From Saxidomus purpurata (Eukaryota; Mollusca; Bivalvia; Venerida; Veneridae): 64,000 nucleotides of DNA. Under the pieces are notes generated by a model, which saw nothing but the letters and a program-made list of their open reading frames with translations, did not search any database and was not told the origin of the DNA. The position numbers and the translations under genes were made by a program. The stretch covers positions 23,520,207 through 23,584,206 of the forward strand of contig JAFMSR010000013.1 in the NCBI GenBank assembly GCA_022818135.1, given 5' to 3'. Below are positions 1-64,000 of this stretch, piece after piece (positions within the stretch are counted from its first letter, which is position 1; each line of letters begins with the position of its first letter).

Positions 1-649
1 TATTAAGTAACATCTCATATATTTTCAAATATGCAACAATGAAACATTTCAAAGTATTTACAAATTTACATCTACAGCGTTAATGCTTCTTGTTCTGTTA
101 GATATGTGTCGTTCTGAAATTTTAAACAAGACATTTGTCTATCTGCCGTCTGTTGCGGAAAATGTGTACCACAAAATCGGAAAAAGGAACTTGCGTTTCA
201 ACAAAGCATGTGCGCTGTAAACAAACAAACCCTGTATACGCCTCGGATATATCAGATCCAGGATATATATAATCTCATGATCGAAGCTTTTAAAACATTA
301 TTAAACATCATTGGATAAAATCATTTCCTTGTACTTATAACATGTATGTCCTTAGCTAATTAATAACATCAGAAAATGTAAAACAGGAGCTATTATATCA
401 GCCGGGAAAAATGCAAGTTTCATCAAGAAAATTCCTTTAAGTTATCGTATACCTTGTAAGTGCACGCATGGCAGTCATTATTCAGCAGTTCTCTCTTACT
501 TTTTGTGGTGAAACTACTTTCAATCATGCAAGCCTGTGCAGAATAAACAAATTCTGCAATGCGACAGAAGAAATTTGCATAATAAAATCGATTACTTTGT
601 GACAAACTTAAAATGTCATTTTCACCTTTTCTTTTAAATACGTAGTTTT

Positions 650-1010
650 CAACATATATATTATTGTTTATTTCTGTCTCATCAGCATATACATTTACAT
701 AAACACGAATAAAATAAACACAAAATATTGAGTTATAGGAGACTATTTACGTTTCTATAGCGTTATCACAGTCATATGTTACTCTTAAAATTAGATGACC
801 TATAGCATTATCACAGACTATAATGTACGTAACCTAGCCTTAACACAAGCTATAGTTTAATAGTTTATTTCAGTCTCATCCGATACATGTGCATATTGCT
901 AAACATTTATAATAAAAATGTAAAACACAATCATGTAATTAGCCTTTCTACTCTAGAATAAAAAGAGACTGTTTAATATTACAACAATATCACAGAATTA
1001 TGTTAGGACA
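650..1010. repeat. Diverged local duplication, two units of ~210 bp
   Basis: The stretch at about 660-775 (a 'tttatttctgtctcatc' start and a later 'gagactatttacg' block) recurs at about 866-1010 ('tttatttcagtctcatc', then 'gagactgtttaat'). The units are clearly related but strongly diverged. Confidence 0.5.
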
Positions 1011-2832
1011 AGTAACACAGAGTAAAAGTTAGATTACCATTTCTTATCCACGACTAAGAACTGCCATAAAAGAAGCAAATGTAAGACACTGAAAAAGGAA
1101 AAATGGCCGTAACGACCATAGGCACTTTAATTGAAACATGTCCCTGTAAGAACCAACTGTTCATTTTCTAGTAAATAAAAAAATAAAGTTATTTGATACA
1201 AATACACAAGACTTATAATTCCATAAAGCTTTAAGTGCACACGTTGTGCTGTTGCTCAATTGTAATCATCGCAAGAAGTTAAGTTTACCTTCTGACATAA
1301 ATCAGTTAATACTGGATTTTACTTAAATACAGATAAAACTTACGAAGCTTAACATCTATATATAATGCAAAGCCTGATTCAGCTTTAGACTAATACCTCG
1401 GATTCTAATAAACATCATATCTAACTACTTTGATTAGAGTGTGTCTGTGTGTTACTGAGAGGCTGATAAAGATGCGGCACATGTTCACATACCGTTAAAA
1501 CCTAAATTATAAGTTGATGAGTTCAAAACCTTCTTCCAGTAGGCTTCTTTTGTTTCATGTGTAAAAAATGAACGATACCGAATAACCCAAATAGTTCGAT
1601 GATGGTTAAAATATCGGTAAAAAAGAATGTCCCGATGCATCCCGAAGTAATTAACACACATGCCTGTCGGAGAAACTAAAATAATGTTTTTATTTCCTCG
1701 TAAAAGATTCGGTACTTCGTTTAATACCGAAAAATAAAATAATATTACAAAGTAATATACAAGATAAGATTTATAAACCATTGCATCAAACAGCAATATT
1801 TTCAAAATCAACTCAGGAACTTCAAAGTGACACACATCGTAAATTTGCTTAATTGAATTCGTTCTTAGACTAGAAACCAGTGCAGGTGCTATAAAATGTA
1901 ACATAAAAATACCAAAATATAGTGATTAAATGGCTGTTAAATATCAGCGAGCGGACTTCAACCTCTGTGTCGTGCATTCTGTATAATTTTTTATGCTCTT
2001 GATAAACTTTATGAAACTATTAATTTTATAAAAGTTTGTTAAAGAGTTTAAAAGCTCAACGGACATCTTATTAATTTAACAATTGTAAGAATAATAATTC
2101 ATATGGTATCAACAATGCATTTTCCATTTGAATCCTATGAACTAATTTATGACTTTGAATGATGTTGCGTTCGACCACGTGGTTTTACACACATCCATAA
2201 AATAACGCATGTGTCTAGTCACGCGTCCGGCTGACGTTGTCTGTATTTCTTGTCTACAGCATATCAATGAAGTTACAGGCTTCGTATACTACAAGACAAT
2301 TTAAGCGTTTAAATTATTTTGTTTTAATGAATTATCTGTGAGAATATCAATTATTAACCAGCTTATAAAAAGCTCTCATGTTATTAGTTTTTATCATGGA
2401 AAATGTGGTAACATATGCTCCCATAGTTTTGTACTACATTTAAAATTCTAAAAGAAAAGGTAAATGTACTGAGATTAGTCTAAATGAGTACACGCAGTAA
2501 CATTTTATTGACACGGTATACCAGATACACATGTACAAGCTTACTGACCCTAAATTGCACATTGAATAATCTCAAATAAGTTCAGGAAACAGCTTTTGCA
2601 TGTAACAAATCATTCAAAACCAGGAGGATTTTGGCAAATCTTATTTAAAAAACAACAACATCAAACAGTTTAGAATTAATTCATCCTCGCAGGTGTTTAG
2701 TATATTTCAGACATTGAGTAGTGTTAGTTGTAAATATTCTTAAACTATCGTCATCACATGAAAGAGTATACAGTAGGCCAAAATAATTAAGAGGAGTAGT
2801 TCTAAAACAGGAAGAAAGAAACTGAGCTTTAT

Positions 2833-2888
2833 CCATGACGCCAGGATTTGAAACAAATGACCATGACGCCAGGATTTGAAACAAAGGA
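2833..2888. repeat. Tandem 28-bp duplication
   Basis: Two adjacent 28-bp units at 2833-2860 and 2861-2888, starting CCATGACGCCAGGATTTG, differ at one base. This is a recent slip-type duplication inside the upstream segmental copy. Confidence 0.9.
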
Positions 2889-3650
2889 CACTGAAAAGGT
2901 ATACCATACAATACTGTAAGAAATAAACGACAAGTACTTACCAGATACTTATATTTTGGTAATAGTTTTAGCAACATTCAAATGATACTACAGTTTGTAA
3001 ATTTAGTATCTACTAAAAATTAACGGAACAGTATTGAATTGCAGTGCTCTGGCAGTTATCAAGTTTTTGCATTTAATTTTAAATTATTTAATGGTATATT
3101 GATACTCAAAATCTAATTACAATGTACTGTAATTAAGACGAAACAATAAAACAAGATCCTAATGCAATTAGTCGCACGCGTGACTAGCTCGTATAAGATT
3201 TTAATACACTATCTAATTTCTAGTCGGAAAGGTATTTCTTGTACGTTTAGATTCTTCTAAGTAATTCGAGACAAATTATAGTCATATTTCATTGCAACAT
3301 CCAGGCAGTTTAAATCCACAGGAGCTTTAAAGTCGTAATATTTTCAATCAGTATGCTCTTTAAGAACTTATATTTTATTCGTCTTTTTTCCCTCAAAACG
3401 TGCTATTTGATCTTTGCTATAAATGAATATGATAAACCTTAATGGTTGTTACAGAGAACAACAGAAACCGTCATAGAAGAAGAGTTGTAAAATTAATGTG
3501 CTTTGTCCGTGTTGTGATGAAGTTAGTCTAGATGGTATAAAAATGAATCATTTTATTGTTATTATTATACTTCGAAATCCACATTTGACAAAGGTAGAAA
3601 GTCCCCAGAGTTAGTTTAATTTAATACCACAATGAGGGTCTATGTTCCCA

Positions 3651-6054
3651 TGTTACATATTGTATCACGGACTTCTGTTTTAGAAATTACCGCGCTGTTA
3701 AGGTAGAATACTTACTGTTTTATGACCATTTGAAATGCTTTGGATTTCATAGTTGTACACATTTTGTACCGCAGCGCAGCTTTGAGATCAAGAGGTTCTG
3801 GTTTCAATACCCATGGGAGCCTTTTTGTTTTCTTTTTTTAGTAATTAAATTGAAATTCATGAAAATATATGATATTTTGCAAGGTATGAGAAATGTGTCT
3901 TGATATTCCTTAATTTCATCATGCTGTACAACTACTTAAATGAAACAGTTGATTTATATTTGATCATCTTTTAAAAGGTCAATATATAAAAACGTAGACG
4001 GTTAAACGTTTAATTTTTTTCTTATATTGCAGTTTATATTTTACTTATAAATGCTGGAACCTTAGAACAAAAAGAAATATACAAGAATACTTGCAAATTT
4101 TAGGGTATTGTTAAATAATGCCAACATTTTTAGTACAGGTGGGGCATATCTTTTTAAGTAAAAGGTGTAATGTCTTCAAAATGTGCACACTATTCATTTA
4201 ACATATTTGGATTATGAAAATATTATGTTTATTAAGTTATGAAATAGTGCCCATTAGGGGTGAACTACATTAATGGCAACTTATGCTAAATACGGAAGAT
4301 AATCATATCACGAAAACATTTACGGAACGTACGGAGCTTGATATGAGAGTTTGTAGTTTGATTTTCAAATTTATGATGCAATTCCACTAAATCCTTTTTA
4401 TTTACAAACGATTGCATCTATATTCAGATAAGATAAAAAAATAGATATGTTTTAAAATTATATATAATTTACGTACATTCCCGACAGCGGTGTCACGAAT
4501 TAACGACATTGAAATACAATTCATTCAAAAGATGATGCGGAGCCATTCAACCATGCCATTTATGGCCCACAGACCTTCAGAGCCAACAGCGCTTTGATTC
4601 AACAGGTCGTCTTAATTCATTACTGTCCAAATACATACGTTTGTCATCTCAGTTGCTAACGATTAAAAGACAAATATTTGTGAACTCGATGGAAGCACGA
4701 CAGTTTTTTGCTAGTCATAACTACGAAAGAAAATATAGTTCATGAACTGTGAAATTAAAACCTTTTTATTAAAGTTGTGCAAACGATCAAACATTTATTC
4801 TGTCTAAATTAAAGTCCATTCATGTGCTTACAACAGTGTTTATTTTATTTTTTTGTCGTCCGGGTACTCAGGTCAACAGTGTCGGACACCAGATAGATTT
4901 CCACCGTCTGATGTCGTAAATATGAAAAAATAACTAAGTTCAACTTTAAATGTGACAAACATTTTTTCTATCAACTTACATTGTCTTAAAGGTTTATGGT
5001 TGTAAACTTCAGTAAAATTATTATGAAATACAATCTTTAAGGGCTAGCTTTAAGGGTCGGGCTGGTTTGACCTTATGTACCCAGTCGCAAATCCTAAAAC
5101 ATAAGTGAAACATTAATTCATACTTGTTTTGGCAAACACAATGAGCTTAGAAAGAAACTATTCCTGGCAAACTGCTCCACCTTAAGCTCTCTCTATAGAA
5201 GTGCAGTGTACACCGAGCAACTGTTGTAAGTATACACTTCACTGACGTGTCGTATTTCATTCATTATTTAATATTATTTATAAATATTAAATTATAGTAA
5301 CATCAAATATTGATCTTAACTTCGTTAAAGTTAACACATTCGTCCGCAGCGCTCTGAACGTAGTACCCCCAATAATCAAAAGTCACCAGGTTTGAAACAG
5401 TCTCTGCATAACACAGCCCCTTATTCATGACACGCTAATATGTAAAAAGCACTCAATTGGTAATGACTTACTATCCTTATTAATTGAGAAGATGTTACTG
5501 GGAAGTTGTAAGGTGCAGAAAGAAATTTTGGGAGTTTAACCCGATTCATATTCAAAACTAAAATACAATCTTATAAGGAATAAATGGTAATTAACACCCA
5601 TGCGCCTCAACACCCTTTTTGGCTTGGACGTACCCACTTGCATGATTTTTGGTACTTCACATAAATCACTCATTTTGATGTAGGAAAAACATATCTTTGA
5701 AGAAGAAGCAGCCCTGTAGATGGGTAACTTTATTGGAAAGGACATCTCTGTATGGTTGGAAAGGGCAAATCCGTCACACCTTTTAGTGTTGGGACGATAT
5801 TTAGGTAACGACAGGCTAGAATATCCCTGAAATCGGTAATGTAATAGCTGTTACAAGAAGAATGGATTGGTCTAGGTATTTTGGAACAAATTAACTATAA
5901 CTGGTTATTTTGCTGTTTTGTATTTCAAATTGCAAGGTTAACGGTGTTTTGAACTCTGCGAGGGAATAAAATCGAGCTTCATTGTCGTCAGTTTTATACT
6001 ACGTATAAGAGAATAATTGTAATAATTTGTTGCCCAATTTTCATAGGCTTATTC
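3651..6054. other. No gene seen; intergenic or intronic
   Basis: AT-rich sequence with frequent stops in all frames. The only structured piece is 3770-3830, where GGTTTCAATACCC resembles a degenerate tRNA B box followed by a T-rich tail. This may be a SINE remnant, but no convincing A box is present. Nothing else recognisable. Confidence 0.4.
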
Positions 6055-6525
6055 TTTAACAAGAAATGCGGCAATGCCGCCAAACCAGATTTTCAAGAAA
6101 TTAGATAAAAATTTAAAAAAAAAGTAAAAGAGACATGAAAAAAATCAACTTTAAATACCCAAAGAGAAGACCTATGCAATCAGTAAAACAGAAAAGGACA
6201 GAAGCCGGACCTTGACCTGAGCCAGCCATGAAAGGGCCTTGATGGAAACATTGCGAAGTTCATCAAAATTCTTCAAAGGGTGAAGAGTACAGAGGACAGA
6301 TTTTCAAGTTAGCACGGACCTTGACCTTGAGCCACCATGCAACATGCTTCTGCACCTCTTTGTGAAACATTTGTCGAAGTTTCATCAAAATCTTCAAAGG
6401 GTGAAGAGTTACAGAGCGACAAGTTTGACGCCCGCCCATCCCCCATCCCCCATCCGCCCGCCATACCCCAATCTAATAACCAGGATTTTCAAAATTGAAA
6501 ACCTGGTTAAAAATGATTTAAATAT
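6055..6525 (+). repeat. Dispersed bivalve-type repeat with two internal units
   Basis: Two related units lie in tandem. Each contains a 'gaccttgacct'-like block followed by 'catcaaaatcttcaaaggg' and 'gtgaagagt(t)acagag' (about 6205-6300 and 6310-6420). The element ends in a C-rich stretch and a small inverted repeat (AACCAGGATTTTC at about 6478, GAAAACCTGGTT at about 6498). I associate this pattern with common interspersed repeats of bivalve genomes; the family name is not determined. An open frame at 6344-6538 lies wholly inside it and is not considered a gene. Confidence 0.65.
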
Positions 6526-7655
6526 AGCACTTTTTTAATGTGTATACTCAGAAAATTGTTGAGTGTACTGTAAATCCTGAACTTATCGCAATGTCCCGAT
6601 TTTTTTCTGCCAATTTTATACGTTTGATGTACTTGCATGCAAAACTTAATAGAATGAAAAATCTAAGTCAAGTGTTTGAAGTTGAACAAGGGCAATATTT
6701 GCACTACATTAAATACAGTCAAAAGTTATCTAGTACCTAGAATGTATGATACACTCTGAAGACTACGATGAAATATTAACTCAGTGTAACAAGTTTTTAT
6801 CGCGATCTACGTGGACGGAGACACCGGTACCCGTGTGAGTAGCAGTGCTAATCCCATTCTTCGAATAATAGAGTTAATAAATGAAAAGTTGTCTAACTAG
6901 AAATGTATATACACATGGCATAGGTATAGAACAATTGTGAAATATCTCTTGACAAAATTTAAAATCCTTAATTTTTTATAGAATATTTTAATCGCATAAT
7001 AACACAATCTTCAGATTTGGTTACACACACGCAATCAGATTTTCGTAACGATTTGTTTTTCATTCTAATCAGATAATACTTTTAGCTAAAATTATTTTGG
7101 ACAAACATTTTTTATAACAAATATAACACGCCAACCTTGAAAAATAATTCATCTTCCTTCTGGTTTAAATTTTTAATAAAAATATTACACCAAACAAGTA
7201 TCAGCGGGTCTAAATGCGTTTCCATAGATAACAACCAGGCTAAAATGGACATTTCAAAGTGAACATGCTCCTAATTCATGTTATGATGGCACTTTCTTAT
7301 CTAAAAAGCGCATCTAACGGAAATATATGTCATCAATTTGTAATCTAAATTCCGTTAAACGTGAAAATGTAACAAAAAATCTCTTGAAAACAAAACGAAA
7401 TTCATTTGTTCAAAGAAGTGTTTGAAACAGTTAATTGAATAATGAATAATATTCAAAAGAATTTCATGCATTTTCATAATATACACACGATAGAAGAAAG
7501 AATATATTTGGTTGTAGTTCTCTCACACGAACTATGCAACTATAATTAGTGTGGGGACAGGGCAGATCTACTTAGAGTTTGCAAGACAGGCAAAATAGTT
7601 AGTGTCTCTTTAGGGAAAATGTCGAAAAGTACGAGACAGTAAAAATATCAATGTC
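6526..7655. other. No gene seen
   Basis: AT-rich sequence without recognisable repeats or coding potential, lying between the dispersed repeat and the downstream segmental copy. It would be the left extension of the second copy if the duplicated unit begins before position 1 of the window. Confidence 0.4.
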
Positions 7656-10600
7656 CAAATATGTAACATCTCATTTTATTTTCAAATATGCACAGATTGA
7701 GACGTTCCGTCACATTTACAAATTTACACTAACAGCTTTAATGCTTCTTCGATATATCAAAAGTTAAATTTGTGTCTTTCTGACATTTTAATCAAGATAT
7801 TTGTATACCTACCGTCTGCTGTGATAGATGTATACAACAAAGTCGGAAAAAGGAACGTGCGTTGAAACAAAAGATACAACAGCCCAAACAAACAAACTGA
7901 CCCTGTATACGCATCGTATAGGTATACCTGATCCAGGATATAAATAATCTCATTATCAAAGCTTTTAAAACATTAATAAACATCATTGGATAAAACCATT
8001 TCCTTGTATTGATAACATGTATGTCCTTAGGTAATTAATAGCATCAAAACATGTGAAAGAAGAACTTTTATATCAACCGGGAAAAAATTGCAAGTTTCAT
8101 CAAGAAAATTCCTTTAGGATAAAGTATGCCTTGTTGTAAATCGTAGTTTCTCTTGTATATGCTCTAAGTGCACGCATGGCAGTCATTATTTAGCAGTTAT
8201 GTCCTACTTTTTCTAGTGATACTATTAGCAAACATGCAAGCTTGTAAAGAATCAAATAATTCTGCAATGTTAAATACGCATGCGACTGACACTTAAAGTG
8301 ACATTTTTATATTTTCTTTAAACACAAAGTTTTATCTTATTTGAGATAAGTTACGACCGCTTAAGTTTTCAGTGGATGGTTCCTTGGGGAACGTTCTGAG
8401 TTGCCAAGCTCTTATTAACGTAAGTGTAAGCTATCGTAGAACGTAAACATTAATATGGTTGAAAGAGTTTTACCCGTTGATCAATGTAACTAGATAGATC
8501 TAGTAAAATTCATTGAAATGAAATTTCGGTTTATATGAAAGGGCTTAAAATGGATTTTTTCCTTTGATCTTGTTCGTCATATTTACCAGCAATGTCCTTG
8601 TAGTTTATAGCGAGTCCCAAAGTCAAAGCAAAACATTCTGACAAAATGCAATTATGCTAATTTAGTTATTTTCGATTGCGAAATAAGTTCTGACAACTTA
8701 TACTTATCGCTCTAAAGACTTACTCGATATGAAATATGTTTGTGAAGGTACCAACTGTTCATTTTGTAGCAAATACAAAATTGAAGTTATTTGATCCGCA
8801 TAAAAAAGACTTATATTTCCTAATAGCTCTTAGTGAACTTGCTGTGCTGCTGCTCAGTTGTCATCATCAAAGAAAATTGAATTTACTTACTGACATCAAC
8901 TGATGCTGCATGGTTACAGCATATATATACTTGCAAGACGTAATATCTATATAATGCAAAGCCTTATTCAGCATTAGCCTTATATCTCAGATTTCAATAC
9001 AAATCATATGTAAATAGTTTTAAGTATATGTGTGTTTACGACGGAACCTATCAAGACGCTCTACCTGTATATATGGTCACTGAACATTTACGTAATATTT
9101 TATTCTGAATCTAACAGTCTCCTGCACAGGGCAGCTAAGGCTTGTTTTGTTTATGAACGATACTAACTTATCTGATGCATATTAAGATGACGGTTGCATC
9201 CCGAAGTAGTTTACGAACATGTCTGTCTAAGAAATTAAAAGAGGCTTTTCTGTTTACTCGTAAAACATTCGGCATTTAGTTTCATAACAACACAAATATT
9301 ACTGAGTGATATTTAAGCCAAGGCATCAAACAGCAATTGTATCAAAAACAAGATCAAATCAGGAACTTCAAGTGACAAACATCATAAACTTCGTTTTTAG
9401 ACTGGCAATCAGTGCATGTGCTATGAAATTAAACATAAATAGACCGAAAATATAATGATTCAATGGCTGTTTAATTTCAGCTAGCAGGCTTTCACCTTTG
9501 TGACGTGTATGTTGTTTGCGTTCTTGATATACTTTATTGAGCGATTGTGAACAAGACTCGCAATTATTCAGAAATATCATCAAAATATTAATTTCAATTA
9601 ACTTTGTGAAGGAGTTGACTAGCTCAACAGACATTTCAGTAATTTAACAATTTCAAGAAAACTGATTAATTTGTTATTGGCAATAGATTGTATATTTGAC
9701 TCAAATTAAAACCATGATCTGCATAACAACTGTTTAAATATGAAGTAATTGAAATTATGAATTTTATTGCAAACCGTAGACCATTTGAATTAATTGATGC
9801 CCTGGAATGTTACTGCGGACTATTGCAGGTTTTACACAAATCATGGCAGTGTCTGTACCTTTTGTATGTAGCATATCAATAACGTAAGTGATATTTTAAA
9901 CACAGCTTCGTATACTATAAGACAAATATTAAAACTGATTTTTCAGAGCAACCGTATTAAGTTCACTTTTGACCGGAAGTTGATAACCTTTCAACCGCTA
10001 ATGAAATAACAAGTAGAATATTGGCAACTTTACTTGTGAGGTGCTTTTTAATTGGATAAGACCGCATGTAAAAGGTCAAAAAATACACTTGCGTTTTCAG
10101 TTTCTCAGTACGTAAATAGTTCATAACTTCCAAACTTATGTTTATTATGAGTGCAGAGTAAATATAATTTCTCGACCAGTAAAATAATGGTCAATATTTC
10201 GATTAATATAGTAAGGATTAAGGGCTTTTTCCTGATGCATATATCACGGTGAGGATTACATGTAAATAAGAAATTAGGAGAAAATATGCAAGTGGCCGGT
10301 AAGGCTAAAGCTCAGTCGGGAAAGCATTTAACATCTGTGACTCCCAACATTTGAAACAATGGACATTTACCATGAATACACACTGTAAGAATGAAATGAT
10401 AGGTAGTTACCGGAATTTAGTTTGTAAATTTGGTATCAGTTTAAACTGAATGGTCCAGGAACAGTTTTGCATTGTTCTGGCAATTATAAAGCTCTTGCAT
10501 TTAACATTTTTAATGGTATTTTAATGCTTAAAATCTAATTTCAATAGACTGTTATTAAGATGAAACAATAAAACAAGATCCTAATGTCGTCAGTCGCCCA

Positions 10601-11090
10601 CGTAACTAGCTCGTATAAAGTTTAAATCAATTTTAATTTCTTGTCGAGATAATGATTTTCTGCAAAATGATTCCAGACAAATAACAGTCATATTTCAATG
10701 AAACAATCACGAACAAGCAGTTAAAACCCGTAGGAGCTTTGATGTCGCAATACTTATAATCAGTATACCATTTCATAAATACTATTTTACAACTTTTGTT
10801 AAAACAATACTTTTGATCTTGGCTATAAATGAATGGGATAAATCATAATGGTTGTTACAGAGAACAACAGTAGAAGTCATGAAAGAAGAGTTGTAAAAGT
10901 AATGTGTTTTGTCCGTGTTGTGATGAAGTTAGTAAGTCTAGATTGTACAAAACTGAATTATTTTATTGTTATTATAATACCAACGTGCATCGCATTGTAC
11001 TTTGAAATCCACATTTGACTCAGGTAGGATACCCTCAGAGTAAGTTTAATTTGATACCCAATGAGGCTATAGGTTCTATTCACGTGCAAC
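7656..11090. repeat. Downstream copy of the ~3.5-kb segmental duplication
   Basis: Collinear diverged match to 1-3650. Among the best preserved stretches are 7830-8040 and 10816-11060, the latter containing GGTTGTTACAGAGAACAACA in both copies. A minus-strand frame at 9368-9634 (88 residues) occupies the position of a frame broken by stops and a frameshift in the upstream copy (about 1870-2065). Most codon differences between the two change the amino acid, so I see no sign of protein-level constraint and do not call a gene. At 10300-10345 the words 'gctcagtcgggaaagc' and 'gtgactccc' suggest a decayed tRNA-derived SINE. Confidence 0.8.
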
Positions 11091-13600
11091 AAGTTGTATC
11101 GGAAATGCATAAAAGTAGCCTCTGTCAAATTAAAAAAAAAATTACTTCATGCTAAAAGTATGAATAGTTTAGTCATCAGATTCAATTACTTATTAAGTCG
11201 ATTCCTTTGCTATCAGCTAATTACAAAATGTTTTATTTGTCCTGGTTTGATAAAAACAATATAATGAACTGTTGTAATAAAGCTTTAGTTAGACCTCAAT
11301 AGACCACAGACACCACACCTGATGTCAGATTTGTTTTAACACTTTATTTTTGCAGAATACTTTTGTGACGGTTTTCTAAAGCCGTTCCAGAGCCAACAAA
11401 ATTGTATAAACCGATTTTGATGAAACTACGTTCCTAAAACACAGTCGAAAGAAATAGTTCGAAGTTGAGTAATAACTTCAGTATATTGGTTGCTAAGTAT
11501 TGTATCAATGCTTTCATCCTAGAATCAGTCGAACACTAACTGTTTGCCTATGAAATCCTCAACAAAATCGCACGGTCGTATAAATGCAATGAGTTACCGA
11601 CGCCACAAAATAGTTCAATTATTTGCTTCAGACTGCATATAATTTATATAAATGTTTAACTTCGCTGTCCACCAGCATCGGCACAGTGTACTGTGCGTGA
11701 ACAAATATACACTAAAAACATGAACTTTACGTGTTAGTCTCTTAATACCTGAATGCAGTCTCGTTCCCCTTACTTAACGTCAGTATGGAATGAAATGTGC
11801 TTTGAAGTTACACAGTTCATAACAATAAATAACATGATTTAAAGGATACAAAATATTTTGAACATGTCTTCACTAAAAATGTATTCAATTGGCATGATAA
11901 TGTCAAATATAATTATGTAACGTTTATCTGTATTCATTCTTGGCCAGTAGGGAAATATCTATGAAGATGGTATGATATAAATCGTGTTATTATCAAATTT
12001 ACTTTTCTATCTCAGTCCATTCTATATCAGCGAGATGTGTATCATTTTGAATGTTTGCAAATAAAAGAAAATACATGCACAAAAAACTATATCTAAAGTT
12101 TGCAGAAACAATACTAAATTATTAATGCTATCTTATAATTATATCTATAATACTACTAAATGATTGAAACATCTTTGTAAGTCATGTTTAGTTTTCATAA
12201 AAAACATAATTTTATTTGTCTTAAAAGTGCATTGTTTAAATAGCTCTTGATAAGGCCTGAACAAAATATGATCTGCATTTTCAGTTGAGGAGGGCTACAA
12301 ATTTTAAAATTAACAACTTTGTGCTGTACTGTGATAAGTGTAAATTTGTAGGTCAATGTACAGAAATAATGTAGATTTACCTTTGTTATTTAATAGCATC
12401 AATTTTGAAATGCACTTACATAAGAAAAAATCAAATCACCAGTTACAGTAATTTTCTAGCAGTCGTATTGATGAATTTCAATCGAAAATGACATATACTA
12501 AATAAGAAAAATAGTTTTGTGTATAACGTGAAAACATTTATTGCGTCGCATATAGCGATACAAGGTTAGCTTTCTATTTCAGTATAAATAGATGTCTGGA
12601 ATATATTTTTAGAAATGCATGTCAGAAAACTCATTTATTTTTACTCTCCCAGAGCGTTTAATATCTAATATGTCTGTGATTAAACTTTGGTACACAGAGT
12701 GATGCTGTGTGTACGCCAAACATGGAAACCACGTGTTCGATATATGTCATTAGATTTACTGTGACCTTAAAATTGTTTCTATTTGTACAAGAAAATAAAA
12801 ACTATCAAAGTATTGGTGAGCATTTATCGTGATTAAAATTGAGTTTGGTTTTAAATAATGGTTCCTTGCTCAAACTACTGTCTAAAAGGTTATTGGAATA
12901 GCACAGCATTGTTGTGATTGACACAGTTTATAATATGCGTTGCAACTACCATAGGTTGTAAGTACTTCTTAAACGTTCGGCATATACAGCATTATGGCAT
13001 TTAAGTGGTATGTTTCTTACTACGCAGTTTAGACATGCACGACTTTAATAATCAGCCAATCAAACGCGCTGAAAGTGACACATCTCATATATCATTTATA
13101 CTGGCAATACTTTACCTACATTTATAAACGCCATTTCATCGGTTATTTAAAGAAAATGTAAGTTCTGATAACAGACGGAATGTCATTCTGGTTAACTACG
13201 CGGTTACGATATGTTTTCACTCCAAAATCGAAAGTAGCGAAGTCACGAAGATACTACGCAGTTGTGAGTTTAAAGATGACTGTTATTTAACTATAGAATT
13301 TATGTAAAAAAGAGCCAGTCGCTATTAGCGATAATTGTGAAATATTCCCTTCAACTGCCATATTCAGAGAAACACCTTGGTGTGCATTTGTTTATATAGT
13401 TGAACATGCGAAATAGACTGTTAACACCGAAGATTTTGTTCGTAAGCTAGTAGCAAAATATTTCCGTCTAAAACCACCTTTTCAACAGTGTTTCAATAGA
13501 CAGGTTTCCTTTTTATCGTTGAATGAAATTATTTATTGATTACTATGATCATTTACAATAATATACTGTGATTCATTCATTTTAAATACCTACCATTCGT
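11091..13600. other. No gene seen
   Basis: AT-rich non-coding sequence of about 2.5 kb. No repeat, RNA gene or convincing coding region was recognised on either strand. Confidence 0.4.
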
Positions 13601-13633
13601 GTGTTTTACATGGTTCAGTGTAATAAAATAACA

Positions 13634-13775
13634 AAAATTGAGCCGCGTCATGGGAAAACAAACATAATGGACCATGCAAGCAGGCTGGTCTGGATTGATA
13701 CTGGTCGCCCATCAATGTGTAAGCAGTTTCTGTTTTATGGTCTGAGTTATAGTATATGTTACATGTACCATACAA
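13634..13775 (+). repeat. Fragment of a dispersed bivalve repeat
   Basis: The words 'attgagccgcgtcatggga', 'aaacaaacataatgg' and 'ggctggtctgga' match my memory of a very common clam repeat (…gagccgcgccatgagaaaac…cagcatggatccagacc…). The copy is degenerate. Overlapping short frames on both strands here are by-products of the repeat. Confidence 0.55.
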
Positions 13776-14152
13776 CTGTTTTATCGTGAACGGGCTAGAT
13801 AGGAATGTTCGGGTTTACAATGTAACACCCGGCAGGAAACAATTTGTTATGAATGGAACACCAATATAAAGTTGTTTTATTATTTAGAGTATATTAGGTA
13901 TTATATCATGAATGCAATCGATCGTTAATTTTCATGTCGCTATTAAAGAAGTGTGTTGTGTTAATGTTTACAATTATGTTGTAAGCCATGCTCAAGTGCT
14001 CAGTACAATGTATACTATGTATTAAATATTCCGACCGTTTGTTCTTGATTCATAACTTAGTATAGAAAAAAGATCTACATCAAAGAAAATACATTTCAGT
14101 TACATGTACGTATATTTACAGGCGGACAGTTAATCCTACGATAATTCCTGGT
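13776..14152. other. No gene seen
   Basis: AT-rich spacer between the repeat fragment and the MITE that hosts the Polinton. Confidence 0.4.
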
Positions 14153-14394
14153 AAAGACCTGGCCCTGTGCTTATATTAGTTTCTTGAGCACAATCTCGTG
14201 CTCAGCAGACAATAATGCTCAAGTAATACGAGGCAAAGTTATATTTACTTGCAAAGTCAGGTTTAATATAAAGATACATAACATTAAGAACAAACCTTCT
14301 GATTATTGTTATGGAACCTTACATTGTAAAAAGATATAACTTGACTTGATTTCATATTACTTGATCGTGATCTTGTGTTGAGCAGGAGATTGTG
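14153..14394. mobile_element. MITE, left part (interrupted by the Polinton)
   Basis: Left part of a miniature inverted-repeat element whose right end lies at 20731-20766. The left arm from 14153 (AAAGACCTGGCCCTGTGC, then TTTCTTGAGCACAATC) matches the reverse complement of the right arm (AAAGTACTGGTCCCGTGC, then TTTCTTGAACACAAT). The match continues across the integration point into this segment's 3' end, giving TIRs of roughly 60 bp. Without the Polinton and one TSD copy the element would be about 280 bp. No coding capacity; superfamily not determined. Confidence 0.75.
14389..14394. repeat. Target-site duplication, left copy
   Basis: ATTGTG immediately precedes the element terminus AGTAGTATAGGGG and is identical to 20725-20730. 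A 6-bp duplication is the hallmark of Maverick/Polinton integration by a retroviral-type integrase. Confidence 0.95.
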
Positions 14395-14403
14395 AGTAGT
14401 ATA

Positions 14404-14419
14404 GGGGCCGGTTGGCCCC
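14404..14419. repeat. Terminal hairpin of the left TIR
   Basis: GGGGCC-GGTT-GGCCCC can form a 6-bp GC stem with a 4-base loop, nine bases in from the element end. The right end has the same stem at 20699-20715 with a 5-base loop, the only length difference in the first ~30 bases. Confidence 0.8.
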
Positions 14420-14426
14420 AAACAAT

Positions 14427-14436
14427 GCGCATGCGC
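14427..14436. promoter_or_regulatory. Perfect NRF1-type palindrome, left TIR
   Basis: GCGCATGCGC matches the core of the animal NRF1 binding consensus. The same 10-mer lies at 20682-20691, mirrored 33-34 bases in from the right end. Factor binding is inferred from the motif only. Confidence 0.55.
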
Positions 14437-14570
14437 GGTGGCCATTTTGAATGACGTCACAGCGCGGCGGCCATGTTGAATGACGTCACAGCGCGGCGGC
14501 CATGTTGAATGACGTCACAGCGTGGCGGCCATGTTGAATGACGTCACAGCGTGGCGGCCATTTTGAATTT
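14437..14570 (+). repeat. Left subterminal array of 29-bp CRE/YY1-like units
   Basis: Four full 29-bp units plus a partial fifth. Each full unit has a GGCGGCCATGTTGAA-like half containing the YY1 core CCATNTT and a palindromic CRE, TGACGTCA, at 14452, 14481, 14510 and 14539. The spacing is exactly 29 bp. The first and last units have CCATTTT, the inner ones CCATGTT. The array probably acts as a promoter or enhancer, or as a binding platform for replication or transposition factors. Confidence 0.85.
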
Positions 14571-15779
14571 ATTTTTAGAATAACGTCAGAAGTTTATTGT
14601 TAAAATGACATTAGAGTTAAATTTTTAGAATGACCTTATGTACTATGTTAGAAAATTGTTCCCGGAAGTATGCAGAGCTGACTTGTATACTCGATCTAGG
14701 GCGTGATCGCGGACATTGAAGGTCAGGTCCTTGGCCCTAGACGGGGAGAATAGGTGATGAATTAAACAAAATATACAGTAAAAATAAGAGTAGATAATAC
14801 GTTGATATAACTAATGATATAGATCTTTTATTACGGATAAAAAATACTTTGGTTAATAATCAAATTTTAAGTACGAAAATTTACTTACGATGTTTCCTCC
14901 TCGGCGTTCACTGACAAAATGACTTCAATCATGAGTGTACAATCCCTTAATGCGCATGCTCGGACCCGTTTTTACAATGACTTCATAAGCTATATTTAGA
15001 TAAGGTCATGAGTGCATCAAACGTGATCAAACATGTCAATGTTAATCCCCTTAAAGTAGACACAAGGTTAGCGTTTGTTTATTTAAGAGCGGATACATTG
15101 ACAATGGCCTATTGAAATGTCAATGTTAATCCCCATTAAAGTGACCACAGTCATTAGCAAATACTTCTTTTTGTCGTAAATACTAAGGATTAAAAAAATT
15201 CATGGTAACGGATTAAAATTGTTCAATTTTGACGATTTTATAGCGAAATAACGTTATAAAGGCAAAACTTATAGAAACGAATATTTTGCGTTATAAAACT
15301 ATGTAGGCCCCAAGGATACTGTCTAAAGTAAAGATAGGTTCTGGAAAGTCTATGTTGACCGTTTTAATCCCGCAGCAGTTTTGATAAGTAACAGTAGACT
15401 TAATATTGACAAAACGGTTTTTCCCTTTTCGTGCCACAGTTTCTATTCATCAATATTGAGACGTTAATGTCATGTGATAGAATCCATAAAAAGCTTTCAT
15501 TTGCGTCCCCCATTCTCGTTTCAATTTTTAGCCGTTCTCGAGTTATGACGTAACAGCGATTTTTAAACTTTTTTCAAAACTCTCTTTTAAGCATGTAAAA
15601 TAGGTAGCTTTGGAAAGATCTCGTCGAGCAGATTCAGAAAATGTCTACTTTTACAGGTCTTTGATGGTTTTTGACGAAGATATCGGCGTTAAAAGATATT
15701 TGTGACGTCACCTTTTGGCGCTAAATTTGAATTTGACGACTAAAATTTTGAAAATACTATATCTTCCTTATTTATGAAC

Positions 15780-16020
15780 CGATTTAAATGATCTTGGTAT
15801 CAAATGAAAGCTCTGAACGTGTCCTTTTTACAATGACACTCGGACCGGAAGTGTAGTCAATCATGCGTAAAACTGGAGGTTTTATTCTTAATTTTGACCA
15901 CAAAAAGTTGTGTTTGGTATCATATGAAAGGCTTTAAAGAGTATTATTGACTTATAGTCTCAAAAAGAACTTGAGGTCACTCATGCGTAAAATACGTCAA
16001 AAAATATGCATACCCGATCA
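15780..16020 (+). repeat. 120-bp tandem pair inside the left TIR
   Basis: GGTATCAAATGAAAG at 15796 recurs as GGTATCATATGAAAG at 15916, and TCATGCGTAAAA at 15861 recurs at 15981. Both pairs are exactly 120 bp apart, so this is a diverged tandem duplication. The right TIR carries the same pair inverted, at about 19080-19320. Confidence 0.75.
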
Positions 16021-16189
16021 TCTTGCTATCCAAAATGGTAATGAACGAATACCCGATTGAAGTAACGATATAAAAGAGTAAAGTCAACTTTTTGATTGGT
16101 CAGTTTTAAAAATTTTGATTAGCTCACAGTCCTACATTTTGACAACAATAGTTGGCTAAGGAAGGAGACTACGCCTCCTTCTCTTTTGC

Positions 16190-16240
16190 AGCCGCCGACA
16201 CCCGCCGCCGTCCCTACCGCCGCCGCCACCGCCGCCGCCT
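16190..16240. repeat. (CCG)-rich trinucleotide tract at the inner left TIR edge
   Basis: An imperfect CCG/CCA triplet tract. The mirrored tract on the right (18802-18895) is nearly twice as long, so the tracts have changed length independently since the arms were made identical. The 64-residue minus-strand frame over this tract has no support. Confidence 0.85.
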
Positions 16241-16374
16241 CCATAAAAGGAGGAGGAGAAAAAAGGTAAGGTAGGGAATAGGACAGTATATAAATAGACA
16301 AAGAACTATACATAGCAGTTTACATTTTATTCACATAATAACCATGATTTAAAACAATGCTCTGACATATACGT
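16241..16374. other. 3' flank of the protease gene
   Basis: A short spacer between the left TIR and the protease stop codon. It contains an A/G-rich stretch, a plus-strand TATATAAATAG at about 16287 that looks like a TATA box facing into the genes antisense, and the minus-strand poly(A) signal described separately. Confidence 0.5.
16326..16331 (-). terminator. Poly(A) signal downstream of the protease
   Basis: AATAAA on the minus strand, 44 bases past the protease stop codon. This is the expected place for 3'-end formation of a transcript reading through the gene cluster. It supports eukaryotic transcription of the minus-strand genes, although the hexamer is common in AT-rich DNA. Confidence 0.5.
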
Positions 16375-16824
16375 TTAGTATCTGTTATGTCGGTGTCTTT
16401 TTTTAAGCAGTCTCATCATTTTAGACACAATTGAATGATCATTCCGCTTCTTTTGACGCGGATTGAATTCCTTTATAATGTCCTTCATGGTTTTCCCTCG
16501 AGATCTTTTGATGACATAATACGCACAATACAGTTCACAGACGTTAGACGTAGCTCGTTGTATTTGTCCAGAGTACATTAGATATTTCTTGGTGAGTATC
16601 TTTTCAAATCCTACGCCGTAGCTTTCCGGTCTGTTTCCTATTGAGTCAAAATATTCGTAAGGTCCACGCTTTGGGAAATAAAACGCCACCCAATGTTTAC
16701 CGGGTCCTTGGCTAGTGTCTGTGTTTGCAATAACAAATTGTCCTTTTTTAACTTTGACTTGATCAGAGGTACATACGGTTACTGGATATCCAAGGAGAAT
16801 AGCGGCCAGTTGATAATTGTTCAT
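16375..16824 (-). CDS. Adenain-like cysteine protease (Polinton PRO)
   Basis: 149 residues starting at ATG 16824. The adenovirus-protease/Ulp1-type catalytic pattern is in order: His44 in GKHWVAFYF, acidic Asp60 in EYFDSIG, Gln89 (oxyanion hole) and nucleophile Cys96 in NVCELYCAYY. The Gln-to-Cys spacing is 7, as in adenain. In relatives this enzyme matures virion proteins; here the capsid substrates are not encoded by the element. The C-terminus is strongly basic (KKRHRHNRY). Oddity: the residue after Cys96 is Glu, where the family nearly always has Gly, so activity should be tested rather than assumed. It is short for the family (adenain is about 200 residues) but the core is complete. It starts 3 bases after the upstream 131-residue gene ends, which suggests joint expression. 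It is the last gene before the left TIR. Confidence 0.9.
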   Translation of the reverse strand: MNNYQLAAILLGYPVTVCTSDQVKVKKGQFVIANTDTSQGPGKHWVAFYFPKRGPYEYFDSIGNRPESYGVGFEKILTKKYLMYSGQIQRATSNVCELYCAYYVIKRSRGKTMKDIIKEFNPRQKKRNDHSIVSKMMRLLKKRHRHNRY

Positions 16825-16827
16825 TGC

Positions 16828-17223
16828 TTAATATTTGTACTTGCTCCAGTCGATAATCTGTTTGTTTTCTGTAGGAAATTTCTTACGCTGTTGTTTAGCC
16901 GCATTATAACCGCTTTCCGCATCAGTGCCTTCATAATATGACGAATTTTTCTTTTGTAGACGTTTTACCTCGGACTGTGCGATTGCTACTGCTTGGGCAA
17001 CTGGGGTCACTAAATTTACAATGGGTTTTTCCTGCTGTTGCTGAGCTTCCATTTCTTTTAGTTTTCTGTATTTATTACCACTACCCACGAAATATCGTCC
17101 CATATGATCCGCTGTTACGTAACCGTCTTTTAAATCTTTAAGATGCTGATACCATTTCTCCGGGTCCGGTACATAGGGTACCCATTTTTGCTGTTTATTA
17201 TCGTACACTTCTATGGAACCCAT
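16828..17223 (-). CDS. Unknown 131-residue Polinton accessory protein
   Basis: Starts at ATG 17223 and stops 3 bases before the protease start. I do not recognise a named family with certainty. Residues 1-50 look like a compact domain with spaced aromatics: EVYD at 5-8, Trp14, PDPEKW at 19-24, Tyr25, DGY at 33-35, and a GRYFVGSG block at 42-49. A charged Lys/Glu/Gln helix-like stretch follows at 50-66 (four Gln at 61-64), then a small hydrophobic segment at about 67-86 (VTPVAQAVAIAQ), and a Lys/Tyr-rich basic tail. There is no signal peptide or clear membrane segment. Its place between ATPase and protease in a virus-like element suggests a virion or assembly protein, such as one of the small unassigned Polinton proteins. 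That role is inferred from context only. Confidence 0.8.
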   Translation of the reverse strand: MGSIEVYDNKQQKWVPYVPDPEKWYQHLKDLKDGYVTADHMGRYFVGSGNKYRKLKEMEAQQQQEKPIVNLVTPVAQAVAIAQSEVKRLQKKNSSYYEGTDAESGYNAAKQQRKKFPTENKQIIDWSKYKY

Positions 17224-17268
17224 ATTTGCGTTTTGAAAGTTAAGGAACGTCGATCCTTCTTACCATGT

Positions 17269-17439
17269 TTATTCACCATCCGATTCATGATCGTTATCAC
17301 CTTCATTGTTATCCGCTGTTGGATACTCTTCCTTGTTTTCATGATTGGGCCATAATTTATTAAACAGGTCTTTTCTTAGTTTAACGGCTTGTCGAATAGA
17401 TTCTGTGACACTCATGTCATGTTGATGTTTTAGTTTCAT
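17269..17439 (-). CDS. Short 56-residue ORF, possibly the tail of a broken gene
   Basis: ATG at 17439, stop at 17271-17269. The product begins with a basic helix-like half (SIRQAVKLRKDLFNKLW at about 14-30) and ends in a very acidic tail (EGDNDHESDGE). A second in-frame ATG is at residue 9. It overlaps, in another frame, a 41-codon open stretch (17542-17417) whose composition also looks protein-like (LRKKLRQNYARFLIDFCELQ). The two may be pieces of one gene separated by a frameshift, or this short frame may be the gene itself. No family recognised. Confidence 0.35.
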   Translation of the reverse strand: MKLKHQHDMSVTESIRQAVKLRKDLFNKLWPNHENKEEYPTADNNEGDNDHESDGE

Positions 17440-17546
17440 AGACGACTGAAGAATCGTTGCTTAGGATCGTCTGCAACTCGCAAAAATCAATCAAAAATCG
17501 GGCATAATTTTGTCTCAGTTTCTTTCTTAATTGAGGCAATCTTCAT
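17417..17546 (-). pseudogene. Open stretch without its own start, overlapping the 56-residue ORF
   Basis: Between the ATPase stop (17588) and the 56-residue ORF, an ATG at 17546 opens a frame of only 19 codons. The neighbouring frame stays open from 17542 to 17417 without a good start. Two small indels would be needed to join these frames to the ORF downstream. This is compatible with a decayed small gene; sequencing error or chance are also possible. Confidence 0.3.
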
Positions 17547-17587
17547 TAGCAGTGCGATGATAAGCTTCTGGAAAGTTTGTCCTTCAT

Positions 17588-18694
17588 CTATATAGCGTTG
17601 ACTTTAGCTTTAAACTGCTCCATATGTGATTGTCTGAGCGGTTCCTGAAAACGCTTATCCCAAATGTCACTACGTGTGCGCTCTTCTTTGAGGTCCTCTT
17701 TTATACGTTTACCTGGAGGTTCCGTGAACAAAGGTCGATTCGCTAGAGAGAGACTGTTATTACTTTCATTCATTGAATTCATATCATCATAATCATCATC
17801 ATCATCACCACCATTATCATCATACTCACTATCATCACTATCACTACCATCACTATCCTTTATTTCATTCCTGGCAGACCAGTTTTCTTTGCCACTAAAG
17901 TAGTTTTCTGGTTTAAATTCACTCTCTGTTAGTTTTCTCTTTTTCGGATTGTTTCCGTCAAAAATGTTATCGCGTAAACTGTCTTGTTCTGGTGTGCTTG
18001 ATTTCAGGTCTATTACCAAATAACCATGTGGACTTGTTGTCGCTTGTTCAAACCGTTTCATAAAAATGTTACTGGACGAGGGGTAAATTCGTCTTGCCAA
18101 TGTTGCTACTTGCTGTCTGTCAATAGGATTATTAAACAACACCAGATACTGCGTATTTAAAGCGATATCTCTGCAGGCCTTTCCTTGAGGAAACAAATTT
18201 TGATTGAGATATACGATAGATATGTTTCTGTGGTGACTGCCCTTGGTAAATAGATCGGCAATTCTTGGATCGCATTTAGCTTCGGCCATCAAATCGTCAA
18301 AAACCAAAAGGTTCCTTTTACTGATGTTAATGTACTCTGAACTGTTTAAGTGATCAGGGATACCCTGCACAAATTCGATCCCGGGTATTTTACGCTGAAG
18401 TTCATCGTACAGAGGTTGCCATTGCCCAAAACACCATATGATACGTTTAGGTAGAGGATGTACGAGATTTGAAAAGAGTAGTTTTCTGGTCCATTCAGTT
18501 TTTCCACTACCGCTAGGTCCTGAAACGACCATAGAAAACGGATGTTGAAATGTCATCTTGCTTGAAGTTTTCGATATTTCCAATGATGATGAGTAACCCC
18601 CATCGTCTTTGTCACTCCCATGTAAATTACGTTGATGTCTCAGCATAACGTCACGCCTAGAGAATGACTGTTGACAAATAGGACACTGTTTCAT
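17588..18694 (-). CDS. A32/FtsK-like packaging ATPase with N-terminal C2H2 zinc finger
   Basis: 368 residues from ATG 18694. The frame is open a little further upstream but only through TTG and other non-ATG codons, so the ATG just before the zinc finger is chosen. Order: C2H2 finger (Cys4, Cys7, His20, His25); linker; Walker A GPSGSGKT at 59-66; Walker B NLLVFDDLM with LLVFDD at 129-134; a conserved polar YLNQNLF strand at about 162-168; and an arginine-rich NPIDRQQVATLARR stretch at about 189-202. A low-complexity Asp/Ser-rich segment spans about 283-310, followed by a basic-acidic tail. The family pumps DNA into capsids in Polintons, virophages and large DNA viruses. Here no capsid gene accompanies it. 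It is the first gene of the minus-strand cluster, 41 bases upstream of the small broken gene. The reading frame is intact. Confidence 0.93.
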   Translation of the reverse strand: MKQCPICQQSFSRRDVMLRHQRNLHGSDKDDGGYSSSLEISKTSSKMTFQHPFSMVVSGPSGSGKTEWTRKLLFSNLVHPLPKRIIWCFGQWQPLYDELQRKIPGIEFVQGIPDHLNSSEYINISKRNLLVFDDLMAEAKCDPRIADLFTKGSHHRNISIVYLNQNLFPQGKACRDIALNTQYLVLFNNPIDRQQVATLARRIYPSSSNIFMKRFEQATTSPHGYLVIDLKSSTPEQDSLRDNIFDGNNPKKRKLTESEFKPENYFSGKENWSARNEIKDSDGSDSDDSEYDDNGGDDDDDYDDMNSMNESNNSLSLANRPLFTEPPGKRIKEDLKEERTRSDIWDKRFQEPLRQSHMEQFKAKVNAI

Positions 18695-18801
18695 TGGTTC
18701 TCGAAATGCAAACAAGCTTGTTATGATAAAAAGAGACTGATAGGTTCTTACATTATGTTTGTCATTCTTACGCTTTTAACTAAAACTTGTCGCAGAAAAA
18801 A
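18695..18801. other. 5' flank of the ATPase gene
   Basis: About 100 bases between the ATPase start and the right TIR. On the minus strand it holds an upstream short frame (ATGACAAACATAATGTAA). No TATA box is visible, so the promoter probably lies in the TIR. Confidence 0.4.
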
Positions 18802-18806
18802 CGGCG

Positions 18807-18840
<34 letters not shown>

Positions 18841-18895
18841 CGGCGGCGGCCTAGGGCGGCGGCGGTAGGGGCGGCGGCGGGGGTGGCGGCGGCTG
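18802..18895. repeat. (GGC)-rich trinucleotide tract at the inner right TIR edge
   Basis: An imperfect GGC/GGT triplet tract of about 94 bases, interrupted by CTAGGG and TAGGGG. It is longer than its counterpart at 16190-16240. The poly-glycine plus-strand frame across it is an artefact of the repeat. Confidence 0.9.
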
Positions 18896-20521
18896 CAAAA
18901 GAGAAGGAGGCGTGGTCTCCTTCCTTAGCCAACTATTGTTGTCAAAATGTAGGACTGTGAGCTAATCAAAATTTTTAAAACTGACCAATCAAAAAGTTGA
19001 CTTTACTCTTTTATATCGTTACTTCAATCGGGTATTCGTTCATTACCATTTTGGATAGCAAGATGATCGGGTATGCATATTTTTTGACGTATTTCACGCA
19101 TGAGTGACCTCAAGTTTTTTTTGAGACTATAAGTCAATAATACTCTTTAAAGCCTTTCATATGATACCAAACACAACTTTTTGTGGTCAAAATTAAGAAT
19201 AAAACCTCCAGTTTTACGCATGATTGACTACACTTCCGGTCCGAGTGTCATTGTAAAAAGGACACGTTCAGAGCTTTCATTTGATACCAAGATCATTTAA
19301 ATCGGTTCATAAATAAGGAAGATATAGTATTTTCAAAATTTTAGTCGTCAAATTCAAATTTAGCGCCAAAAGGTGACGTCACAAATATCTTTTAACGCCG
19401 ATATCTTCGTCAAAAACCATCAAAGACCTGTAAAAGTAGACATTTTCTGAATCTGCTCGACGAGATCTTTCCAAAGGTACCTATTTTACATGCTTAAAAG
19501 AGAGTTTTGAAAAAAGTTTAAAAATCGCTGTTACGTCATAACTCGAGAACGGCTAAAAATTGAAACGAGAATGGGGGACGCAAATGAAAGCTTTTAATTG
19601 GATTCTATCACATGACATTAACGTCTCAATATTGATGAATAGAAACTGTGGCACGAAAAGGGAAAAACCGTTTTGTCAATATTAAGTCTACTGTTACTTA
19701 TCAAAACTGCTGCGGGATTTCTTAAAACGGTCAACATAGACTTTCCAGAACCTATCTTTACTTTAGACAGTATCCTTGGGGCCTACATAGTTTTATAACG
19801 CAAAATATTCGTTTCTATAAGTTTTGCCTTTATAACGTTATTTCGCTATAAAATCGTCAAAATTGAACAATTTTAATCCGTTACCATGAATTTTTTTAAT
19901 CCTTAGTATTCACGACAAAAAGAAGTATTTGCTAATGACTGTGGTCACTTTAATGGGGATTAACATTGACATTTCAATAGGCCATTGTCAATGTATCCGC
20001 TCTTAAATAAACAAACGCTAACCTTGTGTCTACTTTAAGGGGATTAACATTGACATGTTTGATCACGTTTGATGTACTCATGACCTTATCTAAATATAGC
20101 TTATGAAGTCATTGTAAAAACGGGTCCGAGCATGCGCATTAAGGGATTGTACACTCATGATTGAAGTCATTTTGTCAGTGAACGCCGAGGAGGAAACATC
20201 GTAAGTAAATTTTCGTACTTAAAATTTGATTATTAACCAAAGTATTTTTTATCCGTAATAAAAGATCTATATCATTAGTTATATCAACGTATTATCTACT
20301 CTTATTTTTACTGTATATTTTGTTTAATTCATCACCTATTCTCCCCGTCTAGGGCCAAGGACCTGACCTTCAATGTCCGCGATCACGCCCTAGATCGAGT
20401 ATACAAGTCAGCTCTGTATACTTCCGGGAACAATTTTCTAACATAGTACATAAGGTCATTCTAAAAATTTAACTCTAATGTCATTTTAACAATAAACTTC
20501 TGACGTTATTCTAAAAATAAA

Positions 20522-20681
20522 TTCAAAATGGCCGCCGCGCTGTGACGTCATTCAACATGGCCGCCGCGCTGTGACGTCATTCAACATGGCCGCCGCGCTG
20601 TGACGTCATTCAACATGGCCGCCGCGCTGTGACGTCATTCAACATGGCCATCGCGCTGTGACGTCATTCAAAATGGCCACC
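20522..20681 (-). repeat. Right subterminal array of 29-bp CRE/YY1-like units
   Basis: Five full units with TGACGTCA at 20543, 20572, 20601, 20630 and 20659, one more than the left arm. The GGCCGCC part is changed to GGCCATC and GGCCACC in the two outermost units. Confidence 0.85.
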
Positions 20682-20691
20682 GCGCATGCGC
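20682..20691. promoter_or_regulatory. Perfect NRF1-type palindrome, right TIR
   Basis: GCGCATGCGC, the mirror of 14427-14436, placed between the 29-bp array and the terminal hairpin. Confidence 0.55.
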
Positions 20692-20698
20692 ATTGTTT

Positions 20699-20715
20699 GG
20701 GGCCAAACCGGCCCC
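20699..20715. repeat. Terminal hairpin of the right TIR
   Basis: GGGGCC-AAACC-GGCCCC, the same stem as at the left end with a loop one base longer. Confidence 0.8.
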
Positions 20716-20724
20716 TATACTACT

Positions 20725-20730
20725 ATTGTG
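20725..20730. repeat. Target-site duplication, right copy
   Basis: ATTGTG directly follows the terminal CTATACTACT and is identical to 14389-14394. Confidence 0.95.
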
Positions 20731-20766
20731 TTCAAGAAACTTTTATAAGCACGGGACCAGTACTTT
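20731..20766. mobile_element. MITE, right end (interrupted by the Polinton)
   Basis: Outer part of the right TIR of the host MITE (TTCAAGAAAC, AAGCACGGGACCAGTACTTT). It is inverted relative to 14153-14187. The rest of this TIR lies on the other side of the Polinton at the end of 14153-14394. Confidence 0.75.
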
Positions 20767-20814
20767 AACTATTATCTTCTTAAGAATTGCAAACTTTCTC
20801 ACATAAAGAGACGT

Positions 20815-20896
20815 GGTCAGTAGCAGGGCTCGATCCCAAGACTCCTAATAATTGAGAAGTTTCAGCTTCTCTAACCACTTGACCAAGGAGGAATGT
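20815..20896 (-). repeat. tRNA-derived SINE head, Ser/Leu-like
   Basis: On the minus strand an A-box-like TTGGTCAAGTGGTTAG (about 20872-20889) and a B-box-like GGGATCGAGCCC (20826-20837) have tRNA-like spacing with extra length between them, as in type II (Ser/Leu) tRNAs. Acceptor-stem pairing is poor, so this is read as a decayed SINE and not a functional tRNA gene. Confidence 0.55.
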
Positions 20897-21657
20897 CACC
20901 GTCCGTAACTTTGCCCAATATGCTGTTGTATCAAGTGGTCAGGTGTTCCACTTTAAACTATTAGACATATTGCAAAACATTTGTTCAACGGTCCTCTCCT
21001 AAGTACCAATCCTTATGATAATCTATATTTCAAGCCGAACATTTTCAGCGCCTTCAGCGTTTTGATTACCTTTAAGGGCTGTTAATATCACCGAAAACTA
21101 TGTAAATGTAAACTATGTTGTTTATTGTCTATTTCAAAATGATGATACATTCAAATGTTCATTCCGCACAAAATCTTCAACAAATTTTCTACATTCTAGT
21201 TGTTTTTGTTTCACATTGTGCCATTGCTGAACCTACTTAAGCCACATTTAAAAACCAAAACCGGCTTATCATGAAAAGGCGACATAATAAGGCATATTGA
21301 CATTCCTATACATTGTGCATCTTACCTGGAAAGATTGATGGAAGTGAAATGTAAAAAATATTGCTCTCACAATGGCTTGATAAATGTTAGTAGACGCATA
21401 ATTATCATCTTGTGTTCAGGAGTCTACTTACAAGACTTCCTCATTCTGAATAACAGTAATATGATTGAAGAAAAATCATATAAATTTACAACATTGTTTC
21501 TAATCCATATGCTTTGCCATATCATCCGTTGAGGTAATACTACATTTGTTTGTATATGAAAATCACCAGGAATGGCCATCCGTTATTTGTCAGGTAATCC
21601 ATATGTTATAAATCATTCTAACACTATTGAAAATTTCTCCTATATAGGCAAAGAAGG
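20897..21657. other. No gene seen
   Basis: Non-coding AT-rich sequence between the SINE head and the foldback element. The short open frame at 21335-21532 has no recognisable features. Confidence 0.4.
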
Positions 21658-21812
21658 ATTTGAGCGTGATATACCTATCAAGTATATCACTCTAGGCATG
21701 TCGTTTAGATGCTTCGTAATTAATCAATCACTCAGGCCTTCGTCCTTCGTGATTAGATTACTACGCATCTACACTCTACACAGTGATGTACTAACCGGTA
21801 TATCACTCAAAA
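21658..21812. mobile_element. Foldback/MITE hairpin of ~155 bp
   Basis: The left half (TTTGAGCGTGATATACC … AGATGCTTCGTAAT) is nearly the reverse complement of the right half (ATTACTACGCATCT … GGTATATCACTCAA) around a centre near 21737. Almost the whole element can fold into one imperfect hairpin. The 92-residue plus-strand frame at 21572-21850 runs through it and is not considered real. Confidence 0.75.
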
Positions 21813-22279
21813 GTAAAATCTATTTCCTAAATATTTTTTTTTCGAATTAATGTTCATGTTGTTCGGCGAAGCCGTTTTAAGCTCACCCGGAAGTTTGGAA
21901 TTCTTCAACGCCAAGGAAATGACAAGTAGAATGTATTACTTTTTTGAAATGAGAAATGAGAAATTTAAGCTGTAAGGCACCTTCTAATTGGATAATACCA
22001 ATGGTAATACACAATGAAATACTCTTGCGTTTTCAGTCTTTCTTGAACGTGTTAATAATTTAAGTACGTAAATGATTCATATCTATCAACATGATATATT
22101 GTTACAGCCAAATTAATGTTAATTATAAGTGTAGAGTATTTATAAATTCACGGCCAGTGACTAACGGTCAATATTTCTAGTAGCATATTTGATGAGAAAA
22201 ACAAGGATTACGTTTTTTGTTTCATGATATACATGTCGCGATAGATATTTAATTATTATTAGAGATAAAATTAACAATT

Positions 22280-22375
22280 CCCGGTTATCTCAGTCTGGAT
22301 ACCACTCAGTATAACAACTTTGCAACCGGAGGTATGTGGGTTCGAATCTCGGTAAAGGTTCCCCTTTTTCCTACA
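22280..22375 (+). repeat. tRNA-derived SINE remnant
   Basis: A-box-like GGTTATCTCAGTCTGGAT at 22283-22300 and a good B box, GGGTTCGAATCTC, at 22338-22350, followed by a CCCCTTTTTC tail. The A/B spacing fits a tRNA-like promoter, but the flanking stems do not pair as a tRNA. Confidence 0.65.
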
Positions 22376-24170
22376 ATGTTGCATCTGGCGCCTTCCGACA
22401 GTTTTCCTATAAGACATTTTGATATACATGGGCTTCGAAAAATCTATGGGAGAAAAAAATGTTGTGACGCACCTATATTCGAAATGGCGGCCTCCACTTC
22501 ACCCCTACCCGTTTTGAATTTCTGACATTTCAATTCACAAAGAGATCTACAATTGTATCTTCCTTAAATAAACCCGAGCAATTTCAATTGCTTGCTTGTC
22601 GTATCATGCTCTTCGATTTAGTGCCAAGTTATATTTTTGTTTTTGATGACAAATGTATCCACCATGTAAACATGTGCATTCATGAACTATGTTGTTGTTC
22701 GAGAAACGCCTTGAGTTTGATAAAGATTTGCTCTGTCTCATGTCACCGTCATGACGATAAAACATAATTCATTATTTTGCTGTAAGCAATCATACGGAAG
22801 AGTTAGAGGATTTTACGACAGACAAAGAACGTATTTCGTAAGATGTAAAGAGAAATTCGCATTTTAAAAAGTGTATTATGTCTTAACGAGCGCAGATGCC
22901 TGCTTATGTTTCTAATATCTTAATACTCAATTAAGTACTTAAAACAATATGGTATATCTTTTATTGTGCCTTTTATTGTACCAATTAACGGATAAACGAT
23001 CTATTTATCGCCAGTTTATATCAGTGGCAATCAGTTTTTTCCTTGTTGCTATTCCTCTTTAAACATTGTTTTCCTTGGAATTTTGAAATTTGTAACAGTT
23101 CATACCAGAATAATTGCGAAACTGATACATGCATTGTTTTAAACAGTTACTATAAAAATTGTGTTTGTCATTGCAACTTTTTGTGTTATAAGATTTTCAT
23201 TCATTAAAGTTGAACATCCAGTAAAACAAGTTTGCCTAGCCTTGTATGAAAACGTATTATACATTAATACAGTAGCAACTTATGTAAAATGTTTTTTTAT
23301 GCATTGACTGTAAAGCAAAGTACTAAATTCAATAATTTAAGCATTAAAACTAAATAAGAATATTTCAGTCTGCCTAAAATTAACATATGCGTATATACTA
23401 GATCATTATTATATCAAATACATCATATATGTTCCATCATTTAAGTAATTGTGAAATATAATGAGCACCTTATTGCAGAGTCAAAAGGGTTAAAATTGCG
23501 TAGGAAATGGCAGATACTGCGATGATACAGTCGATCGCCGTTATGCATGTAAAAGGAAAGCTTACATAATTGTTCTAGCATTTCAATTTTAACCACATAA
23601 TTTATTTTCTTTTTTATTTTAATCAAGTCTTTTGATTTTAAAACCATTTTGATGTACCTTTAGTGCAAAAAATATAATTATAGCGATGAAATGATTGTAC
23701 TCGCTGAATCTACAGACGGATATTTCCTATAGATGCCTTTCTAAAGAAAATTGATAAAAATTAGACTGACAAATGAGGTAATCCGGTGTATAGTTCACTA
23801 AGAGAAACAATCAGGGTTTATAATGAGATTAATTGCAAATACATTTAATAGAAACTTGTCATATATGAGTCGTGACATGACAAAACAAACATAGTGGTCA
23901 AATGACGTTATCGAGAAAACGCGACGTCAAAATCATGACGTTATATTTAATTAATACACGACGCGTGCTTTTCTAATTAGCGGTGTACAGTATATCAGAC
24001 GCGATGTTAACAAAAACAAAAATATAATGGGCGGATACAGTTTAATAAAAATATCTAGATGATGACAGATGACGGAGAGAAACTTCAGATAAAAGTTTAA
24101 TTTAAGTGTGCTACCAAAAAAATTCCACAAATCAAGTGTCAATTTTAGTTGTAATGTACTCCGGCATTGC

Positions 24171-24260
24171 AGCCGTCGTGGCGTAGTGATAGTGCGTTTG
24201 CCTCTTTCTCTTCCATGTTGATTCTATCTGGAATGAGTCTAGAACGTTTTATCTAAGTTG
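24171..24260 (+). repeat. Possible decayed tRNA-derived SINE
   Basis: GTGGCGTAGTGATAGTGCG resembles an A box. The downstream B-box position (GTTGATTCTATCT) is poor. Weak call. Confidence 0.3.
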
Positions 24261-24790
24261 TAAGAACTTGTTTCGCAATCGAGAGTACATAAATTAGTAT
24301 AAATATGTAGATCTGCCTAACAATTTTGTACCATAGATCTAAGCCTGTTTATTATCTAAGACATTTTAGTTATAATTAATTAAATATAAATACCATTGAA
24401 GTAAAAATGATAACGACTCAGTCGTCAGCCAAAATCATAAGCATGAAGGATTTACTTCAAACACTAAACTGTTTCAAGTAAAGAACTTCCGTGGCTATTT
24501 CACAGATTTACCAGTAAATACTTACACAAAAGTAATGTAAATGATGGGGTCAGCTCCTGACAGGATTCTAACAAACTACCCGGATAGTATTCAAGACCGC
24601 TACATTTAGATGCAAAATAGTGTAAAATTACAGACGCGGCACTATCACTACTATTTTAATATGTATTAGTCGATATAAAATACTTAATTCTGTAAACACG
24701 TGGTCTTTTTGTAAAAATAACCATTTATCTTGATTTGTATTTATCCTTAGTTTATATCATTCTGTTACTGCTATAAAACTAACTATGTTT

Positions 24791-24870
24791 CTGAGCAATG
24801 GTACATTTATTGAATCTCTTTAAGTTCATTCTGAGCAATGATACATTTATTGGATCTCTTTAAGTTCTTT
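24791..24870. repeat. Tandem 40-bp duplication
   Basis: Two adjacent 40-bp units beginning CTGAGCAATG (24791 and 24831) with only three differences. Confidence 0.9.
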
Positions 24871-26300
24871 GTAATCAAAAGATATATAATTGATTTCTTT
24901 TAAGTGTTAATAATTATGAATGTGATAGGAAATATATGTTACTATTCCAAATTATCTTTCTGTCAAGAATCTTCGAATCGTGTTTTATTTATTGTTGTTT
25001 AATGGTGTGCTTAAGGCACTGATAAGAGATTTTTGCGCACAAAATACATTTGTGGAAGAATGCGCATTGATTAAGAGCACATTTTTATCCAAGTGCTACT
25101 ACGTGATCTTATGTAAGAAAGGTTTAAGGTTCATACTAGAGTATGTTCCTTTACTTGCACGCTAACACAACCACTTCACTCTATTTGTACGATCATGTAT
25201 GTACGAAGAATTGCTAGTATACTTAACTTTAATTTCCAGCATTTTAAACATTTATATATTTTGGAGCTCTTTATTGTGTAAAAGAGAACATTTCTGCAGG
25301 CATTATTTAAGAAAGTATGTATGTTTGCATTATGCAGATTTTCTGTCAAATCACGAAATATCTATTTTAATGTAACAAAACTTCTAGGTTAACCTCTATG
25401 TTCTGTTTTGTGTAACTGAATATTTTATTAAAGTTTTGTGTTTTGTAAGCCTGTTATATTGCAAAGTGATTTTTACAGCTTTGTAGTTTAGTTTCAGTGT
25501 TCAATATACTATTAATTTAAACATTTGTCTTTTTAACCAGGCGTTCTAATCTATGATATGCTTTGATATTAAAACCACTTTAGTCTCACTGGCAAATAAC
25601 TGAAGTTGTACCATTGCATATGCAATTTAGTATTAAACAATAAATTAAAAACAATAATATGTAGTCTTATACAAAAATGAAAGTTTTGAACAAACGGTTG
25701 ACACAGCATGTTACTGGTGAAGTAAAACGTATTTCGTATTATGCTAGCAACCTTCAGCTAGATTGGACACTGATTTTTTGAGAATGTTTAAATTAAATGT
25801 CATAGGGTTAAATATACATGTATCAAAAGATACATATTTAACTTACTGGTGCCTCGCCTTACACGCATCAGTTCATTCATAAAAATAGTATAAAGTCAAT
25901 GAATTGTAATAAATGATCCCGGAAAAATGACAGTCATATCTCAATAAAACATGCATGTATAATTCGTATAAGCTCTGTATTCAAAGTAATGTCAGCCGTT
26001 GTACAATTTAATGACTTATATCATTTGTCAAGTTTTTGAAAAGGCTTTTGAACTTTAGTTTGAATTAATTTGACAAACCCTTAATGTTAATTTCTTAGAA
26101 CAATTGCAACATTCATGACATAAATGTGTCTTGTTCGTGTTGCGTTTAAATCAATAGGTCTTAATGGATCTTCTATCCTTATAGGTTTACACACGCGCTT
26201 TATATCGTATTTTGAAATCCATTCTTTGTTTAATTTCGGAAATAATGGTAGTTTTATATCAAGATATATGTTGAGACCAAAACATAATTATACCTTAATC

Positions 26301-29300
26301 AAAACATATGCAACTGGTTTAATATAATAGAAGACAGCTGGGGTGTACAGTATCTGCAGGTCTGAAACATATTAATACTTAATAAAACATTTTATTAAAC
26401 AGGCATGTGAATAATATCACTTTTAATGCATTTTAACTCTATCTTATTCTTTGTCCTTCTGTCAAACGGAAAATATGTAATGGTGACCACTTCAAAGTCA
26501 AAGTCATTCCAAGGTCAAAATACCCCAAAAACATGATAATTCTAAATTAATTTTTCACTCAATTTGTTTTTTTTAAACGATAGTAATATTGTTAGTTGCT
26601 TACTATTTCAATCTAATGATATTTAATTATAAATAGTACCCTGATACAACCTGTTTTATATCGGTTCATGTGTGCAAAGATGGCCGCATTAATTACCTGT
26701 TGCGATATAATGATTTAATGTTCAAATAAGAAAATCAATTGGTAAATTTAGTGTGCTGGATTTTATTAAGCAAATAACGAACACTATATTGATATTCAAT
26801 ATTGATCTCTTCAGGTCAGTGTCAAGGTCATGTCAACGTTAATATGTAAAAGCTCCATCAAAATTGAAATTTCTTCTGTATTTTCCCATACCTTTTACCA
26901 ATATTCTGTAAAGTGAAATCAAACTAGTTCCGTGCATACTATATACCTTATTTCATTTAAATTACATTTTAGTGTGTATCCAGATTTTATCAAGACAGTA
27001 ATCATTATTATAAACAGATTATTCCATGAAGGTTGCCATAATTTATCAAATTGGTGAACATGTGTCTTTTTAGAAAGACAATGCTTACATTTGCACAAAC
27101 ATACCGGGGTAAATTATGTCATAATAAACATCAATTTGATGCAACACTGACCACTTTATGCTATAGGCTGAAACAGGGTCAAAATACAAAAATATCCCAC
27201 ATTTTCCTCCCTTTTCAAATATAAGATCTTACAAATTTTAGCGTGGCTAACATATCTATAATAAGCCGTTTTGCTTATTGTATTTGTACTTTACTTAAAA
27301 GACTCTTTACCCACCATTAAAAAACCAAGTCAGTAAAGTACCCTATGATAAACATTATTTAAAGTATTCTTTGATAGGACATTGCTGAGCAAGGCAGTGG
27401 CTGATTAAAATTATCTCCTCAAAAAAAAGCTAAGCTATGTTTTAGTCAGGTTGTATGGGTAAATCCAGTAGAATGGCAGAGGTGCATACGCATTTTCATG
27501 TCAGTATTACATCTGATGAACACACTAAGACCACTGAGACTGGGTCGTCTGATAATCTTGATCCTAATTGATTTAATTTACGAAAGCAGCGTTTGAAAAA
27601 CTTATTTGAATTATCAAAATGACCTTTGTGGTGCATTTCAGCGAACAACCAAATTTTTGAGATACCCTGTAACGAACATTTCAGAAATCCTTGCATTTTT
27701 AAATCAAGATTTCTTCCTATTTAAGTGAACAGTTTTGTTTTCTAAGATATAAGATTTCTCCACTTGTTCAGTGTTATAATACTTAAGTCTCGACTTCTTG
27801 TTTCACATTCTATCACAAACATTTAATGTGTTTTCATAGATTCATAAAATCAAGCATTATGGAATTCGTTATACAATATGTTTTTTGAGATTATTAAAAG
27901 AATTCTCTAAAACCTTCCTTCGCTAAATATAATTGTGCTAATACATAAAAATAGTCAACGTTATTATGTTCTTTTTGTTTTGCCCAGACCTTTAAGCGCA
28001 GAGCTCTCTTTGACTTTTAAATTGAAATCTGACACTGTTCAAATCAAGAAACAAGCAAAACTGGACCTTAAATGTGAAAATTGTCACAAATAATCTTATC
28101 TGGAATTTGAAATAATTTAAGCCTATGTGTAAAAACGTTTCAAACTTTGTTTCACGTTTGTCGAAAGCTGTTTCATGCGAGGTACAATTATTTCATATTT
28201 ATGACATTTTTCACATTTTGTGATTCGTCCTACTACAAATATCAAAAAGATATACTGATTTCAGCAGTTTAATATAGTTTTCAATACTGAAGCTCAGATA
28301 ATGTAACTAGAATCATGTTTTGTCCTTTTCGGATGGTCCTACGTCGCATGTATGTTGGCAAATATTTCTAATTTTGCTACCAAATGAATATGAATATATC
28401 AAGAAATTTCAAACTAGTGTCATAACATTTATTTATCACTTTTTATAAGGTCTACCCATGAATGTGTTTTTTTTGGTCTATGGTGGACAATTTTAAAGTG
28501 TCTCAGATTCAGTACCAAAACGAAGGTGGAGACAACTGATTCATCCGAAAAATGTCCCAGGAAGGTGAATTTGAACATATCAAGATGTTATAAAACCATT
28601 TACTTGAATATGTTATTGTCGTTTTTTAAATATCATGTCCTTTTGAGTATTTTAACAAACGTTTGGATAAAGTGTACAACAAAAAGGTTTATTGCAGAAC
28701 AACATACACACTTGTTCAAAACATCAGAGAGAGTGACTGTATTTAATTCAATGTTCATTCAATAGCATGCCAGATAAAGAATTCTGCTTCCATCCCATTA
28801 TTTCTGAAAACAAATTTTCTCTATGTCCTCTATTTATCTAAGCAGTGATATATACCTTATGTCATTGTTTACGGTGGCAACTGTTTTGCAGAGAGACAAA
28901 AACCTGTGAGGACATTTGTTAAAACACAGTTCATGGTGAGGACATCTGTGGAACATAATATCATTCTGTGGACTGTTTCAATAGTACAATTCCAAATGAC
29001 AACTGCATTTATCTATAATGTAAAGTTGCTCAGATGCAGCATTATAATATGAAGAAATATTTCTTTCAAAGCGCCGGGGATGTGGATGAATGATTTGAGG
29101 CTTTCAATCCACACTTCGAACCATGATTCTTAGATGTCAAATATACTATAGAAAGTATCAATGAAGGTTGTCATAAAAATACATCTTTCAAAAACACATA
29201 ACAATAAAATGAAAACACTTCATTTTAGAAGACAATAGTAAATTGTAGATAGCAATGTTGTTCGAACTTGATGCACTTAATATCTCGTTAAGATACTATG

Positions 29301-30088
29301 GTACTATGTCTAAGGTATAATTGTACTTTTTAGAGTATAAGTTATTAAAACAATCTGTTAATACAAATAAGTTATATCCCTGCAAATGATAGCCTTGATT
29401 ACATGATTACATGCTGACGTTAGAATTGTCAATTGAAGCGGGAAAGTTTTTATTCAACAAGTACGTTCTTCAAGTCAATTTCTTATGTAACCGACTAATT
29501 ACAAAAGTGAAAATAAGTTCTCCTAGAAACGCGATCAAAGAAGGTGAGCACTTTTGCGATATAGCAATTATGTTAACTGTAGAATATCACAGAACCACGT
29601 TTGATTTCAGTGTCATTCACATGAACTTATCTGCCTAACATTATTCTTCGTCACGAAGAAACGAGAAGAAAAACATAAAGTTAACTTAATTTTTTTAGTG
29701 AAGACACTTAGTACATTACATCTAACACATGTTCCCACTAATATTCAGAATAAAGTGGAAGTCGGCAAGACATGGCGCATTCCATTTGCAGTAACAAACC
29801 ATGACTTGATAATGTCAAAATCATCCAAGAGTGTTTTATTAACTTAAATTACGAATTCATTTGAACTGGCAGGATTGACATTTTCTCCCTAAACGTTTTA
29901 TTGTATTTTTACGGGGATGTCACGCATCTATGCCAGACAAAACACAGAGAAACAACAATGTAAATTATCGTATTAGATATTCAATTACAATCCGTATGAT
30001 ATAACCGAAGCTGATTTAAATTCTACTTTGGGATAAAAAAATTTGAAGTTATGGTAAGCTTTGTCATAGAAAAATGATATATACATTT
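26301..30088. other. No gene seen
   Basis: 3.8 kb of AT-rich sequence. Short 'aaggtcaaa'/'gtcaaggtcatg' words near 26500 and 26820 hint at old bivalve repeats, but no unit can be delimited. Open frames here are short and featureless. Confidence 0.4.
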
Positions 30089-30369
30089 GTTACAAGTTAT
30101 TTTTAAATCAATCAATGTATGACAAAGTTGTAGTCCGGACACGAATGTTGCATATATACAGGATTCCATTACCTTCAAACTCTAAGTGTGACCTTGACCT
30201 TTGAGGTAGGGACGTGGGTCTTGCACGCGACACGTTGTCTTTATGTGCTAGACATTTGTGCCAAGTTATTCTAAAATCCTTCAATGCATGACAAAGTTAT
30301 AGTCCGGACACGAATGTGTGCATATATACAGGATTCCAATGTGACCTTGACCTATGAGGTAGGGACGTA
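30089..30369 (+). repeat. Two tandem copies of a bivalve-type repeat, ~169-bp period
   Basis: 'gacaaagttgtagtccgg' at 30121 recurs at 30290 as 'gacaaagttatagtccgg'. Each copy is followed by 'acacgaatgt', 'gcatatatacaggattcc', 'gtgaccttgacct' and 'gaggtagggacgt'. The second copy lacks about 18 bases before the 'gtgaccttgacct' word. Confidence 0.8.
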
Positions 30370-31669
30370 TTTTGTATGTTAGTGTTCAGCTTACATCAAA
30401 ACATGATCACTGCTTAGACATCAAATATAAAACAGATAAACATAAACTTGGATGCTCTTTCTTTAGGAAGATAAAGCCAACGCTCATGTTACCTACAATA
30501 TACATATGCCGGAAACAAATATTAAATTACTTACGCGAGTGTCCATTAAGAAATCGACGATGTGTCTTTCTAACAGTAAACGTTCCTTAGGATGTAAGAG
30601 GCAAATTCGGGGAAATTTCCTTTTAGTTGTCATATTATCATTTGAAACAAAATAGCTGATTGATATAACACTTCTTCTGTCTTTACTATATTCTAGAAAT
30701 GGGAGGGATATCCAAGGTTTCTGAAATAATAACATTTCACGTTTAACACAACGGTAACCAACATTAAAACAATCAAGAGCTGGGCAATTTTCACTACAAA
30801 AGACTACATTTACGTTAAAAAGTAATCAAACAAAAACAATGGACTATTTCTGACATGTTCGCTGTATATGCACAAACATCAAAGGTTCTGTCAAGTATCG
30901 GAGAGTACAATAAAATAAATATCACTGTCAACGTACACACAGAACTAATAATTTCGGAAAAAGTAATTATTATAAAATTATCCTATTCGTTGCTATAAGA
31001 AATATTATATTATAATCATTTATAAATATTTTAATCCTAACTTGATTCGATTAAAATAAACCTATATTACTGTGTGAAAAAATACGTCCTTCATTTCAAT
31101 CTAAATTTTTAACGCAGTCGCAGTGATGGCACAAACAAGAGCAGACAGACATGTTATAGGAATGGAGGTTGCACATTATAACAACATAAGACATTTCTAA
31201 CAATAAATTTATGCAACAGTAATGTAATTTTAAACCCTTATTCTCTATAAATGTAAATAATGACTTGATCTAAGAAGCTCTACGTGTTAACAAACTAATA
31301 TTGTATTAAAGCATTAGATCGTGTGTATCACAAGCGATACATAATTCTCATTTTCTTCAATGATCTAATCATATTAGAAAACATCATTCAGTAAAAACAT
31401 TTCCGTGTAACCATAAGTACTGTTAATAGTTTATAATATCAACTACAGAATTGAGTCAGCTTGTTAAACAGAGTTCATACAAAAAGCATACGTATTCTGC
31501 CACATTGCTTCCTTTCGTATAGACCGATCATAATCAAATGTTTATTGGGCTGAATCTGTGAACCTAGGATTTAGTTTTTATATTGTTTCATTCTTACATT
31601 AGTAAAAAATGTGGCATTCTATATGGCAAATATGTGTCACACACCCATCCTAATGATTTAAATGACATA
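30370..31669. other. No gene seen
   Basis: AT-rich non-coding sequence. An 80-residue minus-strand frame with a true ATG (30493-30735) has no recognisable domain or splice context and is not called. Confidence 0.4.
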
Positions 31670-32790
31670 CATATTTGACAAGACGCATCGTCTTATGGCC
31701 CTCTACCAAGATTGTTTGAAGCATGACAACGGGTCAAAATTGACCGCGCCCTTTGGTCATCGGTTTTTAAAAAAGGCTTACATTAGAATTTTACAATATT
31801 TCTTATCTCAAACCACAAGGCATAGAGATAACGTATTTGGCAGGTAGCATTGCCTAATGGTATTCTACCAATATCTTTTAAAATCATGATCCCCGGTCTA
31901 AATCGACTCCTCCCCTTGGCTATCTTTATGTAACATCGAGATATATAGAATTTCTTCTCTCAGACCACAAGGCCCGGGGTCACTGCATCTTCTAACCTAT
32001 TATCTTGTTTAATCCAGCTCACCTGAGCATATCAGGTCAGAGCAGTTATGGAAATATGTTCTAGTTCTGTGAGAAAGGTTGGGGCATCCGTGGACACAAT
32101 TCTATTTCATATAAGATTCAAAATCGGTGAAACGTTAACTGCGTCAAATAATGCGAGTGATCTGCAGTCGGTACGTTATATATCATGTTTCTGAATGTTG
32201 GCAAACACCAATATACAACACTATATTCTGTGTTAATGGCAGATAAGCATATTGTGGACCTCTATCAAGATTTGGCAGACAGCATTACCAAATGATCCTC
32301 TACCAAAATTGTCCAAGTCATGACATCCATTCTTAATCAACCCCGCCTCAGAGGCAATTTGAGTTCACACTGAAAAATATAGCCCGACAATCTAAAGGAA
32401 ACATAGAGCGTAGAAAAGTAGCATTGCCTAGTGGCCCTGTACCCAGATGTGCAAATTATACCCCTTCGGTCAAAGTTGACCCGGCCTCGACTGACTTACA
32501 TGTACAGTGTTGGTTTAGAGCACATGAGCACATCAGGTTAGTAAGGGCAAAGTAATTGAAATCTACTCCTGGTTTGTGACAGAAGTGGAACAAGGGGGCA
32601 TCCGTATTCTTACTTATGTAAGAGTCATGCATTGTGAAACATTACTACGTCTTATAATGTGAGTGAAATTGTGGTGAAATTTAACAGTATATGTTGATGA
32701 ATGTTGGAAATCACCATTAAACAACATTTTGACAAAAAGACTAATGCTTAGCCTATCGTCTGTGTTAATGGAAGATAAGCCATTCACGAC
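31670..32790 (+). repeat. Diverged tandem array of a bivalve-type repeat
   Basis: Four copies of a block built around 'ggccctctaccaagattg' and 'ggtcaaaattgaccgcgcc' occur at about 31675, 31845, 32275 and 32415. Two larger units, each running from a 'gagca(t/c)atcaggt' word through 'ggggcatccg' to 'ctgtgttaatgg(c/a)agataagc', lie at about 32020-32260 and 32510-32790. That makes a period of about 500 bp. Confidence 0.7.
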
Positions 32791-33427
32791 AGAATGTCTA
32801 TTGTTGTGGCCAAACAGCTTTACGATCCGTAGTTGCGTTTAACCTAACGATCTGTCCGATATTTTATTTGGTTTGCCAAGTAGGAAAAAGATATTATTTA
32901 CCAAATATCTAATTCTGTTTTTTAATCAACCAATTTTTCATTTAAAAACAATGGAAAATCCTCCGGAATTACTGCCGCCATAAAATAATCCGAGAAGATG
33001 AACATCTAAATTTGATTTTTGTAATCAGAACGATAATAAAACCATTCCCTGTTTTAAATTTACACATTTTAAGACCGCATGAAGTCATGCAAAACAGAAG
33101 AACACTCGTGCAATAAAAAAGTTTTGGAGGCAATATGTCTGCTTTTGTTTCTTTAGTACGTTTAAGTGATATCTAACAAAAACATTCATTTGAGAGTTGT
33201 AAGTTACGTTTGCAACACAACTGCATATTGTTTTGCCTTAATACGCTGGTGTGCTAACTTTTAGCGAAACACGTCATAATCACTTGAATCACATTGATTT
33301 ATGACGGGGGTTTTCTTCAAAACAATGATATAAACTGCTTACAAAGTTTGAATTTTGTCGAACATTGAGATACTTTTCGGCTTTGAAGGAATAGTTTACA
33401 CTTGCCTTAGGATTTAGGTTCCCAATC
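32791..33427. other. No gene seen
   Basis: AT-rich non-coding spacer without recognisable structure. Confidence 0.4.
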
Positions 33428-33571
33428 TTTATGAAATGTATTTGCACAGCTATGAATCAACAACAGCGTTTTATGGAACAAAAAAACAAAAATAATATCA
33501 AACAGGGAATGCCACATACCAAAAACGCAGCCCCCCAAACGAGCCCCATAGCCCCCAGAAGTACACCACGG

Positions 33572-33624
<53 letters not shown>

Positions 33625-33640
33625 TACCAACACACACTTT
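33428..33640 (+). repeat. Microsatellite-linked dispersed repeat, copy 1, with (AC)n
   Basis: Shares 'aataatatcaaacaggga', 'atgccac(a/g)taccaaaaac', 'gagcccca(t/c)agc' and a terminal 'acactaccaacacac' with 43380-43578. A (AC)n tract lies at the same internal position (33572-33619 here). Short frames on both strands reflect this repeat. Confidence 0.8.
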
Positions 33641-33700
33641 TTATTCTTGAGATAATTTTGAAAGAATTACATGTCGAAAGTCCACAACATCTAGGTGGAT

Positions 33701-33764
33701 ACTGTTCTATGCTAACAAGTGTACAGAATATGACTGTTCTATGCTAACAAGTGTACAGAATATG
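33701..33764. repeat. Perfect tandem 32-bp duplication
   Basis: Two identical adjacent units (33701-33732 and 33733-33764) starting ACTGTTCTATGC. The lack of differences marks a very recent duplication. Confidence 0.95.
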
Positions 33765-33985
33765 AACAAAAGTATTACATGTGGTGTTTATACGTTATTC
33801 AAAAGCATAATTCTCAACAGCAACATCTGTAGGCAGTTATTTTTAATTAGTCGGCATTACAATGTTTAATTCTTCAACCATTGCGCTTTAAAAAAAACTT
33901 AAGTAGTCTATATTTCTTTCACAATTCATTATAAAAAGCATATAATTATATAGACTGAACTTAAATACAGTTTCTAATACAAACG

Positions 33986-34031
33986 GGTGTGTGTTGTGTG
34001 TGTGTGTTGTGTGTGTGTGTGTGTGTGTGTT
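33986..34031. repeat. (GT)n microsatellite with TTGT interruptions
   Basis: A GT dinucleotide tract interrupted twice. A G-run (34064-34071) lies 33 bases downstream. Confidence 0.95.
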
Positions 34032-34257
34032 GACAATATGCAATTCTTGCTGGGCTTTTTTGGGGGGGGGTTTTGGGGGTTTATGAACATTCTTTTCCCA
34101 AGTCACAATAGAAACATGAACATTCTTCCCAGGTCGATCGTTTCTATCACTAGTAACACGATAATCTTTAAATTAGTGTAACAAAGTTCCGACTGAATTT
34201 CAGAACATCAATTAAATTCAGAGACTTTTGAAATTCAAAATTGCCTTTGAAACTCAA

Positions 34258-34633
34258 ATTAAAGGGACATACCGTATTACTGAGCAACTAAATAACCACC
34301 AAAACATAATAGAATCTTAGGAAGTATTTTACCTTAACCTGAATCAGCTATGTATTTTCAGTCATTATCGATAAAATCAGCGGTTTAGAAGATACTGCAA
34401 TACTGTAAAGCATTCAATAATATATGTAGAGTTGTTGTTGTACAATTAATGGGTGGATGCGATTTATTACAGAAAACCTCTATATTGATTAATTGTGATA
34501 AAATGGGGCATTTTTCGCCATAGGATCTTCTTTGAAATTGTATCTAATATTCATCATTTTATGTTCATTGAACACATAATATTCATGTTTCGAGAATATA
34601 ATCTGCTAGATGTAGGGAGTGCCCCTTTAAAGA
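34258..34633. mobile_element. MITE-like element, full copy
   Basis: The ends are inverted: TTAAAGGGACATACC at the left and GGGAGTGCCCCTTTAAA at the right. The body, including 'agttgttgttgtacaatta' and 'gggtggatgcgatttatta', is repeated at 55372-55713, which shows it is dispersed. No coding capacity. Confidence 0.75.
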
Positions 34634-35670
34634 ATCATAAACTACACTCATTTTAAACCTGCACGGCAGATTCAAATGCTATCGGAAAATCTTGCATACT
34701 AGGTTTACACTTAAACTGATATCAATTAAAATAACCTCATTATAATTTCTATTCATTGACAAGTATAAAATTGAAAGGGTTGCTACCAATTCTGAAAGTT
34801 ATCCAGCAAGCATATCCCTCGTCTATCTGTTACTATTCCCGAAACATAGATAATGTGTTCAATGTACGTAAAATGATAAATACAATCTTTATTTATAACG
34901 ATTGTACACAATTAATCAATGTTGAGTCCCTCTGTAATAAATCGCTATCCGCCCATTACTTGTTCAACAACTATACATCGATTATTGAATGGGTTCCGGC
35001 AGCATACTTTGATTTAAAGACATGTTTGATTATCATAACTAGTTTTGCCGTAGAACAAAGTAGGTCTTTTAATGAAGTTGATCAGTCCAACATTAATTGA
35101 CTTAGAATTTGCTTCAAAGCTTAATACAAACACTTGTTATACGATGCACCGCCGTAATTATAAACGCAGCTGCACATTATGATGAAACCCATATTTTTAT
35201 AACGGTTGAACCCCGTTCCGATTACTTTGTCAAGGGTGCGTACAAGTAGATTGCACTCACAGTAAGGCGAGATACTGTTTGTCAAGTCTTCTCTGTTGAT
35301 GGTGTGTGAAACACGATGAATCGTAAATTTGCTTGAATTGCAAAACAATTAATACAAGTTTATATTGTTTTGTCTTTTCGTGGAATGGAAGCTGAAGGTA
35401 AATGCTCTACTCCGACTTGAATCCGCGCTTAACCATTCCTTTTTCGTTTCATTACGCTATTTGTATATGTAATGTATGTTTATGAATATTATGAATAGAA
35501 AATAAGAGTGTATAATTTTTCAATTTTGATAGTTGTGTAATACTTTAAATATATATAATTACATTGTTTCAGCCACACACTCCAAAACAGAAATGGAAAA
35601 AAGTAGAGCATTTGCCTTCTGTTTCAATTCAACGGATAGATATCTTTTTGATCGCTAATGAGGACAAGCA
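34634..35670. other. No gene seen
   Basis: The 114-codon plus-strand frame at 34756-35100 starts at TTG, has no recognisable features and is not called. Confidence 0.4.
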
Positions 35671-35675
35671 CACAT

Positions 35676-35880
35676 AACATAACATAACATAACATAACAT
35701 AACATAACATAACATAACATAACATAACATAACATAACATAACATAACATAGCATAGCACAGCACAGCACAGCACAGCACAGCACAGCACAGCACAGCAC
35801 AGCACAGCACAGCACAGCACAGCACAGCACGCACGCACAGCACAGCATCACATCACATCACATCACATCACATCACATCA
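35676..35880. repeat. Three adjoining pentanucleotide arrays
   Basis: AACAT x15 (35676-35750), then after one AGCAT hybrid unit AGCAC x15 (35756-35830), then after a short irregular stretch CATCA x7 (35846-35880). The units differ by only one or two bases and share their phase, which suggests successive unit conversion within a single microsatellite. Cysteine/leucine-rich minus-strand frames here are artefacts. Confidence 0.97.
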
Positions 35881-38499
35881 CATAAACTGTATTCGGCATT
35901 AAATATGAACATATTCATAGCCATATAAATGAATAAACAAACAAAAGGAAGAATAGTAAGAAACATTGTATTCTGTTAAAAATACATTTACATAGAATAA
36001 CATACATTTTTTTCAAACTATCATGTATATTGTTTTGTTCTGATATTACCACTACCATACTCTAAAAAATACTTCAATAAATTTATGAAACTTAACTTAA
36101 TTCCTATATCAAACATTAGATAATTCAAACTGTAACTTATGTCGTATAACGTCTTATGTATGAGTTCTTAATCTAAAGGCATGATATGTAAATTTTGCTA
36201 TATTGACATATATATAAATACAAATAGTATATACAAGAAAATCACTGTTTTGTCAGTTTATCTGCGTCGGATGCCACGTTTTAAGGTTTGTGGTGTAATA
36301 AATCTACTTTGTCATAAGTATTAAGTGTTTGTATTATTTGTTTGTTTGCTTGTTAATATGCCTGCTTTTCTATAACGTACTATTTGTATTTGTGGCGGTA
36401 AATAAAGATATCTAACTTAACAGAATTAATGTAATGTACTGTTGTGAGCATGTTGTTTACGAAATGTTCATTGCGTTTAAGGCATGTGACAATAATGTAG
36501 TATGCCACTTCCGAATGATAATATAACTTGATTCATGTCCATAGCAACTCTATTTGTATTAAAAGTCTATGTCCCTGGAAATTGTCAATGGTATATCTGA
36601 ATCCCCTTGTCTCTAGTATAATTCATTAACAAACATATGCTAGCATTTTCCTCTGGTTCATGTCATTCTCTAATTGAAAGTGTTGTATGTTGTTGTTTTT
36701 CTTTCTGGGGGACATCACTTGTCGATTTATGATCATGATCGTATCTAGATTATATGATATTCTACAGCTTGTTACCATCAACTTCGTCGGGATGTATTCT
36801 GTATCATATTCCAAGGTGCCGGAAGATGTCAAATACGTTTTAGTTAGCCGGGAAAGTTTCTAAAATTAAACGTTCAATATTGATTAAATATAGATTTTCC
36901 AGTAATGACTAAAATAGAATCCTTCATATGTTGCTTAATCACGGGGTAGGAAAGGTCAAACATTAATGTCGCATCATACTGTACATGAAAGAGTGATGCT
37001 ATGACACATTTGTATTTCTCTAGTAATGGCACCTTTGTAAATACTAAGTTGCAAGTATGACAAAAACATGATACTCGTACTGCATTCGAAATGAGAACAT
37101 TAATATCAATTTCAAGAGAAGAAAATGGCAGCGAAATTCTATCATAAAATTTTGAGATAAACAAACATCATAAATCGTACAATTTATTTATTTTAATTAC
37201 ACGACTTTAATTGTTCCATTCTTATAATTTGCTTTGAAATACTTCTAAACAATAAAATTATCATTATCATTTTTTAACTTTTTAACAGTATTTAACTTAT
37301 TTGTTTAACTCATTGTATTTAGTTTTATTGTGTAACTGATACATGTGGCGATATCGTAACATACTTGTTTTTAGTCTCATTTTCTCATTTCCCGTAAAGT
37401 ATTGCATAGAAGACATTTATGCACAACAACTGAAAACGAAACCGGTATTTTGTTAGAATTACATACAAATGTATATCTATTTATAGTATAACAATATTTT
37501 AACACCAAAAGAATGACATTTTCAATGCATAAAATGTTGTGATTAGTATTTTCAGTAACCAGCAAAACATATCAGCAAGTGCTGGATAATGTCCAGAATC
37601 CAGCTTAAAGAACGATACTGGGGCAATATGCGGAAGTTACCGCTATTTTCACCATTCTGTTACAGAAGGGATTTAAAGGCAATCATGCAACCTGTTCTTG
37701 CAAGACCATCCCATGAGGAAAACGCTTGGGGCCGAAACAGATAATCGCCTTAAAAGAGGGGGGAAAGGGGGGGGGTCAATAAATCCAAGAATAGTTAGTC
37801 AGAGACAGCTTATGAGCAGGCAAGCATCGTACAAACTTCAGTTGATACCCGACCACTACGCTGTTTATGGCAAAACAAGGAGCTATTAGGGCCACCAGCT
37901 ACTCAATATAACCATTATGAAGAAAATTTCACGGTGATTACATTGATGTAGAGACGTTGTCTCACTCTGCGCTCTAAAGTCAATTAATCTTCAAGGAGGA
38001 AAATATAGAATCTAACCTCCCGGACAGCTGTGTCGGCATCATGTATCATAAACTTTTTATGAAACTAAATCAGACTGATTATCTTGATGACTCATTGATT
38101 GTTATGAGAATTGGATTGCATAAAGTGTTAAAAAGGGGGTTAGGTCTGATAAAACCTTTAATACTTTTAGTGTTGAAATTTATTTGATAACATAACATTG
38201 CAATTGATAATTTGAATCTCTCAAAGGATATTCTTATAATATAATTACTCTGTAATGATCTGATCTGTAATCGAAACAATGAAACTCAGTGTTATAAAGT
38301 TCCACAACGATATTTAGTGGTAGATTTAGCCGACGAGGTCGACATTTGCTTTCCTTTTAATAAGTAAACAATGGTTATACAGAGTGGCAGCAAACATAAA
38401 CATGAAATTAGCTAGAATTTTGGTATTATAAACGTTTATGTATGTGGTGTATATTTCAGAATGGGTATCACGTTTTAATCTTTTCTTATGTAGTATATT
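35881..38499. other. No gene seen
   Basis: 2.6 kb of AT-rich sequence with no intact gene. A GC-richer patch with a G-run lies at 37758-37776. The 96-codon minus frame at 36874-37164 begins with TTG and is not supported. Confidence 0.4.
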
Positions 38500-41400
38500 A
38501 TACTTTAGACTGACAAATTAAGGATAGTGGTATTTCTATCATCATTTGAATAAATATTACGCTCCTTATTAATACCCCACCCACTTTACTAAAATTCATT
38601 TTTTTTTAATTTTTGATTAATGAATATTTCATGATAAAGGAATAACAAGCTTTTTCAGATATTTTGTCTACAGTTTGATTTAAACCTCTGTTTTAGAATG
38701 CAAAAATAAAAAATGGGGGTCAATGTGCATATAAGAAAGAAATTAAATAAAAACTGACAAAAATATGTGTTTTTTTTTATTTCGACGAGCTTTGAGATAT
38801 GACGGCATAGGTCTGTAATAAAGAACTGTAAAAGGGACTAGATATTTATGATTTGTTATATCCTAACAATTCTTCTTGTAATACAGTTTGAACTCCCTTA
38901 AGGCAGAAAAATGATTCTCATGAATTTTGCGAAAAATTCCTTACGCCGTAGGTATAAGTGTCGCGCTTAATCTCTGTCCTGCTTAGTTTCGTAGTTAAAA
39001 TATGTTTTCATTTTAAATAAACATCAAGTATTTTTTTTTTAAAAAGAGTATCAACAGAAAAAGATATGATTAAATATTCTTGAGTGCAGCATATGATAAG
39101 ACAGCATGGAAGAGCAGGTTGATCAGGAAGCTACACTTTACTTGTAAGGGCAGAATCATTTTTCAGTCAGCAGGGTAAAAAAATTAATTAGATATGTGAG
39201 ATATCAATTGATGCCTGAATTTAAACGTTAAGGATAATGGCGTTGAATGATGAGATTAATTGCAAATGGAAACATACATTTGTTGATATTAGCCAACTAT
39301 TTCGGCAGATACTGTGTAAAATATACCAATTTAATTAGAATTACATTTTTCAGTCGATGTTATCATCTCTGTCGATTTGAGTGACAATATGAATATTTCC
39401 AAGTGCTCGTAAAGTTCAATGCAATTATTATATAACTAAATCACCTGAACTGTTAACTGAAAATAATTTCTTTCTATTCAATATTATCTTTCGTCAAGAA
39501 AATATGCACCGTGTGTTATTAACTGTTATTTAATGGTTTGCTTAAAGGCACTGGTAACAGGTTTAGCAGTGTATTTAACGTTTGCGAAAGAATGTGCAGT
39601 GATTAAAAACAAATCTACTCCAGTAGATGACATAACATAAGAAAGGTTAACATTTGTTAAAGAATATGCATTGTTTTTAAGCAAATATATTCCAACAGGC
39701 GACATTACATAAGAAACATGCATTGATTAAAAACAAAACTCCTCCTGGTCCGGCCAGTAGGTGACGTTACATACATGTATTAACAAAGATTAACTTTTTG
39801 TCTTAATTCTTTGCGTTCATTAATGTTAGTACTTAAACAGTAACTTAACAAATATGTATGTTCGTCTTACAATGTATGTGTACGTCCGACTTATATGTAC
39901 CTTCGACTTATGTGTGGTCATAAGTTTCAGTAAGCTACATACTGTTTCATTTGGGTTACAATATTGTGAGAGAAACCTGTCATATTTGAATGAGCTTATT
40001 CCTATAAAAATCACGACAAGTCTTATCTTATATTAAAAATTGACTTGGTGCTGCCTGTAAATCAAATTGTGTGACCAGGAAAGTTGGTTTGTTTGTAAGA
40101 TGTGCCTATGTTCCACCACCCTTATTTTTAGCTAGTTATATATTTTAGCATATCTAAGTTGGAATAGTTAAGTTGAGTAGGATTAGCCAACTGACTGGTT
40201 TGAATGTTAAGACTTTGCATTTGACTCTGAAAGAAGCGGTCCACTCGTTAATTAAAATATACACAGCTCATAGAACTGAGCAGTTGAAATTGTAACATCG
40301 GATGTAGCCATGAAATATGTCGTGAATTACACAAAAATGAAAGGTAAATATAGAACATGCTTATAGAAACTGGGGAGTTAATACATTTGATAATTTGACA
40401 TTAGACTAGCAGAAGCAACTTTAGATTAAATGACCAGCGACACGGGAAACGTGCCTTTGGCCAAGTACATAGAAACTAGCTTTCTTGCATAAGTTGAACA
40501 AACAATATTTAGAAATCAAAACTTGAGTTGCCTACGTCCAAATTACAACATTCTGGTCAAGTTAACCTAAGGCGTTATTGTGCACTCTAAACATGACGTC
40601 ACATACCACACTTAGACGTCGAAACTCACTTCAATTTATACGGGCAGTAAATTATTGCGATAATCATTTTCTAACAGCATCAATTAATTATCTTTGTTTG
40701 CACAATTGTATACTCTTCCTGTAAATATCATGATCTGGTGCAATATTGCATGCCTTACCATGATATGCTTTTTCATAGGGTATCGCCAAAATTAGGAAAA
40801 TGATCACTTCGAATCACTGTTGCCATAGTAATAATCTTGAATGATTTTGAATAGTATGTTTATGTGAACGACAATATAGTGGCTAACTGTTTTTAACATT
40901 GGTTTTGCATTTCAAAAGGGTAATAAAATTGTAAATTTTATGTTAGTAATCAATCATTGCAGAATAATGTAATAAATGTTCGAAGGCCCATTTTCGCGCG
41001 ACGCCGGTCAAATACAATTTGATCACATATCACAAACGAGACACATTTTGTATTCAAGATGCTCACCTCATATAGATAAGTATTGCTTTATACTTAAAAC
41101 AAGGGTAAGAGTAATTCCTAATAAATTCAAATAACAACTGCAATTTGCATCAGTGAAACCCGACTGTTTAAAATGATTATGTATCGAATATTAGCTTGGT
41201 AATAAAACAAAACAGAGAGCTGCAACATCATTTTAGACGCAATTTATCAGATAATATTGCATGGTTATAGCCTTCTGCTGAAATTGCATGTATATGATAA
41301 CGTGTGGTTATGTTTCAACAGTGATATGATATTGTAATCAAACATGAAGTAATAAAACAGGAGCACAAAGTCATCAACCACTAGCGTGACTCATATATAT

Positions 41401-41600
41401 AAGATATGTATTGTACAGATGTTGTAAGCTGAGACAATTTTAGCGTGGATATGCAGTAACCATAAAGATAATTATGTTATAATAACAATATACGACGTAT
41501 TGCACACTTTAATAGTCTCTGTTGTTTCAGTCATGACAAGAAAAATCAGTGTCTGCTTTAAACAAGGCAAAGCAAAGCTCGTTCATGTCTCTTTAACACA
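38500..41600. repeat. Fourth, partial copy of the segmental cluster
   Basis: 38500-39790 resembles 23760-25200 in order: 'ttagactgacaaat', 'gatgagattaattgcaaat', 'ttgtttaatggtgtgcttaa'-like words, then 'aaagaatgtgcattgattaa'. Further on, 41340-41400 resembles 10557-10620 ('gtaataaaacaggagc…gtgactc…atataagat'). Strongly diverged. Confidence 0.45.
39565..39778. repeat. Three tandem diverged units of ~75 bp
   Basis: Blocks running from 'gaaagaatgtgcagtgatta' to 'gatgacataacataagaaa' repeat at about 39585, 39655 and 39715. The corresponding sequence near 25060 is present once, so the triplication is specific to this copy. Confidence 0.6.
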
Positions 41601-43379
41601 AAATCTGTTATGATTTTACATATAGGAAAACTCATACAACACAATTGTTTTACAGTGCTTACATTTATAATAAAAAATATTTTCAAATTTGCTCGAAATT
41701 TAAAGTAGAAATCAACCGGTTTGGTTATAACGAATCAAAACTATTTTATGCTTTTGGTACCATCTTACTGTATACCATAAGAACCCTTTTACCTTTTCAC
41801 TTTAGTCACAAAAGCATATGCCCGTTTTTATATCATAATGTGATACTTTATATCTGAAACTTGCGCCAGTATGACATCACCCTATCGCATGTGGGAATTT
41901 TATTTACATTCTGACAAAAAATACAGTATAATTTGATAACCACAAGGCACCATAATATTTATCAGAAAATTCATAAATCCTTTTATGTTATGCCCAATCA
42001 TTGAATTTAAGATCATTTTATACAAATCTTTAATGCTTCCAATCATTTTGGACAAATAAAACGCCACGGTCATCTTTAAGGTCCGCAAGTACCTGCAGAC
42101 ATTTACTGGTTCCAAGTCCCACCAACATAGTTTTGTCTTATATAAAATGGAGAGCATTTGCTATTGTATGCATCTAAATATTTTTGAATTATAAAATGAC
42201 CGATTCTTTGGTTTAAACAGTGTATCAACACGATCCAAAATATACAAACATACTAATGACCAGGTCGAATGTTGGGAGGACAAAGAACAAGGTGTCTACT
42301 TAACGTACGTGACTGTGTTCATTTGCTTGATACATCCTGTACTATTTTTATATTGGTTTATTAATATACCCTACCCATTTCAAAAAGATTTGAAGAAAGT
42401 TGGTCTTATCACAAAACGCGGAATAAAATGCAAAATGGAAGTAAAGATTACATTGAAGTATGCAAAGAAATAAAACATACTATTTTAATAGGCAAACTTG
42501 GTAAAAACCAGAAAAGTTATTTCCTTATTGACGTTTTAAGAAAAATCAATAAAAGTATTCAAGTTTCTAACATTTACACCATAAATTGCAAAGAACCGAA
42601 TGCTGCTATAGTGCATTTTAGACTGACTGACGTGACATACAACTTTACTACCCGCTTTTCGAAACAACCAATCTCTACTTTTAAAACCGAATAGCGTTGT
42701 TTCCGAACGGCTTGAATATAGCTTTACCACACGAGTATGCTTACTTTCAGCTAAAATGTTGCAAAATTAATTTTGTGTCAAAAATAAATAATTATAGAAT
42801 GCAACAATTGTCTGTGACATGAAAGCATTATAAAAGTACTTTCCCTATACGGATGCATACTGTTTTGATTACGTGTTCAGCTTTTGCATGCTGACGAATA
42901 TAGTTTCTTTTGATCATTTGGATCTTTTCCCGCTCAAAAAAGCAAAACTTACATGTACAATCAAGTTCTTTCTTTCGCGTGTACATTGTAAATTAAGTAC
43001 ATTCATCAGAGTTATGCTACCATATAAACCTCAGTGATATGAAGTGTTTATTGTTTATTGCAAAAATATTATTAATGACGATTATCAAAGTACATATATA
43101 TAAATAAAAACTGAGATTTTGTACGTGGATGAATACACTGTGTTTTGATCACGTGTTTCGGTATCTTGATTGCAACGAGCAGTAGGCGATCTACCTTTTT
43201 CATAACATATTCTCAAAAAAACGTAAGTACATTGTATATATATTAAAAGTGTGCAGCATTGTTAGTTACCCTGTAATAAATTATGAACTATTGTAATATT
43301 GTATTAAACCCTGATTTGTGGAAGTACTGTATATTTTTGTCGTGAACACTTACGTTTTGGTGACCCAATTATGTGTCAA
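41601..43379. other. No gene seen
   Basis: AT-rich sequence. An 88-codon plus-strand frame with a true ATG (42428-42694) has no recognisable domain, and the opposite strand is open as well. Not called. Confidence 0.4.
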
Positions 43380-43578
43380 AATTTACAGAAATGTGCATAC
43401 AACGTAGCCGATACACTACAGACCACCCTGTGTATAAAAACAAAAATAATATCAAACAGGGAATGCCACGTACCAAAAACGGAGCCTCCCCAAAACGAGC
43501 CCCACAGCACCCAGAACACACACACACACACACACAATCATGTACACACACAAACATACACTACCAACACACACTAGC
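43380..43578 (+). repeat. Microsatellite-linked dispersed repeat, copy 2, with (AC)n
   Basis: Same family and orientation as 33428-33640, including the internal (AC)n, here shorter and interrupted, and the terminal 'acactaccaacacac'. Confidence 0.8.
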
Positions 43579-43685
43579 ATATAAGTTGAATTGGATGGAG
43601 TAGTAATTTCTTATAGGAATCGTTGTTAAACTAATTAAGTGACGTCTTGAACAAATTCTGAGATGGTTTTTTATCCGAAGCCAGA

Positions 43686-43781
43686 CATTTCGGCCCAAAA
43701 TACGATTCGGCCTCAAGAAAATTAAGATGACGTTTCGGCTTCATTTTATGTCTATTTCGGCCCAAGAATATGATATTCGGG
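43686..43781 (+). repeat. Cluster of five TTCGG motifs
   Basis: ATTTCGGCCC at 43686 and 43755, with GATTCGGCCT, GTTTCGGCT and ATATTCGG variants between and after, spaced roughly 18-28 bases apart. Possibly a decayed short tandem repeat. Confidence 0.45.
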
Positions 43782-45315
43782 TATGCTTTTGTGTATTACG
43801 TTGTTTATATCTAAAAATGTTGTGTATAATGATAATATAAATGAGATTACAGAATGTAAAAGATATATTGTGCCGCCGACAATGTAAATTCTAAAGTTAA
43901 AAAAGAACTAATTTAAAGTAAAAAACAAATGTATAATAAAGTACCGTTTTTTTCTCGGAAGCGGCCTCTAGAGTGACTTGGTAAGCTTCAGGCTTTCCTC
44001 ACAATCGACCTAAAATAATAAGTATAAACTAACAGGTTTTTTTAACCTTGATCAAAACAGGTTCCACCCAGGTCAAATATGAAAGATATGAGATATATTC
44101 AATATTACATTGAATTTCAGGCATACAAAATAGTCATTTGGTCATTTCAAGACAGGTCTGCAACAGTCACTATGATTATTATTGATGTGGACACGGTCAA
44201 AACATTTTTGCAATATGGACATTGCATTGCCGTGACGTCAGATTTTATATAGGAGTCAAATCAACAGTTATGTCTGACGTTTCGTCGTCGCGTATCAAAG
44301 AAGAGCAAGATGTAGTATAAATTCAACTAAGCACTTCTAGTATGTTTTTTGAGACTTGTTACGTGATAACTTCTTATTCTGTCTTATGCAACGGTAGAGT
44401 GTACGCTGGAGTAAATTGGAAAAGCAAGAAACAGCTCTGCTTAATTTTTCCAAGCTTGAATAATATTAAAGCACTCCACTTTACTGCAGAAAATAGATAT
44501 ACTATCTTTAGACATATTGGAATAGTTATTAAACATTTTTTTCCATACCTCGATGATGGTCTTACACGATCAAAAGCGTATGTGGAATCGTGTATATGTC
44601 TGCAGAAACACATAGAAAACAAACAATGTCATATAGACATATTTCTTTCTGCGGTTTACATTAACTTTCTGTTTTTTGACATATCGAGATAGTTAATTGT
44701 TTCAAAAGGCAACACATGTGACTAAATGAAAATAAAGTGTCCAATGAACGCTTTTATTAGATATGACCAGATGTGAACGTCTCGGAAATACTTTGGTGAC
44801 ACAGCTGTGTGAAAATTTTGCAGCGATAAATGGTATCTTGGAAATTTGCCTCAATAGCGGATGTCATTTTCGATATAAACCTTTTTATTTCTTTCAACTC
44901 ATGAGAAATATCAAAGTGTTCTTTTCAACACAAGCCAGTTTTAGCTTACCAAAGTCCAAATTGCGAATGTAAAGATATCTTTCTTTCCAAGTCCGTAGCA
45001 GCTCCTATCATATTGACACAATTATCTGTACTTGCAAAGAAGCATTTGGCACGTTGTATGCATTCAGTTCAAAACATTATCTCTTTCTAACTCAGTCATG
45101 ACCAGTTGAACAATTGACATATGTATATATTGTTTTACTTGTGTAAACACTAAACTTAGTGTTCAAGATAAAGGTTGTAAATAAATATATAATTAGAAAT
45201 TATATGTCCTTTATTCAATACTCCATGTGCATTATGCGTACACAATTAATTAATTAATTATTAATTCCTTGTAAACAAGTTAACTGCGTCGTATAAATAG
45301 TTTGTACTTTGCGGA
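43782..45315. other. No gene seen
   Basis: A 116-codon plus-strand frame with a true ATG (44342-44692) is the longest outside the Polinton apart from a frame in the first segmental copy. It has no recognisable domain and an open opposite strand, so it is left uncalled. Confidence 0.35.
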
Positions 45316-45835
45316 GAACACATTCTATTGTGTTATGTGCAAACTCAAAATTGTGATGTAAATACCACATTTTGTTCTGTGCATTGACAACTGTATGATG
45401 TACACATTTCAAGTGGTTACATGTCTTCTATAGATTGGTGCGTATATTTGTCATTATATCCTGTGCGAACTTCAAGCTATTAAGTAGACTAACAATTTGT
45501 TATGTGCGGTTTATTTATTTGTGGTGTACAATTTTAAATGGTTATTTGCAGTGTGTATTTTTCGAGACAGCATGTGCAAACTAATTGTTACGTAGATAGT
45601 AAAATTTGTTCTTTACTTTTACCAGTTCATAGTATACAGTTTTCAAGTGGATATCTACTTCTCTTTTCATTATCATATGCGAATTTCAATGTGTTACGTC
45701 TTTTAACAACATTTTTTTATGCATTATTCGCAAGTGGCTTTGTGCATTTAACACATAGATGTGTTCAATTTTAGTATGTCCAGTACAAACTGCACTCTGT
45801 TCTGTGCTTTTACCAGTTAACCCTAAATCAAACAG
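45316..45835 (+). repeat. ~110-bp satellite, five diverged monomers
   Basis: The word 'tgtgcaaact' or close variants recurs at about 45342, 45460, 45572, 45677 and 45786. Each is followed by 'ttgttacgtagat'-, 'tttaccagtt'- and 'gtacaattttcaagtggtta'-like blocks. Monomers are old and uneven in length. Confidence 0.65.
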
Positions 45836-45934
45836 CTCAGGCTAAAGGATGACCAGTGTATCGCTTCTATTTATTCCGTCAAAATAATCGGCCTAACAAT
45901 TGTTTTATCAACATAACGAACATTTGTTTTACCT

Positions 45935-46060
45935 ATGTAATAACTTGATTTTCGCACAGTTAATAATGAACAATGTTCGCAACCACTTGAAAAATGTATA
46001 CAACAAACTGATTACAGCACAGAACAAATTGTGGTTAGAGATTCGAACGGGACATAATGA
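45935..46060 (-). repeat. ~110-bp satellite, one inverted monomer
   Basis: The reverse complement carries the same blocks in the same order ('aatttgttctgtgctgtaat', 'gtatacatttttcaagtggt'). Confidence 0.6.
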
Positions 46061-46109
46061 ACAGGCACATAAACACGTGAACTAGATAGGAGTTCAGTAG
46101 AACACTTGT

Positions 46110-46520
46110 GTCGCCCTCTTACAAATGGTCAGAATAACCAATACTTTTTTATGACAAAGTCCAAGTATAAAAAGGGGCATAAGTATGTCAAATATGACAT
46201 TGACCTGCAGCATAACAGCCCTTTTGTCATAAGCAATACAATTTGAAAGTTTGATGGAGAAATCTTAAAAAATGGCAAAGTTTGAAGTACAAAGAGGGGG
46301 CATAGATGGCATATATCTGTCAAATATGACCTTGACCTAGAAGATTTGGCTGTACATGTAACACAACCCTTTTGCCATATGCATTACAAATTTAAAGTTG
46401 GATAAAGAAATCTTAAGAAATGACAAAGTTTTAGTCACTTTTAAGTTTTTGTGACGGACGGAAGGACCGACAAACAAAGCGACCCCTATGTATCACTCTT
46501 TCTCCGAAAGGGCGGCACAA
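46110..46520 (+). repeat. Dispersed bivalve-type repeat with two internal units
   Basis: Two units share 'aaagtttga(t/a)g', 'gggggcataga' or 'ggggcataag', and 'tgtcaaatatgaccttgacct'-like words (about 46150-46260 and 46260-46400). The element ends in 'gacggacggaaggaccgac' and 'aaagcgacccctatgta'. I associate this end with bivalve repeats. Confidence 0.65.
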
Positions 46521-46534
46521 AAATGCACGTCACA

Positions 46535-46790
46535 CACTAATTAAAAACACAGAGCTTATAATTTTTAACTACGTAACAAATTCAAGATCACAGGGGATAT
46601 AGTGAAACATGCACAACATGATCTAATAAATTCACATAAGTAGTTGATGGCTGTACACCACAGACTGGTAAATGCGAAGCACAAATGGTTGTATCTACAT
46701 AACAACTTGGAGTTTGTACGTAACAAATTAGCTTGTGAACGCAAAAAAATAAAACAATATCAAGCAAGATGAAGCCGATGCGTTCCACAA
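46535..46790 (-). repeat. ~110-bp satellite, two inverted monomers
   Basis: The reverse complement reads 'aatttgttacgtacaaact … gttatgtagatacaacc … catttaccagtctgtgg', matching the forward monomers at 45316-45835. Confidence 0.65.
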
Positions 46791-48191
46791 TCATCCATTT
46801 ACTCTATGTGCCTTGTTAATGTACTTCTCCAAAAACGCAATCACCTAACCGTCTGAGTCATATTTCACATTACGTTACTCGGCAAGTTGACAGTGCTATA
46901 GTTAAGATAGGAAAACCCGGCGTATAAATGTACTTTATCTGTCTGGTACAGAAGACAATAAGTGGTTTCCAGTTATATGTATTAAGTTAAAATAAATAAG
47001 TGAGCGAATCGTTTGGCAAAGTAGTTTCTGAAGAGCAATTTCACTTAAAACGATTTTGTTCTAAGTGTTTCAATGACCTAAACATTTTTCAAAACAAATA
47101 TTGTTTTTTTCTCCAATCGGAAATGATATGCATATCAAAAATACCCGTTCTGCTTTTTTATGTGAATTTACGAGCTGACTGATTTGAAGCAGCATATTTG
47201 ATTTTCTAAGTTAACTGTCATTTGTTCTAACTATTTGTCCGACAATCCTCGCACACCGAACATTTTGCGAAATTTTGGGAAACATATTCAATTTGTTGAA
47301 AAAATGCAGATAGTGCAAGAAAAAGTAGATGCAATTCGAAAAGTATATTCATTTGGCTAAACGATGGTCACTTACGTCTTCTTTATTCAAGCCCATAAAC
47401 GACCTCTTTCCAGGTCTTGACGTCATATATATTGTGTTCAAGATGTTTTATGATTGCTTTAAAAATATAGATGCTAGAGTATAAAGAAATTAATTGTTGA
47501 CAACTGGACGGATGGACCACAGACATTCAACGATCCTCAAAGAAAAATTAGGGCAGCCGCTACAGAGAATAAAGAAAGAAATCAAATCTGTAAAATATAT
47601 AATCTGAAGTGTTCTTGCTATCTTAAAGTTTATCACTTCAGGTCCTTGGTGTGAGGGAAATAAATGTTTTAGAACAAAAGCTACTTCTGGGGTACAAAAC
47701 TGTTTACTCTCCGGGTAAAATCAGATTTAGTGGTTGAGTGTTAAGTAACAGTTGAGTTCTTACGTTCTTTCGTGTTTTGTTGATTTGCCTTCAATCGATG
47801 GAATTTAAGGCCAACGCATTGATAGACCCATTGATGTAAATTGCACACTGTTTTATTAATAGATGAACTGGAGTTAGTCTAGTCAACTGACGTGAAATTG
47901 TTTAAATAAGCATTGATGAAAACCATTACGGTTCTCAGTAGTTCATTCATACCAGTTCTCTTTAAAGCATCATATAAAGGACTAATTACATAGAATAATG
48001 TAATACAGAAACAAAGGCTTCCAGTAGTGCCAACACGTATTTTCAATTTTGGTTCTTTTTATCTTTTTGCAGATACTGTATATGATAGTCTTCCGGAAGA
48101 AACCTAATGGGTAATGATTGGAAATCTAAAGCATTCTTTAAATAGAGTTTAGTTATTGAAAATGAACGGTATACAAGCATACTGTGAATAA
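46791..48191. other. No gene seen
   Basis: AT-rich non-coding sequence without recognisable structure. Confidence 0.4.
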
Positions 48192-48423
48192 TATCATAGA
48201 AATGTGATCCAGACGCGGGACTGACTCTCGTCGCGGTAGGTTAATAACTGTATTTGATCATTTATGTAATACCAAATACCGGTATGGTCGATTGCAATAT
48301 CAAACGACAATAGGGATATAGTAATTCGACCCAGAATGTTTAATTGTGAATCGAGCGCGAAGCACGTGTATGATCCCACCGCGACGATATCCAGTTCGGA
48401 ATCTGGATCATATTTTTATGATA
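48192..48423. mobile_element. Palindromic-ended MITE, 232 bp
   Basis: About 50-bp TIRs: the left arm TATCATAGAAATGTGATCCA… to TCGTCGCGGTAGG, the right arm CCCACCGCGACGA… to TGGATCATATTTTTATGATA. The arms are imperfect. The 61-codon minus-strand frame here lies inside the element. No obvious target duplication can be fixed. Confidence 0.8.
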
Positions 48424-49970
48424 ATGACCCTTTGATTACATACTTTGGGATACTATATCACTATTCACCGAACACAATATAGTTTATTACATCTATTTAT
48501 TGTATACTAGAGAATCTACGTCTAAAACACCGGGCGTAATGTATTGGGCTATCATACACAACGTTTAGATAAAATGTATTTACTTTTTGTGTCGTTTTCT
48601 TATTTTGTCTTTTAAGATAAAATGTTATTACAATACATGTCAAGAACAAAAGGAAATCAATTTTCTTCAGCAGTGTCTGTTACTGAGTTGTCCTCAGTTT
48701 TGCTGAAATGCATTTTCTAAAGTCATCGCTACGTTATCAGAAGTGAATGAAATACTTACATACAAACAAAAATCACGAACACGTATTTTGCAAGATTTTG
48801 TCATGTACTTCTTTCTGAGTTGCAAACATATTTAACATGCTTTCAGTCTGTATATGTATTGTTTACACTGGCCACAAATAAACATGATTCAATCCATGTG
48901 ATTAGAACCAGCCGAATGAGAGAACTGTCACCTAACAGTCATTTACTCTGACGCTATTTCTTCTTCTGCATATGGAAAAATATAACATTGTCGTGGATGG
49001 ATTCCCCCCCCCCCTGTTTCAATAATATCAGTGTCTTTTATATGTAAACATAACATGGCGTCACTTTCAGCTTATCCAAACCGACTTATTCGTTCGAAGT
49101 CATAACTTACAAAATACTTTTGACAGAACATATATACAAAACATGTAGGGTTGGTGCAATATAGCCGATTCATAATTCCTACTGTTTAGCTATGACACTT
49201 TATATCAGTTAAATGATAAAAGATATTTTATTTACAAAATATGGGTTTGTCCGATGCACGTCAAAAGTGAACTGTTTTAGTTTCTGTAGGGACAGTATAT
49301 AACCATTACTTTATTATTCATTCTTCTTCATAAAACATACAGCGCAAAGATTACATACTTAATAAGATTTTGATTAGTCTACATAATTGTATACGAACTA
49401 AGATAGATAAATAAGTGTTCGTCATAATTACAAAAAATGTATTCAACTTTTGGGCATGATTAAGAGATTTCTCCAATACGACTGTTTGCTGCAAATTAAT
49501 TCTTTTTTTTACGATTCCATATATACAAAGATAGTGACTCTATACTTTCAATAAACACCCAGCTTGACTGAGGTAATATGTGAACAACTTCAATATCATT
49601 TTGAAATTCAGTAAAACAAATGTACACAACGCTTGATTTGTGAAAAATGAGTTGAATTCAACGTTGGTTTAAATCGTAGTACCAAAATTGAACACAAATT
49701 AGGAATATTATGTTAAATATTTGTTCTGGCAAAGAAGATAATTTATTTGAACTGAGACTCACACCACATTCTTACAATAAAGTGAAACTTCTGTTGTATA
49801 TCTCCAAACAGACGTATTAATTTTGCATCGCTGCGACACATTAAACAACATTGAAGGACTATCAATTGGCGCATTCAAACAGTGTTAGATCTTTCAAATA
49901 GTTTAAAAGGAAAGAATATGATTGCTCTAAATCATAATTCAAAAGGGCATCAGACAGACATATCGCTTAC
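48424..49970. other. No gene seen
   Basis: AT-rich. A C-run lies at 49004-49014. If the candidate exon at 49971-50079 is real, this stretch would be its first intron. Confidence 0.35.
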
Positions 49971-50079
49971 CTTTATCTTCGGATGAAGGCACGGATCGCC
50001 ATGACTGAAATCTTCTGATTGAATCTGAAGAATCTCTGATTGTCTTTGATCTATTAAAGATAATATTAACCTTAGTCAT
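49971..50079 (-). CDS. Candidate first coding exon of an unknown host gene (partial)
   Basis: On the minus strand an ATG at 50079 opens 36 codons plus one base and runs into a strong splice donor (AAAG|GTAAGC, GT at 49970-49969). The encoded piece starts MTKVNIIFNRSK and is rich in Ser, Arg and Asp (DSSDSIRRFQSWRS), like a cytosolic N-terminal tail. There is no signal peptide. A Kozak-like context is weak (CTGCCATGA). No downstream exon has been identified, and a donor after an open stretch can arise by chance, so this is tentative. Confidence 0.3.
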
Positions 50080-51169
50080 GGCAGTGTTTCGTAACGACTG
50101 CTACAAAAAAAGATCATTGTCGATTAAACACTTTATCAATCACTTTGAATGAAAGAGTGCGTATTTCTCTATATTTAAATAAACAGTATGAAAATAGCCG
50201 AAGATTGTCTTTAAATACATGCTTAAGAAGATGTATGCCCATTAAACATCAACACGGTGTTATTTTAACTTGTTTTCTCTTTAACTGCAGGAAGTGCGGC
50301 AGTTCCAGTTTTTTATTAACTTTCAAACACAGGACTTATCGGCACGGCTGCTCAGTATTATTGTACGTAAACATTTCATATTGTCATTTGTTGCATGTTT
50401 AAATGCGATTTAAATATCGAAGAAACAAAAAAGATCTATATAATGTGTGTTATATTGTTCCGAAAAAGATAACATCTCTACGACGTAAATGTAACCCGTT
50501 TAACCTGGTTTTCTCGGTGCAATTTTTACAAGACAGGCACAGTTATATATCTTTCTTGCTACGATCTTACCACAACAATAATTACTGCAACTTTGTAATT
50601 AGAGTAACAAAAAGCATGGAAACTGCATAAGCCTGTCAGAAATGCATTAAATGTTGTTTGTTTAGCTTGATTCGTGCCAATTTGTGCATATTGGCGGTAT
50701 TTTGGTAGTTTTGGTGATTATTTTCCACATTGCAAGAATAAAACAACCAGGATTATATTATTTACTTATTAGTTGACTAATTAGAAAACTATAAACACCC
50801 CTCCATTACAAACAGTCGCCATGAAGTAAAACAAAATAATCGATTAGTGTTTGTAGAAGTGGCACTGTTTTGAAAATGATCTAATAAAAAGTGCATACCT
50901 ATTACAAACTGTAGACAACTGATGATGTATTTATTTGATGTGTTTTTTTTTTTTACATTTTAAGCCAAATTGTTCTGTAGCATTTGTTTTACTTTATCCA
51001 CATAGTTTTTCCGTATATTTTTCCACAGAACGATTAAAATGTAAGCATCTAAATGCAAACATTGAAGCGACATATTTAGTAAAAAACCGCTGTTGCATAC
51101 ATAAGATAGATTTTCCTATGATTAGTTTTATAATCCCAAATAACCAATATCTAAACTCGACCTAGATTT
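50080..51169. other. No gene seen
   Basis: AT-rich. Three short plus-strand frames (50145-50402, 50403-50630, 50935-51165) show no recognisable features. Confidence 0.4.
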
Positions 51170-51345
51170 CATCAAGGGAATCATTTTGATCAAGTTTTAT
51201 GAAAATCGAATAAAAAATGCAACCTCTTTTGCATACAGTAAGTACACAATTGTGGACGGACAGACGACAGACAGACGACGGACATAAGGCGACCACAATA
51301 GCTCACCTTTGAGCACTTCGTGCTCAGGTGAGCTAATAAAACAAT
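51170..51345 (+). repeat. Bivalve repeat end with AGCTCACCT hairpin
   Basis: Contains 'atttcatcaagggaatcat', 'gttttatgaaaatcgaat' and 'gacggacagacgacagacag', and ends in a near-perfect stem-loop at 51300-51334 (AGCTCACCTTTGAGCAC, then GTGCTCAGGTGAGCT). This end is typical of very abundant mollusc repeats. Confidence 0.75.
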
Positions 51346-51351
51346 AAATTT

Positions 51352-51720
51352 AAAACAAGAGGGCCAAAACGTCCATAATTTGTTAACCTGGGACCTACTT
51401 ACAACAATCTGTGACCAAACTTCAACCCTAAACTATTTATCATAAACACAAGCATTCTGTTTGATCATTACAATACAAACCTTCTGACCAATTTACATGG
51501 TGATTAGATGGTAAATGTCACCTGTATACACAAGGCTTGTAGCCAGGTACATGTAGCTTCGTTGTTGACCCAAGGTTACCCAAGTTCAAACCCAAATTCA
51601 AACTTTACCTAAATTTCACCAAGACAATATATTGACCAAGTTTCATGAAGATCCATGAAAAATGCAACTTCTATTGCAAACACAAGCATTTGATCCCTTG
51701 GCCTAATTTTTGTATTTAAA
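51352..51720 (+). repeat. Bivalve repeat beginning AACAAGAGGGCC
   Basis: Starts right after the previous element with 'aacaagagggccaaaacg', followed by 'cctgggacctact', 'ttcaccaagacaatatattg' and 'agtttcatgaagatccatg'. Probably the same superfamily as its neighbour, in head-to-tail order. Confidence 0.65.
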
Positions 51721-53871
51721 AAATTAATATTCAAAATCGATAAAAATTACATCAAGATAGTCATTCAAACGAAGATCCAATCTCCAGTTTATTTGTGTAA
51801 TAATTTTTAAGTCATTATTATAAATTTAGTCACTTTGTTGCAGTAGATCTTTAATCTCTTTTAACAAATCGGAAAGAACAACGTAAAACTGTGAAATTGC
51901 ACTTATTCACATTAATGCTGAGCCGATTCAAAATGGGTGACTTCCAATTTAAACAAAATCTAACTTCATATTATAGTGGTATCTGATTTATATGAATTCT
52001 TCTGAATAGCCATGAACTACTGTGATATCCCGAAAATTATGTTTGGCAAGTAATGATCCAAATATCTTACTTTTGGCAGAGCCTGTGAATAAATGCAGTA
52101 TAAATAATAAAGATTGATGCAACTGACTGATGAATGTTTCTTTCTCAGTAAGATATAGACTATGTTTTGGGCTATTCTTTGAATAGAATTATTATTATGC
52201 ACCTCCATCGTCTGGCCCTATTTTTCTCAGCAGACGCAATGTCACTTTTTGTCGTTTATTCACATTTGGAGGACTGACAATAATCTTTCAAAGCGGCCGA
52301 TTGTGTTCTTTGGAATTAATTCTCAAAGCTTCTTGTATTTAATAATGATAAGTTGCAAGCAGTTACTGCATGGTAAGTTGGGATTTAACTATCAAAGATA
52401 AAATATGTCTTGCGTGCCCTTTTTGAGCTTCGGTCTGCAGTATCTTATTATTATGCAGAATAATACGAATAATTACCAAAATGCCTTAACGGAAGATTTC
52501 TAAAATCTATTAATCCTTAAAAGCTAAAAGTTAGTTTATTATATGGCAATCTACACATTTGTGAAAGTTTTGTTTTTAATTTCTAAACGAATTAAACAAA
52601 GGAAAAATGTTTCTCACGCCAACACAAACACAATTTTCATAAAATTGACAAAACTTCCATTTCTTTTAAAAACAACGTTACTATGCTCTAAAACATAGAC
52701 CAAGTTGAATGTTTAAAGCATACTAAATGTGTTCCCAAGTCTTATTCAGACGTTGGAGCTGTCCAAAACAAATAATGCATTTAGTAGCGCACTTGCAGCC
52801 ATACACCATTTTATATTTAGATTAGTTTGCATATAACCATAACGATATATATACTTTTTGTTAATAATAAATACGTCACGACGTATAAGGGGGCGGGGCC
52901 GTTTGGTCCGGGGGGGGGTTTCCGACCGACCGCAGCAGTTCTCCAAGTTATTGTCTTAAAGAAGTTTTTTTTAAGGATCTGCCATCCTCATAACTTCCAA
53001 ACGATTTGAGTTTTGCGTTCCAAATGAAGGGCAGATCTGCGGCACAATATGCAAAATGAATTGGAATAATTTAGTTATAATTTATCAGCAAAGTTGCATA
53101 ATTATATATTTCAGTAATCGTGAGTAATCACTCATTATGATATCAGGTAACGCATTCTCTGCTGTAAACCGTCTGAATATTTCTTTTGTTCTTGGTTTGT
53201 TCTAGCTAACTAGCAGATAAAGCCCTTTAAACTGATCTTTAGATATTGTTAACATACACAAAATAAGTATGATATAAGTTAGATATATTTCACCAGGGAA
53301 TACTCACTAAAGTTGCTTAACAAGAAAGTTGTTACTTCAAATAGAAATATGTCATAGAACATACTCTCAGGATAAGTTAAAATAATTAAAATCTTTAATA
53401 CGCCATCATATTAAGTAAATACTTGTGTTGCTTAAAGTGTCTTTCGTCGTTTTCACAGAATTTCTTAAATGCAATGTCAAACAAGCACATTATGAAAGTT
53501 TAGATATATAGGAATCAGTATTTTCAATCAATTTGTAAAATGCATATTCTAGCATAAAACGTGCAGTTTTTGCCCATTTTGCCGGTGTTTTAACAGGAGG
53601 AAAATGTGTGTTCACGGGGAGATTCATGCGCTGTTATAACCCGTTCTAATTACAAAGCCATTGTAAACAATGGACCTGTCTTCAAAGTGTTCATCAAGCA
53701 TAGCGTCAACAGTACCAGGCTTAAACCGCTAGTGACGTCAAAAAATATTAAGTACACTACACGGACGTTGTTGAACGTCTTACTAGTGAGAGCGTTTCAT
53801 GCTTATTTTTATGATTTGTGTATGCTAGAATAGCGTTAACGAACATTGTTTCCTGTAATAACACCTGCGAA
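51721..53871. other. No gene seen; one GC-rich patch
   Basis: AT-rich apart from 52888-52935, which is G-rich (GGGGGCGGGGCC and a 9-base G run) and ends in GACCGACCGC. That patch may be a fragment of a GC-rich repeat. Confidence 0.4.
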
Positions 53872-53872
53872 A

Positions 53873-53932
53873 CCCCTGGGATATGCTGGTGCCCTCGCCA
53901 TAACGGGCTCGGGCACCAACCATCCCTCGGGA
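53873..53932. repeat. Stem-loop within a dispersed bivalve repeat
   Basis: Arms 53873-53894 and 53911-53932 pair (GGTGCCC with GGGCACC in the inner stem, CCCTGGGAT with ATCCCTCGGG in the outer). 'acgtgtaaaac'-type sequence follows. I recall this 'ggtgccctcgcc…gggctcgggcacc' word as a common clam repeat. Confidence 0.6.
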
Positions 53933-54919
53933 TTCTGCAGATGTTAGAACACGTAAAAACGTGTAAAACTACTACACAATGCTTTAATACTTTACAGAAA
54001 ATGTATATTACGTAATTAATTTGCCTAACGAGAGATTTTATACCTATATATGATGATACCTCAGTAAATTATCACTATAATTAAACATCGTATTTGAAGA
54101 GCTTTAATTGAAAATGCCACATTAATGTCTGAGATTATTTTGCAATGATTAAATCTGTAGGTAAGACCTATTGTTATTAGAATACTATGTGGATACGAAC
54201 AATCTTTTTTTATTTGCATTTATTTCCGAGAGATTATTGAATATCATATCGCTGCGATGATATTTCTAGTTTCAATTTGTGAAGATGCCTTGGCTTTGAC
54301 AATCATAAGATGGATTTTTCTGTTAGAAGGTAGGTATATGGCAAGAAAGTAGTCCCTAAAGAGTAATGACAAAGGTTTTGCGCTTGAAACCTTTGATTAT
54401 ATACGGAACAACTTTTAATTATATTTGTTCATACGTTGACTGAGCTTTTGCTATGTTGTGGGCTTCCTGACAAATGACGTCACTTTCAAAGAAAAATAAG
54501 GAGGCATGAAATGGGGTATACAAAACTTAAAATTTAGACATGCCATTAGAAATGACTGGAGACTAAATTTTCAAGGGTCAGAAACAATAGTATCATCTGT
54601 AATAACTAAGAAATTTAGTTTGTATTATACACAACTTCTAGAAAATGTTAGTTGTGGCAGATTAAGCCCTATGACGAATGCTGAAATATGTTCAAAGTCA
54701 TAGGTATACAATCAAATTTGTCTTTAGCAGCTAGCCAAGGGATATATCCAACAGAAGATACTTGCTAAATACATGTGTATCATCTCTTAAAAGAACATTT
54801 AAATATTAACTGCATAAGGCCGGTGACTGCTTAATTAGGTTGACTACTAAAGTTCAACTGGGTAACAACAGTTATTTCGAGCTGATAGTGTTGTAATTAT
54901 GTCTTATTATCATGGGTTT
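53933..54919. other. No gene seen
   Basis: AT-rich non-coding sequence. A 65-codon frame at 54506-54703 has no features. Confidence 0.4.
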
Positions 54920-55371
54920 TAGCAAATGTAACAAGCAAATTCAGTGAATTTATATCCCCCGCAAAATGAAGCAAATAGCTGAAAAAGAACAACTGGAAAC
55001 TGTATCTGCCTGTCTGTTTACGGAAAAAAAGGCATTTTTAAAATGTCGCCACCACACTGGGGCCTCATCTCTGGTGTGAACTTATTTTCTTCAAGTTACA
55101 GTCATAATGAACGTATTTGTTGTAATTTATATTGAATCAGTACTACTACTTTCAGACAACAAGATTTCTTTAGTTTCTATATAGAATAAGTATGTAAGAA
55201 AAGCACTACGTCCCCTTAAGGACCTCATTTCTGTAAACCTCCAGTTTCTAAATTTTCCGTTGTTATACAACACAAAATGAACTATTTGTGCCACAGAAAA
55301 TCAAATTCTGATAAGCCTTTTCAGATTTTTTTGAATTTCACCACCCCATTGGAGCCTCATCTCTGACCTCC
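54920..55371 (+). repeat. Left arm of a 2.5-kb inverted-repeat structure
   Basis: From 'acaagcaaattcagtgaatt' through 'gaacaact(g/c)gaaa', 'cactggggcctcatctctgg', 'cccttaaggacctcatttct' and 'catctctgacc', this arm matches the reverse complement of 56945-57416. The arms are diverged by substitutions and small indels. 'ggggcctcatctctg' and 'ggagcctcatctctg' also form internal direct repeats. Confidence 0.8.
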
Positions 55372-55713
55372 AAAACATAAATAATAGAATCTTTGGAGTA
55401 TTATAACTTTAACCTAAAAGTTTCAGCTATGCATTCCCAGTCATTATCGATAAAATCAGCGGTTTAAAATATAGTGCAGTACCGTAAACAATTCATTAAT
55501 CTATGAAGAGTTGTTGTTGTACAATTAATGGGTGGATGCGATTTATTACAGACAGCCTCTATATTGAGTAATTGTGGTAAAATGAGGCATTTTTCGCCAT
55601 AGGTTCTTCTTTGAAAATGTATGTATTTATCATTTTACGTTCATTGAACACATAATCTGTGTTTCGATGATATAATCTGCTAGATGAAGGGAGTGCCCCT
55701 TTAAAGTGGAAAG
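55372..55713 (+). mobile_element. MITE-like element, left-truncated copy
   Basis: Same family as 34258-34633 (shared 'gtcattatcgataaaatcag' and right end 'gggagtgcccctttaaag'). It lacks the first ~40 bases, the break coinciding with the end of the inverted-repeat arm. Confidence 0.8.
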
Positions 55714-56944
55714 AGACCGGTATTCTCAAAGTAAAGTGTCTTAATACTAAGTGCACACATCTGCAAGTGAATCGCGAAATTGAAATGTTTATTGATCATA
55801 TCCGGCTAATATTGCTGTCCGATCGTGCAAGTAACGATATAAAATGGTTAAATAAAATAAGTTGTTAGGATTGCAGTGGATGGAATGAAGTATTTTGTTA
55901 CGCCGTTATCGTGAGAGCTTTACAACGAACATTATCAGTAAGTTATGACTTAGTAAACTTTCACAAAACTGGATAAAATTTGTTTGTCAGAATACTGCTA
56001 AATCATGTTTGCAGACTCAAATTATTAATGTGGTCGCAAATCAGTTCCGTTGCAAATCAGTGCTAAATTACCTTAAAGTTAAATTGATAAAACTCGGTTT
56101 CAAACTCCGACAGATGGCATAAGATGCATAGCAAGATAAATATTGCATGGAATGTGGCACATTATCTGACGTTAATACGTCATATGTTGACATCTTAGAT
56201 CAGCTAAAGAACTCAATCAACATACAAACTTCATGAAAATCAAGTTAATGTAAATCAAAAGTTCTCTTGAGAGCTTCCGATCAAACAATCTTTGAAATAT
56301 ATCGACCCTAGCTATTGGATTTGTCTTTTCATCTTTGTAGACAACGTATCCTAGTTCTTCGTGATCTTTGCAAGTACATGAAACAGTATGTGGTTCCTGG
56401 TTTAACTACTTTTGCACACTCATGACAGAGTATTACTAGCTTTGATATAAAAGAAGTCGTAAAGTTGAAACAGATAAGTTTAACGTTTATTATCTAAAGA
56501 CTTTAAAACAATCAGTTTTAAAGAAGTTTCGGCTGTAAAAAGAACTCCAGTTTATTCTAACACGATTTTTCATTGTTATCTTTTAACTTTCACTGTAGTC
56601 TCAATAAAAGCTTTAGAACATGGAAATCCTTGATATTCATCAGTGGCCCGATCACTGTTAAATGTAATTTTACAGATCTAATAGTATAATGTGTATAAAT
56701 GAAGGATAATAAAGGTATAACATTAAGTGTATTATAAAGCCATTGAAAAGTATTTTTCTGAGCCTTTTATTTCTATTCGTCTTATGTGGTGCTCTTGGAC
56801 TAGACAATATACTTTCCTTACCATGGTCCTGTTGCACTTTTCTTAGATATTTTATATAGAATCTCCAGAATTGTTGTTTTCTGAAAATTGATAGTGCTAT
56901 TTTAGTTTAACAAGCAACAAATGGGTTCTGTATGACTGTAAGAT
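55714..56944. other. Interior of the inverted-repeat structure; no gene seen
   Basis: AT-rich sequence between the arms. No open frame of useful length. Confidence 0.4.
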
Positions 56945-57416
56945 TCAAAAAAAAAAATTACTCCTAAGAGATGAGGTCACAATGGGGTGGTGTAAAGGCT
57001 TGTCAGAATTTAATTTTGTTTGGCACAAAAAGTCAATTTTGTATTCTCTAAAAAATAGAACATTTAGAAACTGCATTTATACAGAAATGAGGCCCTTAAG
57101 GGGATGTAGCGCTTTTCTTAAATAATTATTCTATATAGAAATTAAGGAATTTTTATTGTCTGAACTTAGTTCAAAACGTAGTACTGATTCAATATAATAT
57201 AATATTCAATATAAATTACAACTAACTACTTAAAGTTCATTATGACAAGATCTTGAAGAAAAAACCTATCTACTGGAAGACGAGGCCCCAGTGGGGTTGT
57301 GAAATTTTAAAAATGCTTTTTTTTCTGAAACAGGCAAACCAATACGCTTTCGAGTTGTTCTTATTTAGTTATTTGTTTCATTTGGCCGGGGATGTTAATT
57401 CACTGAATTTGCTTGT
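56945..57416 (-). repeat. Right arm of the 2.5-kb inverted-repeat structure
   Basis: Inverted counterpart of 54920-55371. Contains 'gatgaggtcacaatggggt', 'aaatgaggcccttaagggga' and 'gacgaggccccagtgggg', and ends in 'aattcactgaatttgcttgt'. Confidence 0.8.
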
Positions 57417-57611
57417 TTTTTAATTGTTTTTATATTAACAACATACGACAGAGAGAACGAGTAACATTTTCAAGCAAGCTGACAACACTTCATTTGCATA
57501 CAACAGAACTAAAATTCGCGCGTCTATTTTTAACGACTTAAGAATGAAATGATTACTTATGATGCAGACTGATTTATGGAGATTGCCTGTCTCGTAAAAA
57601 TATAAAAATGT

Positions 57612-57729
57612 TTTAAATAGAGTTTTACATGTAATACCATCATTCTTACAGGCGCCTAATGCTTGGTGATTTAAAGAGGGCTTCACATGTTATACCAGCA
57701 TTCTTACAGACGCCTAATGTTTGGTGATT
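57612..57729. repeat. Tandem ~58-bp duplication
   Basis: 'cattcttacaggcgcctaat' plus 'gcttggtgatt' recurs 58 bases later as 'cattcttacagacgcctaat' plus 'gtttggtgatt'. Confidence 0.85.
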
Positions 57730-58163
57730 GCCCCCTTTACTGTTAGTCACACCACTGTTTTCTTTGATGATACATTGTATTTTGGAGTATATTCTTTTGA
57801 CACGGAACTTTCTTGCTTGGTCCTGCTATTACAAGTTTGGATATTTTTACTCCTGATGTAAACAATATAAACGTGCATGCAAGGATACCTCCACTCACTT
57901 TCGTTTAAACTTCCACTTCAGATAAAAGGCATATAGTCATACCTCAATATTATAGAATTTTGTCAGACGTGTAATAGGGATTTTAATCACTTGCAGTGAA
58001 TCCTTTTAACGACTGAGCATTAACCAAGAGAAAGTCGTTCATGAAAATGACTTTTAAATAAGAATTTGCACAGTTCACTGAATGACTTACCAACTGTATA
58101 AAAATTGAAATTAGAGCTCGTTAAATGTGATTTGACGACCAATAAATTGTTGAATATTAATCT
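57730..58163. other. No gene seen
   Basis: AT-rich non-coding spacer. Confidence 0.4.
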
Positions 58164-58440
58164 TAAAAAACAAGGCAGTAAATCAATCCATTCGCACAGT
58201 TAGACGTATGACTATCGTGTTTTTTAACAGTATATTTCAATTTTGTGTAAAATATATACATAATTCGATTGTCAAATACATTATAATTCAGGATTAAATT
58301 AAGTTTAAGCAATTTTGATGCGATGAATAAATTGACATGATATATTTACGTAAAAAAACAAGGCAGTAAATCAATGGATTGATTCGGGAACAAAATGGAG
58401 CAAAGAAAGTGCCTATCGTGTTTATAAAAACGCTGCTTGG
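58164..58440. repeat. Diverged duplication, ~188-bp period
   Basis: 'aaaaaacaaggcagtaaatc' near 58164 recurs near 58352, and 'ctatcgtgttt' follows in both. Confidence 0.6.
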
Positions 58441-61400
58441 ATATGTACCTACTTTTAATTTAACTGCAAAGGATAAATACCGGAGATCAGTCCTTTGATT
58501 TAAGAAAGAGGTTATATTTAATATCTTATAATCGCTTCCTATTTTGCTGTACACTGCATATTTTGCTTTATTAAAATCTTTGCTTGTTATAATACATAAT
58601 CATAACAATGTATGTATATTTCAATGTGTACATGTATAGGTCAATGTTGTACTTAATTTGTCTAACACTTGAAAACATACAGGCAACCCATGAGCATCGT
58701 AGATATATGCATAGTTTTATAACTCACACACAGTTAGCAAGAGACTTATATTTTACAAAGTTTCTATGGTTCTATAGAATAAGTTTAAGTTAAAATGATC
58801 AATGGTAAAAATCAAATGAGAAAACAAAAAGTAATATTTCAATACAAACATAATTAAAACCTATGTCTGGGCCTCATATCGAACTGGAAATGGGCAGCGA
58901 TGTGCTACAAAATGTATAGTTACATTGAAACAATTTGCTGAACATTGCTGTTCTGATCACTACACTTAGTCTAACCAATGTGTATTTAGCTTCATTCAAG
59001 GCTTGAGATTTTGCATTATATATATACAAAGTATACTTTTTTATTGACTGAAATTTCTGCATTTTGCAAGGAGAGTTGGTAAGGTTGTTGTAAAAGTTTG
59101 TGCAACATTTTAATTAAATTAGTGTTCTACTTTTAAAGATATTTAAGGTTTATGGGTCACAAGGACTCCAAACTGCCTTCATTGATATGGACTATAAGTG
59201 AGTAGACCACAATTTGCATTATTTATACTATTACGAATTAAAAACAAAATACTCCATGACGCCGATAGGAATATCACCAATAAATATTAAAGTATTAAAG
59301 GGCGAAAGGCATGCGTTTTTACATAATACATATGTAAAAATATATTTGGTCGGTCACCAGTCAGCAAACACTCGGAGGAACCTTCACGTAATTTAGAATA
59401 GGGAACAGCCTCACTTTGGTATGTTATATTTAAGTAACAACTATTTCTCGATCCATCCCATTCTACATTACAAAACAGTTGAATTTTCTAGTGTCTAGTG
59501 AAACTTTGTAACGTTCCCACTTAAATATATTCGTGTAGTAACCAATTACATGATCGTTCATTATATTGACAGGTCATTACAATTGTTTGATAAATAAATT
59601 ATTTACATTTGTTACGTTTTGTTTGGACTGCATACTGAAAACTTTAAAAAGGACTTTTTTAAATTTACTATAGTAATTGGGGACATTAATATAAAACTTG
59701 ATCTTTCTTCATCTTAAAAACAGTACACATTGTTTCATTTTCTTAACAAATAACCAAGCGAGTCGTTTCAAGCTTTTTTTAAAGTTAATTTAGTATTTTG
59801 TCGGGAGAGCTGTAGACAGTAACACTGTTGGTTAGAATATCCAACGACAGAAGTAAGTACTATACGATCTTTTTTAACCTTCAGGAAGTCTGAATTCATA
59901 ATGATGATTATTTGCTTGATGACTGATTTTCATCACATACTTGACTTTCCTGATATGTATCTCCGTATACAAAGAATGTTAATAGCTTGTCTTATAATGA
60001 GATATGCACTTAATTGGATAAGAATTAGAAGGCAGTCATCACATTTCTTTATTATTCTATCATTATTTACAAACTTTGGCCACAAATAAAATGTTTTGAA
60101 ATAGTATCATCTATACGGATGCAACTTGCACTGTAAGTGTATAAAATACCTTTAAAATCCAATGCAGTCTTTCTCACTATGTTTTGCAATATTCTGTCGT
60201 TACATTGTAAGTCCTATAGATACAGATATTCTCTGAATGAAGCATTATACTCAATTATCAGATATTGTCTAGAGCCAGGCAACTGCTCAGATCATTTGCT
60301 TATTCATATTCCTGGACTAAGAATGCTCTTGCATAGTTGCCGAATGTATTCATTCGAATTAATATAAAGTGTTGTTAATGTGAGCTAGTAGAGAAATATT
60401 TTGGACATCGGTATTGGATCAGTTGTAAGAAATATCGTACATTATGCAAAGGTAAGATACTGAAGATTTATCAGTCGGAGAACAAAACCTTAATTTACGT
60501 TACAGACTACCAGTTCGTTTACGTAATTGCAATTTGTCAATTTTTAGATTCTCTGTAATTTAGAAAACGTCCGAACAATTTGTTCCCGCCAAATAATTTG
60601 CTTGATTGTTATATATTTTTATGCTTGTACATTCCTGTTGCGACTGATACATTGAATGAGCAATAATATAATTTTCTCTTCCATTTAAATAATTAATTAC
60701 TTTAATATGTAATACCAGATAAAGTAGAAAATATATTGATTATATTGCAACATCGTGATTTTTCAAAATCTGAGTGCATATATAAGGTACATATTTCTTT
60801 GGCAAGTTTATCAGTCGAACTTGTAAACAAAGCAGTGAACATTTCTAAATGTTTCTGCTAAGTATTAATTGTTTATCTTCATGCAATAAAACCTTTTGTT
60901 TTGGATATATAGAAGTAAGCAGTAGTATTTGTCGAATGCACGTTGTTTAATCGAAAGTTAACAGTACATCACAAGTAATTCAACACCATGATTGTGCTGA
61001 AAGTAGAGAGAAAAACGTAGTTTGTAGGATTGGAAGCACTACATGTACTGTGGTTGTTTAGAATTTCAAATCAAGAACATATATGCATTTTTCATAGATG
61101 AAGTTAATTATTAAATGAAAATTCCAATTCTGTTTATTTGCATTTAATTGTTGACCTAAATTTCTAACTTAATTTTAATTGACAAAAAAATTAACTTGTA
61201 ACGGAGTAAAATTTCTCCTGTTTCCCGTGTTCACGATACCAAAAGCGGCGCCCATGACAATACTTGTCTAAATCAATAACAGTCCGTTGACGATAATTTA
61301 ATAAAACTACTTTTATTTCTATATTTTATCGTCTGCACGGGTGTAAGTTAAAAAAGGTTGGAAGGAGCTTCTTCCTCTATCGACGCTTCAGCTTTTGTCA

Positions 61401-63230
61401 TAAAGCACTCCGATTGACTATAGAAATATAACGTAGGCATATTCAAAATAGTCTCAAACTGTAGGACACACAGGACTAAAAGTTATGACAGATTCTGTGC
61501 TGAGCATAATGCCTCTTTCAGATCAGTGAGCGGGGGTACTAATTCTCTGCCAGTTATACAAAAATAACACGCTCGGTTTTAAATGAATATTCTATTTTTA
61601 AAATAAGCTATAGTTTTGAGGTTTTATTCCTCCTTTATCATTGTTTTTGATTATTGCCACTAGAACTTTTGGTTCTATTGAAAATGTTACTTTATGATGT
61701 TCTCGTATTTTATATTACGTATTGTATATTTTACATGTTGTATGTATTCTTTACGAACTTAAAAGTTTATTATTTATGTAACAGATATGATCGGTTTTAG
61801 GTGAATACGAACTACATGTACAATGTTATAACGTTTTATAGTATGCTTCAAGAGCACATTTTCATTACTCAGATTAAATTATTTCGAGGCGTCTGTTTTA
61901 CTATGTGTTTTTGGTGTTTGGTGTGGCTCCGTTAATATTTTTTTTTTCCTCATAATATGCGTGAACACGTTTCATACAAAACAAATCCTTGCAAGGAAGC
62001 AGGACGCATCCCATATGCATGAACATGCTATAGTTCTTGTTTGTACACATCCGATTATCCATAAAAGTCAACAAAAATAAATGACAAAGTTTGATGTATA
62101 ATATGCATTGTAATGTAGTATGTTTTAGAACTTTGTAAATAAGGTACTTCGAAAGATATGTGAAAGATTTGAGGTTGTAAAATGAATAACATGCAGCAGC
62201 TTTTAGTCTCATTACAAATGTTTTTTTTGCGATCAAGAGGCATTATTTAATGTACTTTAATGCTCATCGTTGACTACAATGTATCTTGAAGCTACTAACC
62301 CACACGCATCTAGTTGTGTTGGTGTCAAATAAATAGTTACCATTCAATTGATAGTGTGTTCTTTGTTATATATCATATAATTTTGTTCTACGGTATTGTT
62401 TAATTAATTGTGATTAACGATTACTTTGAAAGAAAAAATAAAAATGAAATATCTAAAGCAGTTATATCGCTGTTACATATTTATACATACAATGTATAAC
62501 TACGGCTAAAAACAATATATTAAGAAAATGTATTATCTCCCTTTATAGGCACGAAAAAAGTAATTATTTAACTAAGATTGACTTTTAAACCATCTAAAAT
62601 GATTTTCGGAGGATGCATGTATTTTTATATATTATTTGTATATATTTTACTATGCACAATTTGTCTTTTTCAAGTTTCACTGAGCTTCTGTTGCATTATA
62701 CACACAGAAACTCTAGTTTTTTCTTTATACTATATTTAAAGAGTAAATACAGTTTGAAATCTCAATTTCATGCCGTTTCATGAAAACATTTCATAGCTTT
62801 AACTTTGAAATTATACGCAATGGTGAATCGTCAAATTTAGAGGTTGTATTACTTATAAACATGAGATAGGGTTCAATCTCACTACTTTCGGGGGATACAC
62901 CTTTAAGTGTCCATTACTTACATGTGTAAGTACGGCTGGTGATCACACGTGTTTTATCATATTCTGAATCATCAGGTAAAATCTAACAACAAACCAAATC
63001 TGATAAAATTCTGAATGCTTAAAAACAAATAATGAAAATGTAACAATTGTCTCTCATTGAATTAAATCATAAATTGCTTAATTTACTATAGAAGAAATAT
63101 TTGTCTTAAATTGATAAATATTGCAAACGTTTGCAGCTAATTGGTCGAAAGAAATACATTTTTGTATACATGCGGCTGTAAAAGATTTTTTATATCAGTA
63201 AAGACCTTATTTATCATATATTAATCAGTA
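58441..63230. other. No gene seen
   Basis: 4.8 kb of AT-rich sequence. A slightly GC-richer stretch at 61215-61570 shows nothing identifiable. All open frames are short. The minus frames at 61901-62243 and the frame at 59901-60089 carry no recognised motifs. Confidence 0.4.
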
Positions 63231-63320
63231 TGATGCGGTTGCCGAATGGATAGCATTCGTACTTTTCATTGCTAGACGATGTCTCCGTACTGTACCGGTT
63301 GAAATTCTAGCTACTGATTT
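63231..63320 (+). repeat. tRNA-derived SINE remnant, Ser/Leu-like
   Basis: An A-box-like GGTTGCCGAATGGAT at 63237-63252 and a B-box-like CCGGTTGAAATTC at 63296-63308 have tRNA-like spacing with extra length. Stems are not maintained, so this is a SINE relic and not a tRNA gene. Confidence 0.5.
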
Positions 63321-64000
63321 ATACTGGTTTGTTTACAAACCTTAATTCACAATTCACAATTATGTTATACGTATCATGTGTAACACCAAAGCCATACTGT
63401 ACCGTGGTTTACACAATATATAACTCAAATACGTACATTTTGTATTGTACTCACAATATGTATGTATGTGTGATGTAACAACACCATATTGCCATTATCT
63501 GATAAATCTCGACTCTCTTCTTCTTGTTATAAATTTATGTTTTAACACATACTCAATCGGTTATAATTTTTTTGTTGATAAATACAGAAATGTCAGAACC
63601 TGTGTGTCTGCAAACGTGTTGTCTGTGTTTTCTTTTACGTCTCATTATTAACAGTCGGTTGATATTGCTTTTTTTTTATAAGTGCATGACATTGATCAAT
63701 GTAAACCTCTGTTCCTGAAAACATCGTGCACACGTTGCCCTCGCGCATTACATATATACGTAAAAATCTTGCAAAAAGGTGCCGAACCAAATAGTGTAAG
63801 TTACATACATAAAACGAACAAGTTTGAAGCAAATGTATGAAATCTGATATGGGACGGCTGTAAAAGTGTCTTAATACATTTCTTGTATAATGAGCCTGCT
63901 CTGCCCAGACCCTCACTTTTCATTCCCCAACAAAAGAACTTCAGCCGACATGTATGCATGAGTTAGATATTCGGTCGGTCTGTTGTTTTTTCAAAGAACA
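63321..64000. other. No gene seen
   Basis: AT-rich end of the window. The 93-codon minus frame at 63635-63916 begins with GTG and has no recognised features. Confidence 0.4.

What the first reader, a model, noticed from the sequence alone, without database searches (positions are those of the whole stretch)
14395..20724. A 6.3-kb satellite-like Polinton that keeps only packaging and maturation genes
The ends (5'-AG…CT-3', 6-bp ATTGTG duplication, long TIRs) prove a complete Maverick/Polinton integration. The 2.55-kb core encodes an ATPase, a 131-residue unknown and a protease, but no polymerase B, integrase or capsid protein. Non-autonomous elements normally lose all genes; one that keeps intact virion-assembly enzymes while losing replication, integration and capsid genes is unusual. 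Hypothesis: it is mobilised by an autonomous Polinton/adintovirus and uses its own ATPase and protease to bias packaging towards itself.
Basis: partly seen in the sequence, partly recalled or inferred. Interest (0 to 1): 0.87.

Follow-up and report, generated by a model that had tools for sequence, protein, structure and literature searches.

The report
Satellite Polinton keeping its packaging motor
This animal genome carries a many-copy family of small virus-derived transposons that lack capsid, polymerase and integrase genes, keep a packaging-motor gene with an added zinc finger, and in part share their ends with complete virus-like Polintons in the same genome, which makes them look like satellites of those viruses.

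Summary
The 6,330-bp element is real: 1.8-kb inverted repeats, ATTGTG duplication, and genes for an A32/FtsK-type packaging ATPase, a 131-residue protein (p131) and an adenain-like protease. The window copy is not intact: its ATPase C-terminal part is broken. It is not a one-off. The same genome has 22 loci with p131 of this type, 20 with the protease directly behind it. Seven such elements and two ATPase-only relatives have perfect, different 6-bp duplications. None of 31 hits of this zinc-finger ATPase lies within 20 kb of a scored Polinton polymerase, against 34 of 68 for other Polinton ATPases. Codon variants shared between copies show purifying selection (0.50 of neutral, no stops); private ones look neutral. 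Four small elements carry at both ends, at 99-100% identity, the 276-bp inverted repeat of 16-18-kb Polintons with polymerase, integrase and capsid-like genes and a finger-less ATPase. Those have the capsid-like gene between p131 and protease, where the small elements have none. Best reading: satellites moved and packaged by full Polintons, their own ATPase biasing packaging. That last step is inferred; other genomes' gene content is unknown, and a p131 tree does not unite the lineage.

The parts
14389..14394 (.). left copy of the 6-bp target duplication ATTGTG
20725..20730 (.). right copy of the 6-bp target duplication ATTGTG
14395..16203 (+). left inverted repeat (inner edge approximate)
18881..20724 (-). 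right inverted repeat (inner edge approximate)
14433..14568 (.). 29-bp tandem repeats in the left repeat tip, 4.7 copies
20521..20685 (.). 29-bp tandem repeats in the right repeat tip, 5.7 copies
17588..18715 (-). packaging ATPase, open part (375 aa from TTG; relatives align from 18694)
18620..18688 (-). C2H2 zinc finger at the start of the ATPase (residues 10-32; Pfam match below cut-off, modelled with high local confidence)
17275..17587 (-). remnant of the ATPase C-terminal part, out of frame
16828..17223 (-). 131-residue protein (p131), possible substrate of the protease
16375..16824 (-). adenain-like cysteine protease, 149 aa

Best explanation
The element belongs to a multi-copy satellite family of Polintons in an animal genome (a bivalve, by inference). 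Shown: members have Polinton-type termini and 6-bp duplications; they carry a zinc-finger packaging ATPase, p131 and an adenain-like protease (or, in a related subfamily, the ATPase alone); shared variants show purifying selection; some carry the whole 276-bp inverted repeat of full-length Polintons that have polymerase, integrase and capsid-like genes. Inferred: full Polintons replicate and integrate the satellites in trans through the common termini and supply the capsid; the satellite's own ATPase, perhaps aimed by its zinc finger at satellite repeats, draws capsids to satellite DNA; p131 is a small virion or core protein cut by the protease. The window copy landed recently, unless its repeats were homogenised, and its ATPase is now broken.
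For: 22 loci with p131 of this type, 20 of 22 with the protease within about 11 bp once partial alignments are allowed for. Perfect 6-bp duplications, all different, in 8 of 22 loci with this ATPase scanned (window, L009-L028, L038), plus L043. 0 of 31 zinc-finger ATPase hits near a scored polymerase against 34 of 68 others. 276-bp repeat at 99-100% identity at both ends of small elements on C12, C79, C2678, C8 and of Polintons on C2 and C2738. Shared codon variants 0.50 of neutral, P 1e-4, no stops; private ones 0.85, P 0.16, 20 stops. A complete 4.2-kb element with the ATPase as its only recognised gene.
Against: The window ATPase is broken and only 3 of 20 window-type loci have all three frames open. 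The window subfamily's own helper was not found: 0 of 49 entered tips near a scored polymerase. The polymerase search scored 85 of 247 candidates, so absence is a lower bound. In a p131 tree, proteins inferred to sit beside zinc-finger ATPases in other genomes do not form one clade, and one groups near a full-Polinton p131. Some young copy pairs show no constraint: L009-L011 ATPase 15 N to 2 S. No virion, expression or binding data.
Confidence: 0.55

Rival explanations
1. Deletion derivatives of a Polinton lineage that natively has a zinc-finger ATPase beside p131. The derivatives spread through their termini and the genes are passengers, their apparent constraint inherited from the parent.
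For: p131 of inferred zinc-finger contigs in other genomes is scattered among Polinton-type p131. Most copies are decayed. Repeat-only relatives without genes also spread (L030, L031).
Against: No full-length parent with this ATPase was seen in this genome: 0 of 31 hits near a scored polymerase. Shared variants within the family itself show constraint, and 20 of 22 loci keep the same p131-protease junction. The ATPase-only subfamily keeps that gene open.
Confidence: 0.22
2. An interfering element kept because its ATPase or protease disturbs full Polintons and so protects the host, as proposed for integrated virophages.
For: Incomplete sets of virion-assembly proteins can act as inhibitors (general knowledge, not tested here). 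Constraint on all three genes taken together.
Against: Copies move and decay after landing, with private variants near neutral, which suggests selection during spread and not at a fixed host locus.
Confidence: 0.1
3. The second segment of a two-part Polinton whose parts move together.
For: Shared 276-bp repeat; constraint.
Against: The full-length Polinton read here has its own open ATPase, p131 and protease frames, so the small element supplies nothing obviously missing.
Confidence: 0.05

Closest known systems
Polintons/Mavericks (polintoviruses; adintoviruses in animals)
   Same: inverted termini starting AG, 6-bp duplications, packaging ATPase, adenain-like protease; a full-length member in this genome shares its repeat with four small elements
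   Different: no polymerase, integrase or capsid genes; 4-9 kb and not 15-20 kb; ATPase with zinc finger and C-terminal extension
Non-autonomous transposons with a helper's termini (MITE-like)
   Same: movable only with enzymes supplied in trans; repeat-only relatives occur in this genome
   Different: keep protein genes whose shared variants show constraint
Phage satellites that redirect packaging (PICIs; known to me from memory and search listings only)
   Same: proposed: own packaging component turned on a helper's capsids
   Different: bacterial, other protein families; packaging of the present element is not shown
Virophages
   Same: small relatives of Polintons that depend on another virus (passage in PMC4028283)
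   Different: virophages encode their own capsid proteins; these elements show none

Membership tests
Polinton/Maverick | inverted repeats with AG termini and 6-bp target duplication | tested here: met
Polinton/Maverick | protein-primed polymerase B and rve integrase | tested here: not met
   no match in the window element; no scored polymerase within 20 kb of 31 zinc-finger ATPase hits
Polinton/Maverick | major and minor capsid genes | tested here: not met
   no match to the capsid-like or penton-like protein of L029 in the window element or 22 fetched satellite loci; the queries are named capsid-like from position, size and recalled motifs
Polinton/Maverick | packaging ATPase and adenain-like protease | tested here: met
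   the ATPase of the window copy is broken
Non-autonomous Polinton | termini shared with an autonomous Polinton of the same genome | tested here: inconclusive
   met for four family members over 276 bp at 99-100%; for the window element only the outer 22 bp match the Polinton read
Satellite that redirects packaging (PICI-like) | own packaging component under selection | tested here: inconclusive
   constraint on shared variants; packaging function inferred from family alone
Satellite that redirects packaging (PICI-like) | packaged in helper particles and dependent on the helper | not testable with these tools
   needs particle DNA or infection data

The most novel reading that the evidence does not exclude
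An animal counterpart of phage satellites: a lineage of Polinton parasites whose core selfish gene is a sequence-aimed packaging motor. A zinc finger fused to the ATPase would select the satellite's own DNA for loading into capsids made by full Polintons, and the smallest members would consist of this single gene between Polinton ends.
Probability: 0.35. Interest if true: 0.92.

Novelty: new variant of a known kind. Interest (0 to 1): 0.8.

Why it matters
Particles of Polintons/Mavericks have been inferred from gene content without being observed (abstract of PMC8097293, in the listing). Capsid-less elements that keep packaging genes under selection would be hard to explain unless Polintons do form particles in animals, so such satellites are indirect evidence for virions and say what DNA to look for in them. 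They would also extend satellite redirection of packaging beyond bacteria and suggest a zinc-finger-aimed motor as the means.

Tried and rejected
One-off deletion or assembly collapse: rejected, since several loci with the same structure have different perfect duplications. Capsid gene hidden between p131 and protease: rejected, the gap is about 2-11 bp in 20 of 22 loci. ATPase inherited from the helper: rejected for the Polinton read, whose ATPase is a finger-less 37% relative. Scans of IMG/VR with p131, ATPase and capsid-like protein and of prokaryote genomes with p131 and ATPase confirmed no relative; phage records gave no match to the capsid-like protein. p131 by fold: model of low confidence (pLDDT 68.6), no viral-library match with E of 0.001 or better. 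ATPase model: mean pLDDT 64.9, not searched further. Capsid-like protein against PDB and Pfam: nothing useful; its fold was not modelled, as the structure tool's list of allowed sources does not name loci taken from whole genomes. One trio lineage across species by p131 tree: not supported. Gene neighbourhood in other genomes: inferred only from equal contig lengths in the three hit tables (4, 6 and 3 shared lengths, among the listed 120, 120 and 69 proteins); those contigs could not be fetched. Host: 'bivalve' rests on about 19 long contigs seen in the coordinates, recalled as common in some clams, and on relatives labelled Pinctada and Candidatus Thiodiazotropha. Rfam on the window: no match.
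Full report
WHAT IS THERE. The element spans 14395-20724 (6,330 bp) with ATTGTG on both sides. Its inverted repeats are about 1.8 kb with 9 substitutions and a few indels between them; if not homogenised, the insertion is young. Between them lie three minus-strand frames: an ATPase with Pox_A32 and Adeno_IVa2 matches above the Pfam cut-offs and a C2H2 finger at its start (below cut-off), a 131-residue protein (p131) without a Pfam match, and a protease with a sub-threshold Peptidase_C5 match that also matches the S273R cysteine protease structure over 43 residues (E 2.6e-5). The ATPase is broken here: relatives run about 100 residues further, and that part lies behind an in-frame stop and partly in another frame.

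NOT A ONE-OFF. The window lies in an unnamed 1.135-Gb genome. The outer 606 bp of its repeat match 51 places, with 40 of 132 candidates scored; read by eye, many are inverted pairs 0.7-8.7 kb apart. p131 (92 of 92 candidates scored) gives 52 matches, 22 loci of them at 83-100% identity. I fetched 20 stretches and others later. Of 22 loci with this ATPase scanned for tips (window, L009-L028, L038), 8 have perfect 6-bp duplications, all different; one (L018) has 5 of 6; for 13 no matching pair was found, in some because the stretch or contig holds one end only. L043 adds a further perfect one. In 3 of 20 window-type loci (window, L009-L027) all three frames are open; the others are broken or incomplete somewhere.

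A DIFFERENT GENE SET FROM FULL POLINTONS. The ATPase search (109 of 981 candidates scored) gives hits at 59-100% identity, the zinc-finger class, and hits at 37-47%, mostly finger-less and often about 235 residues. Polymerase B (PF03175, 85 of 247 candidates scored) lies within 20 kb of 0 of 31 hits of the first set and 34 of 68 of the second. Two of the 31 are at one locus; the 68 include three old decayed relatives of the first class (C13:11.2 Mb, its near-copy on C70, and C4:4.97 Mb), which have p131 beside the ATPase and no protease match. In window-type loci p131 and protease are about 2-11 bp apart in 20 of 22, allowing for alignments that begin inside the protease; one (C5) has an insertion, one (C6:40.9 Mb) has no protease match. 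In 14 loci of the lower-identity type (42-70%) with both genes, the gap is 1,278-1,459 bp in 12; the exceptions are 869 and 11,743 bp. By eye, 7 of these 14 have a scored polymerase within 10 kb. Four such gaps were read (L029, L035, L036, L037): each holds a relative of a 416-residue protein, open in L029 and L037, interrupted in L035 and shorter in L036, and beyond p131 a penton-like frame of 140-148 residues. I call the first capsid-like from place, size and a recalled motif; Pfam and PDB searches found nothing useful. Neither of these, nor the polymerase piece, has a match in the window element or 22 fetched satellite loci; the integrase matches a 61-residue N-terminal relic in both repeats of L028 and a 33-40% stretch in L017, outside its inverted repeat.

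A PUTATIVE HELPER. One full-length Polinton runs from C2:43210655 to 43227066 (16.4 kb) with CATACA on both sides. Pieces read: ATPase without finger, p131, capsid-like, penton-like and protease genes (L029); integrase with chromodomain, a BIR-domain and a PC4-domain protein (L039); polymerase. Its 276-bp inverted repeat is found at 99-100% identity (40 of 56 candidates scored) at both ends of small elements on C12 (L009), C79 (L010), C2678 (L019) and C8 (L038), at both ends of an 18-kb Polinton on C2738 with another duplication (TTGGTT), and at one end of a Polinton at C1:66.1 Mb. An 89-94% version of part of the tip occurs both near polymerase-type loci and near small elements. The window subfamily shares only about the outer 22 bp with this Polinton, and 0 of 49 window-type tips entered are near a scored polymerase; its helper is not identified.

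SELECTION. Pairwise dN/dS among window-type copies averages 0.50 (ATPase, 18 copies; 0.39-0.65), 0.45 (p131, 17; 0.27-0.79) and 0.41 (protease, 15; 0.27-0.58) (bootstrap over codons with 30 random pairs each time). Against: L009-L011 ATPase 15 N to 2 S, window-L009 ATPase 1.2 and window-L025 1.5, the last two inflated by the broken region. Splitting single-step codon variants: in one copy only, 248 N and 112 S, 0.85 of neutral, P 0.16, plus 20 stops; shared by two or more copies, 80 N and 61 S, 0.50 of neutral, P 1e-4, no stops; difference P 0.012 (transitions weighted 4 to 1 by assumption; 61 multi-step variants left out). This fits selection while spreading and neutral decay after landing. 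It is not a tree-based test. Taken singly, p131 and protease have few shared variants (12 N and 8 S; 13 N and 10 S).

THE ATPASE AS CORE GENE. A related subfamily carries the zinc-finger ATPase without recognisable p131 or protease: L043 holds a complete 4,214-bp element (TTTAAC duplication) with this one recognised gene, and L028 a 9.5-kb palindromic element with two copies, one running into a proline run; a faint p131-like stretch in L028 (E 0.07) may be a relic. Zinc-finger matches occur in 19 of the 26 aligned ATPases, the window's included; several of the others begin later.

p131. It has 154 relatives, 120 listed. A pattern recalled as the adenain cleavage consensus, (M/I/L)xGxG or (M/I/L)xGG, occurs in 70 of 120, against at most 15 in 200 shuffles; the conserved site reads IVGSG in 44 and VVGSG in 45. 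The window has FVGSG, outside the strict pattern. That p131 is a protease substrate is a guess.

MECHANISM. Shown: anatomy, copy number, shared termini for part of the family, missing genes, constraint. Inferred: replication and integration in trans by Polinton enzymes acting on common ends; capsids from the helper; own ATPase, aimed by its finger, loading satellite DNA. The last step is the least secure.

LITERATURE. Passages of PMC4028283: Polintons are 15-20 kb; ATPase and protease identifiable in 83% and 74%; capsid and penton genes. Passages of PMC8097293: 96% of vertebrate Maverick copies defective, size about 17 kb with about 10% variation. Passages of PMC11071296: zinc-finger genes in some adinto- and adomaviruses and a packaging ATPase in one from a clam dataset; no fusion of the two is mentioned in what I saw. 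Passages of PMC6431247 and PMC10045372 gave nothing on gene-bearing small Polintons. In the listings I saw no title or abstract start describing such satellites; one search listed phage satellites. Only open-licence papers were searched, and no repeat database.

VERDICT. Real, multi-copy and unusual. The satellite reading is well supported in structure and fairly in selection; biased packaging is a hypothesis with clear tests.

Noticed in passing
window 14421-14568 and 20521-20700: Each 29-bp unit in the repeat tips holds TGACGTCA and an ATGGCCGCC-like stretch, with TGCGCATGCGC outside them; these resemble CRE/ATF, YY1 and NRF1 sites (names recalled), possibly a promoter or replication switch.
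   Followed up: no
L043:3681-7894: Complete 4.2-kb element with TTTAAC duplication whose only recognised gene is the zinc-finger ATPase.
   Followed up: partly
L028:319-9839: Palindromic 9.5-kb element with two zinc-finger ATPase copies, one running into a long proline run, and a 61-residue integrase relic in both repeats; the homopolymer-like run may be an assembly fault.
   Followed up: partly
L039:1775-2302 and 2475-2831: The full Polinton encodes a BIR (inhibitor of apoptosis) domain protein and a PC4-like protein.
   Followed up: no
L030, L031: Elements with window-type repeats but none of the three genes, as in ordinary non-autonomous derivatives.
   Followed up: partly
L033, L034: Old decayed relatives (ATPase 41-48%) with p131 beside the ATPase and no protease match, hinting that the ATPase-p131 pairing is old.
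   Followed up: partly
P0137: A 60% ATPase relative is annotated in a Candidatus Thiodiazotropha assembly; probably host DNA in a symbiont bin.
   Followed up: no
window 16191-16239 and 18802-18893: CGG/GCC-rich runs at both inner edges of the inverted repeats, flanking the gene core.
   Followed up: no
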